From: Natronosalvus rutilus
GTDB lineage: Archaea; Halobacteriota; Halobacteria; Halobacteriales; Natrialbaceae
NCBI RefSeq assembly: GCF_024204665.1
Contig: NZ_CP100355.1
Coordinates: 744,001-808,000 of the forward strand
Direction: 5' to 3'
Length of the DNA stretch: 64,000 nucleotides
The position numbers and the translations under genes were made by a program. Shown piece after piece: positions 1 through 64,000 of the stretch. The notes beneath the pieces are model-generated. The model did no database searches, was not told the origin of the DNA, and saw only the letters and a list, made by a program, of their open reading frames with translations. Within the stretch, counting starts at the first letter, position 1. Each line of letters starts with the position of its first letter.

Positions 1-815
1 GTCTTGGGAACGACGCCGGCCTCGCGGAGCGTGGTGTAGACGGCCAGTCGCCGGTCGAACCGTTCGCCCTCGACGTCGCGACCGCGCTCGAGCACCGCCG
101 CCGGGTCGAGATCGATCGCGCCCGCCGTCGCGAGGTGGGCGGCCTCGAGCAACGAACACTGCAGGGTCGGTCGGTCGTACTCCCGGCCCTCGAGCGGCTG
201 GCCGTAGAACGTCCGCTCGTACAGCTCGTGTGGGGGATTCCAGATGACGACCCGATCGGCGAGCAGGTCGGCTTCCACGCCCTGGGGAATGGCCGTCTCG
301 CTCGTTCCCGAAATCTCGGGCCGGCCGACGTCGAAGTAGGTGATCTCGCTTTCTTCATCGACGACGGCGAGGGCGCCGCTCTCGAGGTCGCTCGCGGCCA
401 CGTCGGTTCGCTCGCCGACCACGCTCAGTGCGTACTCGATCTCCCCGTCTCCCGGCCCCTTCCCGCGGGGGAAGACGGCGAACTCGGCTCGAGGCGGCTC
501 CGTCACCCACGGTTCGCGAGCGGGGGCGAGGTAGAACCCGCGCGAGCGGAGGTCGGCGTAGACGAGGAACCGAACGCCGAAGTCGGGTTCCGGCCCCGGT
601 TCGCGGGCGAGGAACGAGCGAAACGACAGTCGCTCGTCGCCGTCGCGGACGGCAGCCAGGTCGCCCCGGTACAGCAGGTGGGCGGCCTCGACCGGCGCGA
701 GGGCGATCTCGTTGCCCCCGAGCGGGTAGCCGTAGCCGCGCGAGTCGTGAAACCGCTGGCGGGCGTCGTTGCCGACGCGGACGACGTCGCCGTCGAACCG
801 TCCCTCGAGTTCCAT
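1..815 (-). CDS. endA: tRNA-intron endonuclease EndA (3' end cut by window edge)
   Basis: The reverse strand is open from the ATG at 813-815 to the window edge, giving about 271 codons. The product begins MELEGRFDGDVV and has the two-repeat architecture of archaeal splicing endonuclease: an N-terminal non-catalytic repeat (a GNEIALAPVEAAHLLY segment near residue 35) and a second repeat with LQCSLLEAAHLA, followed by RRLAVYTTLREAGVVPKT at the edge. Family knowledge: EndA cleaves bulge-helix-bulge junctions in pre-tRNA and pre-rRNA. The catalytic Tyr/His/Lys region normally follows directly after this last segment, so it lies outside the window and cannot be checked. The +-strand reading frames over this stretch are high-GC mirror frames. 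Confidence 0.85.
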   Translation of the reverse strand, partial: MELEGRFDGDVVRVGNDARQRFHDSRGYGYPLGGNEIALAPVEAAHLLYRGDLAAVRDGDERLSFRSFLAREPGPEPDFGVRFLVYADLRSRGFYLAPAREPWVTEPPRAEFAVFPRGKGPGDGEIEYALSVVGERTDVAASDLESGALAVVDEESEITYFDVGRPEISGTSETAIPQGVEADLLADRVVIWNPPHELYERTFYGQPLEGREYDRPTLQCSLLEAAHLATAGAIDLDPAAVLERGRDVEGERFDRRLAVYTTLREAGVVPK

Positions 816-909
816 ACCCGGAGGTGTCGGGCGGGCCACAAAGCCCCTGCGAATCCCGTCATCGGGCTGGTGGGTCACGTCGCCGGGCAGGCGTCTGTGC
901 AGCGAGTCG

Positions 910-1701
910 TCAGTGGTCGGCCGTCACCGACCCCTCTTGGGCTGTCGCCTCGGACTCGAGCGCTTTCGCTCGAGCGCGGTCGCAGGTCGCGTCCAGGCAG
1001 CGAGTCCCGGTCGTGGTGTCGAACGTGGGGAGGCCGCAGGCACACTCGCCGTCGGCGACGCCCGTCGGGATGACGAACCCGGTGTCGCAGTCGGGATAGT
1101 GTTCACAGCCGGCGATCAGGCCGCCCCGCCGGAGGATCAGCAGGTCACCCTCGCAGTTCGGACAGTCCCACTCGCGGTCGAACGCCTCGCGGACGGCGTC
1201 GTCGAGCGACTCACAGCCGCGGTCGAGACAGACGTGGAACGCGAGGCCGCGCTCGACGCGCATGCGAGGGAGACCACAGTCACAGCGGTCGTCGCGGAGG
1301 GTTGTATCCCGTGGGATGGAATAGCGGTCGCTACAGCCGACGCAGTGGATGCCGTTCGAGCGGACGAGGACGCCGGTGCAGCCGTCGCCTGGACACTCAC
1401 CCACGGGGGTGCCGGTGCTCGAGGCCGGATAGGTGGCGAAGCCGTCCTCGACGTGGGCGGCGACCCGGAGCGTCTGGGTGTCTTTCTTCGCGACGAGGGT
1501 GAACCCGTCCTCGCGGTCGCTCGAGACGTTGTCGGCGCGGGTGAGCCAGGCGACGGGCTGGTAGCCGTCGACGTCGTGGACGAAGACGGTGTTGTCGGGC
1601 TTGACGATGGTCGTGACGCGGCCGCGGTACTCCTCGCGATCGGTTCCGTCGGCGATCACGGTGCAGTCACCGGCGAGGACACGAATGCTGTCGTCGGACA
1701 T
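910..1701 (-). CDS. NucS N-terminal-like (DUF91-type) protein with topoisomerase-type C4 zinc fingers
   Basis: 263 residues from the ATG at 1699-1701. I rejected an upstream in-frame start because it reads into the neighbouring insertion element. Residues 1-85 contain KPDNTVFVHDVDGYQPVAW, the pattern of the NucS/DUF91 N-terminal DNA-binding domain. The rest is a string of Cys pairs (CPGDGC..CVGC, CDCGLP, CPNC, CACGLP..CLDATC) resembling zinc ribbons of bacterial topoisomerase I tails. No NucS nuclease domain is present, so nucleic-acid binding is inferred and catalysis is not. An IS1341-type element ends about 25 bp upstream of the start and probably took the place of the original promoter region. 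Confidence 0.7.
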   Translation of the reverse strand: MSDDSIRVLAGDCTVIADGTDREEYRGRVTTIVKPDNTVFVHDVDGYQPVAWLTRADNVSSDREDGFTLVAKKDTQTLRVAAHVEDGFATYPASSTGTPVGECPGDGCTGVLVRSNGIHCVGCSDRYSIPRDTTLRDDRCDCGLPRMRVERGLAFHVCLDRGCESLDDAVREAFDREWDCPNCEGDLLILRRGGLIAGCEHYPDCDTGFVIPTGVADGECACGLPTFDTTTGTRCLDATCDRARAKALESEATAQEGSVTADH

Positions 1702-1726
1702 GGGTGGTCTGGCCGCGCGATGGTAT

Positions 1727-3120
1727 TTGACATCCTCTCCGCGCTGAAGCGCGAGGATTCCCGAGCGTTGGGATATTAAGATTTGCAACCCACCTGTTCG
1801 CTCGGTGCGAAACGCCCCGAGGTTTGATTGAACAGGTAGGCTACAGGCCGTGCCAAACGACCGTTACTCATATCCTCTGTCGGAGGATTCTGAGTTATCT
1901 TTCTGCGAATGTTCATTGCACCGTTCACGTCCGCGTTCATGGCCACGTCACACGAATCACAGACGTACAACCCACGCTCTACACGGTTCGCGTCACGCTT
2001 CCGCCCACAACACGAACACGTCTTCGACGTATCTCGCTCCGAAACACGGTCAACGAGGATGCTATGCTCCTCCGCTTTGTATTCGAGCAGGTTCGTGAAG
2101 CGGTCGAACTCCCACCCGTGGAGCTTCTTATTCCCACGCTTGCCCCAGTTCCGAGGCTCGCCGTTCTCGTTCTCCCGAATCTCGCTCAGGTCGCCAACAG
2201 CGATGCGACCAACATTGTGGTCGATACACTGCTCGACGACGTGCTTAGCGAGGGCGTGCAAGAAGTGGTCTTTCCGCCGAGACAGTTTCTGTCGAGCACG
2301 AAGGGCACCGTGTGACGGGCCGTTCTTGCCTTCGGTGTCATACTCGTTGCGAGTGAAGTAGTGCTTGTCTTGTTTCAGCACGTTCCCCGGATACAACTCG
2401 GCGTCACCGTCGTCGTAGGCGATGGTGAGGTAGTTCTTGATTCCTAGGTCAATCCCTGCCGTGTTATCGCCGGGGGCATCCTCGACGGGAATCTCGATCT
2501 TGCAGATGAGGTGGAGTTCCCAGCGGTCGCCGTTCCAGACGGCCCGTACCTGTTGGATGTTCTCCACGGTCAGGTCCGGTCGTGTCTCGTACTCTGCGAG
2601 GATGAAGTCCGAGTGGTGGGTCTTCAGATTGAAGCCCTTGCTCAGGCGAAGTTTGTTGTGTTTGGAATCGTGTTTGATGCCGTTTTGCTTCCACGTCACC
2701 GTGGAGCGTGGGTGGTTATCTCCTCGCTTGCGGTAGCCGGGTGGGTTCGCGTCGGTGTCGCCGTTGTTGTGCTGTTTAAATCAGCCGGTGAACGCCTCAG
2801 CGAGTTCTTCGAGAACGCGCTGACTTGACTGAGAATGCAGGTCACTATAGCGTTCGTGGTCTTTTAATTCGCGTTTGAGGTCGGCTTCCGACGGAACCTT
2901 TCCGGTATCATCCCATTCCTGTTGGATGTGGTAGCGGGCGACGTTCCACAGTTTGGATGCTGAGTGCCCGCAGTCATCGAGGTCGTCACTCACCTGGGGG
3001 TGGTTGACGAGTTTCGCTCGATAGGTCCGGGTTGTCTCCAGCATCGGCTGTGTTCATAAGCATTTATGGATTGTTTCGTATTAATGATAGTGATTGGACG
3101 TAGAATATCCAGCAGTGTAT
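1727..3120 (-). mobile_element. IS1341-type (tnpB-only IS200/IS605) element, copy 1
   Basis: The element carries one tnpB reading frame on the minus strand. Its right end is recognisable at 1727-1760: the terminal string GGATGTCAA preceded by the palindrome CGCGCTTCAGCGCG, which is shared in style with the right ends at about 12480 and 57960. No tnpA is present, so it would depend on a TnpA supplied in trans. The left boundary is not clear; I place it loosely around 3120, upstream of the tnpB start at 3044. No target duplication is expected for this family. Confidence 0.7.
1776..3044 (-). pseudogene. tnpB: tnpB (RNA-guided nuclease family) interrupted by one in-frame TGA
   Basis: Two open segments on the minus strand, 3044-2784 and 2780-1776, are in the same frame and separated only by a TGA at 2781-2783. 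Joined, they give a 422-codon protein with normal TnpB layout: N-terminal helical part, RuvC-I AGIDLGIKNY, RuvC-II region IAVGDLSEIREN, zinc finger CSCCGRKRD..CDSC, and RuvC-III NADVNGAMNI. The stop sits between EAFTG and FKQHNNG, where related haloarchaeal proteins have Trp (from memory), so TGG to TGA is the simplest cause. Everything else looks intact, which suggests recent inactivation. A downstream GTG at 2697-2699 could at best give a product lacking the N-terminal 115 residues. Confidence 0.8.
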
Positions 3121-3365
3121 CCATCGGTGGTTGGCGTCATTCAGTGACGGCGCGTATCCCCGCCATAATCGGTGAGGTTTTGCGCCTGTTCATCCCATAA
3201 ACTCTCGAGGCGGTGTATTCCGGTTCTAGCGTCTCTCCTCGACGCCTGGCGAACGGCCCGCTTCGATTCGCGCACACCTTCGTGTTCATGTTCGTGTCCG
3301 GTCCGTCTTCGCGTTCGATGTGACCGAGACGAGACTTTTTGACCCCGGTCGTGATACCGGTTGGT
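3045..3365. other. Gap between IS1341 copy 1 and the PH-domain gene; contains a dispersed repeat
   Basis: No convincing gene. The left part is AT-rich and probably holds the tnpB promoter (CATAAATG on the minus strand near 3060-3067) and the element's left end. Positions 3174-3200 read on the minus strand are identical over 27 bases to 21149-21175 on the plus strand. The reading frames here encode Arg-rich low-information peptides. Confidence 0.5.
3174..3200 (-). repeat. 27-bp dispersed repeat, copy A
   Basis: Read on the minus strand this matches 21149-21175 on the plus strand without mismatch over 27 bases, with weaker similarity for about 15 bases beyond (ACCGATTATGG here, GCCGTTCATAG there). 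It lies between an IS1341 element and an unrelated gene, so it is likely a remnant of a mobile element. Confidence 0.7.
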
Positions 3366-3878
3366 ATGGGGGAGACGTACGAGGCGGACTGGCTCCACCT
3401 CGCCGACGGGGAGGCCGTCGTCTGGGAGAGCCGGCCGCATCCGATCGACATGGGGTGGAAACTGCCGATGGGTCTCGGGTTGATGCTCTTCGGGATCATC
3501 GTCCTCGGCCTGGCAGCCGGGACCGAGTACGGCCTCGCGAGGGCGATCGGGCTGGCCGTCGGGGCCGTTGGCCTCGTCGTCGTCACCGCGACCTACCTCC
3601 GCTGGACGAGCACACGCTACGTCCTCACCACGAGCCAATTGTACCGGAAACGCGGCATCCTCTCTCGCGACGTCACCCAGTTTCGCCTCGAGCGCGTTCA
3701 GAACACGACCCTCGAGCAGGGCGTCCTCGAGCGAGTTCTGGGGTACGGCCAGCTGACGGTCTACACGGCGGGCTCGGCCGATCCCGAACTCACGTTCACC
3801 CACGTGCCGAATCCCGAGCGGGCGGCCGGCCGGTTGAGCGCCGAACTCGAGGGCGATTCAGGTATTCAGCCGACGTAA
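3366..3878 (+). CDS. Membrane protein with bacterial-type PH (YdbS/bPH2) domain
   Basis: 170 residues, taking the ATG at 3366 (an earlier in-frame start at 3339 adds nine residues with no family look). A two-helix hydrophobic hairpin covers about residues 35-75 (MGLGLMLFGIIVLGLAAG, then LAVGAVGLVVVTATY). The following domain, LTTSQLYRKRGILSRDVTQF and RVQNTTLEQGVLERVLGYG, is the typical bPH2 pattern in which an exposed loop follows the membrane hairpin. Function in archaea is not established. The helicase gene follows on the same strand 115 bp downstream, so they may be co-transcribed. Confidence 0.75.
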   Translation: MGETYEADWLHLADGEAVVWESRPHPIDMGWKLPMGLGLMLFGIIVLGLAAGTEYGLARAIGLAVGAVGLVVVTATYLRWTSTRYVLTTSQLYRKRGILSRDVTQFRLERVQNTTLEQGVLERVLGYGQLTVYTAGSADPELTFTHVPNPERAAGRLSAELEGDSGIQPT

Positions 3879-3993
3879 GCGGGTGCGGAACGAGCGTCCG
3901 GCCGAGGGTGAGTGGGTGCGGGACGAGATGATCTCACACCCTCACTGGCCGGGACAGAAACGCCTTTCACCGGGCACACCCCCTGTCCGAGTG

Positions 3994-6393
3994 ATGGAGG
4001 TCGCCGAGGTTCTGCCCGACTTTGCCGACGCGTTCGCGTTCGAGGCGTTCAACGAGATGCAACGCGAGGCCCTGCCCGCGTTACTCGAGCGTGAGGAGAA
4101 CGTGGTCGCGAGCGCGCCGACGGCATCGGGGAAGACAGCCCTGGCCGAACTCGCGATCTGTAACGCACTGGCCGATGGGGGCACCGCGCTTTTTATCGCC
4201 CCGCTACGGGCGCTGACCAACGAGAAGGAGGCGGACTGGGACCGCTTCGAGTCCATGGACTACTCTGTGTACGTCGTCACCGGCGAACGCGACCTGAATC
4301 CGCGCCGGGCGAAGCGCGCGGACATCCTCGTGATGACGCCCGAGAAGCTCGATTCCGCGACTCGAAAACACGACTCGCCGCGATACGACTTCGTGACGGA
4401 CGTCGACGTCTGCGTGATCGACGAGGTCCACCTGCTCGACGCCGACCGGCGTGGCTCGGTCCTCGAGGTGACCGTCTCGCGGCTGCGTCGGCTCTGTGAC
4501 CCACGCGTCGTCGCGCTCTCGGCGACGATGCCGAACGTCGACGACGTAGCGGCCTGGCTCGACGCCCCGCCGGCGTGCACGTTCGAGTTCGGCGACGAGT
4601 ACCGCCCGGTCGACCTCAACGCGGGCGTCAAGACCTACACCCACGGCGAAAACTCCTTCGCCGACAAGTACCGCCGCCTCTACCGGGCGCTCGACCTCGC
4701 CGAACCCCACCTCCGGGAGGACGGCCAGGCGCTGGTGTTCGTCGCCTCTCGCCAGGACACCGTCCAGGCAGCCAAGAAGGCCAGAGACGAAATCAGCGAG
4801 CGCGACGTGCCGATGGGGGCTCGCGGCGACTACGACTTTCATACCGAGACCAAGCGCCTCGAGAACGACACCCTGCGAAACTCGGCGCTCGACGGCGTGG
4901 GATTTCACCACGCGGGCCTCTCGAAGAACGACAAAGACCTGATCGAGGAGTGGTTCAAGGAGGGCAAGATCGAATTGCTCTTCTCGACGTCGACGCTCGC
5001 CTGGGGGGTCAACCTCCCGGCCCGCTGCGTCGTCATCCGGGATACGAAGTACCACGACCCGCTCGAGGGCGAGGTGGACATGAGTCCGCTCGACATCCTC
5101 CAGATGCTCGGGCGTGCGGGCCGACCCGGTTACGACGACGTCGGCTACGGCTGGGTCATCTGCGACGGCGCCGAGGCGGACGACTACCGCCGACTCCTTC
5201 GAGAGGGGAAAGAGATCGAATCCCGGCTGGCCGACAGCCTCCAGACCCACCTCAACGCCGAGATCGCGATGGGCACCATCGCCGACCTCGAGGACGTGAT
5301 GGACTGGCTCGAGACCACCTTCTACTACGTTCGCGGCCAGTCGCGCCCGGAGTCCTACGACTTCCAGAACCTCCGACGGCGCGTTCGAGACTGCCTCGAG
5401 GAACTGGTCGAGCAGGGCTTCGTCGAGACCGGCGAGGACCTCTCGGTCGAGGCGACGGCCCGGGGCGTGCTCGCCTCCACGTACTACCTGCGCCTCGAAA
5501 CGGCCGTTGGCTTCGCGGAACTGTGTGACCAGGCCGTGGGAACGGAGGGAGACGACGACGCCACCAGTACACCGGCACCGGGAACGACACTCGAGGCCGA
5601 CGACGTCCTCGAAGCCGTCGCCACGGCTGGCGAGTTCGACTCCGTCTCCGCCCGCCAGTCCGAGCGCGATGCGATCAACGCTGCGCTCGTCGGCCAGGAC
5701 ACTGGCGACCTCGACGCCGGTCAGCGCAAGGTACTGGCCATCCTGCGAAGCGCCGCCGACAACGGCAAGACTCCACCGGACCTCCGGAGCGACGCCTGGG
5801 TGATTCGGCAGAACGCGCTCCGCCTGCTCGCCGCCCTGCGCGCGTTCCTCGACCGGTTCGCGACGCCCCACGACGCCAACCTCGCTCGGCGCCTCGAGGC
5901 CCGGATCGAGAATGGCGTCGCCGACGACGCGGTCGGCCTGACGGCCATCGACGGCGTCGCCGCCGGTCGGGCGAGCAAGCTCTCGAAGGAGGGGCTCTCG
6001 ACGCCCGGCGACGTCGTCGCGGCCGGCGTCTCGGAACTCGAGGACGCGGGACTGGGCGAGAGCATCGCCGAGCGCATCTACGAGGGCGCACAGACGCTCC
6101 CCGCGGTCGAACTCGAGTGGGGAGACTTTCCCGAGACCATCGGTGCAGGCGAGAACACCGTTCAGGAGGTCCGCATTCGAAATGTAGGCGAACCGGCCAG
6201 GGCCGGCGTCCGTGTCACCGTTAACGGCGTCGAGATGACCAGCACCAGCACGTACCTTCGCGACTCGGAAACCGTCCCCGTCGGCGTCTTCGGCGCTGAC
6301 GCGGACGAACTCGAGTACACCGTCAGTGTCGCGTTCCCCGAAGAGCCGCTGTGCCCGCTCGAGGACCGGCGGACGGTCGAGGTTCGTCGGTAG
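3994..6393 (+). CDS. Ski2-family ATP-dependent helicase (Hel308/Brr2-like)
   Basis: 799 residues from the ATG at 3994; the reading frame runs further upstream but lacks family sequence there. Motifs in order: Q-motif region NEMQREALP, Walker A APTASGKTA, motif Ib TPEKLD, Walker B variant VIDEVHLLD, motif III SATMPN, motif V STSTLAWGVNLPA, and motif VI MLGRAGRPGYDD. A winged-helix/ratchet region follows, then a helix-hairpin-helix near residues 640-700 (AIDGVAAGRASKL) and a C-terminal beta-rich domain of about 80 residues (EVRIRNVGEPARAGVRV) like the Ig-like end of Sec63/Brr2 modules. Known Hel308 proteins unwind stalled forks; the C-terminal domain makes this the second, Brr2-like haloarchaeal paralogue by inference. 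Confidence 0.8.
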   Translation: MEVAEVLPDFADAFAFEAFNEMQREALPALLEREENVVASAPTASGKTALAELAICNALADGGTALFIAPLRALTNEKEADWDRFESMDYSVYVVTGERDLNPRRAKRADILVMTPEKLDSATRKHDSPRYDFVTDVDVCVIDEVHLLDADRRGSVLEVTVSRLRRLCDPRVVALSATMPNVDDVAAWLDAPPACTFEFGDEYRPVDLNAGVKTYTHGENSFADKYRRLYRALDLAEPHLREDGQALVFVASRQDTVQAAKKARDEISERDVPMGARGDYDFHTETKRLENDTLRNSALDGVGFHHAGLSKNDKDLIEEWFKEGKIELLFSTSTLAWGVNLPARCVVIRDTKYHDPLEGEVDMSPLDILQMLGRAGRPGYDDVGYGWVICDGAEADDYRRLLREGKEIESRLADSLQTHLNAEIAMGTIADLEDVMDWLETTFYYVRGQSRPESYDFQNLRRRVRDCLEELVEQGFVETGEDLSVEATARGVLASTYYLRLETAVGFAELCDQAVGTEGDDDATSTPAPGTTLEADDVLEAVATAGEFDSVSARQSERDAINAALVGQDTGDLDAGQRKVLAILRSAADNGKTPPDLRSDAWVIRQNALRLLAALRAFLDRFATPHDANLARRLEARIENGVADDAVGLTAIDGVAAGRASKLSKEGLSTPGDVVAAGVSELEDAGLGESIAERIYEGAQTLPAVELEWGDFPETIGAGENTVQEVRIRNVGEPARAGVRVTVNGVEMTSTSTYLRDSETVPVGVFGADADELEYTVSVAFPEEPLCPLEDRRTVEVRR

Positions 6394-6422
6394 CGTCGGT
6401 CTCGAGGGCTGTCCACGAACGG

Positions 6423-6427
6423 TTTTT
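6423..6427 (+). terminator. Oligo-T terminator candidate after the helicase
   Basis: A run of five T residues 30 bp past the helicase stop, in GC-rich surroundings; archaeal termination often occurs at oligo-T. Weak evidence on its own. Confidence 0.3.
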
Positions 6428-6525
6428 GAGGCTCGAGCGGTGCTTCTCACGTAGGTCGTTCGAACGAGCGCGTGTAGTCTGTTCTCAGGTAGACGTCGAT
6501 ACGAGCCATCACCGTCGAAACACCT

Positions 6526-6545
6526 ATATTAGAACATGCTAATAT
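6526..6545. promoter_or_regulatory. ArsR-type operator: perfect 7-bp inverted repeat
   Basis: ATATTAG and CTAATAT are exact reverse complements separated by six bases (AACATG). The dyad ends 14 bp before the ATG of the ArsR gene and overlaps the AT-rich promoter region, so bound repressor would block transcription of the arsR-arsM pair. It also contains the upstream in-frame ATG at 6536, which argues that translation starts at 6560 instead. Confidence 0.65.
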
Positions 6546-6559
6546 TAGGGATAGCTAAA

Positions 6560-6931
6560 ATGGCTGCGCACCACCCGGCGAACGAATCCACTCGGTCGAA
6601 TCGAGATGCGGACTGCTGTCCCACGGCCGAACACGCCCTGAGCGAACAGGAACTGGCCGCCGACGTACGAACGCTGTCGGCCGTCGGAAGCGACACCCGG
6701 TACGAGGCACTACGCCTCATCGCCGACCGTGACGAAGACATCTGCGTCTGCGAACTGGAACCTGCCCTCGGCGTGAGCCAGGGGGCGGTCAGTCAGGCCC
6801 TCTCGCGGCTGTACGCCGCCGGCCTCGTGACGCGACGCAAGGACGGCCGATGGCGGTACTACGGCGCCACGCCGCGGGCAGACAGACTGCTCGATGTCCT
6901 CGACGAAACCCGGAGGCTCGAGAATGAGTGA
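6560..6931 (+). CDS. ArsR-family metal(loid)-responsive repressor
   Basis: 123 residues from the ATG at 6560. Winged helix over about residues 40-110: RYEALRLIAD, then VCELEPALGVSQGAVSQALSRL as recognition helices and RRKDGRWRYYG as the wing. The ICVCELE segment supplies a Cys pair in the helix used by ArsR proteins to bind As(III)/Sb(III); DCCPTAEH near the N-terminus adds two more Cys. The gene overlaps the arsenite methyltransferase start by 8 bp and is preceded by a perfect dyad operator, so autoregulation of a two-gene arsenic operon is a sound inference. The exact inducer is not proven. Confidence 0.85.
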   Translation: MAAHHPANESTRSNRDADCCPTAEHALSEQELAADVRTLSAVGSDTRYEALRLIADRDEDICVCELEPALGVSQGAVSQALSRLYAAGLVTRRKDGRWRYYGATPRADRLLDVLDETRRLENE

Positions 6932-7766
6932 CGACGCACCTTCGACGGAACCCGGCTCGAGCGAGACCGGGACCACGGCCGCCGAGCAGCGCGAAGCGGT
7001 ACGAGAGCGGTACGCCGAAATCGTCACCGACTCGGCGTCCTGCTGTGACGACGAGGCGTCCTGCGGGAGCGGAACGACGGATGGTGAACTCGACGATCGA
7101 TCGCGCTCGATGGGCTACTCCGAGGAAGCCCTCGAGAGCGTCGCCGCGGGCGCGAACCTGGGCCTCGGCTGCGGGAACCCGACCGCAATCGCGAGCCTGG
7201 AAGCTGGCGACGCAGTTCTCGACCTCGGCTCCGGGGCCGGCTTCGACTGTTTCCTCGCCGCCCGGGAAGTCGGGCCAGACGGCCGCGTTATTGGCGTCGA
7301 CATGACGCCGGAGATGGTCGAGACGGCTCGCGAGAACGCGCGAGAAAACGACGCGTCGAACGTGGAATTCCGCCTCGGCGAAATCGAGCACCTTCCGGTC
7401 GCCGACGGATCGGTCGACGTGATTATTTCGAACTGCGTCGTGAACCTCTCGCCGGACAAACCGCAGGTGTTCGCCGACGCGTTTCGCGTGCTTCGACCGG
7501 GCGGACGCCTTGCCATCTCGGACGTGGTGCTCACCGCTCGGCTTCCGGACCCGGTACGAGCGGACCCGTCTTCGGTCGCCGCCTGCGTCGCCGGCGCGTC
7601 ATCGATCCCCGACCTCGAGTCGATGCTGATCGAGGCCGGATTCGAGGCGATTTCCATCGAACCAAAGGCGGATAGCGGGTCGTTCATCCGCGAGTGGGAC
7701 GACGAGCGCGATCTGAGCGAGTACGTCGTCTCCGCGACCATCGAGGCGCGAAAACCGGTCCGGTGA
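6924..7766 (+). CDS. arsM: Arsenite S-adenosylmethionine methyltransferase
   Basis: 280 residues; the ATG at 6924 overlaps the end of the repressor gene (ATGAGTGA), implying translational coupling. SAM-binding motif I VLDLGSGAGFDCFLA, motif post-I GVDMTPEMV, and the ArsM signature segments LGLGCGNP and NCVVNLSPDK. Cysteines that bind As(III) in the family are represented by the SCC and SCG clusters near residues 38-48, GCG, NCV and the later AACVAG. The enzyme converts arsenite to methylated arsenicals in the cytoplasm. An N-terminal acidic and Ser/Thr-rich tail is typical of haloarchaea. Confidence 0.88.
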   Translation: MSDDAPSTEPGSSETGTTAAEQREAVRERYAEIVTDSASCCDDEASCGSGTTDGELDDRSRSMGYSEEALESVAAGANLGLGCGNPTAIASLEAGDAVLDLGSGAGFDCFLAAREVGPDGRVIGVDMTPEMVETARENARENDASNVEFRLGEIEHLPVADGSVDVIISNCVVNLSPDKPQVFADAFRVLRPGGRLAISDVVLTARLPDPVRADPSSVAACVAGASSIPDLESMLIEAGFEAISIEPKADSGSFIREWDDERDLSEYVVSATIEARKPVR

Positions 7767-7819
7767 GTCATCGGCCACCGAATCGACGCAACGAAATTGG
7801 AAGCGAAGGCGACGGCGCC

Positions 7820-7996
7820 CTAGGTCTCCTCCTCGAGCCGATCGTGTCGCTCGTCGATCTCGTCCAGGATGTCGAGCGTCTTGCGGATCGAGGCGCGAAT
7901 CGCGTCGCTGCGGTTGACGAACTTCCCGTCGTCGCCGACGTGTTCGTCGAGGTCCTCGAGGAGTTCCTGGGGAATCTCGACGCTGATCTTGGGCAT
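7820..7996 (-). CDS. Small ribbon-helix-helix (CopG-like) protein
   Basis: 58 residues, starting MPKISVEIPQELLEDLDEH at the ATG 7994-7996 and ending DRLEEET. The pattern beta strand (KISVEIP), helix (QELLEDLDEHV), turn with VNRSDAIRASIRKTLD is the complete RHH fold, which dimerises to bind DNA through the N-terminal strand. It is isolated between arsM (convergent) and tatCt (same strand, upstream). Similar 55-60 residue proteins are common in haloarchaea. No toxin partner is seen next to it. Confidence 0.75.
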   Translation of the reverse strand: MPKISVEIPQELLEDLDEHVGDDGKFVNRSDAIRASIRKTLDILDEIDERHDRLEEET

Positions 7997-8070
7997 GGCC
8001 GTCTCTTCGGAGGCGTAGTTCTTAAGCGGTTTGACGGGTGCTGCGGACAGGGGGGCGAAACCGAAACGCG

Positions 8071-10413
8071 CTACCCGGTTTCGTGCTCGACGGGTTCGGG
8101 CGCCGAGGTCGACCCCCCGCCGCCGAAGAACCGTCCGCCGCCGGTGAGTACGTAGAGGACGGCCAGTCCCAGCATGTAGGTCACCGCGAGCGGAATTGCC
8201 ATCAGGAACATCGTCAAGATCCCCTTCGGACTCGCGAACGCGGCGACGGTGAAGATGCCGACGACGACTGGCCGCCAGCGCCGGAGCATCGTCCGGTAGC
8301 TGACGATGCCGCCGACGTGGAACAGCGCCATCGTGACGATGATGTTGAACAGGAAGCCGATGCCGACGGTGGTGTAGATCACGAGCCAGAAGAAGCTCTT
8401 GATCCGATAGGAGACCTCCATCTGATTGGCGAGCGCGTCCGCGACCAGGTAGGAGATCACGGAGGGGGCGATCCAGAAGAACCCGAGGTAGGTCCCGGCC
8501 GCGAACCCGAGCGCGATCGTCCCGCCCCAGACGAGGAATACGCGTCGGTCACCCCGGACCAGACCACGCTCTCTGGCTGCGGGCCAGGCGTAGTACAGCA
8601 ACAGGGGCAGGACGGCCACGAAGCCCGCGATGACGCTCACCTTCACGGCGAAGATCAGCACCTCGACGGGGTGGATCGCGACCACGAGGTCGGTCTGCTC
8701 GAGGAACGTCTGCAGATCCATGCCGCTCGGATCAACGTCGCTCTCGACGGCGACCTCCTCGAGGACGGACTCGGGCATTCGGCTCAAGAACAGTTCCAGG
8801 ACGTCGCCGACGCCGCCCTGGTAGAGCCAGAAGAACGTCCCGGCCATGACGAGCATGAACAGGCCGACCAGCCGGAACATCTTGGAGGTCAGGCTGTTGA
8901 GGATGAACGCGAAGTCGTAGGCGTAGCCGCCGATGTCCTCCTCGGTCGTCTCGTCTTCGGTGAACGGATCGAGCATGCCGGCGGCCGTGCTCGAAAAAAG
9001 ACTGCCACTGTCGTCGGCGTCGCCTGCGTCGCCGCTTTCGCCTCCGGCGGATTCGCCGGGTGCCGTCGCCGACTCACTCGCGTCGACGTTTGCATCGTCG
9101 GCGTCAGCGGCCGCGTTCAGCGAATCGTACCGGTCGAGAATCGCCTGTGCCTTCGCCTTGTCGTCGTCGTACATCGCCTCGCGGGCCTCCTCCATGGCCT
9201 CCTCCTCGGTCATCTTGAGGAAGACCTGTGGCGGAGCGCGCTCGATGGCCTCGGCGTCGAGCACCTGCAGGTCGATCTCGGAGGGGTCCGTCGCCGTTCG
9301 AAGCGCGGAATCGCGCGGGTAGATCGGCCGCTGCAGGATCAGGATGGTGTAGCCGACCAGGACGACCAGGGCGATCGCGAGGCCGACGACGAGCCCCGCC
9401 GCGACCGTTCCGGCGAGGCCGTGTTCGGCCGGCAGGGTCTCGAGGATCGACCCGCCGCCGGGTCGAATTTGGGCGGGGAAGGCGGGGTAGACCTCCTCCT
9501 CGAGGTAGTCGAAGGCGCCGTAGCTGATGGCGAGGCTCGAGAGGCCAGCAATCGTGAGGATGCCGAGGCCGAACTGGAGGACCCGGCGCTTGACGAGGCC
9601 AGTTCCGCTCTCGAGTTCGGCAGCCCCCTTTCGGCGGATGTTGGCGACGAGTTTCGCGAGGCCGAGGCTGAACACGTAGAGGATGACCATCGGGGCCGCC
9701 CACATGACGAGGGTGAACGGGTCGGGCGGCGAGAAGAGTGCGCCGAAGACCGTGATAGCGACGATGGCGTGACGCCACTTGTCCCGGAACGTCTCGTAGG
9801 GGACGATTTCGGTGTACGAGAGGGCGCTCATGAACAGCGGAAGCTGGGCAGCCAGGCCGAACGACACCGTGAGGAGGGCGATGAATTCGGTGAACTCAGT
9901 AATCCCGAAACTGGGATTGACGCCCATCGCGACGGCGTTTCCTGCGAGGAAGCCGAACGCGTAGGGGAAGAAGACCGCGTAGGCGTAGATCAGTCCGACG
10001 ACGAAGAGGACGAGTGAGAGGAGGACGAACGTAGCGAGGGAGGCCGCCGAAATCGGGACGACGCTCTCGATGCCGCGCTCACGGAGTTTGTCGCGCGAGA
10101 AATACAGTAGCGCCGGAATCGCAACGATGACGCCGACGATCATGCCGATTTTCGCCTGAAGCAGTATCACTTCGAACGGGGTCCGTGTGATGACCGTCGC
10201 CTGGTCGGCGACGTTCGGCGACATTTCGGCTTTCGCCGTCGCCTTGAGGAACTCCCAGATGTACAGTCGGAGCGCGTAGAACGATCCGATGAAGCCGATC
10301 ACGAAGATGATAAAGACCTTCTGGAGGTGCGCCTGGGCACTCGAGAGCATCGCCCCGAGCGTGTCTCGTCCGGCATTTATCGTCCGGACGGTGTCCTCGT
10401 CGATAGCGCTCAT
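8071..10413 (-). CDS. tatC2: Double-length Sec-independent translocase subunit TatCt
   Basis: 780 residues containing two TatC-like halves. Half one spans about residues 1-270 (SSAQAHLQKVFIIFVIGF, ITEFTEFIALLTVSFGLAAQ, FSPPDPFTL). Half two spans about 490-770 (LGFFWIAPSVISYLV, FNIIVTMALFHVGGIV, FASPKGILTMFLM). They are joined by extra hydrophobic segments and an acidic linker near residues 395-450. Family knowledge: haloarchaea export most secreted proteins folded through Tat, and this fused 14-helix TatC is specific to them. It is divergent from tatCo, with 268 bp between the two starts. Confidence 0.9.
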   Translation of the reverse strand: MSAIDEDTVRTINAGRDTLGAMLSSAQAHLQKVFIIFVIGFIGSFYALRLYIWEFLKATAKAEMSPNVADQATVITRTPFEVILLQAKIGMIVGVIVAIPALLYFSRDKLRERGIESVVPISAASLATFVLLSLVLFVVGLIYAYAVFFPYAFGFLAGNAVAMGVNPSFGITEFTEFIALLTVSFGLAAQLPLFMSALSYTEIVPYETFRDKWRHAIVAITVFGALFSPPDPFTLVMWAAPMVILYVFSLGLAKLVANIRRKGAAELESGTGLVKRRVLQFGLGILTIAGLSSLAISYGAFDYLEEEVYPAFPAQIRPGGGSILETLPAEHGLAGTVAAGLVVGLAIALVVLVGYTILILQRPIYPRDSALRTATDPSEIDLQVLDAEAIERAPPQVFLKMTEEEAMEEAREAMYDDDKAKAQAILDRYDSLNAAADADDANVDASESATAPGESAGGESGDAGDADDSGSLFSSTAAGMLDPFTEDETTEEDIGGYAYDFAFILNSLTSKMFRLVGLFMLVMAGTFFWLYQGGVGDVLELFLSRMPESVLEEVAVESDVDPSGMDLQTFLEQTDLVVAIHPVEVLIFAVKVSVIAGFVAVLPLLLYYAWPAARERGLVRGDRRVFLVWGGTIALGFAAGTYLGFFWIAPSVISYLVADALANQMEVSYRIKSFFWLVIYTTVGIGFLFNIIVTMALFHVGGIVSYRTMLRRWRPVVVGIFTVAAFASPKGILTMFLMAIPLAVTYMLGLAVLYVLTGGGRFFGGGGSTSAPEPVEHETG

Positions 10414-10681
10414 TCGGTGTCCCAGGGTAGCTTATATGCAGTTATCAACTTTTCGAGTCAACTCTCGTGATGGACGCCCGTTTCCGGTATCCTGAAAGCC
10501 GTTCTAGTCGGGGCTCTTCGACCGAATACGCACCGTAGAGGGTCGATACCGTGGGCTAACTCGGCTGGGCGGTGGTAACCGGAGAGCCATTTCGGCGACC
10601 AATTGTGTCACCTTCCTCGACTCTCAATTCCGTGGCGTAAGAAAAAGGCCTATAACCGGGCGCCTATCTATATCCCGATAG

Positions 10682-12208
10682 ATGTCGGACGAGTCGGATG
10701 CTGGGTCGGACACCGATGAGGCCGAGGAGCTGCGGGACTCGAGCGACGAGGACTCCACCGATTCCCGCTCCGAGAGCGACGTCACCGCGGCCGCGAGTGA
10801 CCGCGACGTGGATGCGAACGACGACGGCGACGACACCGACGCCGATGGCACTGACGCCAATACCGACGGCGGCGACGATACCACTGGCGACGCCGGCGAA
10901 GTCTCGAGCGACGCCGACGACACTAATACGTCGAGCGACGACGAACCCGATACCCCGGATGCGGCCGACGACGAATCGGCCAGACTCACGGCTCACGAAC
11001 GGATGGCCGACCACGACGCACCCAGGGGGTTCGAAGACGTTCCGCTCGACGAACGCCCACAACTCGGTCCGGAGGGATGGAGCCGTTCGAACGACGAGGA
11101 TTCGAGTACCGGTGGCGATGTCAAGGCCGCGTACGAAGCCAAAACCGACACCGAATTCGAATTCGGCCCCAGTCTCGAATCGTCCGAAGAGGGAGACGAG
11201 GGATCTGAGGACGATGTCGACGATGCCGAAGTCGAAGACGACCTCGACGTCGAAGACGATGACGAAGACGACCCCGCCGGCGTCGGCACCAATCCCGACC
11301 TCAGCCACCTCGAGGAACCCGCCCCCGAACCGCCGGGCGAGACTGACACCAACACCGACACCGACGCGACCGCCAGCCCTGAGGCGAAGACCGACGGCCA
11401 CGGCCACCACGACGGGGTACGAGACCGCCAGGAACCGAGCTATCCGGATCCCGACGACGACGACATCGGCGGCATCTCGACTCCGCCGGATGACGAGGAG
11501 ATGCCCCTGGCCGACCACATCGAGGAGATGGTCCTCCGGTTGGCCGTCGTCTTCCTCGTCGGCGCGGCTGCGACGTCCATCGCACTGTTGTGGTCCTCAC
11601 AGGCCATCGGACTCATCTGGGAGAACGTCTTCCCCGGACCGGCCGCCGAGGTGCCGCCGCCGCACGTCTACGCCCCGCTCGAGCTCTGGTTGACCCGGAT
11701 CAAGGTCGCCGCGCTGGCGGGGATCATGGTCGCGATTCCGATGCTCGTCTACCAGGGCTACCTGTTCATGCGACCGGGGTTGTACCCCCACGAGCGCAAG
11801 TACTACCTCGCAGCGGTGCCGACCAGCGTCGTCCTCGCCGGAATCGGGATGTTCGTCTCGTTCATCGTAGTGTTGCCGATCCTGTTCGAGTACTTCACGT
11901 TCTATTCAGAGGGGAGCGCCGACATCGCCTACGCCCTCGGCGAGACGTTCGGCCTCATAATCACGCTGACCGGCTTCCTCGCGATCGTCTTCCAGATTCC
12001 GTTGCTGATCATCCTCGCAGTCCTGATGGGCGTGACGACGCGCCGGTGGCTGGCCGACAAACGGCTGTACTTCTGGGCGGCCTTCGCCGGCCTGTCGTTC
12101 ATGTTCACCATCGACCCGACGCTGATGGCGCCGATCATCGTCGCGATCATCATGATCATCCTCTTCGAGGGGACGTTGCTCCTGCTCAAGTGGACCGGGC
12201 GGGAATGA
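10682..12208 (+). CDS. tatC1: Sec-independent translocase subunit TatCo with acidic N-terminal extension
   Basis: 508 residues. The first 270 or so are an extremely acidic, repeat-rich extension (runs of D, E, S, T and short DTNTDTD-like repeats) with no predicted fold. The TatC core starts at MPLADHIEEMVLRLA, the canonical cytoplasmic N-terminus that binds the twin-arginine signal, then has six hydrophobic segments including PILFEYFTFYSEG and FMFTIDPTLMAP. An AT-rich promoter-like stretch (CTATCTATATCCC) sits just before the ATG. The long acidic extension is common in haloarchaeal TatC but unusually long here; it presumably lies in the cytoplasm. Confidence 0.9.
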   Translation: MSDESDAGSDTDEAEELRDSSDEDSTDSRSESDVTAAASDRDVDANDDGDDTDADGTDANTDGGDDTTGDAGEVSSDADDTNTSSDDEPDTPDAADDESARLTAHERMADHDAPRGFEDVPLDERPQLGPEGWSRSNDEDSSTGGDVKAAYEAKTDTEFEFGPSLESSEEGDEGSEDDVDDAEVEDDLDVEDDDEDDPAGVGTNPDLSHLEEPAPEPPGETDTNTDTDATASPEAKTDGHGHHDGVRDRQEPSYPDPDDDDIGGISTPPDDEEMPLADHIEEMVLRLAVVFLVGAAATSIALLWSSQAIGLIWENVFPGPAAEVPPPHVYAPLELWLTRIKVAALAGIMVAIPMLVYQGYLFMRPGLYPHERKYYLAAVPTSVVLAGIGMFVSFIVVLPILFEYFTFYSEGSADIAYALGETFGLIITLTGFLAIVFQIPLLIILAVLMGVTTRRWLADKRLYFWAAFAGLSFMFTIDPTLMAPIIVAIIMIILFEGTLLLLKWTGRE

Positions 12209-12250
12209 TCAGAATCGGGATCGGGTCCCAGACACCGCTTTTCGCTCGAA

Positions 12251-12480
12251 TCAAGCCGTCCCGAGTCCCGCGTCCGCCCGGAGCGTCTCGACGCTAATCT
12301 GGCTGAACTCCGCTCGTCGGTGACACGGCAGACAGAGCGAGACGACGTTCTCGAGGACATGGGCATCGGCCCGACTGACGCCGTCAGCCTCGGCGAACGC
12401 TCGAACCGGAATCAGATGGTGAACGTCCGGGTTGCGACCGAGCTCATCCTTCGTCGTTCCGCAATGGACGCACCGATGAC
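12251..12480 (-). pseudogene. HNH endonuclease gene, C-terminal fragment cut by IS1341 copy 2
   Basis: Reading on the minus strand from the element junction (about 12480) to the stop at 12251-12253 gives CVHCGTTKDEL, DVHHLIPVRAF, ENVVSLCLPCH and a short tail. This is a complete HNH nuclease motif: zinc pairs C-x2-C and C-x2-C, the HH dyad and the Asn of HNH. It has no start codon of its own and begins at the right end of the transposon. The matching N-terminal piece is at 14041-14133 on the other side of the element. Confidence 0.8.
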
Positions 12481-12485
12481 ATCCT

Positions 12486-12505
12486 CCGCGCCCTGAAGGG
12501 CGCGG
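12486..12505. repeat. Right-end palindrome of IS1341 copy 2
   Basis: Perfect 8-bp-stem palindrome with a TGAA loop. In TnpB systems the right end also forms the 3' part of the omega (guide) RNA, and the flanking host bases act as the guide. Confidence 0.7.
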
Positions 12506-12526
12506 TTTCCTCCGTGGGAGTCTCGG

Positions 12527-13870
12527 CTATGCCGATTTCCCGGAGGCAACATTCCCGTTGTGGTGGACGGTACTCGGGTTTGTGCGCTGCGCTTTGGGAC
12601 TTTCGTGAGAGCATGGTGGCTCCGACCAGGTGTGGTCGTCCCACTTGAACCGCACGGGCCGTGCCATCGGCCTGACTGCCTGGTCTGTGTGCCGCTCTAG
12701 GAACGTTTCTGATGCCGTAAGGTCAGCGTGACCGTCGAACCCACACGGACAGGTGAGCGTGTCTCGATGCCGTGTCGTTCGATCCGTGCCGCCACACTGC
12801 GGGCACTCTTGACTCGTCCACGCTTCCGACCGAACTTCGATCGCAATCCCGTACTCTTCGGCGGTACAGGTCAATCGCTCGGTGAACTGTTTGAACGCCC
12901 AGAAGCTGTGCGTCTTGGCGTTGGTTTCGACCGACCAGTGCGTGTCCAGCACGTCGGTCAACCCACCGATATACATCGTATCCACACCATCTTCGTACAG
13001 GCGCTCCAGCAGGTCACGGCACAGTGCTTCTTGAGCGTGATCGCGGCGACGAGTTCGTTTGCGGTACAGCCGCCGGATGCGCTTGCTGCTGTACCGACTT
13101 TCCGGTAGCTTGGACTGCAACCGGGCGATTTCTCGTGTCGTCTCACGGAAGCGGTCGAACAGGTCCCGACCTTCGTACAGGTATTGCTCGCCGGTCGTTG
13201 TGGTACAGGAGACGAGATTGTTTGCACCAATATCCAGAGCGACCTTCTCAGAAGCCAGTGGAGTGTCCCGTGCATCGTCAGAAACAGTCACGGGTTGCGA
13301 AGCTCGGAAGGTGCTATCAGTCTCGTCGTACCACAAGTCCAACCGACCCTGTTTGTCGTAGTCGGGCCAGTTCGGGTTGCCAACAATTTCCAGTCGGAGC
13401 CGCCCGGTGTGGTTGTATCGGGTTTTCAACTCACACCCTACCAGGATCTCAAGTCGGGAGCGGTCGCCCCATTCGATGGTGTACGACGTGTTGCGAATGA
13501 CGGTATGCAGTTTGCGTCCATCGTCTTTGTTACCCCAAAACCCCGGTGGTTCGGGGTGTTTAGTGACCGATGTGTCCGACTTGTCGTGATACTTTTTCTT
13601 GTTCTCGAAGAAGCCGCGCCACGCTTCGCTGTTCTTGCGAATCACTTGCTGGGCGGTGGATGCACCAAGTATGCCTTTGTACTTGCCTTCGAGTTGGCCT
13701 GTATCGGCGTCCCAAACATCACCATCGAAGTCGTCCTCATCGTTGTACCGCATGAGGCGTTCGTAGTTGACTTCGTTCCAGAGAGCGACGGAAGCGTCCA
13801 ACTGGTCCCGTAGCAGTTGCTCTCCACTATCGGAGAGCGGTCGCACGGCGAACGTGTTGGCCCGCTTCAT
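12527..13870 (-). CDS. tnpB: TnpB RNA-guided nuclease, IS1341-type
   Basis: 447 residues from the ATG at 13868-13870. N-terminal half is helical with [16 protein letters not shown]. Ruv[14 protein letters not shown], a helical insertion rich in Arg ([15 protein letters not shown]), RuvC-II region [15 protein letters not shown], four-Cys zinc finger [13 protein letters not shown] and Ruv[13 protein letters not shown]. The length and motif order are those of a full TnpB. The RuvC-II segment reads IGGLT where the copy-1 protein has VGDLS, so one acidic residue appears lost. Whether catalysis survives cannot be judged from sequence. The C-terminal tail is presumably shared with guide-RNA sequence. 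Confidence 0.85.
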
Positions 13871-14040
13871 CGCTCATTCCACCAGACGTCATCGGCTGTT
13901 GTAAAGACGATCCACCCGCGCTGAAAGTGAAAAGTGGTGATGTGGGTGCGAGACTCGGGCTGGCAGTAACGTGACGGAGCGGAAACGGAGTGTACACGAT
14001 TCACGCCCGCCGTGGACGGCGGGACTCTCTCGCTGTTAAA

Positions 14041-14133
14041 AGGTAGCCGTTCATCGTGAACTGAGCTGTGGTGAACGCCAAGACCCCGTCTCGTTTCAAA
14101 GTGATTCCCGCACGTCGGACACTTAACCATCAC
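14041..14133 (-). pseudogene. HNH endonuclease gene, N-terminal zinc-finger fragment
   Basis: The 31 codons from the ATG at 14131-14133 encode KCPTCGNHFETRRGLG and VHHSSVHDERLP, a C2H2-type finger (C5, C8, H21, H26) that stands at the front of a family of haloarchaeal HNH endonucleases. After Pro31 the frame runs into the transposon's left end and encodes nonsense. Compared with full-length relatives as I remember them, the middle of the protein (further zinc ribbons) is missing on both sides of the element, so a deletion probably accompanied or followed insertion. Confidence 0.7.
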
Positions 14134-14215
14134 CCGTTTTGGTTTCGCAATCCTATATAAACTACCGTCTGAAGACGATTTGGCTCCTCCCGAAAATTGT
14201 AAAAATTATGATATA

Positions 14216-14288
14216 GTCCGGGTGCGAGAATCGAACCCGCGTCTCAGCCTCCACAAGGCTGAAGGATAACCACTACCCCAACCCGGAC
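14216..14288 (-). tRNA. tRNA-His (GTG)
   Basis: Minus-strand cloverleaf of 73 bases: acceptor stem GTCCGGGT pairing with ACCCGGAC (including the encoded G at -1 that identifies His), anticodon stem CAGCC/GGCTG with loop TTGTGGA (anticodon GTG), and T arm GCGGGTTCGAATCCCGC. No intron is visible and CCA is not encoded. Confidence 0.95.
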
Positions 14289-14493
14289 GCGCTTGCAAGC
14301 ACTCTTAGCCTGGTCAACTTCAAATACGTTACGACTCTCGAGACCGTGTGGGAGTGGCTAGCGTGTGCTGACGGTCCCTCGGTCCATTGACTTCGTACCT
14401 GAACCACTCATATAGATCCTGGCTCGAATCGTCGTCCCCACCACGAGCCATCCGAGTCGCTTTTGCCCCTGCCGCCAGTATCGACGGTAACGC

Positions 14494-14949
14494 GTGGCCA
14501 TCACCGACAAGATCTACGTCAAGAACCACCGCCAGCTCAGCTCCCAGCTCGAGACGAACATCCCGAAGGGGGCGTTCAAGGGGGCGACGCTGGACGTGCT
14601 CTTCCAGGGCCGGGGCCTCGAGAAACTCGACGACGCCACCCGCGAGCGGGTGCTCGACTTCGCGACGGACTTCTTGGACTGTGACTGCGACAACAATCCC
14701 TACTGCGGGTGTCCCGAGCGAAAGTTCGTCCGCTATCTGCTCGAGTTGCGCGCTCAGGGGCTCGGTCCTGACGCCATCGTGGACGTGATGAGCGACGACT
14801 ACATGGTCTACGCCTACTCCGGGGACGTCCTCTCGTTTCTCGACAGCGGGGTTCGCACGCTCGAGGCCGCCGAGGGGCTGGCTCGAGTCGAAGGGAACGG
14901 CGAGGCCGAAGAAGAGATTCGACGTGTGAAGAACGATTTGTCGCGATAA
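14494..14949 (+). CDS. Conserved haloarchaeal protein, Cys-rich centre
   Basis: 151 residues from a GTG at 14494 giving MAITDKIYVKNHRQLSSQLE; no ATG is available in this frame upstream and the N-terminus looks complete. The centre, FLDCDCDNNPYCGCPERKF, has four closely spaced Cys that could bind a metal. The region around VDVMSDDYMVYAYSGDVLSFLD is well structured. I recognise it as a conserved haloarchaeal family (DUF5814-like, tentative) without known function. It stands alone between tRNA-His and a convergent RHH gene. Confidence 0.75.
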   Translation: MAITDKIYVKNHRQLSSQLETNIPKGAFKGATLDVLFQGRGLEKLDDATRERVLDFATDFLDCDCDNNPYCGCPERKFVRYLLELRAQGLGPDAIVDVMSDDYMVYAYSGDVLSFLDSGVRTLEAAEGLARVEGNGEAEEEIRRVKNDLSR

Positions 14950-15002
14950 CTGCGCGGCCCGCTCGTCGGCTTCGACGCCGGCTTCGATGCTCGTCCGACG
15001 AG

Positions 15003-15401
15003 CTATCGAACCGTTGGTGAGTCGCCCGAGTCGTCGAGGTCGTCCAGCAGGATGACCTCGTCTTCTTCGTCCTCGAGGCGGTCGCGCAGGTCGGTGACGT
15101 AGGACTTGTGCTCTTCGAGTTGCTCGCGCAGGTGCTCGGCCTCGAGCTCGAGTCGTTCGTGCTCGCGCACGAAACTCTTTGGCACCTCGACGGTGGGCGG
15201 GAACGACTGTTCGTTCTCGCTTCGGGCCTCGAGTTCGTCCTCGGGGACGACGGCCACCTGTCCGTCGTGGTCGACCAAGAGGTCGACGTAGTCCCGGAAG
15301 ACGGCGGACAACGAGATGTCGCGTTCCTCGGCGATCTCTTGGAGGGCCGCGAAAGCGTCCTCGTTCACCCGGAACGAGATGGTCTTGTTCTTGTTGCCCA
15401 T
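15003..15401 (-). CDS. Ribbon-helix-helix protein with coiled-coil tail
   Basis: 132 residues from the ATG at 15399-15401 (a start four codons earlier is possible). Residues 1-45, NKTISFRVNEDAFAALQEIA and ISLSAVFRDYVDLLVDH, match the RHH fold: strand, helix, helix. Residues 75-115 are heptad-like (EHERLELEAEHLREQLEEH, DLRDRLEDEE), predicting a dimeric coiled coil, and the tail is acidic. Probably a DNA-binding regulator or architectural protein; the target is not visible. Confidence 0.75.
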   Translation of the reverse strand: MGNKNKTISFRVNEDAFAALQEIAEERDISLSAVFRDYVDLLVDHDGQVAVVPEDELEARSENEQSFPPTVEVPKSFVREHERLELEAEHLREQLEEHKSYVTDLRDRLEDEEDEVILLDDLDDSGDSPTVR

Positions 15402-15456
15402 GGTGCCAGACACTCCTCACGCGAGATACTTAACCATTTGTCAGACGACGGTCGGC

Positions 15457-16527
15457 TCACCGGTTCTGGGCCGCGCCGACCACTTCACCGCTCGCGTCGA
15501 ACGTCGCTCGAGTGTCGGCGTCGACGGTGAGGCTCACGGTCGCGGACTTGAGGGCTGACGGCCGCTCGAAGCGGGCGAGAACCGTTCGGAACGTTATGTC
15601 GTCTGTTCCCTCACAGGGGCGGCGGTAGCACCCGAAGGCGTGGATGTCGGTGCCATTGTCGCGCTCCTCGATCCGTTTCAGGTGCGGCGTCACGGTTCCC
15701 GAACCCCAGCCGGTCTGGACGACGAGGATGGCCTCGTTCTCGAGGTCGGTTTCCTCGATCAGGTCGGCAACGTCGTCGTTCGGATCCCGGTCCACGCGCT
15801 CGAGGTCGTCCTCACTCGTCAACACGGTGCCGTAAAACTCCATTTCGGCGTTTCGGCTTTCGTAGGCGAGTCCTTCCTCGAGCAGGATCGAAGACGGCGT
15901 TTCGACCTGCGAAAACGTAAGCGAGGGCTCGCCGTCCATGTTCGCACACAGCCACAGCGGATCTCGTTCGCCGTCTGAACACGCGGGTTCGCTAACTTCG
16001 TACGGAGGTTCGTCGACGACGACTCCGCTTTCGGACTCGTCCTTGCGCGGGGTGAACGCGATCTCGAGGGCTCCCTCGGCCGTGTAGGTTATGTCCACGT
16101 GCCCATCTTTTTTCTCCGGCGTGGCCTCGACGTCGAACGCGAGCGTTTCCGTCGCAGTCGTTTCCTCGACTGTCACATCAAACGTTCGCGGCTGACCGGG
16201 CCGCCCAAACGCGGGGAGCGTCTTCGTCTCACCCGCCTCGACAGTCGCTTCGTCGTCGGCGACGACCTCCTCCCCCTCCAGAATCGTGACCTCGAACGTG
16301 CGTTCGCTGTCGCTCTCGTTGTGCAATCGCCCATCGATGGAGTGATCGTCGGTGTCGCCTGGGTCGTCTCCGTTCTCGTCGGTGTCGTTAGTACCGTCGG
16401 TGTTGTTAGTGTTGCCCGTACCGTTCCCATTGCCAGTACTCGGGTCCCCCGAGAGACAGCCCGCAACGACTGCACCACACGCGGATGCCCCGACACCTCG
16501 TAACAACCACCGTCGACTGTAGCTCAT
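15457..16527 (-). CDS. Tat-exported lipoprotein of unknown function
   Basis: 356 residues. The N-terminus SRRWLLRGVGASACG has the twin-arginine motif, and AGCLS is a lipobox giving a lipidated Cys near residue 24. A low-complexity N/G/T/D linker (residues 30-62) follows, typical of surface lipoproteins. Residues 65-140 look like a beta-sandwich (ESDSERTFEVTILEG). The C-terminal 150 residues share scattered identity (EETD, VQTG, spacing of later strands) with the protein at 61332-61838. Function unknown. It would depend on the Tat genes at 8-12 kb. Confidence 0.8.
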   Translation of the reverse strand: MSYSRRWLLRGVGASACGAVVAGCLSGDPSTGNGNGTGNTNNTDGTNDTDENGDDPGDTDDHSIDGRLHNESDSERTFEVTILEGEEVVADDEATVEAGETKTLPAFGRPGQPRTFDVTVEETTATETLAFDVEATPEKKDGHVDITYTAEGALEIAFTPRKDESESGVVVDEPPYEVSEPACSDGERDPLWLCANMDGEPSLTFSQVETPSSILLEEGLAYESRNAEMEFYGTVLTSEDDLERVDRDPNDDVADLIEETDLENEAILVVQTGWGSGTVTPHLKRIEERDNGTDIHAFGCYRRPCEGTDDITFRTVLARFERPSALKSATVSLTVDADTRATFDASGEVVGAAQNR

Positions 16528-16677
16528 ACCTGATTGTGTCGAGCGGACAAACTGAATACCTTCGGCTAGGTAAAACGGTCGTTTGAGCTACGGTGACCTC
16601 GGGGCTGATTCGTGCCGATGATTACGGCCGCGATCATAAAAAGGGAATACGACAGGGTGGTGCGACTCGGTCCCGAA

Positions 16678-17304
16678 TCAGGCCGAGGCTTCGAGGTCCT
16701 CGAGACTCTCCAGGGCCTGGATGACGTCGCGGCGGTAGTTCTCGACGGGCGAGTCGTACTGCTCGCGGGCCATCTGGGCATACTCGTTGGTTGGGACCGT
16801 CGAGCCGCTCTCGGGAGCTTCCTGCTCGGCTTCCCACGCCTGGAACGCCTCGACGCGGTCGATGGTCCGTTCGGCGGTTTCGACGACCCAGCGGTCGCGA
16901 GTCGCCTCGTCGACGACCGCGATGGACTCGGGTCGGACGGAGACGTTCACGGTACCGTCGTCGGTCTCGTAGGTGCGCGGCTTGCCGACGATGGCCACGT
17001 ACGCCGGCGGTTCCGCGTCCCGAAGGGCTGCGGCGGCCTCGGGCTGGTACTGCCCGGCGTAGACGAAGAACGTTCCCGTGGGATCGACGACGCGCCCGCG
17101 CCAGTACTCGCTCTCGTCGCCCACGTCCTCGGTTTCGGTGAGCGTACCGACGAAGAACACGCGGTTGGCGCGGTCGCCGGTTGGCAGCAGGGCGTAGTTC
17201 GGGGCACGCTCGTCGTCGGACTCCTTGAACGCGTACGTCGAGTCGTTGAATTCGGAGGCGAAGACGCGCTTTGCGACCTCGCGGGTGAGTTGTGTCTGAG
17301 ACAT
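16678..17304 (-). CDS. rpap3: RPA-associated protein (COG3390 type)
   Basis: 208 residues. It starts directly at the stop codon of the RPA gene with no spacing (stop 17305-17307, ATG 17302-17304), so the two are translationally coupled. The central part VFFVGTLTETEDVGD, YWRGRVVDPTGTFFVYAGQY and YVAIVGKPRTYE resembles an OB-fold. In Haloferax the RPA1 and RPA3 genes are each paired with such a partner that binds its own RPA. I use the RPA3 pair name because of the 309-residue RPA next to it; the assignment between pair 1 and pair 3 is not certain. Confidence 0.85.
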   Translation of the reverse strand: MSQTQLTREVAKRVFASEFNDSTYAFKESDDERAPNYALLPTGDRANRVFFVGTLTETEDVGDESEYWRGRVVDPTGTFFVYAGQYQPEAAAALRDAEPPAYVAIVGKPRTYETDDGTVNVSVRPESIAVVDEATRDRWVVETAERTIDRVEAFQAWEAEQEAPESGSTVPTNEYAQMAREQYDSPVENYRRDVIQALESLEDLEASA

Positions 17305-18234
17305 TTACATCGACCTCGCTTTGATCAGCAGTTCCTCGGCGTCGACCGACCCGTCGAGTTCCTCGACCTCGTCGGCCAGGACGTAGCGGCCGAAGGTCGG
17401 CCCCTCGATTCGGTAGTAGGTGCCGACGATCCGATCCCGGATCTCGTCGGCGACGACGGTCGTGTCGAGGGCGTCCATCGCCATGTCCTTGGCCTCCTCG
17501 AGGCTGATCCCCGTCAGCCCCTCGGTGGACTCGGCGTCGAAGATGACCTCGTGGGCGTCGAGGCCGTCGTCGACGACTCCCTTGATGCGGAGGTCGAAGT
17601 CACCCTCGACCTCGCCGTGATCTGGACAGCGCCCGTTCTGGAGGACGTAGGTGCAGTCCTCCTCGGGGCAGCGCTTGATGAGGCCGCTGCCGCTCTGCAT
17701 GTCGACGAGGGCACCCTCGATTTCGCTGGTGTCGTCGCCGACCTCGAGGTCCTCCTCGAGTTCCTCGACGATGGTCGTCGAGTTGAGCTTGACCGAGTAC
17801 CGGCCCTGGTACTCGTCGGTGACGACGTTACGAAGGTCGTAGACGCCGCCCTCCTCGAGGCTCGGAAGGTCGGATTTGGCCCACTTGGTGAACTTGATGG
17901 TGCCCGTCGGGTCGCCCAGGAGGCCGACCTGCGCGACGGAGTCGCTGCGGGGCTCCCAGAGTTCGATGACCTTGGCGGTGAGGTCGATCCACTCTTCGGG
18001 TTCGTCGACGTCCTCGACCTGGGCGCGCTCGCTGCCGCCGCTCGAGATGTCCTCGCGTTCGAGGCCGGCCTCGTCGAGGTAGTGCGTCGTCACGGATCGG
18101 CGAGCCTCGTCCATCGGGACTTTGTACTCGTCGACTAGCGTGGTGAGTCGCTTCTCGACGTCTTCGACCTCGAGGTCGATGTGGTCTGAAAACTGCGCGT
18201 GTATGTCTTCTGCGTGTTGGCGTACGTCGCTCAT
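17305..18234 (-). CDS. rpa3: Replication protein A, single-OB/zinc-finger type
   Basis: 309 residues. N-terminal helical region (about 1-50), then an OB-fold at about 65-165 (DLTAKVIELWEP, GTIKFTKWAKSDLPSL, YSVKLNSTTIVEEL), then a zinc finger with RCPEEDCTYVLQNGRCPDHG, followed by a second beta-rich domain. It binds single-stranded DNA in replication and repair. Operon with its RPA-associated partner immediately downstream. The length matches Haloferax RPA3 better than the longer RPA1. Confidence 0.85.
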   Translation of the reverse strand: MSDVRQHAEDIHAQFSDHIDLEVEDVEKRLTTLVDEYKVPMDEARRSVTTHYLDEAGLEREDISSGGSERAQVEDVDEPEEWIDLTAKVIELWEPRSDSVAQVGLLGDPTGTIKFTKWAKSDLPSLEEGGVYDLRNVVTDEYQGRYSVKLNSTTIVEELEEDLEVGDDTSEIEGALVDMQSGSGLIKRCPEEDCTYVLQNGRCPDHGEVEGDFDLRIKGVVDDGLDAHEVIFDAESTEGLTGISLEEAKDMAMDALDTTVVADEIRDRIVGTYYRIEGPTFGRYVLADEVEELDGSVDAEELLIKARSM

Positions 18235-18444
18235 CGGATCACGCCTCCTCTTGTGTATCCATGGGAGGCATACCGGTGTTCGTGCCCGATCGTATTTAAA
18301 CTGCCGCTACCGAAGTGAAAGTGGTCCTCGAGCGTGTTCGACGCGTCGCGTCAGTCGTCTTCGTCCTTGCTCCGGTCGAGAAAGAGACTCGAGCAGCTGC
18401 TCTGGCCAACAGTATATGTGTCCGGCCCACGAACGCTATCCACA

Positions 18445-18756
18445 ATGGCAGATCGGCGTCGACTCGAGCGGTTTCTGCGCTCGAAACTCGAGCAGGCGGG
18501 GACCCAGTACGCAGAGGTTCGTCGGTCGGCGGACGGGCAGCTCGAGGAGGCACGGGAGGCCTACCGCGTGGCGCGAAACGCGCGGAGCCTGCCGACGGAC
18601 GACGCGGGGCGGGCGAAGATCGTCTGCCGCCGACTTGCGGAGAAGCGAGCCGCGAAACTGGACGAGGAGTTCCGGCCGGCGTGTTACGAGGCGGACCACC
18701 CCGACTGCGAGGGGTGTGTCGAGGACGTCCACGAGGGGCGTATCGAGACGTGGTGA
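18445..18756 (+). CDS. Conserved haloarchaeal protein (DUF7091-like)
   Basis: 103 residues from the ATG at 18445; upstream in-frame starts lack family sequence. Strongly helical and basic at the front (RRRLERFLRSKLEQAG), with a Cys-containing tail ACYEADHPDCEGCVEDVHEG that could bind zinc. Conserved in haloarchaea as far as I recall; no function known. Converges on the membrane-protein gene at 18775 with an 18-bp gap. Confidence 0.7.
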   Translation: MADRRRLERFLRSKLEQAGTQYAEVRRSADGQLEEAREAYRVARNARSLPTDDAGRAKIVCRRLAEKRAAKLDEEFRPACYEADHPDCEGCVEDVHEGRIETW

Positions 18757-18774
18757 CTGCTCGAATACCCACTT

Positions 18775-19344
18775 TTAGTCGCTCTCGAGCCGCCCATATA
18801 CCCACTCGCCCAGCCGCGGGAACGCGAGGGCGGCGAGGGTGCTCGAGCCGATGGCCACGACGAGCGAGATAGGCGGAAACCCGACCCCTTCACCGAGGGC
18901 GGGGCTCCCGAACGCAATCGCGCTGAACACGAGGTTGTAATAGACGAACCGGAACACGACGAGCCACGGCGTGAGCGAGAGCCAGCCCCGAACGTCGGTT
19001 CCGAGTGGCCGGACCCAGCCGCCACGAATCCCGGCGGCGACCGCCGTCATCGTCAGCCAGGCGACGAGCATCGCGCTCGAGACGCCGTAGATGCGCGGGT
19101 CGGGCGAGAGGAAAGTCAGGGTGATCGCCGGCAGTCCCAGCACGGCGAGTTCCGCGAAGACGGTGGTCACGTCGTGGAGGTAGCGCCGAACCGGGGGCTT
19201 CTCGGCTCGAGCCAGCGTGCCGTGGCCGTACCAGGTGCGGCGCTCGCTCGAGTAGGCGGGACGGGTGGCCCGTCCGGGGGCTTGCTCTCGTCCCGGAGTC
19301 CGGTCGCGCCCGGGGGTCCGGTCTCGTCTCGACTCGCGCGTCAT
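18775..19344 (-). CDS. Membrane protein of unknown function
   Basis: 189 residues. The first 40 are a basic low-complexity stretch containing short near-repeats of RDRTPG type, mirrored by repeats in the DNA, so the true start could be later. Four hydrophobic segments follow (FAELAVLGLPAITLTFL, SAMLVAWLTMTAVAAGI, LVVFRFVYYNLVFSAIA, LVVAIGSSTLAALAF). No motif that I recognise. Confidence 0.6.
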   Translation of the reverse strand: MTRESRRDRTPGRDRTPGREQAPGRATRPAYSSERRTWYGHGTLARAEKPPVRRYLHDVTTVFAELAVLGLPAITLTFLSPDPRIYGVSSAMLVAWLTMTAVAAGIRGGWVRPLGTDVRGWLSLTPWLVVFRFVYYNLVFSAIAFGSPALGEGVGFPPISLVVAIGSSTLAALAFPRLGEWVYGRLESD

Positions 19345-19482
19345 CCTCGATGGCTACCACGACGAGACACAAATGCTGGTGGGGACGTCCTCACGAATCG
19401 CGAGGGGTGGGGAAGCGTCGAACGCTCCTCGATCGTCGCCCCCGGTGTCGACCGTCGAACTCGAGCGCTCCTTGATCGATCA

Positions 19483-20268
19483 CTAGCTCCGCAACAGCCC
19501 ACCGTCGATTGGCACTTCGACGCCGGTAACGAAACTCGCGTGCGGACTCGAGAGGAAGGCTACTACCTCCCCAAGTTCCTCGGGGTCGCCAATCCGTCCC
19601 ATCGGGATGTCGTTGGCCATCGCCTCGAGACCCGACTCGTAGTCCTCGTAGGTGCCGTTCTCGACGCGGGCTTCGATCAGTTCCTCGATGCGAGGCGTTT
19701 CGATGGTTCCCGGCAGAACCGCATTCGCCCGGATCTCGGGCGCGAACTCCCGCGAGACGGTCTTGACGAGGCCGATGACCGCCCGGCGGACCGCGTTCGA
19801 GAGCAAGAGGCCGTCGGCGACCTCCTGGACCGTCCGGGAGGTGACACAGACGATCGATCCCTCGTCGGACTCGAGCAGGTGCGGGTGGGCCTCCTCGATC
19901 GTCCAGACGACGCTCATCACCAGCAGGTCGTAGGCCTGGTACCACTCGCGCTCGCTCGTCTCCAGGAAGGTCGTGCTCGGTGGGCCGCCCGCGGAGGTGA
20001 CCAGGTGGTCGATGCCGCCGAAGGCCTCCGCGGTGGTCGCGACCAGGTCCGATACCTGATCTGGGTCCGTGAGGTCGGTCTGCTTCGCGAGTACCTCGCC
20101 GTCTCCCTGCGCATCGACGTGCTCGCGAGCCGTCTCGAGTCGTTCCTCGTTGCGCCCGCAGATGGCGACGTTCGCACCCTGTCGGGCGAGCACCGTCGCA
20201 CTCGCCAGGCCGAGGCCGCTCGAGGATGCCGTTACTAGTGCCGCGTTGCCGTCGACGTCGAGGTCCAT
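19483..20268 (-). CDS. Short-chain dehydrogenase/reductase with degenerate active site
   Basis: 261 residues from the ATG at 20266-20268. The Rossmann start is clear (TASSSGLGLASATVLARQG, ICGRNEERL, AGGPP) and the C-terminus GVEVPIDGGLLRS is typical of SDRs. At the catalytic position the Ser is kept (CVTSRTV), but the usual YxxxK is replaced by a segment reading LLLSNAVRRAV. I know of an SDR subgroup with this LSNAxR signature. So oxidoreductase activity of the classical kind is doubtful, while NAD(P) binding is likely. Confidence 0.8.
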   Translation of the reverse strand: MDLDVDGNAALVTASSSGLGLASATVLARQGANVAICGRNEERLETAREHVDAQGDGEVLAKQTDLTDPDQVSDLVATTAEAFGGIDHLVTSAGGPPSTTFLETSEREWYQAYDLLVMSVVWTIEEAHPHLLESDEGSIVCVTSRTVQEVADGLLLSNAVRRAVIGLVKTVSREFAPEIRANAVLPGTIETPRIEELIEARVENGTYEDYESGLEAMANDIPMGRIGDPEELGEVVAFLSSPHASFVTGVEVPIDGGLLRS

Positions 20269-20411
20269 GGGGCGACTACGCTCGCCGAGGACAAATCTCT
20301 CGGGGCCGTGGCAAGTCGGTTTGCAAGCCGGCAGTCGGGTACGGACTCGGATCGCTCGCGACCGGTCGTGATTCAATCTCGGAGAGTACCTCTACTTACG
20401 CTTCAGATGGT

Positions 20412-20473
20412 TCATAATCGGGTTCTCTGTCCGGAAGAGTAGGTCTGGTCTCTGCTCTGAGGGCCGATTATGA
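20412..20473. repeat. 62-bp segment bounded by 9-bp inverted repeats CATAATCGG/CCGATTATG
   Basis: CATAATCGG at 20412-20420 and CCGATTATG at 20465-20473 are exact complements facing each other. Further CCGATTATG copies lie at 20781 and 20961. Could be terminal repeats of a small element or chance pairing of a repeated word. Confidence 0.4.
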
Positions 20474-20636
20474 AGATAGTCTAGGGGAGATTATACGATG
20501 GCGATTTCATTCAAGAGTGTGATTCAATTCACAATCGACGAGTATGAGTCCTCTCGAGGCGATTCGTGGTCATTCACGTATGTTTTGATAATTGCCGACG
20601 CTGGTGGACGAACGAGCCTCGTTTCGTGATTAGGGC

Positions 20637-20876
20637 TTACAGAGTGAATCCCGGCCTCGAGGCGTCAAACGCGCACGACCGGTTCGAGATGCCCTCTATA
20701 GCCCGATTTCTCTCCAACGCTGTCTCAATCTCTTCAGCAAGTTCAGTAGCTTCTAAGACCTCAAAACCGATAGCAGGGAACCGATTATGAACTTTTGAAC
20801 CGTGTGCTGGAAGACCACAAACTCGACTCGAGTGGGAACGTGAGGTCCCTGTAGCGAAGGCTCTAAATCGCCGAAT
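20637..20876 (-). pseudogene. C-terminal coding relic ending at 20637
   Basis: Open for 79 codons on the minus strand between in-frame stops, with no ATG, GTG or TTG start. It reads VCGLPAHGSKVHNRFPAIG, then FEVLEATELAEEIETALE and ends SRPGFTL. The helical, low-complexity-free sequence and normal composition look like real protein. The heptapeptide KVHNRFP recurs in the minus-strand frame near 20956-20976 with different codons for F and P (TTC CCT against TTT CCG), which hints at protein-level conservation. Identity unknown. Confidence 0.35.
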
Positions 20877-21148
20877 CTAATTTCATGGAATGAATCTGAG
20901 GCGCTCTTCGTAACGTTTCTCTTCCTGGTCACCGCTAACCCGGAAAACGCAAGACGGAAACCGATTATGAACTTTTTGAGAACGTGGTTTCCCTCTTTTC
21001 GGGCCGCTCATATTCTTTCTCTTCCTCTTACTCACGCCTGCCGCTGCTTTTGGAAGCCATCTCGAGCGATAACCACCCAACTCCGGGACCTCTTCCTAGA
21101 TTCGTCCATAGGCCACCTCTACACATATCTTCCGGACCTTTACCGTGG

Positions 21149-21175
21149 TTATGGGATGAACAGGCGCAAAACCTC
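21149..21175 (+). repeat. 27-bp dispersed repeat, copy B
   Basis: Identical over 27 bases to the minus strand of 3174-3200. It lies at the edge of the low-GC stretch, shortly before the Tfx-like regulator's 3' end. Confidence 0.7.
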
Positions 21176-21253
21176 GCCGTTCATAGTGGTTGAACAGGGT
21201 CGTCGCACGAGCATGGTCGTCGTGGGTCTCGAATCGCTCGACGGCGCGCTCGC

Positions 21254-21712
21254 TCAGTCGGACTGACGAACCCGAACCGATCCACCGCTCGTAACCCCAA
21301 CGACGAGGTCCGTCGCTACCTGTCGACCCGTCACCGCGTCGCCCGCGGCGTCCGAAACCACCTTCATCAGGTCCGGCGCGGTGTACTCGACCTTGACGCC
21401 CGCCTCATCACAGGCTGCATAGACCGCCTCGGGGACGTCGTAGAGGTCCGTTCCCGCTTCGACTTGCACGCGAACCGGCGCTCGCAACGCCTCGGCGAAC
21501 GCGATGGTCTCGCGCGCGCGCTCGAGGTTGTCGCGGGCGCTCCCCTCGACCGAGGAGACGTTGGCGCGAGAGGTCCCGAGTGCGTCGGCAATCGACGCCT
21601 GGGAGAAGCCACGCTCGCGGAGCGCCAGCACCTGGGCCTGGCGGTGGGTGAGGACGCTCGCCTCGGGGTCGAAGCCGACCTCCTCGAGGATTTCCTCGGC
21701 GTCCTCGATCAC
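21254..21712 (-). CDS. Tfx-family DNA-binding regulator
   Basis: 152 residues. Residues 20-65, VLTHRQAQVLALRERGFSQ and IADALGTSRANVSSVEGSA, form the helix-turn-helix typical of Tfx, which has the T-x-R-Q-x2-VL signature of sigma-70 region-4-like domains. The C-terminal half (VRVQVEAGTDLYDVPEAVY, TGRQVATDLVVGVTS) is the Tfx-specific domain. Tfx of Methanothermobacter activates the molybdenum formylmethanofuran dehydrogenase operon; in haloarchaea the target is unknown. The gene is isolated. Confidence 0.85.
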   Translation of the reverse strand: MIEDAEEILEEVGFDPEASVLTHRQAQVLALRERGFSQASIADALGTSRANVSSVEGSARDNLERARETIAFAEALRAPVRVQVEAGTDLYDVPEAVYAACDEAGVKVEYTAPDLMKVVSDAAGDAVTGRQVATDLVVGVTSGGSVRVRQSD

Positions 21713-21906
21713 GGTCGATACCCCCTCGACTCGACGGCGGCCGTTGCGGCCGTGATCGCGTCCATACCCGACCTAGGTGAGGGGACCCCCAAAGCGTCTC
21801 CGGTCGCTGGGCGGTCTGTGGGGCCCCGTCGCTGGACTCGCCACCTTCGAACCCCGCCGCCGCACTCGCAACCTTCAACCGTCCTCTTCAGAAACTTGAG
21901 GTGAGA

Positions 21907-22440
21907 ATGAACCGTCCGCTCGGCCTAGACCCATTTGCCACCCAGTCACGACGTGCACACGCGCTGACCGTCCTCGGCGGGATCGCGGTCTGTCTCCTCG
22001 CGTACTTCGGGGCTGTGGCCGCCGTCTACGGCGACCTCTCGGTGCTCACGCTCGAGTCGAATATCGGCGCACAACGGGTGGGCGGCGCGGTCGCGGGCGT
22101 CGCCGTCTGGACGTACTTCTCGCTCGCGTTCGTCCGCGGCTACGGTGGGCCGGTGTTGAACGTGCTCCCGTACCCGGTCGCGGTCGTCGTCCTCGCGCCG
22201 TTTCCGGCGCGGTGGCTCCTGTTCGGCCCCGACGTCTCCGGCCTCCGATCCAGGTTCGTCGGCTTCTTCGTATTCGAGCCGCTGATCACGACCGGGATCG
22301 CGGTTCTTCCGGGACTGGCCGCCTGCACCGTCGTCCTGACGGCCTGGGCATCGCTGATTGGAGACGAGGCTCGAGAGCGGTGGGAACGGCGCCACCTCAC
22401 GCGCGAGTTCTACGATGCGTTCGTCGACGTCGAGGAGTGA
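21907..22440 (+). CDS. Four-helix membrane protein of unknown function
   Basis: 177 residues from the ATG at 21907 (a GTG two codons earlier is possible). Hydrophobic segments: LTVLGGIAVCLLAYFGAVAA, VGGAVAGVAVWTYFSLAF, LPYPVAVVVLAPFPARWLL and LPGLAACTVVLTAWASLI. The tail is charged and cytoplasmic-looking (ARERWERRHLTREFYDAF). Not recognised beyond haloarchaeal conservation. Confidence 0.6.
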   Translation: MNRPLGLDPFATQSRRAHALTVLGGIAVCLLAYFGAVAAVYGDLSVLTLESNIGAQRVGGAVAGVAVWTYFSLAFVRGYGGPVLNVLPYPVAVVVLAPFPARWLLFGPDVSGLRSRFVGFFVFEPLITTGIAVLPGLAACTVVLTAWASLIGDEARERWERRHLTREFYDAFVDVEE

Positions 22441-22571
22441 TGATGGTCCTACTCGAGGCGAGATCTCGAGGAGGAAGTACGTTCGCTCCAAACGAGTCGG
22501 GGAACGAGCCTCGCAGCAAAAGTTTCGAAAAACGCAGCTCGAGGAGACGAATAACTGGCCCGTTTGGCCGT

Positions 22572-22913
22572 TCAGGGCCGCGTCGTCGCCCACACCGCCG
22601 TCAGCGCCAGCATCGTCGCCGGCAGGAGTGGGAGGATCAACAGCGCGAACCAGTAGTCCATGTCCGGCGGCGTCAGCAGGATGAGGCCGGGGGCGACGAT
22701 GAAGGCGAGGACGATCATTCCGACGAGCACCCAGCCACGACGGCCGAACTCACGGTCGCCCGCCTCGGGATGAATCGGTCGCTCGAGCCAGGCGTCGTCG
22801 TTCGAGTCGTCGTCGGCGTCCGCGCTCCCCTTCTGGTTGTCCGCGGTACGCCGACCCTCTCGGTCGAACGCGCTCGGATCGTGGACGTAGCCGCCATCGT
22901 CGCTCGAGGTCAC
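22572..22913 (-). CDS. Small two-helix membrane protein
   Basis: 113 residues. An acidic N-terminal half (SADADDDSNDDAW) and two hydrophobic segments in the C-terminal half (WVLVGMIVLAFIVAPGLILL and WFALLILPLLPATMLALTAV). The hairpin with an acidic cytoplasmic tail is a frequent haloarchaeal layout. No function known; neighbours give no clue. Confidence 0.65.
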   Translation of the reverse strand: MTSSDDGGYVHDPSAFDREGRRTADNQKGSADADDDSNDDAWLERPIHPEAGDREFGRRGWVLVGMIVLAFIVAPGLILLTPPDMDYWFALLILPLLPATMLALTAVWATTRP

Positions 22914-23014
22914 GTGCGAGTGTTACAAGCGCGTCCGCATAGCCCTCACGGTTCTCGTTCGCACGTCAGGGCCGATCTTCGACTTTTCGTCTGTCCATTA
23001 CGGCCTGTCTTCGG

Positions 23015-24058
23015 CTACTCGAGTTCGCTATCCGGCCGAACGACGACCTTCCCGAACCCTTCGCGGCCTTCAAGGAGGGCGTGGGCGCGGTCAGTCTCGC
23101 TCATCGGGAGCACCTCGCGGACGGCGGGCTCGAACGTGCCGTCCCAGACGAGTTCCATCACGTCGTCGACCTGGCCGGGGGTGGCCATCGTCGAGCCCAG
23201 GATCGTGAGCTGGTTCCAGAAGATGCGGGGGATGTCGGTCTCGGGGTTCGGCCCGGCGGTGCCGCCGCAGGTGACGAGGCGCCCGCCCTTCGCGAGGCTC
23301 CGGATGGAGTCGCGCCAGGTACCGGCGCCGATGTAGTCGACGACGACGTCGACGCCGCGCTTGCCGGTCTCTGTGCGCACCCAGTCGGCGAAGTTCTCCT
23401 CCTCGTAGTCGACGACGTGGTCGGCGCCGTGGGCCTCGGCGTATCGCAGTTTCTCCTCGCTGCTTCCGGTGGCGTACACCTCCGCGCCCGCGTGGGCGGC
23501 GATCTGGAGGGCGGCGTGGCCGACGCCGCCACTGGCACCCAGCACGAGCACGGACTCGCCGGCCGAGAGATCCGCGCGGTCGATCAGCATGCGCCAGGCG
23601 GTCTGGAAGACGAGGGTGGTCGACCCCGCGGTCACCCAGTCGACGCCCTCGGGAACGGGAATCAGGTTGTCCTGGGGGACGGCGGCGTACTCGGCGTGGA
23701 CGCCGGGGACGTGCTCCCCGATGACGTGGTAGGAGACACAGAGCGGGTACTCCCCGCGTCGACAGAACTCACACTCGCCACAGGAGACGCCCGCGGAGAG
23801 GGCGACCCGGTCGCCTTCCTCGAACCGGGTGACGGCCTCGCCGGTGTCGACGACGACCCCCGCCGCGTCGCTGCCGGGGACGTGAGGCAGCTCGAGGTCG
23901 AGTCCGGGAAGCCCGCGACGGGTCCAGACGTCGAGGTGGTTGAGCGCGCCTGCCTTCACGTCGATGAGCACGTCCTCGGGGCCGACGTCGGGGTCGGGAA
24001 CCTCGGCGTACTCGATCACGTCGGTGTCTCCGTGGCCGGTGAAGGTGACAGCCTGCAT
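23015..24058 (-). CDS. Zinc-containing MDR-family NAD(P)H-dependent reductase (alcohol dehydrogenase-like)
   Basis: 347 residues. Structural zinc lobe with four Cys (C93, C96, C99, C107 in CGECEFCRRGEYPLC) and the nucleotide-binding stretch LVLGASGGVGHAALQIAAH near residue 170. The catalytic-zinc ligands of true alcohol dehydrogenases are not conserved: the usual Cys is replaced in GALNHLDVW, and GHE reads GSD. That points to quinone-oxidoreductase-like or enoyl-reductase-like chemistry rather than classical ADH activity. Substrate unknown. The gene stands alone. Confidence 0.8.
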   Translation of the reverse strand: MQAVTFTGHGDTDVIEYAEVPDPDVGPEDVLIDVKAGALNHLDVWTRRGLPGLDLELPHVPGSDAAGVVVDTGEAVTRFEEGDRVALSAGVSCGECEFCRRGEYPLCVSYHVIGEHVPGVHAEYAAVPQDNLIPVPEGVDWVTAGSTTLVFQTAWRMLIDRADLSAGESVLVLGASGGVGHAALQIAAHAGAEVYATGSSEEKLRYAEAHGADHVVDYEEENFADWVRTETGKRGVDVVVDYIGAGTWRDSIRSLAKGGRLVTCGGTAGPNPETDIPRIFWNQLTILGSTMATPGQVDDVMELVWDGTFEPAVREVLPMSETDRAHALLEGREGFGKVVVRPDSELE

Positions 24059-24115
24059 ACGGTGGTCAACGCGGGAGTTCGTGAAAAGTCGTTCGTCACC
24101 CGCTGATGCTCATTC

Positions 24116-24562
24116 TCAGTGGCTGTCGCCGGGACGGTGTTTTCCCCGCCGCGAGACGAACAACGTCTCTCGAGGCAGCGACACCCGCTCGACGGGTACC
24201 AGCGGCGGGTCGCCGCCCAGCGTCGTGAACAGTAAGTCGGCATCAACCGCGCGAGCGACCTCGAGCACCGGCCGGTGTAGTTCCGGTGGGAGGTTCAGCG
24301 CGTAGATGGCGTCGGCGTCAGCATAGGTCTCGAGGTCGGGATCGGTGACGTCGTCGATCACGAACCGTACTCCCTCGGGAGTCTCGCGCAGGTGAACGTC
24401 CGTCGCGACGACCGCACACCCGGTCTCGAGGAGCGCCTCGGCGATCGCCGTGCGCCGTCCGATTCCGACCTCGAGCAGTCGCTCGTAAGTCTCGAGTTCT
24501 CCCACGAGCGCGTCCCGGTTCTGGGGCCGGTCTCTGTCTCGGTCCCGGTGAAAGCGTACCAC
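24116..24562 (-). CDS. UPF0146 family protein (Rossmann, methyltransferase-like fold)
   Basis: 148 residues from a GTG at 24560-24562 giving a start before RFHRDRDRDRPQNRDAL; no ATG fits. The family core ERLLEVGIGRRTAIAEAL resembles SAM-binding motif I, followed by CAVVATDVHL and DADAIYALNLPPELHRPVL, as in archaeal UPF0146 proteins. These have a truncated methyltransferase-like fold and no proven activity. It is divergent from archaemetzincin with only 39 bp between the starts, so the two probably share a promoter region. Confidence 0.75.
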   Translation of the reverse strand: MVRFHRDRDRDRPQNRDALVGELETYERLLEVGIGRRTAIAEALLETGCAVVATDVHLRETPEGVRFVIDDVTDPDLETYADADAIYALNLPPELHRPVLEVARAVDADLLFTTLGGDPPLVPVERVSLPRETLFVSRRGKHRPGDSH

Positions 24563-24601
24563 GGCGGGACGTTTATGCTGGGGGGCGCCATAGACGTTGC
24601 C

Positions 24602-25123
24602 ATGCTCGTCGACATCGTGCCGGTCGGGTCCGTTCCCGCGAACGTCAAGCGGGAGGCCTCCGCGGCGCTCCGGTCGGTCTACGACTGCGACGTCACGGTC
24701 AACGATGCCCAGTCGATCCCGAACGGCGCGTACGACTCCGGGCGCAACCAGTACAGCGCCGAGACGTTCATCCAGCTGGCCGAGCGCGTCGGCCGGGGCG
24801 AGAAGAACATCGCCGTCACCCCCCACGACCTCTTCTACCGCCGGCGCAACTACGTCTTCGGCCTCGCCTACCTCGACGGAAGCGGCAGCGTCGTCTCGAC
24901 CTATCGCCTGCAGACCTCGAGCGACGGCGGCTTCTCGAACAAGAGCGCGAGCGACATCTTCCAGGACCGTATCCGCAAGGAGATTGTCCACGAAATCGGC
25001 CACACCTACGGGCTCGAACACTGTGACAACCAGCGCTGCGTGATGAACTTCTCGCCCACGGTCCGGGAGGTCGACATCAAGGAAGAACACCTCTGTGGGA
25101 GCTGTCAGCGGTTGATCGGTTGA
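24602..25123 (+). CDS. amzA: Archaemetzincin, zinc metalloprotease
   Basis: 173 residues, starting at MLVDIVPVG. It carries the full archaemetzincin signature HEIGHTYGLEHCDNQRCVM: the HExxHxxGxxH zinc ligands and catalytic Glu, then the Cys residues and the Met-turn, followed by CGSC, which completes a second, structural zinc site. Family members are small soluble proteases of unknown physiological substrate. Confidence 0.92.
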   Translation: MLVDIVPVGSVPANVKREASAALRSVYDCDVTVNDAQSIPNGAYDSGRNQYSAETFIQLAERVGRGEKNIAVTPHDLFYRRRNYVFGLAYLDGSGSVVSTYRLQTSSDGGFSNKSASDIFQDRIRKEIVHEIGHTYGLEHCDNQRCVMNFSPTVREVDIKEEHLCGSCQRLIG

Positions 25124-25249
25124 TTCGGCCTCGCTCGCGAGTGCGTCCTCGGCATCCTCGGTGAGTTCACGGCGTAATCCGCGAATCTGCGCACCCGCAG
25201 GGCAATAGCCGGGAACAGGCTTATCTTCCTCTCGAACGTACACTCACTC

Positions 25250-25501
25250 ATGGTGAGAGATAGACTCGTCCGTGCCATGAGCCGCGCACGCTACGCCGCG
25301 ATGGGCGCCGCCGTCGGCGCCTTCCTGGGTGGACTACTGGGCAAACAGACCGCGAGCACCGGGGCCGCCCTCGGCGCGCTGGTCGGCGCGACCTTCGGCG
25401 AACATCGTCCGACCGTCCAGTCGCGCTTCGACGAACTGAAATCCGGCAGTGGGTCCAACGTTCGCGGACTGCGGTCTCGAGGTACCGACGTCGAGGAGTA
25501 A
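25250..25501 (+). CDS. Small glycine-zipper protein
   Basis: 83 residues. Centre with regularly spaced Gly and Ala (MGAAVGAFLGGLLGKQ, TGAALGALVGATFGEH), the glycine-zipper pattern of membrane-inserting helices, followed by a charged tail. Probably membrane associated. An oligo-T run follows about 47 bp past the stop. Confidence 0.6.
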   Translation: MVRDRLVRAMSRARYAAMGAAVGAFLGGLLGKQTASTGAALGALVGATFGEHRPTVQSRFDELKSGSGSNVRGLRSRGTDVEE

Positions 25502-25548
25502 CGAGACAGACGAGAGACGGCCGCACGGCCGAACACGAGAACCAGACG

Positions 25549-25554
25549 TTTTTT
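25549..25554 (+). terminator. Oligo-T terminator candidate
   Basis: Run of six T about 47 bp after the glycine-zipper gene in GC-rich DNA. Reasonable archaeal terminator; not tested. Confidence 0.35.
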
Positions 25555-25587
25555 GGACAGCCTCGCTCTCCAGTTTCTCTATTCTCG

Positions 25588-25652
25588 AGTCAACGCAATA
25601 GCGACTGCTGAAAGATCTTCAGTCAACGCGAGAGCACCTGCTGAGAGTCTCG
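25588..25652. repeat. Two imperfect 33-bp tandem repeats
   Basis: AGTCAACGC(A/G)A(T/G)AGC... begins at 25588 and again at 25621, with shared CTGCTGA at the same offset. It lies between the convergent ends of the glycine-zipper gene and ABCE1. Confidence 0.55.
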
Positions 25653-25698
25653 ACCTCGAGCGTAAAATTCGAATCACGAAGAAATCAGACGGCGTCGA

Positions 25699-27513
25699 TC
25701 AGGGCGCGTAGTAGTACTCGCCCTCGCGCTTCTGTTGCCTGTCGAGCTGGGAGTCCGGCTTGTTGATCCGCGGGCGCGAAGTCCGCTCGTCCCGGCGGAA
25801 CGTCACCTCGAGGTTCGCCAGGAACTCGTTCATGCCGCCGCGCATCGACTGGGGGGTCCCCGCGCGACCGTGGACGGCCGGCTCGCCGTCGAAGACCATC
25901 AGGCGGTCGGCCAGCAGGTCGATCATGTAGATGTCGTGGTCGATGACCAGGACGGTAGCGTCTTGCTGTTCGGCGTAGCGCCGAATAGCTCGCGTGGCCT
26001 GGACTCGCTGTTCGACGTCGAGGTGAGCCGAGGGCTCGTCGAGTAGATAGAGGTCAGCCGAGTCGGAGAGGCAGGCCGCGATAGCAACCCGCTGGCGCTC
26101 CCCGCCCGAGAGGTCCGAGAGGCTCTGTTCCATGATCCGCTCGAGTTGGAGCGGCCCCGCGATTTCGGTGTTCCAATACGAGGAGCCGAACTGGTCGGTG
26201 ATCGAAGCGAGAAACGCGTCGACGCGCATCGGCTGGTCGATGGTGACGTACTGGGGCTTGTAGGATATCTCGAGGTCCAACTCGGCCTCACCTTCGTCGG
26301 GTTCGAGCGCGCCGGTCAACAACTTCGCGAAGGTCGACTTCCCGATGCCGTTCGGCCCGACGACGCCGAGCACCTCATTCTTCCGAATTTCGCCGCCCTC
26401 GACCTTGAGCGAGAACTCACCGTCGCCGTAGGACTTGACGAGATCGGGGTACTCGACGAGGGTGTCCCCGCGGGTGGCGCTCCGGGGGGCGTGTTCCTCG
26501 AACTCGATCGGATTCGGCCGGATCCGCATGTTCTCGTTCTCGAGGTAGCCCGCGAGGTACTCGTTGATGCCGTTACGGACCGACTTGGGTGTCGTGATGA
26601 CACCGTAGGCGCCGGGCTCACCGTAGGCGACGTGGAGGGTGTCGGCGAGCAAGTCGAGGACGGCGAGGTCGTGTTCGACCACGAGCATCGATTTCCCTTC
26701 GTCCTCCGCGAGTTCCCGGATCAGGCGGGCCGCGGTGACTCGCTGCCCAATGTCGAGGTAGGGCGTGATCTCGTCGAGGAAGTAGAAGTCCGTGTCGCGA
26801 GCGAGCGTCGCCGCGAGCGCTACGCGCTGGAGTTCCCCGCCGGAGAGATCGTCGATCGATTGGTCCATCACCGGACCGATCGACAGCCGTTCGACGAGGT
26901 ACTCGAGGGCGTCGCGCTCGTTCGTCCGCTCGAGCAGTTCGCGGGTGTTGCCGTCGAACTGTTTCGGGATCTGGTCGACGTACTGGGGTTTGCGCGCGAC
27001 CGAGAGATCCCCGTCGCGGACGGCCTCGAGGTAGTCCTGGATCTCGGTACCGCGGTAGGCCTCGAGCACATCGTCCCAGCCCGGTGGATTCTCGAAGCGC
27101 CCGAGGTTGGGCTCGAGTTCGCCGGCCAGGATGCGGACGGCGGTGGTCTTCCCGATGCCGTTGGGTCCGAGGATGCCGGTCACCCGGCCTTCCTGTGGAG
27201 CGGGGAGGCCGTACAGCGAGAAGGCGTTCTCGCCGTAGCGGTGGGCGGGGTCGTCCTGGAGTTCCTGTGGCAGGTTGATAATCTCGATAGCGTCGAATGG
27301 GCACTTCTCGACGCAGATGCCGCAGGTTTCGCCCAGACAGATCTCTTCGGAGATGCGGATCTGCTCGGGTTGGCCCTCGTCGGCCTCTTCGCCCCGGAGC
27401 GTGATGCACTCCTTGCCGGTGCGGTTTGGTGGGCAGTAGTTCTTGCACTCGTAGTTACACCGGTCGGGCTGGCACCGATCGAGGTCGACGACGGCGATGC
27501 TGTCTTTGGCCAT
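25699..27513 (-). CDS. rli: ABCE1/Rli1 ribosome-recycling ATPase
   Basis: 604 residues. N-terminal ferredoxin-like domain with two Cys clusters (CQPDRCNYECKNYCP, then CLGETCGICVEKCP) for two 4Fe-4S centres. NBD1: Walker A GPNGIGKTTAV, signature LSGGELQR, Walker B FLDEITPYLD. NBD2: Walker A GPNGIGKSTF, signature LSGGERQR, Walker B LLDEPSAHLD. Family knowledge: splits 70S ribosomes with aRF1/Pelota after termination. Starts 1 bp after the stop of the EMC6-like gene, so the two form an operon. Confidence 0.95.
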   Translation of the reverse strand: MAKDSIAVVDLDRCQPDRCNYECKNYCPPNRTGKECITLRGEEADEGQPEQIRISEEICLGETCGICVEKCPFDAIEIINLPQELQDDPAHRYGENAFSLYGLPAPQEGRVTGILGPNGIGKTTAVRILAGELEPNLGRFENPPGWDDVLEAYRGTEIQDYLEAVRDGDLSVARKPQYVDQIPKQFDGNTRELLERTNERDALEYLVERLSIGPVMDQSIDDLSGGELQRVALAATLARDTDFYFLDEITPYLDIGQRVTAARLIRELAEDEGKSMLVVEHDLAVLDLLADTLHVAYGEPGAYGVITTPKSVRNGINEYLAGYLENENMRIRPNPIEFEEHAPRSATRGDTLVEYPDLVKSYGDGEFSLKVEGGEIRKNEVLGVVGPNGIGKSTFAKLLTGALEPDEGEAELDLEISYKPQYVTIDQPMRVDAFLASITDQFGSSYWNTEIAGPLQLERIMEQSLSDLSGGERQRVAIAACLSDSADLYLLDEPSAHLDVEQRVQATRAIRRYAEQQDATVLVIDHDIYMIDLLADRLMVFDGEPAVHGRAGTPQSMRGGMNEFLANLEVTFRRDERTSRPRINKPDSQLDRQQKREGEYYYAP

Positions 27514-27514
27514 G

Positions 27515-27838
27515 TTAGAAGCTCGCGCCGGTGCTCAGCATGATTCCCCAGGTGATGAACCAGAACGAAAAGGTCATCAGCCCGATGAACAGGACGTGTT
27601 TGGGTCCGAACTCCTCAGTGTCGTAGAGGCCGGTCGCGGGCAGGGCGATGACCTGCAGGGCGATGAGCCCGAAGACGAGGAGGTAGGTGAGCGGTTCGGT
27701 CGCCGCGGCGTCGACGGCTTCCCCGGCGGTGAGTATCGAGGAGCCGATGGCGGCGCCAACCCCGGCGAGACAGGCGACGGCTGTCACGCCGATCGAGCGA
27801 ATGTGCTCGCGTCGATCGCTCATCGTTGCGGTTGACAT
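27515..27838 (-). CDS. EMC6-like membrane protein
   Basis: 107 residues from the ATG at 27836-27838. Three hydrophobic segments: GVTAVACLAGVGAAIGSSI, LTYLLVFGLIALQVIALPA and VLFIGLMTFSFWFITWGIML. It looks like the small EMC6-like archaeal proteins related to a subunit of the eukaryotic ER membrane insertase. A TTTTTAA box about 22 bp upstream (27858-27866) is a fitting TATA element. It is immediately upstream of ABCE1. Confidence 0.75.
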   Translation of the reverse strand: MSTATMSDRREHIRSIGVTAVACLAGVGAAIGSSILTAGEAVDAAATEPLTYLLVFGLIALQVIALPATGLYDTEEFGPKHVLFIGLMTFSFWFITWGIMLSTGASF

Positions 27839-27957
27839 ACTACTGAGTCTGTTTTGGGCGTTAAAAAGCCGTTCGCATTGTCCGGAAAGCCCTAGCATGG
27901 GCGAGCGCAACCGTACACCCGATTTAATTCTATTCCGACAGTGACGGTCAGTCCAGA

Positions 27958-28893
27958 TTACGGCTCGCAGTTCGTCGATTCACTGTCACAGGAGATAGTG
28001 ACGGTTACGCTATCGGACTCGCCGTTCTTGCCGTAAAACGTCATATCAATCTCTGCGTCGTCCATCGAAACCTCCTCGCCGCTCTCGTTGACGAACGCGT
28101 CGATCGTCACGGTGGCAAGATTCCCAGTCTCGAGGGTAACTCGTTTCCCGTTTCCGTTGTCAAACTCGACGATCTGATCTCTAATCTCCCAGGGACTAGC
28201 TGATGCCGTTTCGGTATTGCCGGCTCCGCCGTTGACGATTACTTCTCCAGCTTGATTCCCTTGCGAAATCTCGGTCGCCGCCGTCGATGTCCTCGTAACC
28301 GAGACTTCTGTGATGTCGATTTTACCGCCGGTGTTATTGACCGTAAACTCGACGACGCCTCCCTGAACGGAATCGACGCTGGTGACCTCCAGCCCCGGCG
28401 GATCGTTGTTTCCGTTACCGCCGCCGCGACAGTTCACGTCGATTTCCGCGCCTGTGGTTCGCTCGAGGTCGACGGTCACGCTGCTCGAAGCCGTCAGATC
28501 GACGGTGAGCGTTCCCTGATCCTTGAGATTTGACGTTCCACACGTCACGACGACGGCGTAGTCACCGTTGGTGCCGTCGGTCTCGACCTGGGCATCAAGG
28601 TTCGTCTCCTGGCCGTTGAACCTAACCTCATTAATAGTCACGTCGTTAACGTCGAACAGTCCAGCGTTATCATCGATGTGGAAGACTTCGCCCCGCTGAT
28701 TATTCGAGGGGACAACGTCTGCGCTCCCCGCAGCCGAGTTATCGATGACACCAAGTAACCCGTTCGGGTCTGAGGCTGTGTTCACGGAGACGCCGCGATC
28801 AGCGCTAATCGTCGTGAATCCGAAGACCGGTCCAGCCAGTAATACTGCGCCTATGACCACGAGGACGACCGCGAGTTTTCCGATCCCATCCAT
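27958..28893 (-). CDS. Secreted DUF1102-type protein, large form (putative fibre subunit)
   Basis: 311 residues. Signal peptide over residues 1-25 (KLAVVLVVIGAVLLAGPVFG) without twin Arg. The mature start GFTTISADRGVSVNTASD lines up with AFSQVEATRDVTVNTTGD of the protein at 29755-30246 (pattern F-[ST]-x-[IV]-x-A-x-R-x-V-[ST]-V-N-T-x2-D), so both are DUF1102-type. The rest is beta-rich and Asn/Thr/Gly-rich with few charges besides Asp/Glu. A GGGNGNN hinge near residue 157 separates two halves. Operon with the DUF7344 gene (2-bp gap). Fibre role inferred from the signal-peptidase neighbour. Confidence 0.65.
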   Translation of the reverse strand: MDGIGKLAVVLVVIGAVLLAGPVFGFTTISADRGVSVNTASDPNGLLGVIDNSAAGSADVVPSNNQRGEVFHIDDNAGLFDVNDVTINEVRFNGQETNLDAQVETDGTNGDYAVVVTCGTSNLKDQGTLTVDLTASSSVTVDLERTTGAEIDVNCRGGGNGNNDPPGLEVTSVDSVQGGVVEFTVNNTGGKIDITEVSVTRTSTAATEISQGNQAGEVIVNGGAGNTETASASPWEIRDQIVEFDNGNGKRVTLETGNLATVTIDAFVNESGEEVSMDDAEIDMTFYGKNGESDSVTVTISCDSESTNCEP

Positions 28894-28895
28894 GG

Positions 28896-29480
28896 TTATT
28901 GCGGGCGTTCCCCCTCACCCAAGCGGTTCCGTCGGTTCTCCAAGACGTGCACCACCGCCGACACGGCGAACAGACCGACGACGGCGGTCGCCCAACCTAG
29001 CGTTGGCACCGTCTCTGTGGGGACGACCTCGAACCAGAGTCCGGCCATCACCGCGGCGGCGACTGCCGAGAGGCCGAGGTAGTAGACGCCCCAGGGGATC
29101 GAATCACCGGGGACGATGTCCAGGTACACCTCGAGCTGTTCGGCTTCCTCAGTGAGTTCGATCGCTCGAGCGTCGAACTCGACCATTCCCGCGCGCTCGA
29201 GCGCCGGCAGGTGCGTCTGTTGCAGCGACGTGTACACTCGCTTACGTTCGGCGGAGGTGAGTCCCTGTACCTCTTTCTCGAGTTCCCAGGCGGCGACCTG
29301 TTCGGCCAGCGCACCGAGTTCGACGGGTTCGTCGGTCTGCTTGAGGTGGTGGATGGCGTACCGTCGACGGTGATTGCTCAGGAGGTCGAAAATCTCGCCT
29401 CGAGTGGGGCCGGCTATGTTTCCGTCGCTCTCGGCCGTCCCAGCTTCGTTCTCGCCTACCTGTTCGGTAATCGTCGACAT
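28896..29480 (-). CDS. DUF7344-type winged-helix protein with two transmembrane helices
   Basis: 194 residues. Residues 28-115 are a winged helix (IFDLLSNHRRRYAIHHL, VYTSLQQTHLPALERAGMVE), the layout of DUF7344 haloarchaeal regulators. Two hydrophobic helices follow (GVYYLGLSAVAAAVMAGLWF and LGWATAVVGLFAVSAVVHVL), so it would be a membrane-tethered DNA-binding protein. It is divergent from the 29755 gene with a 274-bp intergenic region and heads a two-gene unit with the large DUF1102-type protein. Likely regulator of the locus (inference). Confidence 0.75.
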   Translation of the reverse strand: MSTITEQVGENEAGTAESDGNIAGPTRGEIFDLLSNHRRRYAIHHLKQTDEPVELGALAEQVAAWELEKEVQGLTSAERKRVYTSLQQTHLPALERAGMVEFDARAIELTEEAEQLEVYLDIVPGDSIPWGVYYLGLSAVAAAVMAGLWFEVVPTETVPTLGWATAVVGLFAVSAVVHVLENRRNRLGEGERPQ

Positions 29481-29711
29481 TGGCCCCCCGAAATCTATCT
29501 AGAATTACTGAACTAAGGCTACATAACGTTTGTTGCCGTCGCGGGTAGATCTAACACAAGTGTGTCTTTGCCTCACATACCGATCCCTCAGACTGCTGAT
29601 TTCGGCTGATCAAGCCCGTCTTGAAGCTTCGATTGGTCGGCCAGAGCCCCTTCTGGCGACCTAATACAAAGGGGGTGGCCTCGAGTGAGAGAGGTATGAT
29701 CACGTCGGTAC

Positions 29712-29730
29712 CCGGCGCCTACGGTGCCGG
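29712..29730. promoter_or_regulatory. Stem-loop upstream of the DUF1102 gene
   Basis: CCGGCGCC and GGTGCCGG form an 8-bp stem with one imperfect pair and a three-base TAC loop, ending 24 bp before the ATG at 29755. Could be a leader-RNA structure or a protein-binding dyad. Confidence 0.35.
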
Positions 29731-29754
29731 CGGGGATCGAACGGAGACCATACA

Positions 29755-30246
29755 ATGAGACTCAACAGACGCAACGTGCTTGTCGGACTGGGAGCGATCG
29801 TAGCTGGCGGCGGCGGTGCACTCGCAACGGGTGCGTTTAGCCAAGTAGAAGCAACGCGTGACGTTACAGTAAATACGACTGGAGATGCTTCGGCGTTGCT
29901 GTCGTTAGATCTTGACACATCATACAACGGGATTAGCGATGGTGATGGCGATGCAATCGTTATTCAGTTCGACGATATAAACGATGAAGCAGTAACTAAA
30001 TTCAATAATGCATTCACTGTTACTAATAATGGCAGCGAGGACGTCAATTTTAGCATCTCAGCTGACGATGTCCCCAATGCGTTGACTTTTGAGGATAGCG
30101 AGGGCAATGATATTGCCGGGACTGATCAATTACTCACCAAAAATGGCGGTAATATCGTCCTTTCGATTGAAGTCGATCTTGATAATAACGATATCCCCAC
30201 CGCCGAAGAAACGATAACGTTCAACGCGACATCTACGGCAACCTAA
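29755..30246 (+). CDS. Secreted DUF1102 protein with Tat signal (putative major fibre subunit)
   Basis: 163 residues. N-terminus MRLNRRNVLVGLGAIV has a twin-arginine motif and a Gly-rich hydrophobic core, cleaved probably before AFSQVEATRD. The mature part is a single small beta-sandwich-type domain of about 135 residues (VIQFDDINDEAVTKFNNAF, FTVTNNGSEDVNFSISA). Codon use is noticeably AT-richer than in neighbours, suggesting transfer or special selection. SipW-linked TasA/camelysin proteins are similar in size, secretion and neighbourhood, which is the basis for the fibre proposal. No homology search was possible. Confidence 0.7.
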   Translation: MRLNRRNVLVGLGAIVAGGGGALATGAFSQVEATRDVTVNTTGDASALLSLDLDTSYNGISDGDGDAIVIQFDDINDEAVTKFNNAFTVTNNGSEDVNFSISADDVPNALTFEDSEGNDIAGTDQLLTKNGGNIVLSIEVDLDNNDIPTAEETITFNATSTAT

Positions 30247-30370
30247 TCGCCTAGATCATATCCGCTACCGGGCATATGTATTCTCCTCAATTTTTCACGT
30301 GTGTTCCCTGTAGAAATCTGCAACGATTTGGGTCCTGCCAAGATTCGACAGAAATTAAAAACATTATCTA

Positions 30371-31489
30371 ATGAACGTCAATCTTTCCGTGATCTGTGCG
30401 GTACTCGCCCTTGCGTTAGCCGTGCCCACTGCTGCCGTCTCCCTCGAGCCAGCCGACACAACCTCTTCCATCGAACTCGATGCCTCGAGCCCCTACGCCA
30501 CCATCGAAAATGGCCAGATCGAGCTCGACTTCGAGCGACTCAACGCCGACGCGGTGACGACGGTCGATGAGGCGTTCACCGTACGTGCCATCGACGAGGA
30601 CGTCGACCGCATCTGGCTCTCGGGCACCGACGGCGTCACCTTCTACCGGAACGGCGATCCTAGAGACGAGGTAACCGCGAGATCGCCGCTCGAGCCCGCC
30701 ACCGGCCACTCGATTACGGTTGGCGTCTCTATCGACACCCACGAGGCGGGGGAGGGAACGGAGTCGTTCACGATCCACGTGCGGTACGACGATAACGAGG
30801 ACGACGAAACCGACCCCGACCCGCCGACGCTCGAGCGCGTCACCGTCTCGGACACCGAGGTGACCGTCGGCGAGACGATCACGGTCACGGGTATCTACCG
30901 GGGGGGATCGCAGTCGATGGCGACGATGGTCGGGTTGACCGTCGACGACATCGTTGTCAGCCAGAAACGGGTCTTCGTCTTCGGCGGCGAGAACCGGTCC
31001 GTCTCCTTCGAGCGGACGATGGACGCCCCCGGCACGTACGAGGTCGGCATCGACGGCCGGACGCACACGGTGACGGTCACCGAACCTGCATCCGGCGAAC
31101 CGGCGCCGAATATGACGGTGACGGGGGTCGATCTCGATCGACCCGAAACGACGCCTGGAGAGCCAATTTCGGTCACGGCGACCGTCGAGAACGCGGGCAA
31201 CGCGACGGGTGAGCGCACACTCGAGTTCGCCGTCGGCGGATTCGTCGTCGAGACGGAGCGGGTCGAACTCGCACCCGGCGAGACGCGACAGGTCGAGTTC
31301 GAACGATCGTTCGCGGACCCCGGACGCTACGCGCTGGCGCTCGAGGGCGAGGAGGTGGGTACCGTCACGGTCGTCGGATTGCCGGCGATTGCGGCGGTCA
31401 CGGCCGCGCTCCCCTCGCGTTCGACGGCGGCGCTCGCGCTCCCGGTCACGCTGGGCGTCGGGTTCGTCGTCCGGCGGCGGCGAGCGTGA
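30371..31489 (+). CDS. Membrane-anchored surface protein: DUF1102-like N-domain plus CARDB-type domains
   Basis: 372 residues. Signal peptide 1-24. Residues 40-140 parallel the 29755 product strand for strand (IELDFERLNADAVTTVDEAF against IVIQFDDINDEAVTKFNNAF, then FTV, EDV, GVTFY, and a closing ESFTIHV). Two CARDB/Ig-like domains follow (about 153-238 and 243-335; APNMTVTGVDLDRPETTPGE, ETRQVEFERSF). The C-terminus has hydrophobic stretches and ends VVRRRRA, a membrane anchor with a cytoplasmic Arg cap. This fits an anchoring or capping subunit of a fibre built from DUF1102 subunits (inference). Confidence 0.7.
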   Translation: MNVNLSVICAVLALALAVPTAAVSLEPADTTSSIELDASSPYATIENGQIELDFERLNADAVTTVDEAFTVRAIDEDVDRIWLSGTDGVTFYRNGDPRDEVTARSPLEPATGHSITVGVSIDTHEAGEGTESFTIHVRYDDNEDDETDPDPPTLERVTVSDTEVTVGETITVTGIYRGGSQSMATMVGLTVDDIVVSQKRVFVFGGENRSVSFERTMDAPGTYEVGIDGRTHTVTVTEPASGEPAPNMTVTGVDLDRPETTPGEPISVTATVENAGNATGERTLEFAVGGFVVETERVELAPGETRQVEFERSFADPGRYALALEGEEVGTVTVVGLPAIAAVTAALPSRSTAALALPVTLGVGFVVRRRRA

Positions 31490-31568
31490 GACGAGCAGTT
31501 AAGACGATTCGAATGCGAGACAGGGAAAACACGACCGTGTTAGGAGCGAACTCGAGGGAGCGACGACG

Positions 31569-32738
31569 ATGAACGAGACGTCGATAGCCAAACAGGCGGC
31601 GATGGGGCTGGTGGGGCTCGTCGTGGTACTGCTGGTGCTCGGCCAGGTGCTAGGCCAGCCGATACTGCTCGGTTACGTCGCGACGGGGAGCATGGAGCCG
31701 TCGCTCTCCGCCGGCGACGGATTCGTCGCGGTCCCCAGCGCGGTAACCGGCGCGCCCGAACCCGGCGACGTCGTCGTCTTCGAGGCCGAGACGTTACACG
31801 GAGGTGGGCTCACGACCCATCGAATCGTCGCCGAGACCGACGAAGGGTACGTGACGCGGGGCGACGCCAACCCGTTCACCGACCAGGACGGGGGCGAGCC
31901 ACCGGTCACCGAGGGGAAGATCGTCGCCGAGGCCTGGCAGGTCGGGGGGTCGGTCGTCCGGGTTCCGCACCTGGGAACTGTCATCATGAGCGTCCAGGGG
32001 CTCGTCGGGGCCGTCTTCGGTCTCCTGGCTGCGCCGCTCGGAATCACGGCGGCCTTCGACGCCGAGGGGACCGGTGCCTTGCTGGTGGCCCTCGGGGTCG
32101 GCCTGCTCGGGGTCGGCTTGTTGCTCGAGCGCGTCGGCGTTGCCGACCGGCGAACGGCGCGACGAACCAGTCGTCAGAACGTGATCGGCCTCTGGTCGGC
32201 GCTGTCGGCCGTCGTCGTCGTGCTCGCCCTCTTCGCGACCGCGGCGATGGTGATCCCGGCCGGCGGAACCGCGTACGAACTCGTGAGTACCGACTCGCCG
32301 ACCGACGACCCGCAGATCGTCGCCCCGGGGGAGACGACGACGCTCACGCGAACGATCGACAACAGTGGCTACGTCCCAGTCGTCGTCATGCTCGACGCGC
32401 CACACCCCGCCGTCGATGCCGAGCCGCGGGCGACGACGGTCGGCAGTCGCGACACCGCCGAGGTCGCGCTGTCGATGACGGCACCGGAGACGACGGGGAG
32501 CTACACTCGCGATGTCGTCGAGAGTCGATACCTCCTCGTCTTGCCACCGACGCTGCTCGTCTGGCTCCACGACGTCCACCCGTTCGTGGCCGTCGGCGCG
32601 GTCAACGTCGCGATCGTCGCCGTCGCCGTCGGTCTCGTGTTTGCCCTCTTCGGCACCGGCGATCTCCGGATTCGGACGCCCGGCTCGCACGTCCCGCTCT
32701 CGAGGCGACTCGAGCGCCTGCTCGAGAAGTGGTTGTGA
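31569..32738 (+). CDS. sipW: Signal peptidase I, SipW-like (S26B), with long C-terminal extension
   Basis: 389 residues. A first hydrophobic helix (MGLVGLVVVLLVLGQVLG) precedes the catalytic Ser in ATGSMEPSL (Ser41). The second catalytic residue is His, not Lys: TTHRIVAET (His84), followed by TRGDANPFTD. Ser-His is the ER/archaeal/SipW-type dyad. After the catalytic domain (to about 140) come further hydrophobic helices and an outside beta-rich domain (about 230-325), not part of ordinary archaeal peptidases. Dedicated to the neighbouring secreted proteins by analogy with SipW-TasA. Confidence 0.8.
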   Translation: MNETSIAKQAAMGLVGLVVVLLVLGQVLGQPILLGYVATGSMEPSLSAGDGFVAVPSAVTGAPEPGDVVVFEAETLHGGGLTTHRIVAETDEGYVTRGDANPFTDQDGGEPPVTEGKIVAEAWQVGGSVVRVPHLGTVIMSVQGLVGAVFGLLAAPLGITAAFDAEGTGALLVALGVGLLGVGLLLERVGVADRRTARRTSRQNVIGLWSALSAVVVVLALFATAAMVIPAGGTAYELVSTDSPTDDPQIVAPGETTTLTRTIDNSGYVPVVVMLDAPHPAVDAEPRATTVGSRDTAEVALSMTAPETTGSYTRDVVESRYLLVLPPTLLVWLHDVHPFVAVGAVNVAIVAVAVGLVFALFGTGDLRIRTPGSHVPLSRRLERLLEKWL

Positions 32739-32910
32739 TCGCCCATCGTCCACCCAGATCGGTGGACCGACGGCCACTACTGTTATAGTCGATGAACGAC
32801 GACCTATCGTATCGCGTGACTTTCCGCACTGTGCTAGATGGGGGATTGGCCGACGGCGAGTCACAGCAAGCGGCGGGGACCGACGGGATCGATGGGAGGG
32901 AGGAGACGCC

Positions 32911-34071
32911 GTGACGAACACGCCACGACTCGACCTGCTGATCGCCAGATCCGGCCGGCCGATCCTGATCGCCCTGCTCGTGATCGGCACGATCGCCCTG
33001 CTCGCGACCGGCTGGGTCGTCGCGAATCCGTCGACGACCACGACCACCCAGGAAGTCGATCGCCAGACGGTCTCGACGCAGGTCGACACGGAAGCCGTGG
33101 TCGTCCAAGACGGTCTCTGGGAAGCGGGCACGGTGCTCGAGGACAACCCCGCGTACGTGATCAACGCCTCACCGGAACTCGAGGTCGTCGCCGAGACGGC
33201 GGTCCCGAGCGACGAGACGAGCCTCGAGCACGAGATCGTCCTCAGGTACGCGGCTTCGCGCAACGACGAGGTGTTCTGGGAGTCAGAACGGGTGCTGGCG
33301 GCCGAGGAACCGACGATCACGGACGGACAGGGCGTCACCAGAGCGTCGGTCGACGTCCGGGAGGTCCAGGACAGACGTGAGGAACTCAGGACCCGCCTCG
33401 ACGGGGTCGGCACGGTCGACCTCTCGTTGATCGTTCGCACGAGCTACGATACGGGGACGCACGTCGGCGAGCACGCCCCGTCCACCCCGTTCGTCGTCAC
33501 CGAGCGGAGCTACTACCTCGAGGACCACCCCGAAGAATCGGATCCGAACCCGGTCACCCAGACCGTCGAGACGACGGATCCACCCAGTTCCGCGCTGATC
33601 GGCGCCCTCCTGATCCTCACGGTGGGGTCGTTCGGCGGGGCCGCGTTCGTTAACTCCCGGTCCGACGTCGATATCGACCGAGCACGGCAGGCGATTCACG
33701 AGAACCGCTACGCGGAGTGGATCTCGCGGGGCTCGCTCCCGATGTGGATCGGCGACGAACACGTCTCGCTCGACACGCTCGAGGACGTCGTCGACGTCGC
33801 CATCGACACAAACGAGCGCGTGATCCACGACCGGAGCCGCGGCCTGTTCGCGGTCGTCAGTGACGGCGTCGTCTACTACTACAGCGACCGCGGGCTCTGG
33901 GAGGAGACGGCGTGGCCGGACTTAGACCTCGAGGAGCGGGCGGCCCCTGCAGACCTGGTCCCACCCGGTGACGGCGACGGATCAACGGCCGGACCGACCG
34001 AAAGCGATACGGAGCCGCCGTTCGAGAACTTGCCGGACCCCGAGGACGACGACGCCTGGAACAACCTGTGA
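32911..34071 (+). CDS. DUF5305 membrane protein
   Basis: 386 residues from a GTG at 32911; no ATG fits in this frame near the family N-terminus. One hydrophobic helix at about 15-35 (GRPILIALLVIGTIALLATG), a large outside domain (about 40-225) with DGLWEAGTVLEDNPAYVINA and RSYYLEDHPEESDPNPV, a second helix (SSALIGALLILTVGSFGGAA) and a cytoplasmic C-terminal domain with an acidic end. DUF5305 proteins commonly sit next to SipW-type peptidases in haloarchaea, so it probably belongs to the same secretion or assembly unit. Function unknown. Confidence 0.75.
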   Translation: MTNTPRLDLLIARSGRPILIALLVIGTIALLATGWVVANPSTTTTTQEVDRQTVSTQVDTEAVVVQDGLWEAGTVLEDNPAYVINASPELEVVAETAVPSDETSLEHEIVLRYAASRNDEVFWESERVLAAEEPTITDGQGVTRASVDVREVQDRREELRTRLDGVGTVDLSLIVRTSYDTGTHVGEHAPSTPFVVTERSYYLEDHPEESDPNPVTQTVETTDPPSSALIGALLILTVGSFGGAAFVNSRSDVDIDRARQAIHENRYAEWISRGSLPMWIGDEHVSLDTLEDVVDVAIDTNERVIHDRSRGLFAVVSDGVVYYYSDRGLWEETAWPDLDLEERAAPADLVPPGDGDGSTAGPTESDTEPPFENLPDPEDDDAWNNL

Positions 34072-34128
34072 TCTGTCACGTACACCGGTGATCGGTCGCG
34101 TATACCTGTAATCTGTCGCGTACTCTCA
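34069..34128. repeat. Three 20-bp tandem repeats starting at the DUF5305 stop codon
   Basis: Consecutive units TGATCTGTCACGTACACCGG, TGATCGGTCGCGTATACCTG and TAATCTGTCGCGTACTCTCA. The first unit contains the TGA stop of the DUF5305 gene. A partial fourth unit may follow. Confidence 0.75.
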
Positions 34129-34283
34129 TGTGTGATCGTTTATGTCCCCACCCGAGTCTGTCACGCCGACTGACTGACCGGTCAAATTGTCGCGAATGTC
34201 CCGTTTCTCGAGTTTCTGGAGACAGATTTCACCGATATACGCGTGAACGAATAACCCATTCTGTCATCCAGAAAGGCTCAACT

Positions 34284-34289
34284 TTTATA
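34284..34289 (+). promoter_or_regulatory. TATA box of the 34315 regulator
   Basis: TTTATA, preceded by AAC, lies 26 bp before the ATG at 34315, the spacing expected for a leaderless or nearly leaderless haloarchaeal transcript. Confidence 0.55.
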
Positions 34290-34314
34290 CTCCTGGAGCA
34301 TTTCGATTCGTAAC

Positions 34315-34611
34315 ATGAGTGAGACTGACGGGGAGGACATCACGGATTTGCCACCGAGTGCGAAGCTGGTCTACAAAGTTCTCGAGTACGACGGCCCGTT
34401 GACCCAGAAACAGATCGTCGAGGAGTCGATGCTGTCTGCGCGGACGGTCAGGTACGCCCTCGAGCGCCTCAGCGACATCGGCACCGTCGACGAGAACATC
34501 TACTTCGCGGACGCGCGCCAGAGCCTCTACCGGATCACGGAGGCCGAACCGGTCGCGGCCGACGGCGGCAGTGGCGAGCCGGCGAGCAAGGACGCCTGCT
34601 GTGCGGAGTGA
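34315..34611 (+). CDS. Winged-helix transcription regulator (MarR/TrmB-like)
   Basis: 98 residues. Residues 10-70 form a winged helix (PPSAKLVYKVLEYDGPLTQ, IVEESMLSARTVRYALERL, GTVDENIYFADARQSLYR as the wing). The C-terminus KDACCAE contains a Cys pair that could sense redox or metal. Small single-domain proteins of this type are common haloarchaeal regulators. It lies downstream of the fibre locus but has its own promoter, so a link to that locus is uncertain. Confidence 0.75.
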   Translation: MSETDGEDITDLPPSAKLVYKVLEYDGPLTQKQIVEESMLSARTVRYALERLSDIGTVDENIYFADARQSLYRITEAEPVAADGGSGEPASKDACCAE

Positions 34612-34660
34612 CCTGTCGCGAGTCGATAGAATATTCGTCCTCGAGTGACCGAATCGAGAC

Positions 34661-35071
34661 ATGGACAAGGAGACGCTGCCGGAGTGGGCGTGGCTGTTTC
34701 TGGGGTTGATGGTTGCCGCGGTCGTCGCCAACCTGGCCAGCGTAGTGTTGCAGATCTCGACCGACTGGCGGATGGCCATCATCGTCACCGCGATGGCGCC
34801 GGTCCTGGTCTACGTCGGCGTCTGGTACGACCCGGACAGGCAGTACTACTGGGAGCAGTCGCGGGCGAAGATTTTCGGCGACGTCGGCTTCCTGGTCGTG
34901 GGAACGGCCGTGGGTGCCGGCATCGCCATCGCCCTCACGATCGACCTGATCGGCTCGCAGTTCCTGCGGGACCTGGTCTCCATGCTCGTGGGCTTTCTCA
35001 CCGGCTGGGCCCTCTTCTGGTGGCGTAACCCGACCCTCTACCGTCCCGACGACGACGCCAGCCCGAGGTAA
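34661..35071 (+). CDS. Four-helix membrane protein of unknown function
   Basis: 136 residues with hydrophobic segments WAWLFLGLMVAAVVANLAS, MAIIVTAMAPVLVYVGVWY, VGFLVVGTAVGAGIAIALT and LVSMLVGFLTGWALFWW. Five bp separate its stop from the next gene start, so it is probably co-transcribed with the IMPACT protein. No recognised family. Confidence 0.65.
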   Translation: MDKETLPEWAWLFLGLMVAAVVANLASVVLQISTDWRMAIIVTAMAPVLVYVGVWYDPDRQYYWEQSRAKIFGDVGFLVVGTAVGAGIAIALTIDLIGSQFLRDLVSMLVGFLTGWALFWWRNPTLYRPDDDASPR

Positions 35072-35076
35072 CGATC

Positions 35077-35685
35077 ATGGACACCGAGGCCTACCGAACC
35101 GTCGCCGAGGCCGCGACCGCGAGCTTCGTCGTCCAGGGCTCGGAGTTTCTCGGGCACGCTCGCCCCGTCGTCGACCTCGAGTCGGCCGAGGCGTTCATTG
35201 AGAACGTACGCGAGGAGTACGCCGACGCGACCCACAACGTCCCGGCCTACCGGGTCAGAGTCGACGCCGATGGCCGGCTCCGAGAGTACTCGAGCGACGA
35301 CGGCGAGCCGAGCGGCTCGGCGGGAAAACCCGCGCTGAACGTGCTCACCCAGCGCGACCTCGAGAACGTCGCGGTCGTCGTCACGCGCTACTACGGCGGG
35401 ACGAACCTCGGTGTCGGCGGCCTCGTTCGAGCGTACTCCCGAGCGGTCAAGGAGGCGGTTGACGCCGCGGGCGTGATCGAGGAACGGCCCCACGAAACGG
35501 TCTCGATCACCCTCGAGTACGACGATTCGGGCACCGTTCGCGGCATTCTGGAGAGCAAGGCGCTCGAGTTCGAGGCCGAGTACGAAGCGGACGTGCAGTT
35601 CGAGGTTCGGGTCCCGATCGCCGACGCCGACGCCCTCCGTGATCGAATTCGCAGTGCGACGAGCGGGCGAGCCCGGCTCGAGTGA
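35077..35685 (+). CDS. IMPACT/YigZ family protein
   Basis: 202 residues. N-terminal UPF0029 domain with the family marks SEFLGHARPV, ATHNVPAYRV, DDGEPSGSAGKPAL and VVVTRYYGGTNLGVGGLVRA, then the small C-terminal ferredoxin-like domain. Family members bind nucleic acid or ribosomes; eukaryotic IMPACT regulates the Gcn2 pathway. The specific role in archaea is not known. Confidence 0.88.
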   Translation: MDTEAYRTVAEAATASFVVQGSEFLGHARPVVDLESAEAFIENVREEYADATHNVPAYRVRVDADGRLREYSSDDGEPSGSAGKPALNVLTQRDLENVAVVVTRYYGGTNLGVGGLVRAYSRAVKEAVDAAGVIEERPHETVSITLEYDDSGTVRGILESKALEFEAEYEADVQFEVRVPIADADALRDRIRSATSGRARLE

Positions 35686-35705
35686 GACGTCCGGTGGTCG
35701 CGCGG

Positions 35706-36563
35706 TTATCGTTCCGTCCGTAGCTCCTCGAGCGTCGCGGCGACCGATTCGGAATCGTCGATCGCGCTCCGGCGACACCGGAGCGAGCGCCAGTCGCGTT
35801 CGACCACTAGTTCGTCGTCGGTGAGTTCGATTTCAGACACCGGCTCCCAGGGGAGCAGCTGTTTCGTGAGGCCGCGGTCGACGACGAGGCCGGCCTCATG
35901 GGCCGCGAGGGTGGGCGTCGACGCCGTCTCGACGTCGAAGAACGAACTCGAGTAACCGGCGACGAGCCGGAACAGGCCGTAGCCGCCCCAGAGGACGGCG
36001 AATGTAAAGTCCCCGCTGTAGAACGACCCGAGGCCGACGAGCAAGAATCCGACGCCGATGAACAGCTCACGGCGAATGAGGCGAGTCTTGACCCACGCCC
36101 AGGTGACGACGGGTTCGTCGCTCGTGACCGCGTCGACGTAGCGATTGGTAGCCATCGCGGCGACGAGAAGGCCCGCCAGGCCGATCCCGATCACGCCCAG
36201 GATGGCGACGGCGGCGACGCTCGTCCCGAAGTCGGTCACGAACGGGGCGAGCGCCAGTCCGACGAACGGGAGGGCGGGAAGCGAACACTGCACGCCGAGC
36301 CAGCGGCGGCGACCGAGTCGTTCGGCTAACCCCCGGTATCGGCTGGCGAGAATGCCACCGCCGATCACGCCGACGGTAAGCGTCGCGGGCGCGAGCGCGA
36401 GGACGGTCGTGCCGGTAACGCCGGCGAGGACGGCGGCCGTCGTCACCGTAGCGGTGAGTACCGCGGCGACGTACGCGCCGAAACCGAACCGGAAGCCGAT
36501 ATCGGGGACCTCGAGGCCGGCGGGCTCGAGGCGGGGCGCACACTGGTGTTGATTCGATAACAC
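35706..36563 (-). CDS. Multi-helix membrane protein with C-terminal PH-like domain
   Basis: 285 residues. About six hydrophobic segments (YVAAVLTATVTTAAVLAGV, VAAVAILGVIGIGLAGLLV, LFIGVGFLLVGLGSF, FAVLWGGYGLFRLVAGY). The soluble tail has LTKQLLPWEPVSEIELTDDE and a YQQ-like strand pattern seen in PH-type membrane tails. No specific function recognised. The start at 36561-36563 is the only one that includes the first helix. Confidence 0.6.
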   Translation of the reverse strand: MLSNQHQCAPRLEPAGLEVPDIGFRFGFGAYVAAVLTATVTTAAVLAGVTGTTVLALAPATLTVGVIGGGILASRYRGLAERLGRRRWLGVQCSLPALPFVGLALAPFVTDFGTSVAAVAILGVIGIGLAGLLVAAMATNRYVDAVTSDEPVVTWAWVKTRLIRRELFIGVGFLLVGLGSFYSGDFTFAVLWGGYGLFRLVAGYSSSFFDVETASTPTLAAHEAGLVVDRGLTKQLLPWEPVSEIELTDDELVVERDWRSLRCRRSAIDDSESVAATLEELRTER

Positions 36564-36612
36564 GTCGCTCGATTCTCCACAGGGAGATATGAATGTAACG
36601 ACGGTCCGGCGA

Positions 36613-39312
36613 TCAGGCCGTCTCCGCTGTCTCCGCTGCCTCCGTCGTTCGTCCGCGGGTTCGGTTTCGAGTCGATAGCGCCACCAGCGTAACGAGGCCG
36701 ATGAGTCGCAGGGAGGCGGTCAACTCGAAGATGGCCAGGTACGCCGGGATGCCGAACGCTTCGAGGGTGCCCTCGAGGATGAGGAGCGGAATCTCGGGTA
36801 CCATCAGGAAGATGGAGGCGATGGCGTAGGCCCCGCGTAAAAGCTGGCCGACGCTGGTGTACTGGTAGCCGATGATGGTGACCCCGAGGGCGTAGACACC
36901 GAGGAACATGCCGAGGATGGGGATGACGACGTCGGGGACGAAGAAGCCGAGATCGGCGACGTCGGCGGCGGTGAGGATCGTCCACTCGTTCCCGCGTTCT
37001 CGCAGGAGGAGGATGCCCGGCGAGAAGACGAACGCGAAGGGCACCAGGATCTTGTTGAGCGAGAGCAGGAAGGCGATCAACGCCGTCCCGAGTTCGTCGG
37101 CTTTCGCGACGCCGGCCCCGGCGAAAGCGGCGACGGCAACCGGGGGCGTGACGTCTGCCATCAGGCCGAAGTAGAGTACGAACAGGTGGGCGGCCAGCAG
37201 GGCGGTACCCGCCTGTTCCATCGGCCCGCCGAGCATCGCGATCAGGATGATGTACATCGCCGTCGTCGGCATCCCCATCCCGAAGATGATCGAGGCGACG
37301 CCCGTCAGGACGAGCAAGATTAATAACGATCCGCCGCTGACGGCGTCGATCAACGCGGCCAGGTTCGGGCCGAGGCCGGAGACGCTGATGACCCCCGGGA
37401 TGACGCCCGCGGCCGCGACCGCGATCACGACCGTCGTCGCCGTTCGTGCCCCAGAGTCCATCGACTTGAGGACGAACGCACCGAATCGGTAGGCCCGGCT
37501 CCGGGCGAGTTGCGGTCGACCGACCTTCGAGGCCGCCCGCTCCGCCGACTCGTCGACGGCGTCGTCGAGTTCGAGCAGCGTCGGGACCGTTCCCGGCCTG
37601 GCGAGCATGACGGCGACACTCACCAGGATTACTATGGTTCCCAGTCCACTCACCGCGGCGTACGCGGCCGCCTCGAGTCCCAGTCCCGTCCCGGCGGCCT
37701 CGAGTCCCGCCAGCACCAATACGGCGTCGACGAAGCTCCCGCCGACGGTGGCGTAACTGAGCAGTTGCAGGACGAAGAGGGCGGCGATGGTGCCGACCAG
37801 GGGAATGCGCGAGCGCTCGTCGTAGGCCGCGACGAACGCGATGAGGGCGATCACCGAGACGATGGTGAACCAGCCCGCACGGGGGATCGAGAAGCGGGCG
37901 ATGATGAGGAAGTACAGCAGGAGGACGATGGGGACCAGGTAGAACCAGCCGGAACGAAAGCGCGAGCGGATCTCCGGCAACTCGTCTCGAGGCAGCCCGC
38001 CGATGTTGTGCTGGACGGCCTCGAAGTGGACCATGACCCACATCCCAAAGAAGAAGGCGATGGCGGGTAGGGTCGCGGCGATGATCACGGTCGCGTAGGG
38101 GATGCCGGTGTACTCGACGATGAGGAACGCCGCGGCGCCCATGACGGGCGGGAGAATCTGGCCACCCGAGGACGAGGAGGACTCGACGGCGCCGGCGAAC
38201 TCGGGGGAGTAGCCCGACCGTTTCATCAGCGGAATCGTGAATGCGCCCGTGGTGACCGTGTTCGCGATGGACGATCCCGAGAGCATCCCCATGAACCCAC
38301 TCGAGACGACGCTCGCCTTCGCGGGACCGCCTCGGCGGGTCCCGGTCAATGCGTAGGCGAGGTCGATGAACCACTTGCCGGCACCGCTCATCTCGAGGAA
38401 GGCGCCGAAGAGGATGAAGATGTAGATGTACCGGACGCTCACGATGACGGGCGTGCTGAAGACGCCCGCCTGGACGGTGTACCACAGGTTGTAGACGATG
38501 TTCGCCCAATTCTCGGGCTGGATCGCGAGGGGCCCGATTACGGAATCTCGGGGGACGAGATAGCCCCAGCGTGCGTAGACGATGAACGATCCGACGAGGC
38601 TCATCAGGATGAATCCGAGCGTGCGCCGGGTCGCCTCCAGCACGAGCAAGAGTCCGAGGACGCCCATCCAGAACGCGTAGGAGGCCTCGTCGATGGGGAT
38701 GCCGAGCGCCGCCATCCCGGTGACGACTGGCTCGAGGAACCAGAGCACGTCCCCGACGCCCTGGGTGCCCTCGAACCGCCTGACGGCGATCGACCGGATC
38801 TCGTCGTAGTTAGTGACGATGTAGTGTGCGGGGAGCACCGAGAGGACGATCATGAGGACGTCGAGTGGCGTCACGCGGTTCATCTGCCGGTCGAGAGCGG
38901 CCCAGCGGACGAATCCACCCGCCCGGGAGACCCCTCGAGTGACCGGGTGCTCGTCGCCGAGTTGTCCTCTCGCGGCCGGCTCGAGACGACCGAGTTGTCG
39001 GGCGACGAAGCCGTCACCTCGACTGGCCGGAAAGAGCAGGAACGCGAGTACCAGCGCGAACGTGACGTGGATTGCACCGACCTGCAGGAGTTGCAGGGAC
39101 CCGATATCGATCGTGCCGTAGAGCGGCAGGGTAATCTCGAAGATGTAGGATCTCGCGGCGATCCACATCTGGAAGGCCGAGAAGGTGATCCCGATCAGTG
39201 AGACGAGAACGGCGGCCCCGCCCTGGAGCGTCCGGCGTCGCTCGACCTCCTGGAGGATCTGTTCCTGTTCGGCTTCGGACAATTCATCCGACCCGCCGGT
39301 GTCGACGCTCAT
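36613..39312 (-). CDS. TRAP transporter fused permease, TAXI type (4TM/12TM fusion)
   Basis: 899 residues with about 18 hydrophobic segments. The N-terminal third corresponds to the small DctQ-like subunit plus a linker. The rest is DctM-like, with the conserved stretches MLSGSSIANTVTTGAFTIPL, SSSSGGQILPPVMGAAAFLI and GMGMPTTAMYIILIAMLGG. Fused permeases of this kind work with TAXI-family binding proteins; both the binding protein and the DUF1850 protein lie directly upstream on the same strand (gaps of 10 and 21 bp), so this is one operon. It imports an unidentified organic anion using an ion gradient. Confidence 0.9.
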   Translation of the reverse strand: MSVDTGGSDELSEAEQEQILQEVERRRTLQGGAAVLVSLIGITFSAFQMWIAARSYIFEITLPLYGTIDIGSLQLLQVGAIHVTFALVLAFLLFPASRGDGFVARQLGRLEPAARGQLGDEHPVTRGVSRAGGFVRWAALDRQMNRVTPLDVLMIVLSVLPAHYIVTNYDEIRSIAVRRFEGTQGVGDVLWFLEPVVTGMAALGIPIDEASYAFWMGVLGLLLVLEATRRTLGFILMSLVGSFIVYARWGYLVPRDSVIGPLAIQPENWANIVYNLWYTVQAGVFSTPVIVSVRYIYIFILFGAFLEMSGAGKWFIDLAYALTGTRRGGPAKASVVSSGFMGMLSGSSIANTVTTGAFTIPLMKRSGYSPEFAGAVESSSSSGGQILPPVMGAAAFLIVEYTGIPYATVIIAATLPAIAFFFGMWVMVHFEAVQHNIGGLPRDELPEIRSRFRSGWFYLVPIVLLLYFLIIARFSIPRAGWFTIVSVIALIAFVAAYDERSRIPLVGTIAALFVLQLLSYATVGGSFVDAVLVLAGLEAAGTGLGLEAAAYAAVSGLGTIVILVSVAVMLARPGTVPTLLELDDAVDESAERAASKVGRPQLARSRAYRFGAFVLKSMDSGARTATTVVIAVAAAGVIPGVISVSGLGPNLAALIDAVSGGSLLILLVLTGVASIIFGMGMPTTAMYIILIAMLGGPMEQAGTALLAAHLFVLYFGLMADVTPPVAVAAFAGAGVAKADELGTALIAFLLSLNKILVPFAFVFSPGILLLRERGNEWTILTAADVADLGFFVPDVVIPILGMFLGVYALGVTIIGYQYTSVGQLLRGAYAIASIFLMVPEIPLLILEGTLEAFGIPAYLAIFELTASLRLIGLVTLVALSTRNRTRGRTTEAAETAETA

Positions 39313-39322
39313 TGGTACGGTA

Positions 39323-39928
39323 TCAGTGGGTGAGTTCCATATGTGTGTGGGTCGCGACAGAACCGCTCGAACGGTCCTCGTCGCCCAATAGTCTGTCCTG
39401 TGTCACTTCTACCGGTGCCGACAGCGCCAGCAGTTCCTCAAGCGCTCCCGGCTCGTCCTCGTCGACGACGATGACGACCGGCCCGTCCGACATCGCTACG
39501 AGGTCGTACCGATCCTCACCGACGACCAGTTCGTGACCGGCGATGGAACCGGGTGCGACTCGCAGCTGGCTGTACGTCGAGTTTCGCTCGACGACGAACC
39601 AGTCGCCCGTTCGCTCCATCGACTCGTCGGCGGGGAGTCCGGCGCCGTGAGACTGGAACCGCATCTCCGTCATCCGCAACTGATCGCCGTCGACGACGTA
39701 GACGTCCTCGACCGGCGTCTTCTCGACGCTGTGGGTGTACGCCAGCGTAACCTGCTCGTCGTTTTCGACCGGCCGCTCGAGGAGCGTCTCACCCGAGTCG
39801 GCGTTCTGGACGACGAGGGTTCGTTCGGGATCCGGATCGAGACTCGAGGCGGCCGCGACGCTCCCGACGACGAGGGCGACGACGACGGCGGTAACGACGA
39901 GCGTTCGGCGACGATGACCGGTAAACAC
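39323..39928 (-). CDS. DUF1850 protein of the TAXI-TRAP operon
   Basis: 201 residues. N-terminal hydrophobic helix (TLVVTAVVVALVVGSVAAAS), then the DUF1850 pattern VTLAYTHSVEKTPVEDVYVV and FQSHGAGLPAD. DUF1850 proteins are almost always encoded between TAXI binding proteins and fused TRAP permeases, as here. Probably an outside-facing accessory subunit. Confidence 0.8.
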   Translation of the reverse strand: MFTGHRRRTLVVTAVVVALVVGSVAAASSLDPDPERTLVVQNADSGETLLERPVENDEQVTLAYTHSVEKTPVEDVYVVDGDQLRMTEMRFQSHGAGLPADESMERTGDWFVVERNSTYSQLRVAPGSIAGHELVVGEDRYDLVAMSDGPVVIVVDEDEPGALEELLALSAPVEVTQDRLLGDEDRSSGSVATHTHMELTH

Positions 39929-39949
39929 GGTGAGGGGCGTCGTGGAAGG

Positions 39950-41056
39950 TTACTCGCCGAAGTACGCGGACGCGCCGGGATGGAGGTCGATCGGCATCCC
40001 GTCCTGGGCGCTGTCGGCGCTGATGAAGTCGGCCTTGATCGTAAAGGAGTCCGTATTGTCGAAGATAGCGGTTGTTACCTCTTCGACGATTCCCTCGTCG
40101 ACTCCTTCATGGGTCGCGATCATCGCCTGGACGGAGACAGTCTCGGTGTCTTCATCGACGCCGTCGTAGGTGCCCCCGGGGATGGTGTCGTCGGCCATCC
40201 ACTCGGCGTCGCTTTTGACCTGTTCGCGCACGTCGCCGTCGACGGCCACGAACGAGACGTCGCTCGAGGAGGCGAGTTCCTCGACCGAGCCGACGGGCCA
40301 CCCGCCGACGATGAACGCCGCATCGACGTCGCCGTCTCGGATCTGGTCGGTCGCCGTCGCGAAGTCGGTGTTCTGTTCCTCGAAGTCCGAGATGCCCGCC
40401 GACTCGAGGATCTGGTTCGCGTTAACCTGCGTCCCGCTGCCGGCGTCGCCGGTGTTGATCGTCGCACCTTCGAGGTCCTCGACGGACTCGATGCCGGAGT
40501 CGGCCTGGGTGATGATGTGGATCGTTTCGGGGTAGAGCGTTGCGACCCCGCGAATGGTCTCGACGGGAGAGCCTTCGAAGTCCTCGATGCCAGTCCCGTT
40601 GAACGCGAAGTAGGCGACGTCGTTCTGGATCAGCGCGAACTCGGCTTCCTCTCGGGCGAGGCTGCCGACGTTCTCGACGCTGGCGCCGGTCGACTGGACC
40701 TGGAGGCCGTGGGGCGTGTTCTCCTCGACGATGGACTTGACCTCGCCAGAGAGCGGGTAGTACGTGCCGCCAGTGCCGCCGGCGTGCCAGGAGAGGACTT
40801 CTCCGCCCTCGTCCGGTTCGGCCTCGCCGATTTCCTCTTCGCCGTCGCCGTTGCCGGTTTCGTTCCCGTCTTCGGTTTCGTTGTCGTCGCCGTTGCCAGT
40901 TTCGTTCCCGTTACCGTTCCCAGTTTCGTTGCCATTGCCGTTCCCATTGCCGTTTCCGGGATCTTCGGCGTCCTCGCCGATGCACCCTGCAATGCCTGCA
41001 ATTCCCGTTGCACCAGTTACTGCGATGAAGTCGCGTCGATTGAACTTTCGCGCCAT
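39950..41056 (-). CDS. TAXI-family TRAP solute-binding lipoprotein
   Basis: 368 residues. Twin-arginine motif NRRDFIAVTG and lipobox IAGC near residue 25 show a Tat-exported lipoprotein. A long N/G/E/T/D linker follows (about 30-75). The binding domain has GGTGGTYYPLSGEVKSIVEE, SGIESVEDLEGATINTGDAG and VGGWPVGSVEEL, the TAXI signature segments. First gene of the transporter operon. Substrate cannot be predicted with confidence. Confidence 0.9.
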   Translation of the reverse strand: MARKFNRRDFIAVTGATGIAGIAGCIGEDAEDPGNGNGNGNGNETGNGNGNETGNGDDNETEDGNETGNGDGEEEIGEAEPDEGGEVLSWHAGGTGGTYYPLSGEVKSIVEENTPHGLQVQSTGASVENVGSLAREEAEFALIQNDVAYFAFNGTGIEDFEGSPVETIRGVATLYPETIHIITQADSGIESVEDLEGATINTGDAGSGTQVNANQILESAGISDFEEQNTDFATATDQIRDGDVDAAFIVGGWPVGSVEELASSSDVSFVAVDGDVREQVKSDAEWMADDTIPGGTYDGVDEDTETVSVQAMIATHEGVDEGIVEEVTTAIFDNTDSFTIKADFISADSAQDGMPIDLHPGASAYFGE

Positions 41057-41243
41057 GATGGCAGTCTATGCGTTTTCGGCTGATTACTATGCCGAGCATA
41101 ACTGATTGCATTCACTGAAAATACTGATTTCCGTTCACTCACGACACGCTGAACGTCCAGTAATGAGCCTGTGACACACGTCGTTGACGCCCGCGGTTCC
41201 TACGAATCGAAACGTATACTCCCGACCGCCCGGAGTGAGAACT

Positions 41244-43409
41244 ATGCACACGGTCGACCCCGCCGACTATCACGACATCGTCCAGGTAGCCGATCCCCAA
41301 CTCTCGCCCGATGGCGAGCGCGTCGCGTTCGTCCGGAAGGGACCGAAAGACGATGAATCCTACGAGGCGACCATCTACGTCGTTCCGCTCGGCGGCGACG
41401 AGCCGACCCAGTTCACCGTCAGCGAGGGCGTCGACAGCCAGCCGCGCTGGAGCCCCGACGGATCGCACCTCGCGTTCGTCAGCACCCGCGGCGCCGACGA
41501 CGACCGGCCACAGCTCTGGCTCCTCCCGACCGACGGCGGCGAGGCCCGCCAGATCACGAGCGTCGTCGGTGGCGTCTCCGGCCTCGCGTGGAGTCCCGAC
41601 GGCTCTCGCGTTCTCTTCACGCAGGCCTCGACAGCCGACGACCGCGAGGAGGGACGCGACTTCGCCGTTGAATCCGACTACGAACCGGAGACGCCCGACC
41701 CGCGGGTGATCGACCGACTCGTCTACCGGGCCCACCAGCGCTACGCGGACGGGCGGCGGAACCACGTCTACACGCTCGAGGTCGAGTCGGCCCTCGAGCA
41801 AGGGACCGTTACCGAGGGCGACAACGACGCCCTCGAGCGACTCACCGACGGCGACGCCGACCACACGGGGGCGACCTGGGGCGACGACGAAACGGTCTAC
41901 TACGCTCGAAAGCTCGGCGAGGAGCCCGACGACTCCATCGAGTCCGAGATTCTCGCACACGATCTCGAGACGGGCGAGGTCGAGCAGGTAACCGAAACGA
42001 TCGGCTGGGCGACGATGCTCGCGGCGACGACCGACGGCCGGGTCGCCTACCCGTGGATTCCGAAAGACGGGTTTACCCTTCGCCAGACCGAACTGAAGGT
42101 GTACGACCGGACGGCCGAAACGGAGACGACCGTCACCGAATCGATCGATCGCACCCTCGGCCACGAGGGCGGGGTCGAGTGGGGACCCGACGAGGAGACT
42201 CTCTACTTCTCCACGCCGGACGAGGGGGCGAGCGCGCTCTGGTCGGCCCCCGGCGACGGGAGCGAGGCGCCAACCACCGTCTACGGCGAGGGCGTCACTC
42301 TCGAGGGCTTTTCCGTCGGCGACGACGCCATCGCCTACGCCCAGAGCGAGTGGGACCACCCGGGGGACGTCTTCGCGTCCACGCGCGGGGGCAACGAGGT
42401 CACCCGGCTGACCCGTGTCAACGCCGACTACCTCGAGGACCGGGCCGTCGCTCAGCCCGAAGAATTGCGCTACGAGAGCGACCAGGGGCCAGTGCAGGGC
42501 TGGCTCCTGACGCCGCCTGACTTCGACCCCGAGGAGACCTATCCGCTCGTCGTCGAAATCCACGGCGGCCCCCACGCCCGGTGGACTACCAGCGGGACGA
42601 TGTGGCACGAGTTCCAGAGCCTCGCCGCCGCCGGGTACGTCGTCTTCTGGTCAAATCCGCGCGGCTCGACCGGCTACGGCGAGGCCCACGCGGCCGCCAT
42701 CGAGCGCGACTGGGGCGACGTGACGCTCACCGATGTGCTGGCCGGGGTCGATCTCGCCTGCGAGCGCGCGTACGTCGACGCCGACGAGCAGTACGTCACC
42801 GGCGGCAGCTTCGGCGGGTTCATGACCGCCTGGACGGTCGGACATACCGACCGCTTCCGGGCCGCCGTCAGCCAGCGCGGTGTCTACGACTTCACGAGCT
42901 TCTACGGTTCGACGGACGCGTTCAAACTCGTTGAGGGCGACTACGGCGTCACGCCCTGGGAGGACCCCGAGCACCTCTGGGAGCACTCCCCGGTCGCTCA
43001 CGTCCCGGACGTGACCACGCCGACGCTCCTGATCCACGCCGATCAGGACTACCGCACGCCAGCGAACACGGCCGAACTGTTCTACCTCGGCCTGAAGAAA
43101 CACGGCGTCGACACCCGGATGGTTCGCTACCCGCGGGAGGGCCACGAACTCTCCCGCTCGGGCGAACCGGCCCACGTCGTCGACCGCCTCGAGCGGATCG
43201 TCCGCTGGTTCGACGGCTACAGCGACTTCACCGACGCGTCGCCGGCGCTTGAGCGCGGCCCGAACGAGGGGCTCACGGCGGGCCAGGAGGGCGATGCGAG
43301 CGAGGGTGGAAGCGACACGAACGAGAGTGGTGGCGATTCGAACGAGGGAGGGGACGAGAACGGGGACGACGACGCACCAGTCGAGAACAACGAGGACACG
43401 AGGGCCTGA
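41244..43409 (+). CDS. S9-family (prolyl oligopeptidase/acylaminoacyl-peptidase-like) serine peptidase
   Basis: 721 residues from the ATG at 41244. N-terminal WD40-like beta-propeller with repeated SPDG and DGGE units (LSPDGERVAFV, WSPDGSHLAFVS, WSPDGSRVLF). C-terminal alpha/beta-hydrolase domain: HGGPHARW oxyanion segment, nucleophile GGSFGGFMT, acid HADQDYRTP and catalytic His in REGHELSR. The last 50 residues are a low-complexity E/G/D/N/S tail. No signal peptide, so cytoplasmic. Confidence 0.9.
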   Translation: MHTVDPADYHDIVQVADPQLSPDGERVAFVRKGPKDDESYEATIYVVPLGGDEPTQFTVSEGVDSQPRWSPDGSHLAFVSTRGADDDRPQLWLLPTDGGEARQITSVVGGVSGLAWSPDGSRVLFTQASTADDREEGRDFAVESDYEPETPDPRVIDRLVYRAHQRYADGRRNHVYTLEVESALEQGTVTEGDNDALERLTDGDADHTGATWGDDETVYYARKLGEEPDDSIESEILAHDLETGEVEQVTETIGWATMLAATTDGRVAYPWIPKDGFTLRQTELKVYDRTAETETTVTESIDRTLGHEGGVEWGPDEETLYFSTPDEGASALWSAPGDGSEAPTTVYGEGVTLEGFSVGDDAIAYAQSEWDHPGDVFASTRGGNEVTRLTRVNADYLEDRAVAQPEELRYESDQGPVQGWLLTPPDFDPEETYPLVVEIHGGPHARWTTSGTMWHEFQSLAAAGYVVFWSNPRGSTGYGEAHAAAIERDWGDVTLTDVLAGVDLACERAYVDADEQYVTGGSFGGFMTAWTVGHTDRFRAAVSQRGVYDFTSFYGSTDAFKLVEGDYGVTPWEDPEHLWEHSPVAHVPDVTTPTLLIHADQDYRTPANTAELFYLGLKKHGVDTRMVRYPREGHELSRSGEPAHVVDRLERIVRWFDGYSDFTDASPALERGPNEGLTAGQEGDASEGGSDTNESGGDSNEGGDENGDDDAPVENNEDTRA

Positions 43410-43435
43410 TACCGCGTCGGCCCGGATTTCTCGCC

Positions 43436-43510
43436 CTCGAGTCGCTTGCCACCGCCGTCGCGCTACCCTCGAGCTGCCTGCCACCGCCGTCACCCTTCCC
43501 TCGAGCACTT
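43436..43510. repeat. 32-bp imperfect tandem repeats after the peptidase gene
   Basis: Units starting CTCGAG at 43436, 43468 and 43500. The first two share GCCACCGCCGTC at the same offset, the third is partial. They begin 27 bp after the stop codon. Confidence 0.6.
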
Positions 43511-43567
43511 TCGACCACCGAGATTACGCGAGTCGCTTAAGCCGACGCGTTCCCTACCCGATGTATC

Positions 43568-44566
43568 GTGTTCGTCGGTCACGCGCTCTTCGCATTCGCC
43601 GTCGCGGCGCTCGTCGCCGAGTGGCGAGGCTGGGAGTCACGCCGCGCGCTGGCGATCGGGGTCGTCGCCGGCCTCTTCGCCGCGATCCCCGACGTCGACG
43701 TTGCCTACGCGCTCGTCGGCCTCGCCAAGTGGAATCTCGGCGACGGTGCCCTCGGCGCCTCGACTGCGTTCTGGGACGCCAGCCGAACCGTCCACCGCAC
43801 GGCCACCCACTCGCTGATCGTCGGCATCGTCGCCGCGTCCGCGTTCGGCCTGCTCGCGATTCGTCGCTCGAGACCTGGCTCCGTTCGCGCCCACCTCGCA
43901 CACACCGCCGGCGCCGGGTTGCTCGCCGCGCTCATGGTCGTCGCATTCGCCGCATCCGGTCCGGTCGCGGCGTTCGTGATGGCCCTCTTCGCGATTGCCG
44001 GCGCCGTCGTCGCGCTCGGAACTGCCCGGACGACCACATTCTCGCCGGCGACGGTCGCTCTCGCAGCGCTCTGGGGCCTGCTCTCGCATCCGTGGGGCGA
44101 CCTGTTCACCGGCGAACCGCCGGCGTGGCTGTTCCCGTTCGCCACACCCGCCCTCGAGTCTCGCGTCCTGCTTCACCCGGATCCGACCCTGAATCTGCTC
44201 GGCGCGTTCGCGATCGAACTCGGCGTCATCTGGCTCGCCCTGCTCACCTACGCGCGCCTGGCTGATCGAGACCCCCTCGCGGCGCTGGACCGTCGCGCCG
44301 CCGCCGGGGCCGCCTACGGTGTCGTCGCCTTGGTTAGTACGCCACCAACGCTCGACATGTCCTACCACTTCGTCTTCTCGATCCTGGGCGCCGGGTTCCT
44401 CTGTGGCGTCGTCCGGGAGGGGACCGTGCCGGGGATTCACGGCCTGATTCCGCGGCGCTGGCGCACCTCGAGCGGCGTGTTCGATATCGCGGTGACGGCG
44501 CTGACCGGCGTGACCATCGCGCTCTTGGCCTACGTGGCAGTGTACGCGCTCGTGGGCCCGCTGTAG
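43568..44566 (+). CDS. DUF457-type membrane-bound metal-dependent hydrolase
   Basis: 332 residues from a GTG at 43568, placing the family's first His at the start (MFVGHALFAFAVAAL). The conserved His/Asp positions AIPDVDVAYAL and RTATHSLIVGI plus LSHPWGDLF match the YdjM/DUF457 family, integral membrane proteins with a phospholipase C-like metal site. At least seven hydrophobic segments. Substrate unknown. A larger ORF in another frame is a shadow. Confidence 0.8.
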   Translation: MFVGHALFAFAVAALVAEWRGWESRRALAIGVVAGLFAAIPDVDVAYALVGLAKWNLGDGALGASTAFWDASRTVHRTATHSLIVGIVAASAFGLLAIRRSRPGSVRAHLAHTAGAGLLAALMVVAFAASGPVAAFVMALFAIAGAVVALGTARTTTFSPATVALAALWGLLSHPWGDLFTGEPPAWLFPFATPALESRVLLHPDPTLNLLGAFAIELGVIWLALLTYARLADRDPLAALDRRAAAGAAYGVVALVSTPPTLDMSYHFVFSILGAGFLCGVVREGTVPGIHGLIPRRWRTSSGVFDIAVTALTGVTIALLAYVAVYALVGPL

Positions 44567-44638
44567 ATCTATCGCGACGAAATCGAATCGAACTCCCTCC
44601 GGAGAGCCCTCCCCTTTTTAACGATTCCATCGGTATCA

Positions 44639-45259
44639 ATGACCGTGTCTCAAACGCGACTTGAGCAACTGATCGGCGACGACCGAACGAACGCCGTCGC
44701 CGGCTGGGCGATCGTGGTCACCCTCGTGGGAATCGGGGTCGGCGGGCTGGCGACCCGCGAGATCCTGTGGGCGACGTTCGCGCTGGTCCTGGTCGGGCTG
44801 GCCGTCCTCCCGCCGATCGCCTTTCGCTCACCGCTGGTCATGCTCCCCTGGGAGGTGCTGTTGCTCGCCGCGGCCCCGGCACTCGGCATCGTCCTTGGGG
44901 CCGACCTCCTGACGGGTCACGTCGCCTCCTACCTCTCGGTAGCCGCGGTCGCGCTCGTGCTCGCGGTCGAACTCCAGACGTTCACGGCCGTCCGTATGAC
45001 CGCCTCCTTCGCCGTCGTCTTCGTCGTCGTCACGACGATGGCCGCTGCCGCCCTCTGGGCAGTGTTCCGCTGGGGCGTCGCCACCGTCTTCGGCGTCCCG
45101 TTCGAGGCCGGCCACGACGCCGTCATGTGGGAGTTCGTCTTCTCCGCGCTCGCCGGACTTGGCGCGGGGGTCGTCTTCGAACTGTACTTCAGGCGCCTTG
45201 GCCGCATCGACCCGCTTCCCGACCTCGAGGACCTCCTGCCGGGGGTGGACGATGATTGA
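44639..45259 (+). CDS. Membrane protein, first gene of a coupled pair
   Basis: 206 residues. Six hydrophobic segments (AGWAIVVTLVGIGVGGLAT, LWATFALVLVGLAVLPPIA, VLLLAAAPALGIVLGADL, SYLSVAAVALVLAVEL, SFAVVFVVVTTMAAAALWAV, FSALAGLGAGVVFELYF). Its stop overlaps the start of the next gene (45252), so both are translated from one message and may form a complex. Function not recognised. Confidence 0.75.
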   Translation: MTVSQTRLEQLIGDDRTNAVAGWAIVVTLVGIGVGGLATREILWATFALVLVGLAVLPPIAFRSPLVMLPWEVLLLAAAPALGIVLGADLLTGHVASYLSVAAVALVLAVELQTFTAVRMTASFAVVFVVVTTMAAAALWAVFRWGVATVFGVPFEAGHDAVMWEFVFSALAGLGAGVVFELYFRRLGRIDPLPDLEDLLPGVDDD

Positions 45260-45959
45260 CCTCGCTGCGTTCAAACTCTCGACCAAACGCCAGCGACAGC
45301 TCTCGTACCTGATGGAACTGTCGCTCGTCGGCATGCTCTTCGTGGGCGTCGACCGTGGCAACGGCGGCATCGTCATCAACACCGCAGTAGCCCTCGCCGT
45401 GACCCAGTTGCCGCCGATCCTCGAGCGCGACTACGGAATCCCGATGGACCCGCGGCTCACGCTGTGGATCACGACCGCCGTCTTCCTCCATGCCTTCGGC
45501 ACCGTCGGGCTGCCTGGTGCCACGAGCACGCTCTATAGCCAGGTCTGGTGGTGGGACCACATGACCCACGCGCTCTCGGCGTCGGTCGTCGCCGCGGCGG
45601 GCTACGCCACCGTTCGCGCCCTGGACGAGCACGCCGAGGGGATCCGCTTCCCCGGCCGGTTCATCGCGCTGTTCATCCTGCTGTTCGTCCTCGCGTTCGG
45701 CGTCCTCTGGGAGATCCTCGAGTTCGTTATCGCCCTCGCGGCCGAACGCCTGGGCATGCCCCGCGTGCTCACCCAGTACGGTCTCGAGGACACGATGCTC
45801 GACATCGTCTTCAACTCGATCGGCGCGTTGATCGTCGCCATCTGGGGTGGGGCCTACCTCGGGGACGTGAGCGGGGCGATTCGCGAGCGCCTCGAGGCCC
45901 GGAACGCCGGGGGACTGGAGCACCTCGAGCGACAGGAAGCGAACGAGCGAGAAAAGTGA
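45252..45959 (+). CDS. Membrane protein, DUF2238/YjdF-like
   Basis: 235 residues from the ATG at 45252, overlapping the upstream gene by 8 bp. Features resembling YjdF/DUF2238 proteins: WWWDHMTHALSASVVAAAGY, FGVLWEILEFVIALAAERL and TMLDIVFNSIGALIVAIWGG. His and Asp in the helices could bind metal. The C-terminus is charged and helical. The coupling with the upstream membrane protein suggests joint function, nature unknown. Confidence 0.75.
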   Translation: MIDLAAFKLSTKRQRQLSYLMELSLVGMLFVGVDRGNGGIVINTAVALAVTQLPPILERDYGIPMDPRLTLWITTAVFLHAFGTVGLPGATSTLYSQVWWWDHMTHALSASVVAAAGYATVRALDEHAEGIRFPGRFIALFILLFVLAFGVLWEILEFVIALAAERLGMPRVLTQYGLEDTMLDIVFNSIGALIVAIWGGAYLGDVSGAIRERLEARNAGGLEHLERQEANEREK

Positions 45960-45978
45960 GCAGGTGGGTTCGAGTCGA

Positions 45979-46722
45979 TCAGTCGCTCTGGATGCGCGGC
46001 GCCAGCATGTACGTGACCTGGCCCTGCCCCTCCGCAAAGCCGAAGTAACACTTGATGGGGAACTCTTCGCCCAGGTCCAGCGTGACCTCGGTGTCTCTCG
46101 GGATCGCCTTGTTCATGTCTTTGAGGTAATCCAGCGAGAACAGCGAGTGCGCCGGCCCGACCTGGAGGTCGATGAGGTCGTCCTGGGTCAACTCGAGGTG
46201 GACGTCGTCGGTGTCGCCCTCCGCGTTGACGTAGAAGAACTCCTCGGCGTCGTCGACGCCCAGCGCAATGTGATCGGAGACCATGTCCGCCGCCTTGACC
46301 GATCGGTTGACGTCCTTGCCCTCGAGGACGACGCGGGCGGGCAGGTCCAGATCCGGAATGTCCGGCTCCTGGCGGATCGAGTCTGGGTCGATCAGCGCGA
46401 GGGTGTACTCCAGGCCGTCGATCTGGATGTGGAGTTTGCGGGTCTCTTCGTCGAGTTCGAGCTGGATCAGCTGGCCGGATTCAGCCATGCCGGCGATGTC
46501 CTCGAGTCGGGAGAGGTCGACGCCGATCAGGCCGCCGTCGGCCTCGTAGGATTCGAACGCGGCCGCCTCGAGCGAGAGGTCGACCATGCCGACGTTGGCG
46601 GGATCGACGGCCCGGATTGAGAGCCCCTCCTCCTCGAGGTGGATCTTGCACTCGTCGACCAGCACGCTCACGGAATCGAGCGCGCTGGTGAGCGTTTCCG
46701 CGCTCACGATGGCCTTGAACAT
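45979..46722 (-). CDS. pcn: PCNA, DNA polymerase sliding clamp
   Basis: 247 residues, full length. [19 protein letters not shown] at the start, the interdomain connector region [15 protein letters not shown], and the C-terminal [20 protein letters not shown]. The clamp is strongly acidic, as in halophiles. It tethers PolB and PolD, FEN1, ligase and others; the PolD small subunit is also in this window. A TATA-like AAAAAGG stretch precedes the gene. Confidence 0.95.
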
Positions 46723-46843
46723 ATGGATCGGGCTACGGACGGTCGGTACAAAAAGGCACCCTTTGGGGACGGACGGTCGCTACCGTGTCCGATCCTCCAT
46801 TCCGTTCCTCACTGTGTTCGTCGCGGTGCAATAGGGACGGCGA

Positions 46844-48733
46844 CTACGAGGGGACGACCGTAATCGGCCGCTTTCGATCGATCGCGTCCTCGAGATCGTC
46901 GGCAATCGCGCTTCCTCTCGAGACCTGGATTTCGCCCCCGCGGCTCACCGTCGCCGTGAAGAGGTACTCGCCGCCGGCTTGCACCTCGACCGTTTCGCCG
47001 TGGTTGCTGTCGACGGGGATGATGACGTGTCTCGAGGTGATCTCGGGGGTGACGATCTGGCCGGCTGGCTGTGCGTTGCTGGCGCTTCCGCCCGCATTGC
47101 CGTGGCCGCTGCGGCCACCACCGCCACCGCCGTTCGAGCCCGACTTGTGGGGATTTTCATCGTGGGTCCTGACGTCGATGTCGATCCCAAGCCGGTTCTC
47201 GACGTCGGTTATCCGCCCGCCGCCCTTGCCGATCACCGTCGAGATATCGTCCTCCTCGACGTAGACGACGGCGCGGTTCTGGCTCTTCAACTGGACGTCG
47301 ACGTAGCCGCGGGCGATCGAGCGAATCTCGCGTTCGATCTCGGACTTGGCGATCCGATCGACGCCGCTCTCCGTAGTTTCGCCGCCGTCCTCGAGTGGGA
47401 CCGTGACGACCTGACGATTGAACGTATAAATCTCGTAGGCGGGTTTGCCCGTCTGGAAGTCCGTCACCTGGATCACGGGGCGAGCGAGGTCCTCCTCGGT
47501 GAGCCCCGCGGGGACCTTCACCTCCGTCTTGACGTCGTAGACGGTCGAGACCTCGCCGGCGTCGATGTAGACGACGGTGTCGACGACTTGCGGGATCATG
47601 CCGAGTTCGACCCGGCCGACCAGCCGCTGGAGGGCGTCGATCGGGCGAGTGGCGTGAACGACGCCGATCATGCCGACACCGGCCAGGCGCATGTCCGCAA
47701 AGACCTCGAAGTCGTCGGTCTTTCGGACCTCGTCGTAGATGGTGTAGTCGGGCCGGACCATCAACAGGGCGTCCGCGGTCTTGTCCATCCGCCCGCCGAG
47801 TTCGGTGTACTGGGTGATTTCGGGGCCGACCTGGAGGTCCCGTGGCTTCTCCATCGTCTTGACCGCGTAGTCGTGGTCGTTCAGGTAGCGGGCAACCGAC
47901 TGGGCGAACGTCGACTTCCCGGCTCCGGGCGATCCGGAGATGAGGACGCCGCGCTGGTGCTCGAGCAGACGCTCCTTCAGTTCGTCGGCGTGTTCGTAGT
48001 CCTCGATGTCGGTCTGGACGATCGGCCTGACGGCGGTGATCTCGATGCCGTCGGCAAAGGGGGGTCGGGCGATGGCGATTCGGTAGTCCCGGAACTGGAC
48101 GATCTTCATTCCCGGTTCCGAGAGCTCGATGAAGCCACCGGTAGCCTCACGGGCGCCGTCGACGACCTCGCGGGCGTACTCGTCCATCGTGTCTTCGTCG
48201 AGGGGTTCGTCGGCGATCTCCTGGTAGTGCATGTCGCCGATCTCCCCGCGTTTGGCCATCGGCACTACGTCCGTCTTGAGGTGGACGCTCATCGTCTGGT
48301 CGTCGAAGTACTCCTCGATGGCCAGGGTCCCGACTCGACGCACTTCGGGGGAGAGATAATCCACCTCGAGGCCCTTCGCCTGGGCTACCTCGGCCTGGAC
48401 GATGTCGCTCGTGACGAAGGTGGCCTCGAGGTCCTCGGCCAGGTCGCGGATGACGGCGTCGATCTCGCCCTCGGCAGCGTGGCCGCGCTCGATGGCGGAG
48501 GGACGTTCGCCGACGTACTCGAGGTCGATGCGGCCCTCGTCGGCGAACTCGGCCAGTCGCTTGAGTTCGCCGAGGCCGTCCCAGCCGCTGTCGAGGCCGT
48601 CGTTGGCCTGCGCCTCGAGTTCGGCGACCACGGCTTCCGGTACCGAGACCGTCGCTCCCTCGAACTGCCCGTCTTCGATTGCAGCGGAGACGCGGCCGTC
48701 GATGACCACGCTCGTGTCCGGCACGACGTTCAT
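46844..48733 (-). CDS. PIN-domain, PilT-like ATPase and KH-domain protein
   Basis: 629 residues. Residues 1-130 form a PIN (PilT N-terminal) nuclease fold with acidic positions (VVPDTSVVIDGRV, VTSDIVQAEVA). Residues 210-430 form a VirB11/PilT-type ATPase: Walker A SGSPGAGKSTFAQS, RPDYTIYDEVRKTDDFEVFAD as the Asp/Glu box, and GVVHATRPIDALQRL. A KH domain follows at about 480-525 (VIGKGGGRITDVENRLG), then a Gly/Ser/Asn linker and a beta-rich end. Family of archaeal PIN-ATPases of unknown role, likely RNA-related. Confidence 0.88.
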   Translation of the reverse strand: MNVVPDTSVVIDGRVSAAIEDGQFEGATVSVPEAVVAELEAQANDGLDSGWDGLGELKRLAEFADEGRIDLEYVGERPSAIERGHAAEGEIDAVIRDLAEDLEATFVTSDIVQAEVAQAKGLEVDYLSPEVRRVGTLAIEEYFDDQTMSVHLKTDVVPMAKRGEIGDMHYQEIADEPLDEDTMDEYAREVVDGAREATGGFIELSEPGMKIVQFRDYRIAIARPPFADGIEITAVRPIVQTDIEDYEHADELKERLLEHQRGVLISGSPGAGKSTFAQSVARYLNDHDYAVKTMEKPRDLQVGPEITQYTELGGRMDKTADALLMVRPDYTIYDEVRKTDDFEVFADMRLAGVGMIGVVHATRPIDALQRLVGRVELGMIPQVVDTVVYIDAGEVSTVYDVKTEVKVPAGLTEEDLARPVIQVTDFQTGKPAYEIYTFNRQVVTVPLEDGGETTESGVDRIAKSEIEREIRSIARGYVDVQLKSQNRAVVYVEEDDISTVIGKGGGRITDVENRLGIDIDVRTHDENPHKSGSNGGGGGGRSGHGNAGGSASNAQPAGQIVTPEITSRHVIIPVDSNHGETVEVQAGGEYLFTATVSRGGEIQVSRGSAIADDLEDAIDRKRPITVVPS

Positions 48734-48953
48734 ACGATAATTGCTCGACGGAGGCGTATAAGCGTGTCCACCGGCGGTACCAGGTGTGCCGGCTCCCGTA
48801 CGCGTGCCGGTTGCCGGACGGGTGAGTACGCAAAAACCGTCCGGTCGCGAACGGCCGGCGAGACGGGACGCGCCATGAGGTGGTCGTTCGATCCGTACCT
48901 GGCAGATTGTCGATTGGAACAGCTATTTATCACTCGTTGTGATTGCCACGACT

Positions 48954-50372
48954 GTGGCTACGATCGACCAGCAACCGGCGTCGTCGCTCGTCTTCGACCG
49001 GAGCGACGGCTGGTTCGTGACTGGCGCGACCGGCCTCCTGTTCGCGTGCTACCTGGGACTGGTCGTCGTCGCAAACGCGACCGACTCGGTACATGCGTGG
49101 CACCTCGCCGCCGTCGCGGTCGTCCCCGGGGCAGTCCTCGGCTGTCGACTCACCGTGGCCTCGTCTCGAGAGGCCGTCCGCCGTGGACTCGGTCTCGTCA
49201 TCATTCTCGCCGCGGCCACCGCCATCCTCGCCGTCGTCTACCGCAGCCGATCGCCGGGATTCGGACTCGGGTCGATCCGACCGCTCTCGGTCGTCGTCGT
49301 CTTCGTCGCCATCGTCTCGTTCTTCCTCCTCGTCACCGACGCGAGGCAGTACTCGGTCGGCGAGTGGGTCGCGGTGGGTTGTTTCGCGGCACTCGCCGCC
49401 GTCTCACTCACACACACGCTGGCGTTCGTCCCCTCGAGTTCGCAGTCGCGCTGGCCTGTGTGGGCTCTGGTCGTGATGGGGAGCAGCCTCGTCGTGATTC
49501 CGCGCCTCGTTCCCGAACGGGTGTTCCTCTGGATCCTCGCTCGCCTGGCCGCGGCCGTCGTCCTGCTGGGCCTGTTCACGTACCTCGTCGGCGACTACTC
49601 GCTGTGGATCTTCGAGGTTCGCCAGTGGTCTGGCTCCCCGTCGCTCCCGGGAATCGAGACCGACGTCACGATCATGCGATCGATCTTTGTGAACCCGAAC
49701 TCCCTCGGCGTGGTCACCTTCGCCGGGTTCGTCGCTGCCGCGGTGGAATTTCACCGGGCGGTCGCTACCCGACGTCCCCTCGGTGGGACTATTACCGCCG
49801 CTCTCGTCGGAATCTGCGGCCTCGGGTTGTTCCTGTCGAACGCCCGGGCGTCGATGCTCGCCGCGGCGGCCGCCGTCGTGATCTACGCCGGGTACGTCGT
49901 CTTCGGTCGACGCGCCGTTCCTGCGGTACTCGTCGCGACCGCGCTCACGATTACTGGATTTCTCCTCGGAATGTACGTCGACGTCATCGACATCTCCGAC
50001 TCGAACCGCTTCGACCTCTGGGCCGGGAGCCTGGCGGCGATCCGGGACGGGCCGCTCCTGTTCGGGTACGGCGCTCCGGCGGGACACGTCATCGAACCCT
50101 ACCTCGACGGCGGGCTGTCCGCGTCGCCGCACAACTCGTACCTCTCGGTGTTCGCCCGGTTCGGACTGGTCGGCGGCCTCGCGTACCTCGGCCTCGTCGT
50201 CGGTAGCGTCGTCGCCGGGGCAATCGAGTACCGCGAGGTCAACGTCGCGATGCTCGCGTTCGCCGCCGGCTGGGCCGTCCACCAGCTATTCGAGTCCTAC
50301 ACTCTGTTCTGGTGGTCGCCCGGTGCGGTGATCGGGTCGCTCGTCATTGGGTACCTCCTGTTCGGGGATTGA
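48954..50372 (+). CDS. O-antigen ligase-like (Wzy/WaaL) polytopic membrane protein
   Basis: 472 residues from a GTG at 48954. I chose this start because a TTTAT box at 48926-48930 lies at leaderless spacing; a GTG at 48939 is also possible. About 11-12 hydrophobic segments. The long outside loop contains the family pattern GYGAPAGHVIEPYLDGGLS then SPHNSYLSVFARFGLVGGLA (catalytic-loop-like, with the HNSYL signature). MRSIFVNPNSLGVVTFAGF is also typical. Probably transfers or polymerises glycan units on the cell surface; no other glycan genes are adjacent. Confidence 0.75.
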   Translation: MATIDQQPASSLVFDRSDGWFVTGATGLLFACYLGLVVVANATDSVHAWHLAAVAVVPGAVLGCRLTVASSREAVRRGLGLVIILAAATAILAVVYRSRSPGFGLGSIRPLSVVVVFVAIVSFFLLVTDARQYSVGEWVAVGCFAALAAVSLTHTLAFVPSSSQSRWPVWALVVMGSSLVVIPRLVPERVFLWILARLAAAVVLLGLFTYLVGDYSLWIFEVRQWSGSPSLPGIETDVTIMRSIFVNPNSLGVVTFAGFVAAAVEFHRAVATRRPLGGTITAALVGICGLGLFLSNARASMLAAAAAVVIYAGYVVFGRRAVPAVLVATALTITGFLLGMYVDVIDISDSNRFDLWAGSLAAIRDGPLLFGYGAPAGHVIEPYLDGGLSASPHNSYLSVFARFGLVGGLAYLGLVVGSVVAGAIEYREVNVAMLAFAAGWAVHQLFESYTLFWWSPGAVIGSLVIGYLLFGD

Positions 50373-50454
50373 GCGCTCGAGCTGGATGTGATCGGGTCCG
50401 CTCTTGAGAGCCGAACCCGGTGGACCCAACACCTCCGCCGTCGTACTCGCCGCC

Positions 50455-51537
50455 ATGAGCGTTCGCGAACTGACCCGCGACCTCGTCTCGATTCCCAGCC
50501 ACCAGGACGAGACGGCCGCGGGTGACTACGTCGAGGACTGGCTGCGACGCGAAACCGATGCCGACGTCACGCGAGACGAGGTGGGGAACGTGATCGCCCG
50601 ACGAGGGACAGGCGGGGAGTCACTGGCACTCGTCGGTCACCACGACGTCGTTGACCCGGCGGCGTCACAGCTTGACGCCGGCGGCGGGTACGTCGTTGAC
50701 GAACGAGAGGGGCGCCTCTACGGTCGCGGCGCGGCCGACATGAAGGGAGCCGTCGCGGCGGCAATGCTCGCGTTTCGAGACGCCGACCCCGCTGGCGAAC
50801 TCGTCTTCGCGAGTTTCGTCGGCGAGGAGGTCGGCGGGGTCGGCGCCCGCCACGCTATCGAACACGGCTTCGCACCCGACTACGCGGTCGTCGGGGAGGG
50901 GTCGACGAACTACTCCGGCCCGGACGTGACCGACGTCGCCGTGGCCCACCGGGGTCGCCGCGGGAGCACGATCACCGCCCGCGGGACGGCGGCTCACGCC
51001 AGCGAACCCGACGCGGGCGAGAACGCCATCTACCTCGCGACCGACGCCGTCGAGGCGATTCGCGACCTCGAGGCGCCCCGAGTAACGGTCGCGGGCGAAC
51101 CACTCGAGGGCCAGGTCACCGTCACCGAAATCGACGGCGGGTCGGGGATCAACGTCGTTCCCGAGTCGTGTACGCTGACGGTCGACGAACGAACCGTCCC
51201 GGGCGAGCGGGTCGACCTCGAGACCGTCGCGGACCTGCCAGGGGTCGAGTGGAGGGTCGACCAGGACCTGCCGCCGATGCGCTGTGGGGACGACAGATTC
51301 GCCGAGCGGGTGCTCGAGGTGGCTCGAGCAGTCCAGTCGGACGTGTCGAACCCGCCGGAACTCGTGACGAAACCCCACGCCACCGACGCCGGCTGGCTCG
51401 CCCAGGCCGGCACCGAGTGCGTCGTCTACGGCCCGTCCGAACCCGGCGAGGCCCATACCGCCACAGAGAGCGTCTCGATTCGGGTGCTCGAGCGCTGTCT
51501 CGAGACGTACCGGCGACTCGCGTCTGCGGAGACCTAG
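50455..51537 (+). CDS. M20 family metallohydrolase, [LysW]-lysine/ornithine hydrolase-like (LysK/ArgE)
   Basis: 360 residues from the ATG at 50455. Zinc-site motifs: GHHDVVDP, GRGAADMKGAVAAAM, SFVGEEVGGVGARHAI and the dimerisation-domain region. The last zinc ligand region is PSEPGEAHTATESVS. The length and the HHD motif resemble haloarchaeal LysK (hydrolase of carrier-protein-bound lysine/ornithine) more than DapE. No lys/arg pathway genes are adjacent, so the substrate is uncertain. Confidence 0.8.
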   Translation: MSVRELTRDLVSIPSHQDETAAGDYVEDWLRRETDADVTRDEVGNVIARRGTGGESLALVGHHDVVDPAASQLDAGGGYVVDEREGRLYGRGAADMKGAVAAAMLAFRDADPAGELVFASFVGEEVGGVGARHAIEHGFAPDYAVVGEGSTNYSGPDVTDVAVAHRGRRGSTITARGTAAHASEPDAGENAIYLATDAVEAIRDLEAPRVTVAGEPLEGQVTVTEIDGGSGINVVPESCTLTVDERTVPGERVDLETVADLPGVEWRVDQDLPPMRCGDDRFAERVLEVARAVQSDVSNPPELVTKPHATDAGWLAQAGTECVVYGPSEPGEAHTATESVSIRVLERCLETYRRLASAET

Positions 51538-51602
51538 CGCCCGGGTTCTGTGTTGGTCACGACAGATGCCGCGAGAGCGATCCCGTTCGAATCGTCGTCC
51601 GC

Positions 51603-52148
51603 CTATCCGAGGAAGTACCGCGTCCACGGATAGCGCTCGACGAGTGGCTGACCGGCGATCTCGTACTGCTCGATGTAGGCGTCGAGCCCGAGGATGCGGC
51701 CGGCACCGAAGGCGGCGACCGACAGGAAGACGAGCATGTACGCGAAGTCGCCGTTGATGTAGCCGTGGGAGATCTCCCAGTTGCCCAGGTAGAACATGAG
51801 CATCATGAACGCGCCCCAGAAGGCCGCCAGGCGCGTCAGGACGCCGAAGATGAGCCCGAGACCGATGAGGACCTCGCCCCACGGGACGGCGATGTTCACG
51901 AAGTCGACGAACCAGCCGGTTTCGGCCATCGAAACGAACAGGTCCGCGGCAGGCCCCGCCTCTCGGCTGCCGAGGTAGCCCGCCGCGCCAAATTCTCCGG
52001 AGAGGACCTTGTCGACCCCACTCTGGAGGAACGCGAGTCCCATCATCAGTCGCAGCGCGAGGATGAACCAGACGCTGAGGGTGTGAAGCTTTCCAGTCGC
52101 CGTGTATCCTGCAACTGTGCTTTGCAGTTGTACTTCTTCTGTTGCCAT
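51603..52148 (-). CDS. DoxX family membrane protein
   Basis: 181 residues from the ATG at 52146-52148. Four helices with the DoxX pattern WFILALRLMMGLAFLQSGVD, NIAVPWGEVLIGLGLIFGV, FWGAFMMLMFYLGNWEIS and FAYMLVFLSVAAFGAGRILG. DoxX relatives serve as quinone-linked subunits or redox-associated membrane proteins. The DNA just before the start is palindrome-rich (GCAACTGTGC..GCAGTTG). Confidence 0.82.
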   Translation of the reverse strand: MATEEVQLQSTVAGYTATGKLHTLSVWFILALRLMMGLAFLQSGVDKVLSGEFGAAGYLGSREAGPAADLFVSMAETGWFVDFVNIAVPWGEVLIGLGLIFGVLTRLAAFWGAFMMLMFYLGNWEISHGYINGDFAYMLVFLSVAAFGAGRILGLDAYIEQYEIAGQPLVERYPWTRYFLG

Positions 52149-52300
52149 AGTTGAACAGTCGTCTGCTGAACCATTAAACAGGGGGAACAATTCCCAGCAT
52201 GTGGTATTCGTCTCGCTCCAATCGAGGCATCGACAGCCACTATCTCGAAGCGTTCACCGAAACCACGAGGTTGATAGCCCGCCGCAAGTATTGCAGCGAC

Positions 52301-53821
52301 ATGGCGACAGTCTCGGAGACGGAAACGGACGCGTACGACGAACTTCTCACGCGCATCGAGCGCATCACGAACGTCGGAAACGCCGCCGGCGTCCTCCGGT
52401 GGGACCAGGAGGTCGTGATGCCCGAAGGCGGCACGCCCGCCCGGGCGAAACAGCTCTCGACGCTCTCGGCGCTCGGCCACGAACTGCTGACCGACGAGCG
52501 AACCGGCGAGTTGCTCGAGGCACTCGAGGATACCGAACTCGACGGGGAAAAAAAAGCCGTCGTCCGCGAAATCCGACGGCGGTACGACCGGGCGACGAGC
52601 GTTCCCCAGGACCTCGTCGAAGAGATCTCGGAGACGACCGCGAACGCCCACCCGACGTGGGTCGAGGCCAAAGAAGAAGACGACTTCTCGATTTTCGAAC
52701 CGACGCTCGAGAAACTGGTCGACCTGCAAAAGGAGTACGCGAACCACATCGATCCGGACGCCGATCCCTACGAGGTCCTCTTTGCCGACTACGAACCCTA
52801 CCTCGACCTCGAAACGGCCGAACGCGTCCTCGAGCGCTTGCGCGACGAACTCGTGCCTCTGCTCGAGGCCATCGACGACTCCGAGGCCGACGTCGAAACC
52901 GACGCGTTCGCGGGGACGTTCGACGACGACGATCAGGAGGCGCTGGCGCGCGACGTCCTGGACTCGCTGGGCTACGACTGGGACCGCGGTCGCCTCGACA
53001 CCGCGCCGCACCCGTTCTCGACGGGCACCCAGTTCGACGCGCGCGTGACGACTCGCTTCGACGAGAACGACCTACTGGGCTCGATCACGTCGACCATCCA
53101 CGAGTTCGGCCACGCCAATTACACCCTCGGGCTTCCCGACGAGGGGTACGGGACCCCGCTCGGTGAAGCGCGGGACCTGACCGTCCACGAGTCCCAGTCC
53201 CGACTCTGGGAGAACCACGTCGGTCGTTCCCGCCCGTTCTGGGAGCACTTCCTGCCGATCGCCCGCGAGCGCTTCCCCGAACTCGAGGACGTCTCCCCGG
53301 AGGCGGCCTACGAGGCGGCCAACCAGGTCTACGACGACAACCTAATCCGGGTTGAGGCAGACGAACTCACCTATCACCTCCACATCGTCGTCCGCTTCGA
53401 GATCGAACGCGACCTGATCTCGGGCGACCTCGAGGTGTCGGACGTGCCCGAGGCCTGGAACGACAAGTACGAGGAGTACCTCGGCGTCCGCCCCGAAACC
53501 GACACCGAAGGCTGTCTGCAGGACATCCACTGGAGCCACGGTTCGTTCGGGTATTTCCCGACGTACTCGCTGGGGTCGGTGCTCGCCGCGCAACTGTACG
53601 CCGCCGCCGAGGATGACCTCAGAGAGCTCGACGACCGCGTCCGCGAGGGCGACTTCGCCGACCTCAACGGCTGGCTTCGCGAGGAGATTCACGCCCACGG
53701 AAAGCGCTACACCACGCCCGACCTGGTCGAGGAAGCCACCGGCGAGGCCTACACAGCCGATTACTTCCTCGAGTACGCGAAGCACAAGTACGGCGACCTG
53801 TACGATCTCGAGAACTACTGA
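52301..53821 (+). CDS. M32 family carboxypeptidase (Taq type), copy 1
   Basis: 506 residues from the ATG at 52301. Core motifs: VLRWDQEVVMPEGGTPARA near the start, DTAPHPFSTGTQFDARVTTR, zinc motif IHEFGHANY, the third ligand region VHESQSRLWENHVGR, and GCLQDIHWSHGSFGYFPTY. A metal-dependent carboxypeptidase that trims C-terminal residues, usually Co- or Zn-activated. The paralogue at 54802 shares the same motifs in order; the AMMECR1 gene lies between them. Confidence 0.92.
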   Translation: MATVSETETDAYDELLTRIERITNVGNAAGVLRWDQEVVMPEGGTPARAKQLSTLSALGHELLTDERTGELLEALEDTELDGEKKAVVREIRRRYDRATSVPQDLVEEISETTANAHPTWVEAKEEDDFSIFEPTLEKLVDLQKEYANHIDPDADPYEVLFADYEPYLDLETAERVLERLRDELVPLLEAIDDSEADVETDAFAGTFDDDDQEALARDVLDSLGYDWDRGRLDTAPHPFSTGTQFDARVTTRFDENDLLGSITSTIHEFGHANYTLGLPDEGYGTPLGEARDLTVHESQSRLWENHVGRSRPFWEHFLPIARERFPELEDVSPEAAYEAANQVYDDNLIRVEADELTYHLHIVVRFEIERDLISGDLEVSDVPEAWNDKYEEYLGVRPETDTEGCLQDIHWSHGSFGYFPTYSLGSVLAAQLYAAAEDDLRELDDRVREGDFADLNGWLREEIHAHGKRYTTPDLVEEATGEAYTADYFLEYAKHKYGDLYDLENY

Positions 53822-53971
53822 GGCTGAACCGACCTCGAGGCCGGCCGAACGGGCGCCAGTAATCCCGTATTGTGCCCGACGCAAGGCGATTTTTCGTCCT
53901 CGTAAGCCGGGGCTACTATACCCCTTTTCCAATAGAAGCGCTTTAGGGGACGTAACTCCTTGTCCGTCTGT

Positions 53972-54574
53972 ATGTCCCAGCGACAGGGCGCAGACCTCTC
54001 CTACGAGGACGGGGCGCGTGCAGTCGAACTCGCACGCGAATCCGTCGAATCCTACGTACGGCACGGCCAACGAGAACACCCGGGAAGCATGCGCGAGACC
54101 TTCTACGAGCGCACCGGCGCGTTCGTCCGGCTCGAATCAACCCGCGGTCGGGGCAGCCTCCGGGGCTGTGCCGGCGGCTATCGCTCGGGTGAACAGCTCG
54201 GTCACGTCATCGTCGACGCGGCGATCGAAGCCGCGAGCGACGACTCCTGTGGCTCGGAGGTGACGCCCTCGGAACTCTCGAACCTGACCGTCTCGGTCTG
54301 TACGGTTCGGAACATCCTGCTCACCGACGACCCGCTCGAGGACCTCGAACTCGGAACCCACGGCGTCGCCATCGACGGCGGCGGCAACGCGGGGTGGCTC
54401 TACCCGACGATTCCAGTTGAGAACGGCTGGAGCGCCCGCGAGTACCTCGACCGAACGTGCCGCAAGGCCGGACTCCCCCCGACGGCCTGGCAGGACGACG
54501 ACGTCGTCGTCACCCTCTTCGAGGGACAGGTCTTCCGCGAGCGCTCGAGCGACGGGAGCATCGAAGAACTGTAA
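53972..54574 (+). CDS. AMMECR1 domain protein
   Basis: 200 residues from the ATG at 53972. AMMECR1 signature region LRGCAGGYRSGEQLGHVIVD (a Cys-centred, highly conserved motif) and the C-terminal part IDGGGNAGWLYPTIPVENGW, AREYLDRTCRKAGLPPTAWQ. Function is unknown across archaea and eukaryotes; the conserved Cys suggests enzymatic or redox chemistry. It stands between two M32 carboxypeptidase genes on the same strand, 150 and 227 bp away. Confidence 0.9.
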   Translation: MSQRQGADLSYEDGARAVELARESVESYVRHGQREHPGSMRETFYERTGAFVRLESTRGRGSLRGCAGGYRSGEQLGHVIVDAAIEAASDDSCGSEVTPSELSNLTVSVCTVRNILLTDDPLEDLELGTHGVAIDGGGNAGWLYPTIPVENGWSAREYLDRTCRKAGLPPTAWQDDDVVVTLFEGQVFRERSSDGSIEEL

Positions 54575-54801
54575 CGTCTCCCGTCGCGTCCGTCTGGTTC
54601 GATGTGGCCCGCGCTCGGTGCCCACTCGCCGGACAAACGCACGTCGGAGGTGGCGCCTTCGGGAGGCGTCCACCAGGGGAGGGGGACACTACTCTTTTCA
54701 TAGCGAGCGGCGCATCGATGAATCGCATCTGACGCGTCGCCTGGCGCGTCGAGTCGACCCGAGGATTTACTATCACTCACTCGAACATTTCGAGACGAAA
54801 T

Positions 54802-56355
54802 ATGGCAACTGTTGACGAGACTGCCATCGACCCGTCGGATGCCTACGATCGGCTTCTCGAGCGATCCGAGAAGCTGACGAACCTCCGGATGGCGTCGATG
54901 GCGCTGGGGTGGGATCAACGGGTGATGATGCCCGAAGGGGGAACGCCGGCGCGAGCGGGGCAACTGTCGACGCTCTCGTCGCTCGGACACGAACTCCTGA
55001 CCGCCGACGAGGTGGCGACGTGGCTCGAGGCGCTCGAGTCCGATGGGGTGACGCGGGATACGGGTAACGCCGAATCTGCGGACGGCCTCACCGACGAGCA
55101 GGCGGCGGTCGTCCGCGAACTCCGCCGGGAACACGACCGGGCGGTCGACGTCCCAGCCGACCTGATCGAGCGGTTGACGGCCCACCAGGCCGAGACCCAG
55201 CAGGTCTGGCAGGAGGCGAAGGCGGCCGACGACTTCGAGCGATTCGCGCCGGCGCTCGAGGAACTGATCGCCCTCCATCGCGAGCGCGCGGCGGCGATCG
55301 ACCCTGCAGAGAACCCCTACCGGGTGCTCTACGAGGATAGTTTGCCGTACCTGCCGCTCGAGACGGTCGAGCGCATCTTCGACGAGTTGCGCGAGCATCT
55401 CGTTCCACTGATCGACGAGATCCAGGACCGGGGCCGCGAGCTGCCGACGCCGTTCGCGGGCCACACCTACGACGAGGAGACCCAGATGGCGCTCTCGGAG
55501 GCCGTCCTGGACGTGCTCGGCTACGACCGCACGCACGGCCGTCTCGACACGGCCCCCCACCCGTTCATGTCGGGCAACCAGTTCGACGCTCGGATCACGA
55601 CTCGCTTTCGGGAGGACGACCCGCTCGACGCGCTGACGGCGACGATCCACGAGTTCGGCCACGCGACGTACCAGCTCGGCCTCCCGAAGGATCAGTACGG
55701 AACTCCGCTCGGCTCCTCGCTCTCCTCGGGCGTCCACGAGTCCCAGTCTCGCTTCTGGGAGAACCACGTGGGCCGGACGAGGGCGTTCTGGGAGCTGATT
55801 CTCCCCACCGTCAAGGAGCACTTCCCGCACCTCGAGGACGTGACCGTCGACGAGGCCTACGCGGCGGTCAACCGGATCTACCCCGACAACCTGATCCGGG
55901 TCGAGGCGGACGAACTCACCTACCACCTGCACGTCATCCTCCGGTGTGAGATCGATCGGGCGTTCGTCGAGGGAGATCTCGACATCGTCGACATCCCAGA
56001 GGTCTGGAACGACAAGATGGATGACTACCTCGGGGTCCGACCGAAGACCGACGCCGAGGGCTGTCTCCAGGACACCCACTGGTCGTACGGCTTCGCCGGC
56101 TTCCAGGGGTACACCATCGGGAGCGTGCTCGCAGCCCAGCTCGACGCCGCGATGCGCGAGGACCTCGAGGTAGACGCGCTCGTCCGGGAGGGGGAGTTCG
56201 ACCCGCTGCGCGAGTGGATGACCGAGCACGTCCACCGCCACGGCCAGCGGTATCCGACCGAGGAGTTGATCGAGGTGGCGACGGGCGAACCGCTCACCGC
56301 CGAGTACTTCCTCGAGTACGTCGACGAGAAGTTCCGGGCGCTGTACGGGCTCTAG
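54802..56355 (+). CDS. M32 family carboxypeptidase (Taq type), copy 2
   Basis: 517 residues. Same motif order as copy 1: MALGWDQRVMMPEGGTPARA, DTAPHPFMSGNQFDARITTR, IHEFGHATYQLG, VHESQSRFWENHVGR and GCLQDTHWSYGFAGFQGYT. It differs by an insertion around residues 76-95 and elsewhere, so the two are old paralogues rather than a fresh duplication. Cytoplasmic; no signal peptide. Confidence 0.92.
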   Translation: MATVDETAIDPSDAYDRLLERSEKLTNLRMASMALGWDQRVMMPEGGTPARAGQLSTLSSLGHELLTADEVATWLEALESDGVTRDTGNAESADGLTDEQAAVVRELRREHDRAVDVPADLIERLTAHQAETQQVWQEAKAADDFERFAPALEELIALHRERAAAIDPAENPYRVLYEDSLPYLPLETVERIFDELREHLVPLIDEIQDRGRELPTPFAGHTYDEETQMALSEAVLDVLGYDRTHGRLDTAPHPFMSGNQFDARITTRFREDDPLDALTATIHEFGHATYQLGLPKDQYGTPLGSSLSSGVHESQSRFWENHVGRTRAFWELILPTVKEHFPHLEDVTVDEAYAAVNRIYPDNLIRVEADELTYHLHVILRCEIDRAFVEGDLDIVDIPEVWNDKMDDYLGVRPKTDAEGCLQDTHWSYGFAGFQGYTIGSVLAAQLDAAMREDLEVDALVREGEFDPLREWMTEHVHRHGQRYPTEELIEVATGEPLTAEYFLEYVDEKFRALYGL

Positions 56356-56446
56356 CGCTGGATCGGCCCGGTTTCGAACGGGCGCCGTGAGCGACCCTGT
56401 GTATGCCGGGCGAGTACTTCTTTCTCCAGCCGCCCCTGACTCGAGT

Positions 56447-57055
56447 ATGCGCGTCTCGATACCGGGGATGCCGGGCATCTACTACGACACCGACGCCGAA
56501 TCGACGGCGGTCACCCTCGCGCTCACTGCGGCGGGCCGCCGAGCGCCGAAACCGCACGGGTACGCCGTACAGGCGCTCCCGTACCTCTGGGGGTTCGACG
56601 TCGACCTCAACGACGTACCGCCGGACCACCCGCTACAGTATCTCCACCCGGACGGCGCCCGGAGTATCCAGGAGTTCGCGCCCGACGAGAACCTCGAGCG
56701 ACTCGCGGGCGACGCCGACCGACTCGGGCGAGTGCTGTGGGCGATCAACGAAGAGACGGAACGCGGTATCGAGCAACTGATCGGCAAACGGCGCGAGGAA
56801 GAGACTCGAGGGACGACGATCGAAATCGAGTCCGGTCGGCCTGAGGACCGCGACCGCGACCGCGACCGTGACCGAGGCCGAAATGGAGTTCAGAGCCAGG
56901 ATCAGGACCGAAATCGAGATCCGGGTGCGAAACGAACTCGCGCCGACGAGTTTGGAGAAGACGTCATCGAGCCCGGACCAGGACCCGACGCTGACGCTGA
57001 CGCCGACGTCGATCCCGACTCCAGCCACGACCCGGACTCCGATCCTCGAGCGTAG
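56447..57055 (+). CDS. Conserved haloarchaeal protein with repetitive charged tail
   Basis: 202 residues from the ATG at 56447. Residues 1-125 form a compact domain (MRVSIPGMPGIYYDTDAEST, YLWGFDVDLNDVPPDHPLQY, IQEFAPDENLERLAGDADRL). The rest is a low-complexity tail with RDRDRDRDRG and DADADADVDPD repeats, coded by slippage-prone dinucleotide and hexanucleotide repeats. Function unknown. The stop codon lies in the first unit of a 13-bp tandem repeat. Confidence 0.65.
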   Translation: MRVSIPGMPGIYYDTDAESTAVTLALTAAGRRAPKPHGYAVQALPYLWGFDVDLNDVPPDHPLQYLHPDGARSIQEFAPDENLERLAGDADRLGRVLWAINEETERGIEQLIGKRREEETRGTTIEIESGRPEDRDRDRDRDRGRNGVQSQDQDRNRDPGAKRTRADEFGEDVIEPGPGPDADADADVDPDSSHDPDSDPRA

Positions 57056-57103
57056 TCACTGTTCGTAGCCACCGCTCGTAGTCACTGTTCGTAATCACTG
57101 CTC
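57052..57103. repeat. Four 13-bp tandem repeats overlapping a stop codon
   Basis: GTAGTCACTGTTC, GTAGCCACCGCTC, GTAGTCACTGTTC and GTAATCACTGCTC follow each other exactly from 57052. The first unit contains the TAG stop of the preceding gene. Units 1 and 3 are identical, suggesting a 26-bp higher-order repeat. Confidence 0.8.
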
Positions 57104-57176
57104 GAGTTATTTCGCCAGAGAGAATCGCACGAGTATTGGCTGCCGTCGAACGGGCCGCCGAGAAAATCGCCTATAC

Positions 57177-58053
57177 CTACAGCCGCGGCAAGAACGCGTA
57201 CAACAGCAACCCGAACGCGAGGTGCTGGAGCATCGTTTGCTCGACGGTCGCTCGGACGTAGTCCTCGTCGGCGATGGCGTACTCCTTCGTACGGACCTTC
57301 GCGTGCATCGAGAGTACGCCCTCGTCCTCGAGCGCGTGGAGGCTCGGGTAGACCGTCCCGGGGCTGAGCTGGGCACCGAAGAGGTGCGTCAGGTCCGAGA
57401 GGAGTTCTTCCCGTGAGTTTCACCGTGAAGCGAGATGAGCATCAGGAGAATCTCGTCGAGGTTCTCCTTGATGATGGCGTCGTCGAACTGGACGTCGTCG
57501 GTCGGGAGCGCACTCGTGACCTCCGCCATGAGTTCGTCGAGTTCGCGCTTGACGGCGCGGCTGTCTTCTTTGGTCGTCCCGATTGTGATATGACCCACAA
57601 GCGCATACCGCGCCTTCAGGCGCGGGTCGAGCGGTAGGCCCGGAGCATCGTCCGGTATCGATGGTTGGTCTGGATTGCCATCGTAACCGTTTTGCTGTGG
57701 CCTGACGTCCCATAGGGTGCTACGAATACCGTGAGATGCCGTCCCCGAACCACAAAGGGTAGCGAACCAGCGGTGGTTCGCACGGCGATGACATGGGATT
57801 CGACGGGGCCTGTTTGACCGGGCCACAGCCCTATACAGGGGAGGAAACGAGAGTTCCTCCGGTATGCTGCCGGTTCCCCTTGAGTAAGGGTTGGAACCTC
57901 CAACGCCACGCCCGGCGGAAATCCGATGGGCGGATTCCACGTCCTTTAGGGCGTGGAGGAGGTCAAATCGTACTGTGCTGACTGCCCTGTCGCAGTCGCC
58001 GCGCTCGAGAACTGCTCGAGGACGGACTTCGTGCTGGGGTTTTGCTCACGCAT
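57177..58053 (-). pseudogene. PadR-type regulator gene, split by a PATE-like insertion and frameshifted
   Basis: Reconstructing the minus strand: the ATG at 58051-58053 gives MREQNPSTKSVLEQFSSAAT to about Tyr28 (57970). The gene then resumes at 57604 with ALVGHITIGTTKEDS, runs through a helical part to LISLHGETHGK, and needs one extra base near 57408 to continue as ELLSDLTHLFGAQLSPGTVY, then PSLHALEDEGVLSMHAK, ending at the TAG 57177-57179. The joined product is a PadR-like winged-helix protein of about 170 residues. Two separate lesions (insertion and 1-bp deletion) show it is dead. Confidence 0.75.
57605..57969 (+). mobile_element. 365-bp non-coding IS200/IS605-type element (PATE-like) inside a PadR gene
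   Basis: Left end with palindrome CCGCGCCTTCAGGCGCGG at 57608-57625. Right end with GGATTCC, palindrome CCACGTCCTTTAGGGCGTGG (57937-57956) and terminal GGTCAAAT, in the same style as the two IS1341 right ends in this window. No coding capacity. A further internal hairpin GGAGGAA/TTCCTCC near 57839-57860 suggests structured RNA. Haloarchaeal palindrome-associated elements (PATEs) fit in size and ends. Exact boundaries come from the host reading frame: bases flanking the element rejoin to give codons Tyr28-Ala. Confidence 0.7.
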
Positions 58054-58065
58054 TTTCGAACACCT

Positions 58066-58098
58066 GGAGGGGGAGGGGGGGGGGGGGGGGGAGGGGGG
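58066..58098 (+). repeat. G-rich tract with 17 consecutive G
   Basis: Runs of 2, 5, 17 and 6 G separated by single A residues (the 17-G run is 58075-58091). Prone to polymerase slippage and able to form G-quadruplexes. It lies 13-45 bp upstream of the PadR start codon on the template side. Confidence 0.8.
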
Positions 58099-58387
58099 TC
58101 ACGACCGAACGCATCACCTTCCCCACGCACGAGAGAAAGATTAAATTATTTTCATATATAATCGTAAATTATACAATAAAAAATCATAATGTACTAAAGA
58201 ACGTGGCCGATTTTTGCCTGTATAGAAACCACTTGCCTGATATCGTGATGTGTGGTATTGGCACTCAAATTGCGCCTGAGCGGCTTTACGGGCAATTTCG
58301 AGTCAATGGTTTACGATTGTAAATGCGGCCGCTCCGACAGTCGGCTCGCCAGACAATCGGCGTCGTCGAGAAGATGACGCTTCGCCG

Positions 58388-58525
58388 TCAGGAGAGGCTC
58401 GTCGCCTCGTCTCGGATGATGCTCACCATCTCGCTCGGCTGACTCGAGTCCTCCTCCTCGTCGTCCAGTCGGCGCTCGCCTTCGCGTCTCCAGGTGTGTG
58501 TCCTCCTCACACGGCGGCCCAACAT
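58388..58525 (-). CDS. Possible 45-residue protein
   Basis: ATG at 58523-58525, stop at 58388-58390. It encodes a basic start (MLGRRVRRTHTWRREGERRL), an acidic middle and PSEMVSIIRDEATSLS. The C-terminal part looks protein-like but there is no family recognition or promoter. It may be a relic or chance frame. Confidence 0.25.
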   Translation of the reverse strand: MLGRRVRRTHTWRREGERRLDDEEEDSSQPSEMVSIIRDEATSLS

Positions 58526-58572
58526 CTGCAGCCTTCGGAAGGGTTTACCCGTTGCACGCGATTGACTCGCGC

Positions 58573-60153
58573 ATGAAGATTCTGGTCACAGACCCCATCG
58601 ACGACGCGGGTCTGGACGTACTTCGCGACGCCGGCCACGAGGTCGAGACGGCCTACGAACTCGAGGGCGAGGCGCTCCTCGAGGCGGTTTCGACGGCACA
58701 CGGACTGATCGTGCGCTCGGGGACGGAGGTCACGCGCGGGGTCCTCGAGGCGGGCGAGAACCTCGTGATCGTCGGGCGGGCCGGTATCGGGGTCGACAAC
58801 ATCGACATCGAGGCGGCCACCGACGAGGGGGTCATCGTCGCCAACGCGCCGGAGGGGAACGTTCGCGCGGCCGCCGAGCACACGGTCGCAATGACGTTCG
58901 CCGCCGCCCGCTCGATCCCACAAGCTCACGCCCGCCTGAAGGACGGCGAGTGGGCCAAGAGCGAGTTCCTGGGGACCGAACTCAACGGCAAGACCCTCGG
59001 CATCGTCGGTCTTGGCCGGGTCGGCCAGGAGGTCGCGAAGAAACTCGACGCGCTCGGCATGGACCTCGTCGCCTACGACCCCTACATCTCCGAGGAACGC
59101 GCCGACCGCCTCGGTGCCGAACTCGTCGACCTCGAGACCTGCCTCGAGCGCGGCGACTTCCTGACGATCCACACGCCGCTGACCCCGGAGACGGAAGGGT
59201 TGATCGGCGACGCCGAACTCGAGCGTTTCGGCCACGGCTACCTCGTGAACGTCGGTCGCGGGGGCATCGTCGACGAGGACGCGCTCGCGGCGAAGGTCGA
59301 ACAGGGAGTGGTGGCGGGTGCGGCGCTCGACGTCTTCCGCGAGGAACCGCTTCCCGAAGACTCGCCGCTGCTGTTCGTCGAGGACGTCATCGTCACGCCC
59401 CACCTCGGGGCCTCGACCGAGGCCGCCCAGGAGAACGTCGCGACCTCGACGGCCGAACAGGTCGTCGCCGCCCTCGCGGAGGAGCCAGTCGCGAACGCGC
59501 TCAACGCGCCGTCGATCGACGAGAGCGCGTTCCCGCGCCTCGAGCCCTACATCAACATCGCCGAGACGGCGGGCAAGATCGCCGCCCAGGTGCTCGACGC
59601 CCGCATCGAGTCCATCGAAGTGCGCTACGAGGGCGACATCGCCGAGGAGGACGTCGAGTTCGTCACCGCCTCGGCGCTGAAGGGCGTCTTCGAACCGCTC
59701 GAGTGGCAGGTCAACGCTGTCAACGCCCCCCAGATCGCCGAGGACCGCGGCGTCGACGTGACCGAGTCCAAGAGCCGCCAGAGCGAGGACTTCCAGAGCC
59801 TGATCTCGGTGACGGTCTCGAGCGGCGACGACGCGATCACGGTCGACGGTACCCTGTTCGCGGGCAACGACCCGCGGATCGTCCGCATCGACGACTACCG
59901 CGTCGACGCCATCCCCCACGGGAAGATGGTCGTCACCCGGAACACGGACGAACCCGGCGTCATCGGTCTCATCGGGACCGTGATGGGTGCCCACGGCGTC
60001 AACATCGCAGGGATGTTCAACGCTCGTGAGGCCCACGGCGGGGAGGCGCTGACCGTCTACAACGTCGACGGCGAGGTGCCCGACGAGGCGAGGGAGGAAC
60101 TCGAGGCCGACGAGCGAATCATCAGGGTTCGGTACATCACGCTGAACGGGTAG
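58573..60153 (+). CDS. serA: D-3-phosphoglycerate dehydrogenase
   Basis: 526 residues from the ATG at 58573. N-terminal substrate domain, then NAD-binding GIVGLGRVGQEVAKKL, catalytic Arg in VNVGRGGIVDE, Glu in FREEPLPEDSP, and His in TPHLGAST. The long form continues with an intervening (ASB) domain and a C-terminal ACT domain (VTRNTDEPGVIGLIGTVMG). Catalyses the first step of serine synthesis; the ACT domain suggests serine feedback. Other ser genes are not in the window. Confidence 0.93.
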   Translation: MKILVTDPIDDAGLDVLRDAGHEVETAYELEGEALLEAVSTAHGLIVRSGTEVTRGVLEAGENLVIVGRAGIGVDNIDIEAATDEGVIVANAPEGNVRAAAEHTVAMTFAAARSIPQAHARLKDGEWAKSEFLGTELNGKTLGIVGLGRVGQEVAKKLDALGMDLVAYDPYISEERADRLGAELVDLETCLERGDFLTIHTPLTPETEGLIGDAELERFGHGYLVNVGRGGIVDEDALAAKVEQGVVAGAALDVFREEPLPEDSPLLFVEDVIVTPHLGASTEAAQENVATSTAEQVVAALAEEPVANALNAPSIDESAFPRLEPYINIAETAGKIAAQVLDARIESIEVRYEGDIAEEDVEFVTASALKGVFEPLEWQVNAVNAPQIAEDRGVDVTESKSRQSEDFQSLISVTVSSGDDAITVDGTLFAGNDPRIVRIDDYRVDAIPHGKMVVTRNTDEPGVIGLIGTVMGAHGVNIAGMFNAREAHGGEALTVYNVDGEVPDEAREELEADERIIRVRYITLNG

Positions 60154-60244
60154 TAGCCCGTTTGGCTGATTCGGATTCGTTTTCGGCCGTCGTCGCTCGA
60201 GTTGTCAGAAACGCTCATTTATCCCGCGCTTGGTGGCGTATACA

Positions 60245-61012
60245 GTGCAGCACCAGTCGAGTCACGCCGTTCTCGTCGGCGACCCCGTAATCTGCACCGA
60301 CGCACACGATCGACTCCTGGTCGACGCCATCGTCGCGACAGCGGCGGTCTCGGAGTCGATAGCGATTCGTCTCGAGCGGACACACTTCGAAGACGACTAC
60401 GTCGACGTAATTTCGCTGCTCGAGGACCGATTCGGCGCACGGTCTGACGGTGACGAGATCGTCTACGAGGTAGCCACCGACCGCGAGATTGGCGACGAAC
60501 TGACAGCACTGCTCACGATCGACTCCTGGCAGCGAGTGCACGCGCTCAGGTCGATTCGGCTCTTCCACGACGGTCGGTGCTGCCTCGAGTACGTTCCGGA
60601 ACACACGTCGTTCACCCTCGACGAAGACGCGAACCCCGCCGTAATTTCGGCCATTCGCGCGGCACTCGAGCCTCATCCGGCGGGCGTGTTCTCGACGGAA
60701 TCGTTCGTCGAGTGGGAGCACGGCGAGACGTCGTACCGCATCGCGCCGCCGTCGCTCTGTATCGGGAATACGTGCTTCGGCGTGCAGATGCTGGCCGGGA
60801 TGGAACCCGATTGCGATCGGTGCGTGATCGCGCTCTCCTGGCACGAGCCGTCGGCGGACGTTCTCGGGAACGTCCTCGAGAAAACGATCGGTCTCATCGG
60901 GGAGCCCCGCCCCGACGAACTCCGGTTCTCGTCGCTCGAATCGTTCGAGTCGGTGCGGGACGTCCTCGAGCGTATTACCGGGGTTACGGGTATCGACGGT
61001 TCTCCCCGCTAG
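60245..61012 (+). CDS. Hypothetical protein, about 255 residues
   Basis: Start uncertain: TTG 60230, GTG 60233 or GTG 60245. I take 60245 because the TTTATC box at 60218-60223 fits a leaderless message from there. The product is a soluble acidic protein (LLVDAIVATAAVSESIAIRL, YVPEHTSFTLDEDANPAVIS, DCDRCVIALSWHEPSADVLG) with several Cys. No family or motif recognised. The next gene is 65 bp downstream on the same strand. Confidence 0.6.
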   Translation: MQHQSSHAVLVGDPVICTDAHDRLLVDAIVATAAVSESIAIRLERTHFEDDYVDVISLLEDRFGARSDGDEIVYEVATDREIGDELTALLTIDSWQRVHALRSIRLFHDGRCCLEYVPEHTSFTLDEDANPAVISAIRAALEPHPAGVFSTESFVEWEHGETSYRIAPPSLCIGNTCFGVQMLAGMEPDCDRCVIALSWHEPSADVLGNVLEKTIGLIGEPRPDELRFSSLESFESVRDVLERITGVTGIDGSPR

Positions 61013-61077
61013 TTCGTCGTCCAGACTGTGTCTTCGGCCACCGCTACAATTATTGCATTCGATGGCTGATTAATTGC

Positions 61078-61242
61078 ATGGACTACAAGGATCTGGTCGT
61101 GACCGCGTCTGCCTTATTGGGCGGCGTTCTCGGGAGCACGGTCGGTGGAATTCTCGGACTCGGTGCGGGTATCGTCGTCGGTGCGGGGGTGAGTGCAGTA
61201 TGGGCGTACGAGACCGACCGACGAAATGCACAGGAAACGTAG
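61078..61242 (+). CDS. Small glycine-zipper membrane protein
   Basis: 54 residues: MDYKDLVVTASALLGGVLGS, then GILGLGAGIVVGAGVSAVWA and a short charged tail. The hydrophobic part has Gly every third to fourth position, as in the 25250 protein. Too short for many gene finders. Probably membrane inserted. Confidence 0.5.
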   Translation: MDYKDLVVTASALLGGVLGSTVGGILGLGAGIVVGAGVSAVWAYETDRRNAQET

Positions 61243-61331
61243 CAAGAGGGCGTAGTACGATCTCTCTATCGACCAGTCATGCTCTGGGTGCCTCCCGAAG
61301 AGTTATGTTTTTTGAATACGACACGTTTCCA

Positions 61332-61838
61332 ATGAACAGAAGGTGCGTACTCGCTCTCGTCGGAGCGAGCGCCAGTGTTCCGGGTGTATACGTCGCGTGG
61401 AACTGGTATCAAGCGCCGTCCCTGCCGGACGGAATGGACGTCGAAACGCTGTACGTTAGCGGAGACGTATTCGGCGAGCCAGTGCCGCCTGACCGCGACC
61501 TTGACTGGAGAGAAGAGCGATACAGGATTATCCGAGATGGGGAAACAGGGGCAGACAAGATCACCTTCGACGATTCTGCGATCACATTTGTCGAGGAAAC
61601 CGACTTCGACGCCTCGTCTCTCGTACTCGTCCAGACGGGAATGCAAACAGAGCCCAAGCTCGCACTCGAGGAAATCTCTCGCACCGGCGACGGGATTCAC
61701 CTCGACGTAACCGTCGAACATCCGTGGTGGCGGGGCGTGAACGACGACCTGGGAATCCACTCGCTGCTCGTCAGGGTCACTGACGAACGAGACGACGCCC
61801 TCGAGTCGGTTTCGGTGGCTATCGAGGGATACCTTTGA
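61332..61838 (+). CDS. Secreted or membrane-anchored protein sharing a domain with the 15.5-kb lipoprotein
   Basis: 168 residues from the ATG at 61332. N-terminal hydrophobic segment (MNRRCVLALVGASASVPGVY), with RR but no clear Tat consensus and no lipobox. The mature part has FVEETDFDASSLVLVQTG and later strands whose order resembles LIEETDLENEAILVVQTG of the lipoprotein at 15457-16527. Function unknown; probably outside the cell. Confidence 0.6.
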   Translation: MNRRCVLALVGASASVPGVYVAWNWYQAPSLPDGMDVETLYVSGDVFGEPVPPDRDLDWREERYRIIRDGETGADKITFDDSAITFVEETDFDASSLVLVQTGMQTEPKLALEEISRTGDGIHLDVTVEHPWWRGVNDDLGIHSLLVRVTDERDDALESVSVAIEGYL

Positions 61839-61872
61839 TGACGACCAGTGACGTCCACGACGGGTAGCACAC

Positions 61873-63426
61873 CTACGCAAATTTCTGCACGGTGACCTCG
61901 AGCGTGTCCAGGTCCACGATGGGCGCGTAGCCAGAGTCGGGATCGATGTTGACGCTCTTCTGGAAGTCCGTCTGGGCCTGCCAGCACCCGGAGTTGATCG
62001 CGAGCACGTTGTGGTACTTCCCGAACCCGAGTTTGTGGACGTGACCGGTGTGGAAGATGTCGGGCACCTCGTCGATGATCAGGTGGTCCTTCTCCTCCGG
62101 GGCGAGGCGGGTGTGGCCCCCGAACTGGGGCGCGACGTGGCGCTTCTTGAGGAGGTGGTACATCGCCTTGTGTGGGTCGTCGTAGCTCGCTTTCTCCGCA
62201 GGAAGCTCGGCGATGACCTCGTCCAGGCTGACGCCGTGGTACATCAGGACGGAGACGCCCTCGACGGTGACCATCGCGGGGTTGCTCACGATCTGTGCGT
62301 CGTGGGCGGTCATGATCTCGCGCAGGTTCTCGTCGAAACCGGGCTGGGGCTCGGCCAGACGAACCGCATCGTGGTTGCCCGGGATCATCACGATCTCGAG
62401 GTCGCCCGGGACCTGCTTGAGGTACTCGCTGAAGCGCTCGTACTGGTCGTAGATGTCGATGATGTCGAGTTCCTCGTCCTGGTTCGGGTAAATCCCGACG
62501 CCCTCGACCATGTCGCCGGCGATGAGCAGGTACTCGACGTGCTGGGCGTCCTCGGTGTGGAGCCAGTCGGTAAAGCGGTTCCAGGCGTCGTGCATGAACT
62601 CCTGGCTGCCGACGTGGACGTCGCTGATGAGCGCCGCCTGGACGTGGCGGTCGGCCGTCGAGGGCTGGTGCGTACGGGGTACGTCCGGGAAGTACATCGA
62701 GTCGACGAAGGCGATACCTGCGTCGTCCGAGAGCGTTCCTTCCATCGCGAGTACCTCGTCACAGAGCAACTCGTCAACCAGGTCGGCGTAGTCGCGGTCT
62801 TTCATCACCAGCCACGGGAAGGTCCCGGTGGCGTCCTCGAGTTCGATCAGCCAGTGCCCGCTGGCCGTCGAGCGAATGTCGTTGACCAGCCCGACCATCC
62901 CGACCTCGCCGCCGCCGGGCATCGCCTGGATGGCGGTCGCCGGGCGGTGGTTGACCCGGCCCCGGAGTTTGCCGCCGAGGCGCTCGAGGCGGTCGCGAAA
63001 GACCGCCACGAAGTCCTCGTACTCGCCGGTGCCGGTACTCTGGCCTGTCATGTCGTTGGCGACGTCGATCGACTGGCGGCTCGGGTCGAGGGGCGTTCTC
63101 GGAGCGGGACTCCCCCCCGTTTCAACTGGAGTGCTCCCCTCGCCCTGTGGCGATGCGTCGGGGCTGGTTCCAGTCGAAACAGGGGGGTCCTGGCGAGCGG
63201 ACGTCGGCTCGGTCGCAGCGGGCTGGGTGTCCGTTTGCGCGTCGAGCACCGTCCTGACGTCCTCGGTCCGGAGGACGAGCGCATTCTCGGGGGCGGCGTC
63301 GATAGCGCGTTCGAGGACGCCGGCGGGGTCGTCTGCGGTGGCGATGAGCGTCACGGCTTCGCGGTCGGCGTTGTAGCCGCGGCTCGTGAGCTCGCTGACG
63401 ATCCGGGCCGGCCCCTCGAGTGGCAC
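61873..63426 (-). CDS. polB: DNA polymerase D small subunit (DP1), exonuclease subunit
   Basis: 517 residues from a GTG at 63424-63426 (PLEGPARIVSELTSRGYNAD follows); longer ORF upstream has no family sequence. An N-terminal helical domain and a P/S/T/G-rich linker (about 80-135) precede an OB-fold and a calcineurin-like phosphoesterase domain: LISDVHVGSQEF, AGDMVEGVG, MIPGNHDAVR, MYHGVS and TGHVHKLGFG. These are the metal ligands of the Mre11-like 3'-5' exonuclease. Partner of the DP2 polymerase, which is not in the window. Confidence 0.93.
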   Translation of the reverse strand: MPLEGPARIVSELTSRGYNADREAVTLIATADDPAGVLERAIDAAPENALVLRTEDVRTVLDAQTDTQPAATEPTSARQDPPVSTGTSPDASPQGEGSTPVETGGSPAPRTPLDPSRQSIDVANDMTGQSTGTGEYEDFVAVFRDRLERLGGKLRGRVNHRPATAIQAMPGGGEVGMVGLVNDIRSTASGHWLIELEDATGTFPWLVMKDRDYADLVDELLCDEVLAMEGTLSDDAGIAFVDSMYFPDVPRTHQPSTADRHVQAALISDVHVGSQEFMHDAWNRFTDWLHTEDAQHVEYLLIAGDMVEGVGIYPNQDEELDIIDIYDQYERFSEYLKQVPGDLEIVMIPGNHDAVRLAEPQPGFDENLREIMTAHDAQIVSNPAMVTVEGVSVLMYHGVSLDEVIAELPAEKASYDDPHKAMYHLLKKRHVAPQFGGHTRLAPEEKDHLIIDEVPDIFHTGHVHKLGFGKYHNVLAINSGCWQAQTDFQKSVNIDPDSGYAPIVDLDTLEVTVQKFA

Positions 63427-63560
63427 GTCCTGCGTATTCGCGAGTGACAATAAAAGGATGGCGGATACGACCGTCCGCTTGAGCGACGAACTGTCGGCGT
63501 GGGAACGCGACTCACCCTCGAACAGAAAATTGATTGCCGCGTCTCCCAAACCGGGACTCG

Positions 63561-64000
63561 ATGAGCGGTGACGGCGGCGACGACGAACGCGAGAACTCGA
63601 GTGAGCGCGCCGACCGCACCGGGCCGGAACGCCCGAACGACCGGGCGGACGGCGATCAGTCGGGGGACGATGGTACCGAACGGGCCGACTCGAGTCGACC
63701 ACCTGCGGAGGGAACCGACTCGAGTGCGGGCCGAAGCGAACCTCCGCCGCCGCAGGCGTCCGGCGATGGTGGCGATGGAGACGGTGTCGGTAGCGGTGGT
63801 GACAACGTTGGTAGCGGCGGTAGCGGTGGTAGCGGTGACGGCGACATCGGTAGCGGTAGCGGTCGCGGCGACAGCGGTACCGACGGCTCGAGACGCCAGT
63901 CGACGCTCGCCACCCAGACGACCCGGGAGCGCGACCGGACACCGCCACCGCCACAACGGGCGCGGCCGGACGACGACCGGGTGACTATCGAAGACGACGG
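63561..64000 (+). CDS. Probable signal peptidase I, N-terminal disordered part (cut by window edge)
   Basis: Open from the ATG at 63561 to the edge, 146 codons. Disordered and repeat-rich: D/E/R-rich start, then SGGSGGSGDGDIGSGSGRG and PPPPQRARPDDDRVTIEDDG. In haloarchaea a signal peptidase gene with such an N-terminal extension, beginning its folded part right after VTIEDDG, often lies divergently from the PolD small-subunit gene; this is from memory. No catalytic residue is in the window, so the call is tentative. Confidence 0.5.
   Translation, partial: MSGDGGDDERENSSERADRTGPERPNDRADGDQSGDDGTERADSSRPPAEGTDSSAGRSEPPPPQASGDGGDGDGVGSGGDNVGSGGSGGSGDGDIGSGSGRGDSGTDGSRRQSTLATQTTRERDRTPPPPQRARPDDDRVTIEDD

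Follow-up and report, generated by a model that had tools for sequence, protein, structure and literature searches.

Relation to described filament systems

Tat-fimbriae ("tafi") are thin, Tat-exported haloarchaeal filaments with TafA as the core component, and the Tafi pilus was first described in 2025, according to passages of PMC12687288 that cite Galeva et al. 2025 (iScience 28:111793). NCBIfam holds models named TafA, TafC, TafE and TafF, and a cryo-EM entry, "Structure of Natrinema sp. J7-2 Tafi pilus" (PDB 9P0A), was released in July 2025; our literature search found no paper naming this entry. Beta-sandwich pilins also make up the Pyrobaculum bundling pili (AbpA, PDB 7UEG), which PMC9674648 describes as TasA-like, and the Sulfolobus thread 0406 (PDB 7PNB). 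For TasA of the Bacillus TasA-TapA-SipW system, N-terminal donor-strand exchange is known (PMC9674648), and an aromatic residue occupies P2' after the cut (PMC10269814).

In the window (the whole 64,000-nucleotide stretch of DNA that was analysed), all six open reading frames of the locus were found at 27958-34071 (Table 1; products are named below by the lowest coordinate of their gene). These six genes very likely constitute a Tat-fimbria (Tafi pilus) locus in the single-pilin layout of Natrialbaceae, orthologous to the locus of the solved Natrinema pilus, because all six are homologous, their order is conserved, and the pilin fold, the signal and the cleavage motif are conserved as well, as computed from the sequences. 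Over 214 residues, the 9P0A pilin has the same sequence as the product of L069:5893-6534 of Natrinema gari JCM 14663, likewise a member of the Natrialbaceae. The L069 locus consists of TafC-like and DUF7344 genes on one strand, followed by pilin, TafF-like, peptidase and DUF5305 genes on the other, i.e., it matches the window in gene content, order and orientation, with identities of 32, 69, 49, 41, 61 and 48%, respectively. The two systems also share a homologous pilin with a Tat-type signal and a GA/F cut, encoded by a single pilin gene.

The preliminary description was aware of no comparable haloarchaeal system that had been worked out, a statement that the Tafi pilus overturns. Its proposal of a fibre module with its own peptidase holds insofar as the genes form one co-conserved locus with an AbpA-like fold, but the nearest relative is Tafi and not TasA. 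It is well supported that the cluster is a further example of a known system rather than a new kind, and that it is real, conserved and functional-looking. Judged from its sequence, the surface fibre of this salt-loving Natrialbaceae archaeon would most likely be a Tafi pilus made from six adjacent genes. A widespread, unannotated haloarchaeal gene module is now tied to a solved filament, and the peptidase, DUF5305 and DUF7344 genes are indicated as parts of it.

Table 1. Features of the putative Tafi locus, with window coordinates
Feature	Coordinates	Strand	Size	Basis
TafC-like minor pilin, candidate tip protein	27958..28893	-	311 aa	TafC profile, hhalign, position
DUF7344 winged-helix membrane protein (2 TM), candidate local regulator	28896..29480	-	194 aa	Pfam E 9.2e-29
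Divergent intergenic region, candidate shared promoter/regulatory region	29481..29754	.		sequence read
Tafi-type major pilin (very probable)	29755..30246	+	163 aa	homology to 9P0A pilin, NCBIfam profiles
Tat-type signal peptide MRLNRRNVLVGLGAIVAGGGGALATGA, predicted cut A27/F28	29755..29835	+		direct reading; GA/F conserved
TafF-like membrane-anchored protein, candidate base/anchor	30371..31489	+	372 aa	hhalign, CARDB, TM
Dedicated Ser-His (Sec11/SipW-like) signal peptidase with conserved C-terminal extension	31569..32738	+	389 aa	profiles, alignment, tree
DUF5305 membrane protein	32911..34071	+	386 aa	Pfam E 1.3e-48; start corrected to GTG 32911

Loci of the type described by Galeva et al. 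2025, with TafA, TafC, TafE and TafF (L032-L036, L038, L039 and L103/L126), share TafE, TafC, TafF, peptidase, DUF5305 and DUF7344 homologues with the window, the Haloarcula D gene being TafF according to NCBIfam. However, the window lacks TafA, the major subunit of these Haloarcula-type loci, and its gene order differs. The TafC of L033 carries LamG and a twin-arginine signal, whereas 27958 has neither, and comparison of TafF with 30371 revealed the N-domain alone in common. TafA scored over its cut-off in only 7 of 146 Halobacteriales genomes.

Across these 146 genomes, 102 of 116 DUF5305 genes lay no more than 8 kb from a 31569-like peptidase gene, and conversely 102 of 113 peptidase genes had a DUF5305 gene at that distance (about 90%); at least 82 of the 113 were accompanied within 8 kb by a TafE-like gene among the matches listed. 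Both families occurred together in 82 genomes, one without the other in 6 and 2, and neither in 56, which as raw counts that ignore phylogeny is far above chance; the locus of the preliminary description is co-conserved across haloarchaea. Among 63 full-length loci with a called peptidase, a subunit gene was present in 58, DUF5305 in 54, DUF7344 in 53, a TafC-like gene in 51 and a TafF-like gene in 43; the division between subunits and TafC-like proteins in these counts is coarse, as iterated profiles drift among TafA-, TafE- and TafC-like proteins, and the underlying table, built on a filtered ORF set, omits a few loci (e.g., L082, L110, L112) whose peptidase was uncalled. The divergent gene arrangement was kept in most Natrialbaceae loci compared. 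A homologous cluster is also present in Haloferax (L089/L092). Large clusters, in which several consecutive genes for TafE-like Tat subunits lie next to a 31569-like peptidase and DUF5305, were observed at G100:C1:2801168-2810897, G115:C3:336027-350840, G072:C1:253318-260858 and G144:C14:93606-102714, possibly multi-subunit relatives of Tafi. A haloarchaeal-looking Tafi-like locus (L118, contig PULR01000059.1) is filed under a Mollicutes bacterium MAG and is probably mis-binned.

The probable pilin gene and its competing assignments

When the 29755 protein alone was used as query, phmmer retrieved the 9P0A pilin with E 4e-18. The Natrinema pilin is longer (215 against 163 aa) and 49% identical to 29755 over 116 aa. 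A profile built from the mature sequences of 55 relatives of 29755 matched a single solved structure with clear significance, chain 9p0a_C "Pilin" (E 2e-20). The family assignment rests on these sequence comparisons, since the fold by itself gives a pilin-class match. In the fold comparison proposed in the preliminary description, the predicted structure of the mature chain (mean pLDDT 81) was best aligned by VIA-align with 9P0A (Z 8.8, 117 residues, 31% identity), and AbpA came second at Z 8.4, tied within 1 Z; the Sulfolobus thread filament (Z 6.8) and E. coli FimA (Z 6.7) followed, and identity to AbpA and the thread protein was about 10%. Foldseek, whose E-values were weak, ranked 9p0a slightly behind FimA variants and the thread filament, and TasA was absent among the fold matches listed, which rules out nothing.

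The twin-arginine signal of 29755 begins with MRLNRRNVLVG, and 98 of 103 related subunits have RR, the Tat mark being scored across loci as a simple RR pattern. Downstream of this signal, the cleavage-site pattern G-[TS]-G-A/F-[ST] (the slash marks the cut) is conserved: Phe is found at P1' in 99 of the 103 relatives, preceded by GA in about 97 of the 99. Of the 215 residues in the 9P0A chain, the model covers 188 and ends at residue 215, so the mature Natrinema pilin would start at F28, the same position as predicted for 29755. The predicted mature N-termini of 29755 (FSQVEATRDV) and 27958 (FTTISADRGV) display the common pattern F-[ST]-x-[IV]-x-A-x-R-x-V that had been read from the window earlier. 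The monomer model of mature 29755 has low confidence over its first ~20 residues (blocks 51 and 55), as a donor strand would be expected to show, and this stretch together with the AbpA/thread/FimA fold class suggests N-terminal donor-strand exchange.

Based on NCBIfam profiles, 29755 scores best to TafE (101 bits, cut-off 155), with 26 bits to TafC and about 45-47 bits to TafA (44.9 in its own genome), below the TafA cut-off of 190. The TafE model is named "adapter" and canonical loci have a separate TafA, which would favour a reading of 29755 as an adapter with another protein forming the main rod. We consider this very improbable: TafE is also the top-scoring model (77 bits, below 155) for the Natrinema pilin of the solved filament, which occupies the same locus position and likewise fails the TafA cut-off, so this failure defines the TafA subtype only. 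Moreover, the own genome holds no second TafE- or TafA-profile match, the TafA profile finding 29755 itself, which leaves 29755 as the sole pilin candidate. From these two observations we strongly infer that the TafE-like protein of the single-pilin layout serves as the major pilin and not as an adapter, and 29755 is very probably such a pilin. The TafE "adapter" equivalog (NF052522) is the best NCBIfam match for the pilins of both single-subunit loci (L069:5893-6534 and window 29755-30246), and automatic names derived from it would be misleading.

The locus also resembles the Bacillus system, where a dedicated Ser-His signal peptidase accompanies a fibre protein that has a beta-sandwich fold and Phe close to the cleavage site. 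A TasA/camelysin-SipW system for biofilm fibres in haloarchaea would accord with the SipW-profile match of 31569, with the second rank of the TasA-like AbpA by fold, and with the aromatic residue right after the cut, which in TasA stands at P2'. Such a system is nevertheless very improbable here, as no pilin sequence relation to TasA was detectable, no Pfam camelysin match was obtained for 29755 (E<=1) or its 55 relatives (E<=0.01), and no TapA homologue was identified. In addition, the pilin has a Tat-type rather than the Bacillus export signal, the window peptidase bears a long C-terminal extension, and 9P0A is far closer in sequence. To our knowledge, TasA has no Tat-type signal. The TasA/camelysin family label was therefore dropped. 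The DUF1102 name used in the preliminary description is a loose fit: Pfam DUF1102 did not match 29755 or 27958 and reached E 0.0014 on 30371, below the cut-off, but it did match 11 of the 55 relatives of 29755.

The least probable reading is that the locus makes no filament and its beta-sandwich products are secreted in soluble or S-layer-associated form. In its favour, no filament has so far been seen in this organism, and Ig-like folds and CARDB are common in haloarchaeal surface proteins (the own genome has many CARDB-like matches); against it, the orthologous locus encodes a filament of solved structure and the conserved free Phe-led N-terminus suits strand exchange.

Putative accessory subunits, peptidase and membrane proteins

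In the putative minor subunit 27958, the N-terminal hydrophobic segment lacks RR, and cleavage is predicted before F26. The N-terminal beta-sandwich domain spans mature residues ~20-133 and was modelled with pLDDT >90 across most of its length, whereas the C-terminal part had low model confidence and no confident fold; a fold search with the model returned generic Ig-like matches only, with Z below 8 and nothing specific. NCBIfam TafC matched residues 8-58 only (E 1.8e-5, 24 bits), hhalign aligned the N-terminus to the pilin family at 97.1%, and the gene sits behind DUF7344, the position of TafC in canonical taf loci. The N. gari TafC-like protein differs from 27958 in its C-terminal part, a beta-solenoid. 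Since the N-part is pilin-like while the C-domain varies among relatives, we infer with moderate confidence that 27958 is a tip subunit with an exchangeable adhesive domain. Among TafC-like proteins that have the N-domain in common, the swapped C-terminal domains comprised LamG_3/Laminin_G_3 (L033:9043-10182), a bactofilin/FapA-like beta-solenoid (L055:4780-5538, L069:857-1903) and the C-domain of window 27958-28893, which has no assigned fold.

The anchored protein 30371 is composed of a signal, a pilin-like N-domain, CARDB (Pfam E 1e-10) and one C-terminal TM. Its N-domain aligned by hhalign to the pilin family at 97.8% (E 9e-13) and to the N-domain of the TafF family at 98.8% (E 9e-17), in agreement with the related domain noted for it earlier, and the simplest role for this protein would be the base or anchor of the fibre.

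The peptidase 31569 matched sigpep_I_arch (E 7e-13) and SipW (E 1e-7) among NCBIfam profiles, and SEC11A with E 0.003. Alignment of 15 homologues revealed that Ser41 and His84 are invariant; a Ser-His pair within an ER/archaeal-type peptidase domain places 31569 with the SipW/Sec11 type. The C-terminal extension, consisting of several TM segments and an Ig-like stretch, was retained in all 15, including those of TafA-type loci, so that both peptidase features of the preliminary description were confirmed. In a maximum-likelihood tree of 94 peptidases, the window sequence grouped with the N. gari locus in a Natrialbaceae clade of 30 rows with support 97/90, and TafA-bearing loci fell into a different clade. 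The own genome has few signal-peptidase matches, 31569 being one; a stronger archaeal-model match at C1:1922139 is probably the housekeeping signal peptidase. A signal-peptidase profile also has a weak third match (28 bits) just past the window end (G000:C1:808047-808196), in a 399-aa open frame.

The two remaining membrane proteins were likewise recovered, the winged-helix protein now as DUF7344. Translation of DUF5305 most likely begins at GTG 32911, which has GGAGG ahead of it, the ORF from 32512 being too long. Their roles in the locus, given below, are guesses from position.

Candidate assembly route

Taken together as a Tafi pilus, the locus would work as follows. The 29755 pilin, given its twin-arginine signal, would be exported via the Tat pathway and then presumably cut by 31569 between A27 and F28. 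The freed, flexible, Phe-led N-terminal strand could complement the beta-sandwich of a neighbour, as in TasA, AbpA and thread filaments, and the fibre would grow by donor-strand exchange. With its pilin-like N-domain and membrane C-terminus, 30371 may anchor or start the fibre, and 27958, whose C-domain is swapped between species (LamG, beta-solenoid, other), may be the tip or adhesive subunit. DUF5305 could help assembly in the membrane, and DUF7344 could control both divergent operons. How pilins exported by Tat, a carrier of folded proteins, could assemble via strand exchange thus becomes a testable question.

A more speculative possibility, which we regard as unlikely, is that 31569 doubles as an assembly platform. 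Its extension, with membrane segments round an Ig-like ectodomain and perhaps with DUF5305, would hold the Tat-exported pilin, cut it at the A/F junction and feed the freed strand into the last subunit's groove; in this way, cleavage would drive donor-strand exchange without an ATPase or usher. The retention of the extension in 15 of 15 aligned homologues is consistent with such a platform.

The locus is flanked by ABCE1/RLI-like and EMC6-like genes on one side (window 25699-27910) and by a small HTH gene and a membrane protein gene on the other (34315-35071). Locus L049 has the same flanks as the window, which suggests an old chromosomal position.
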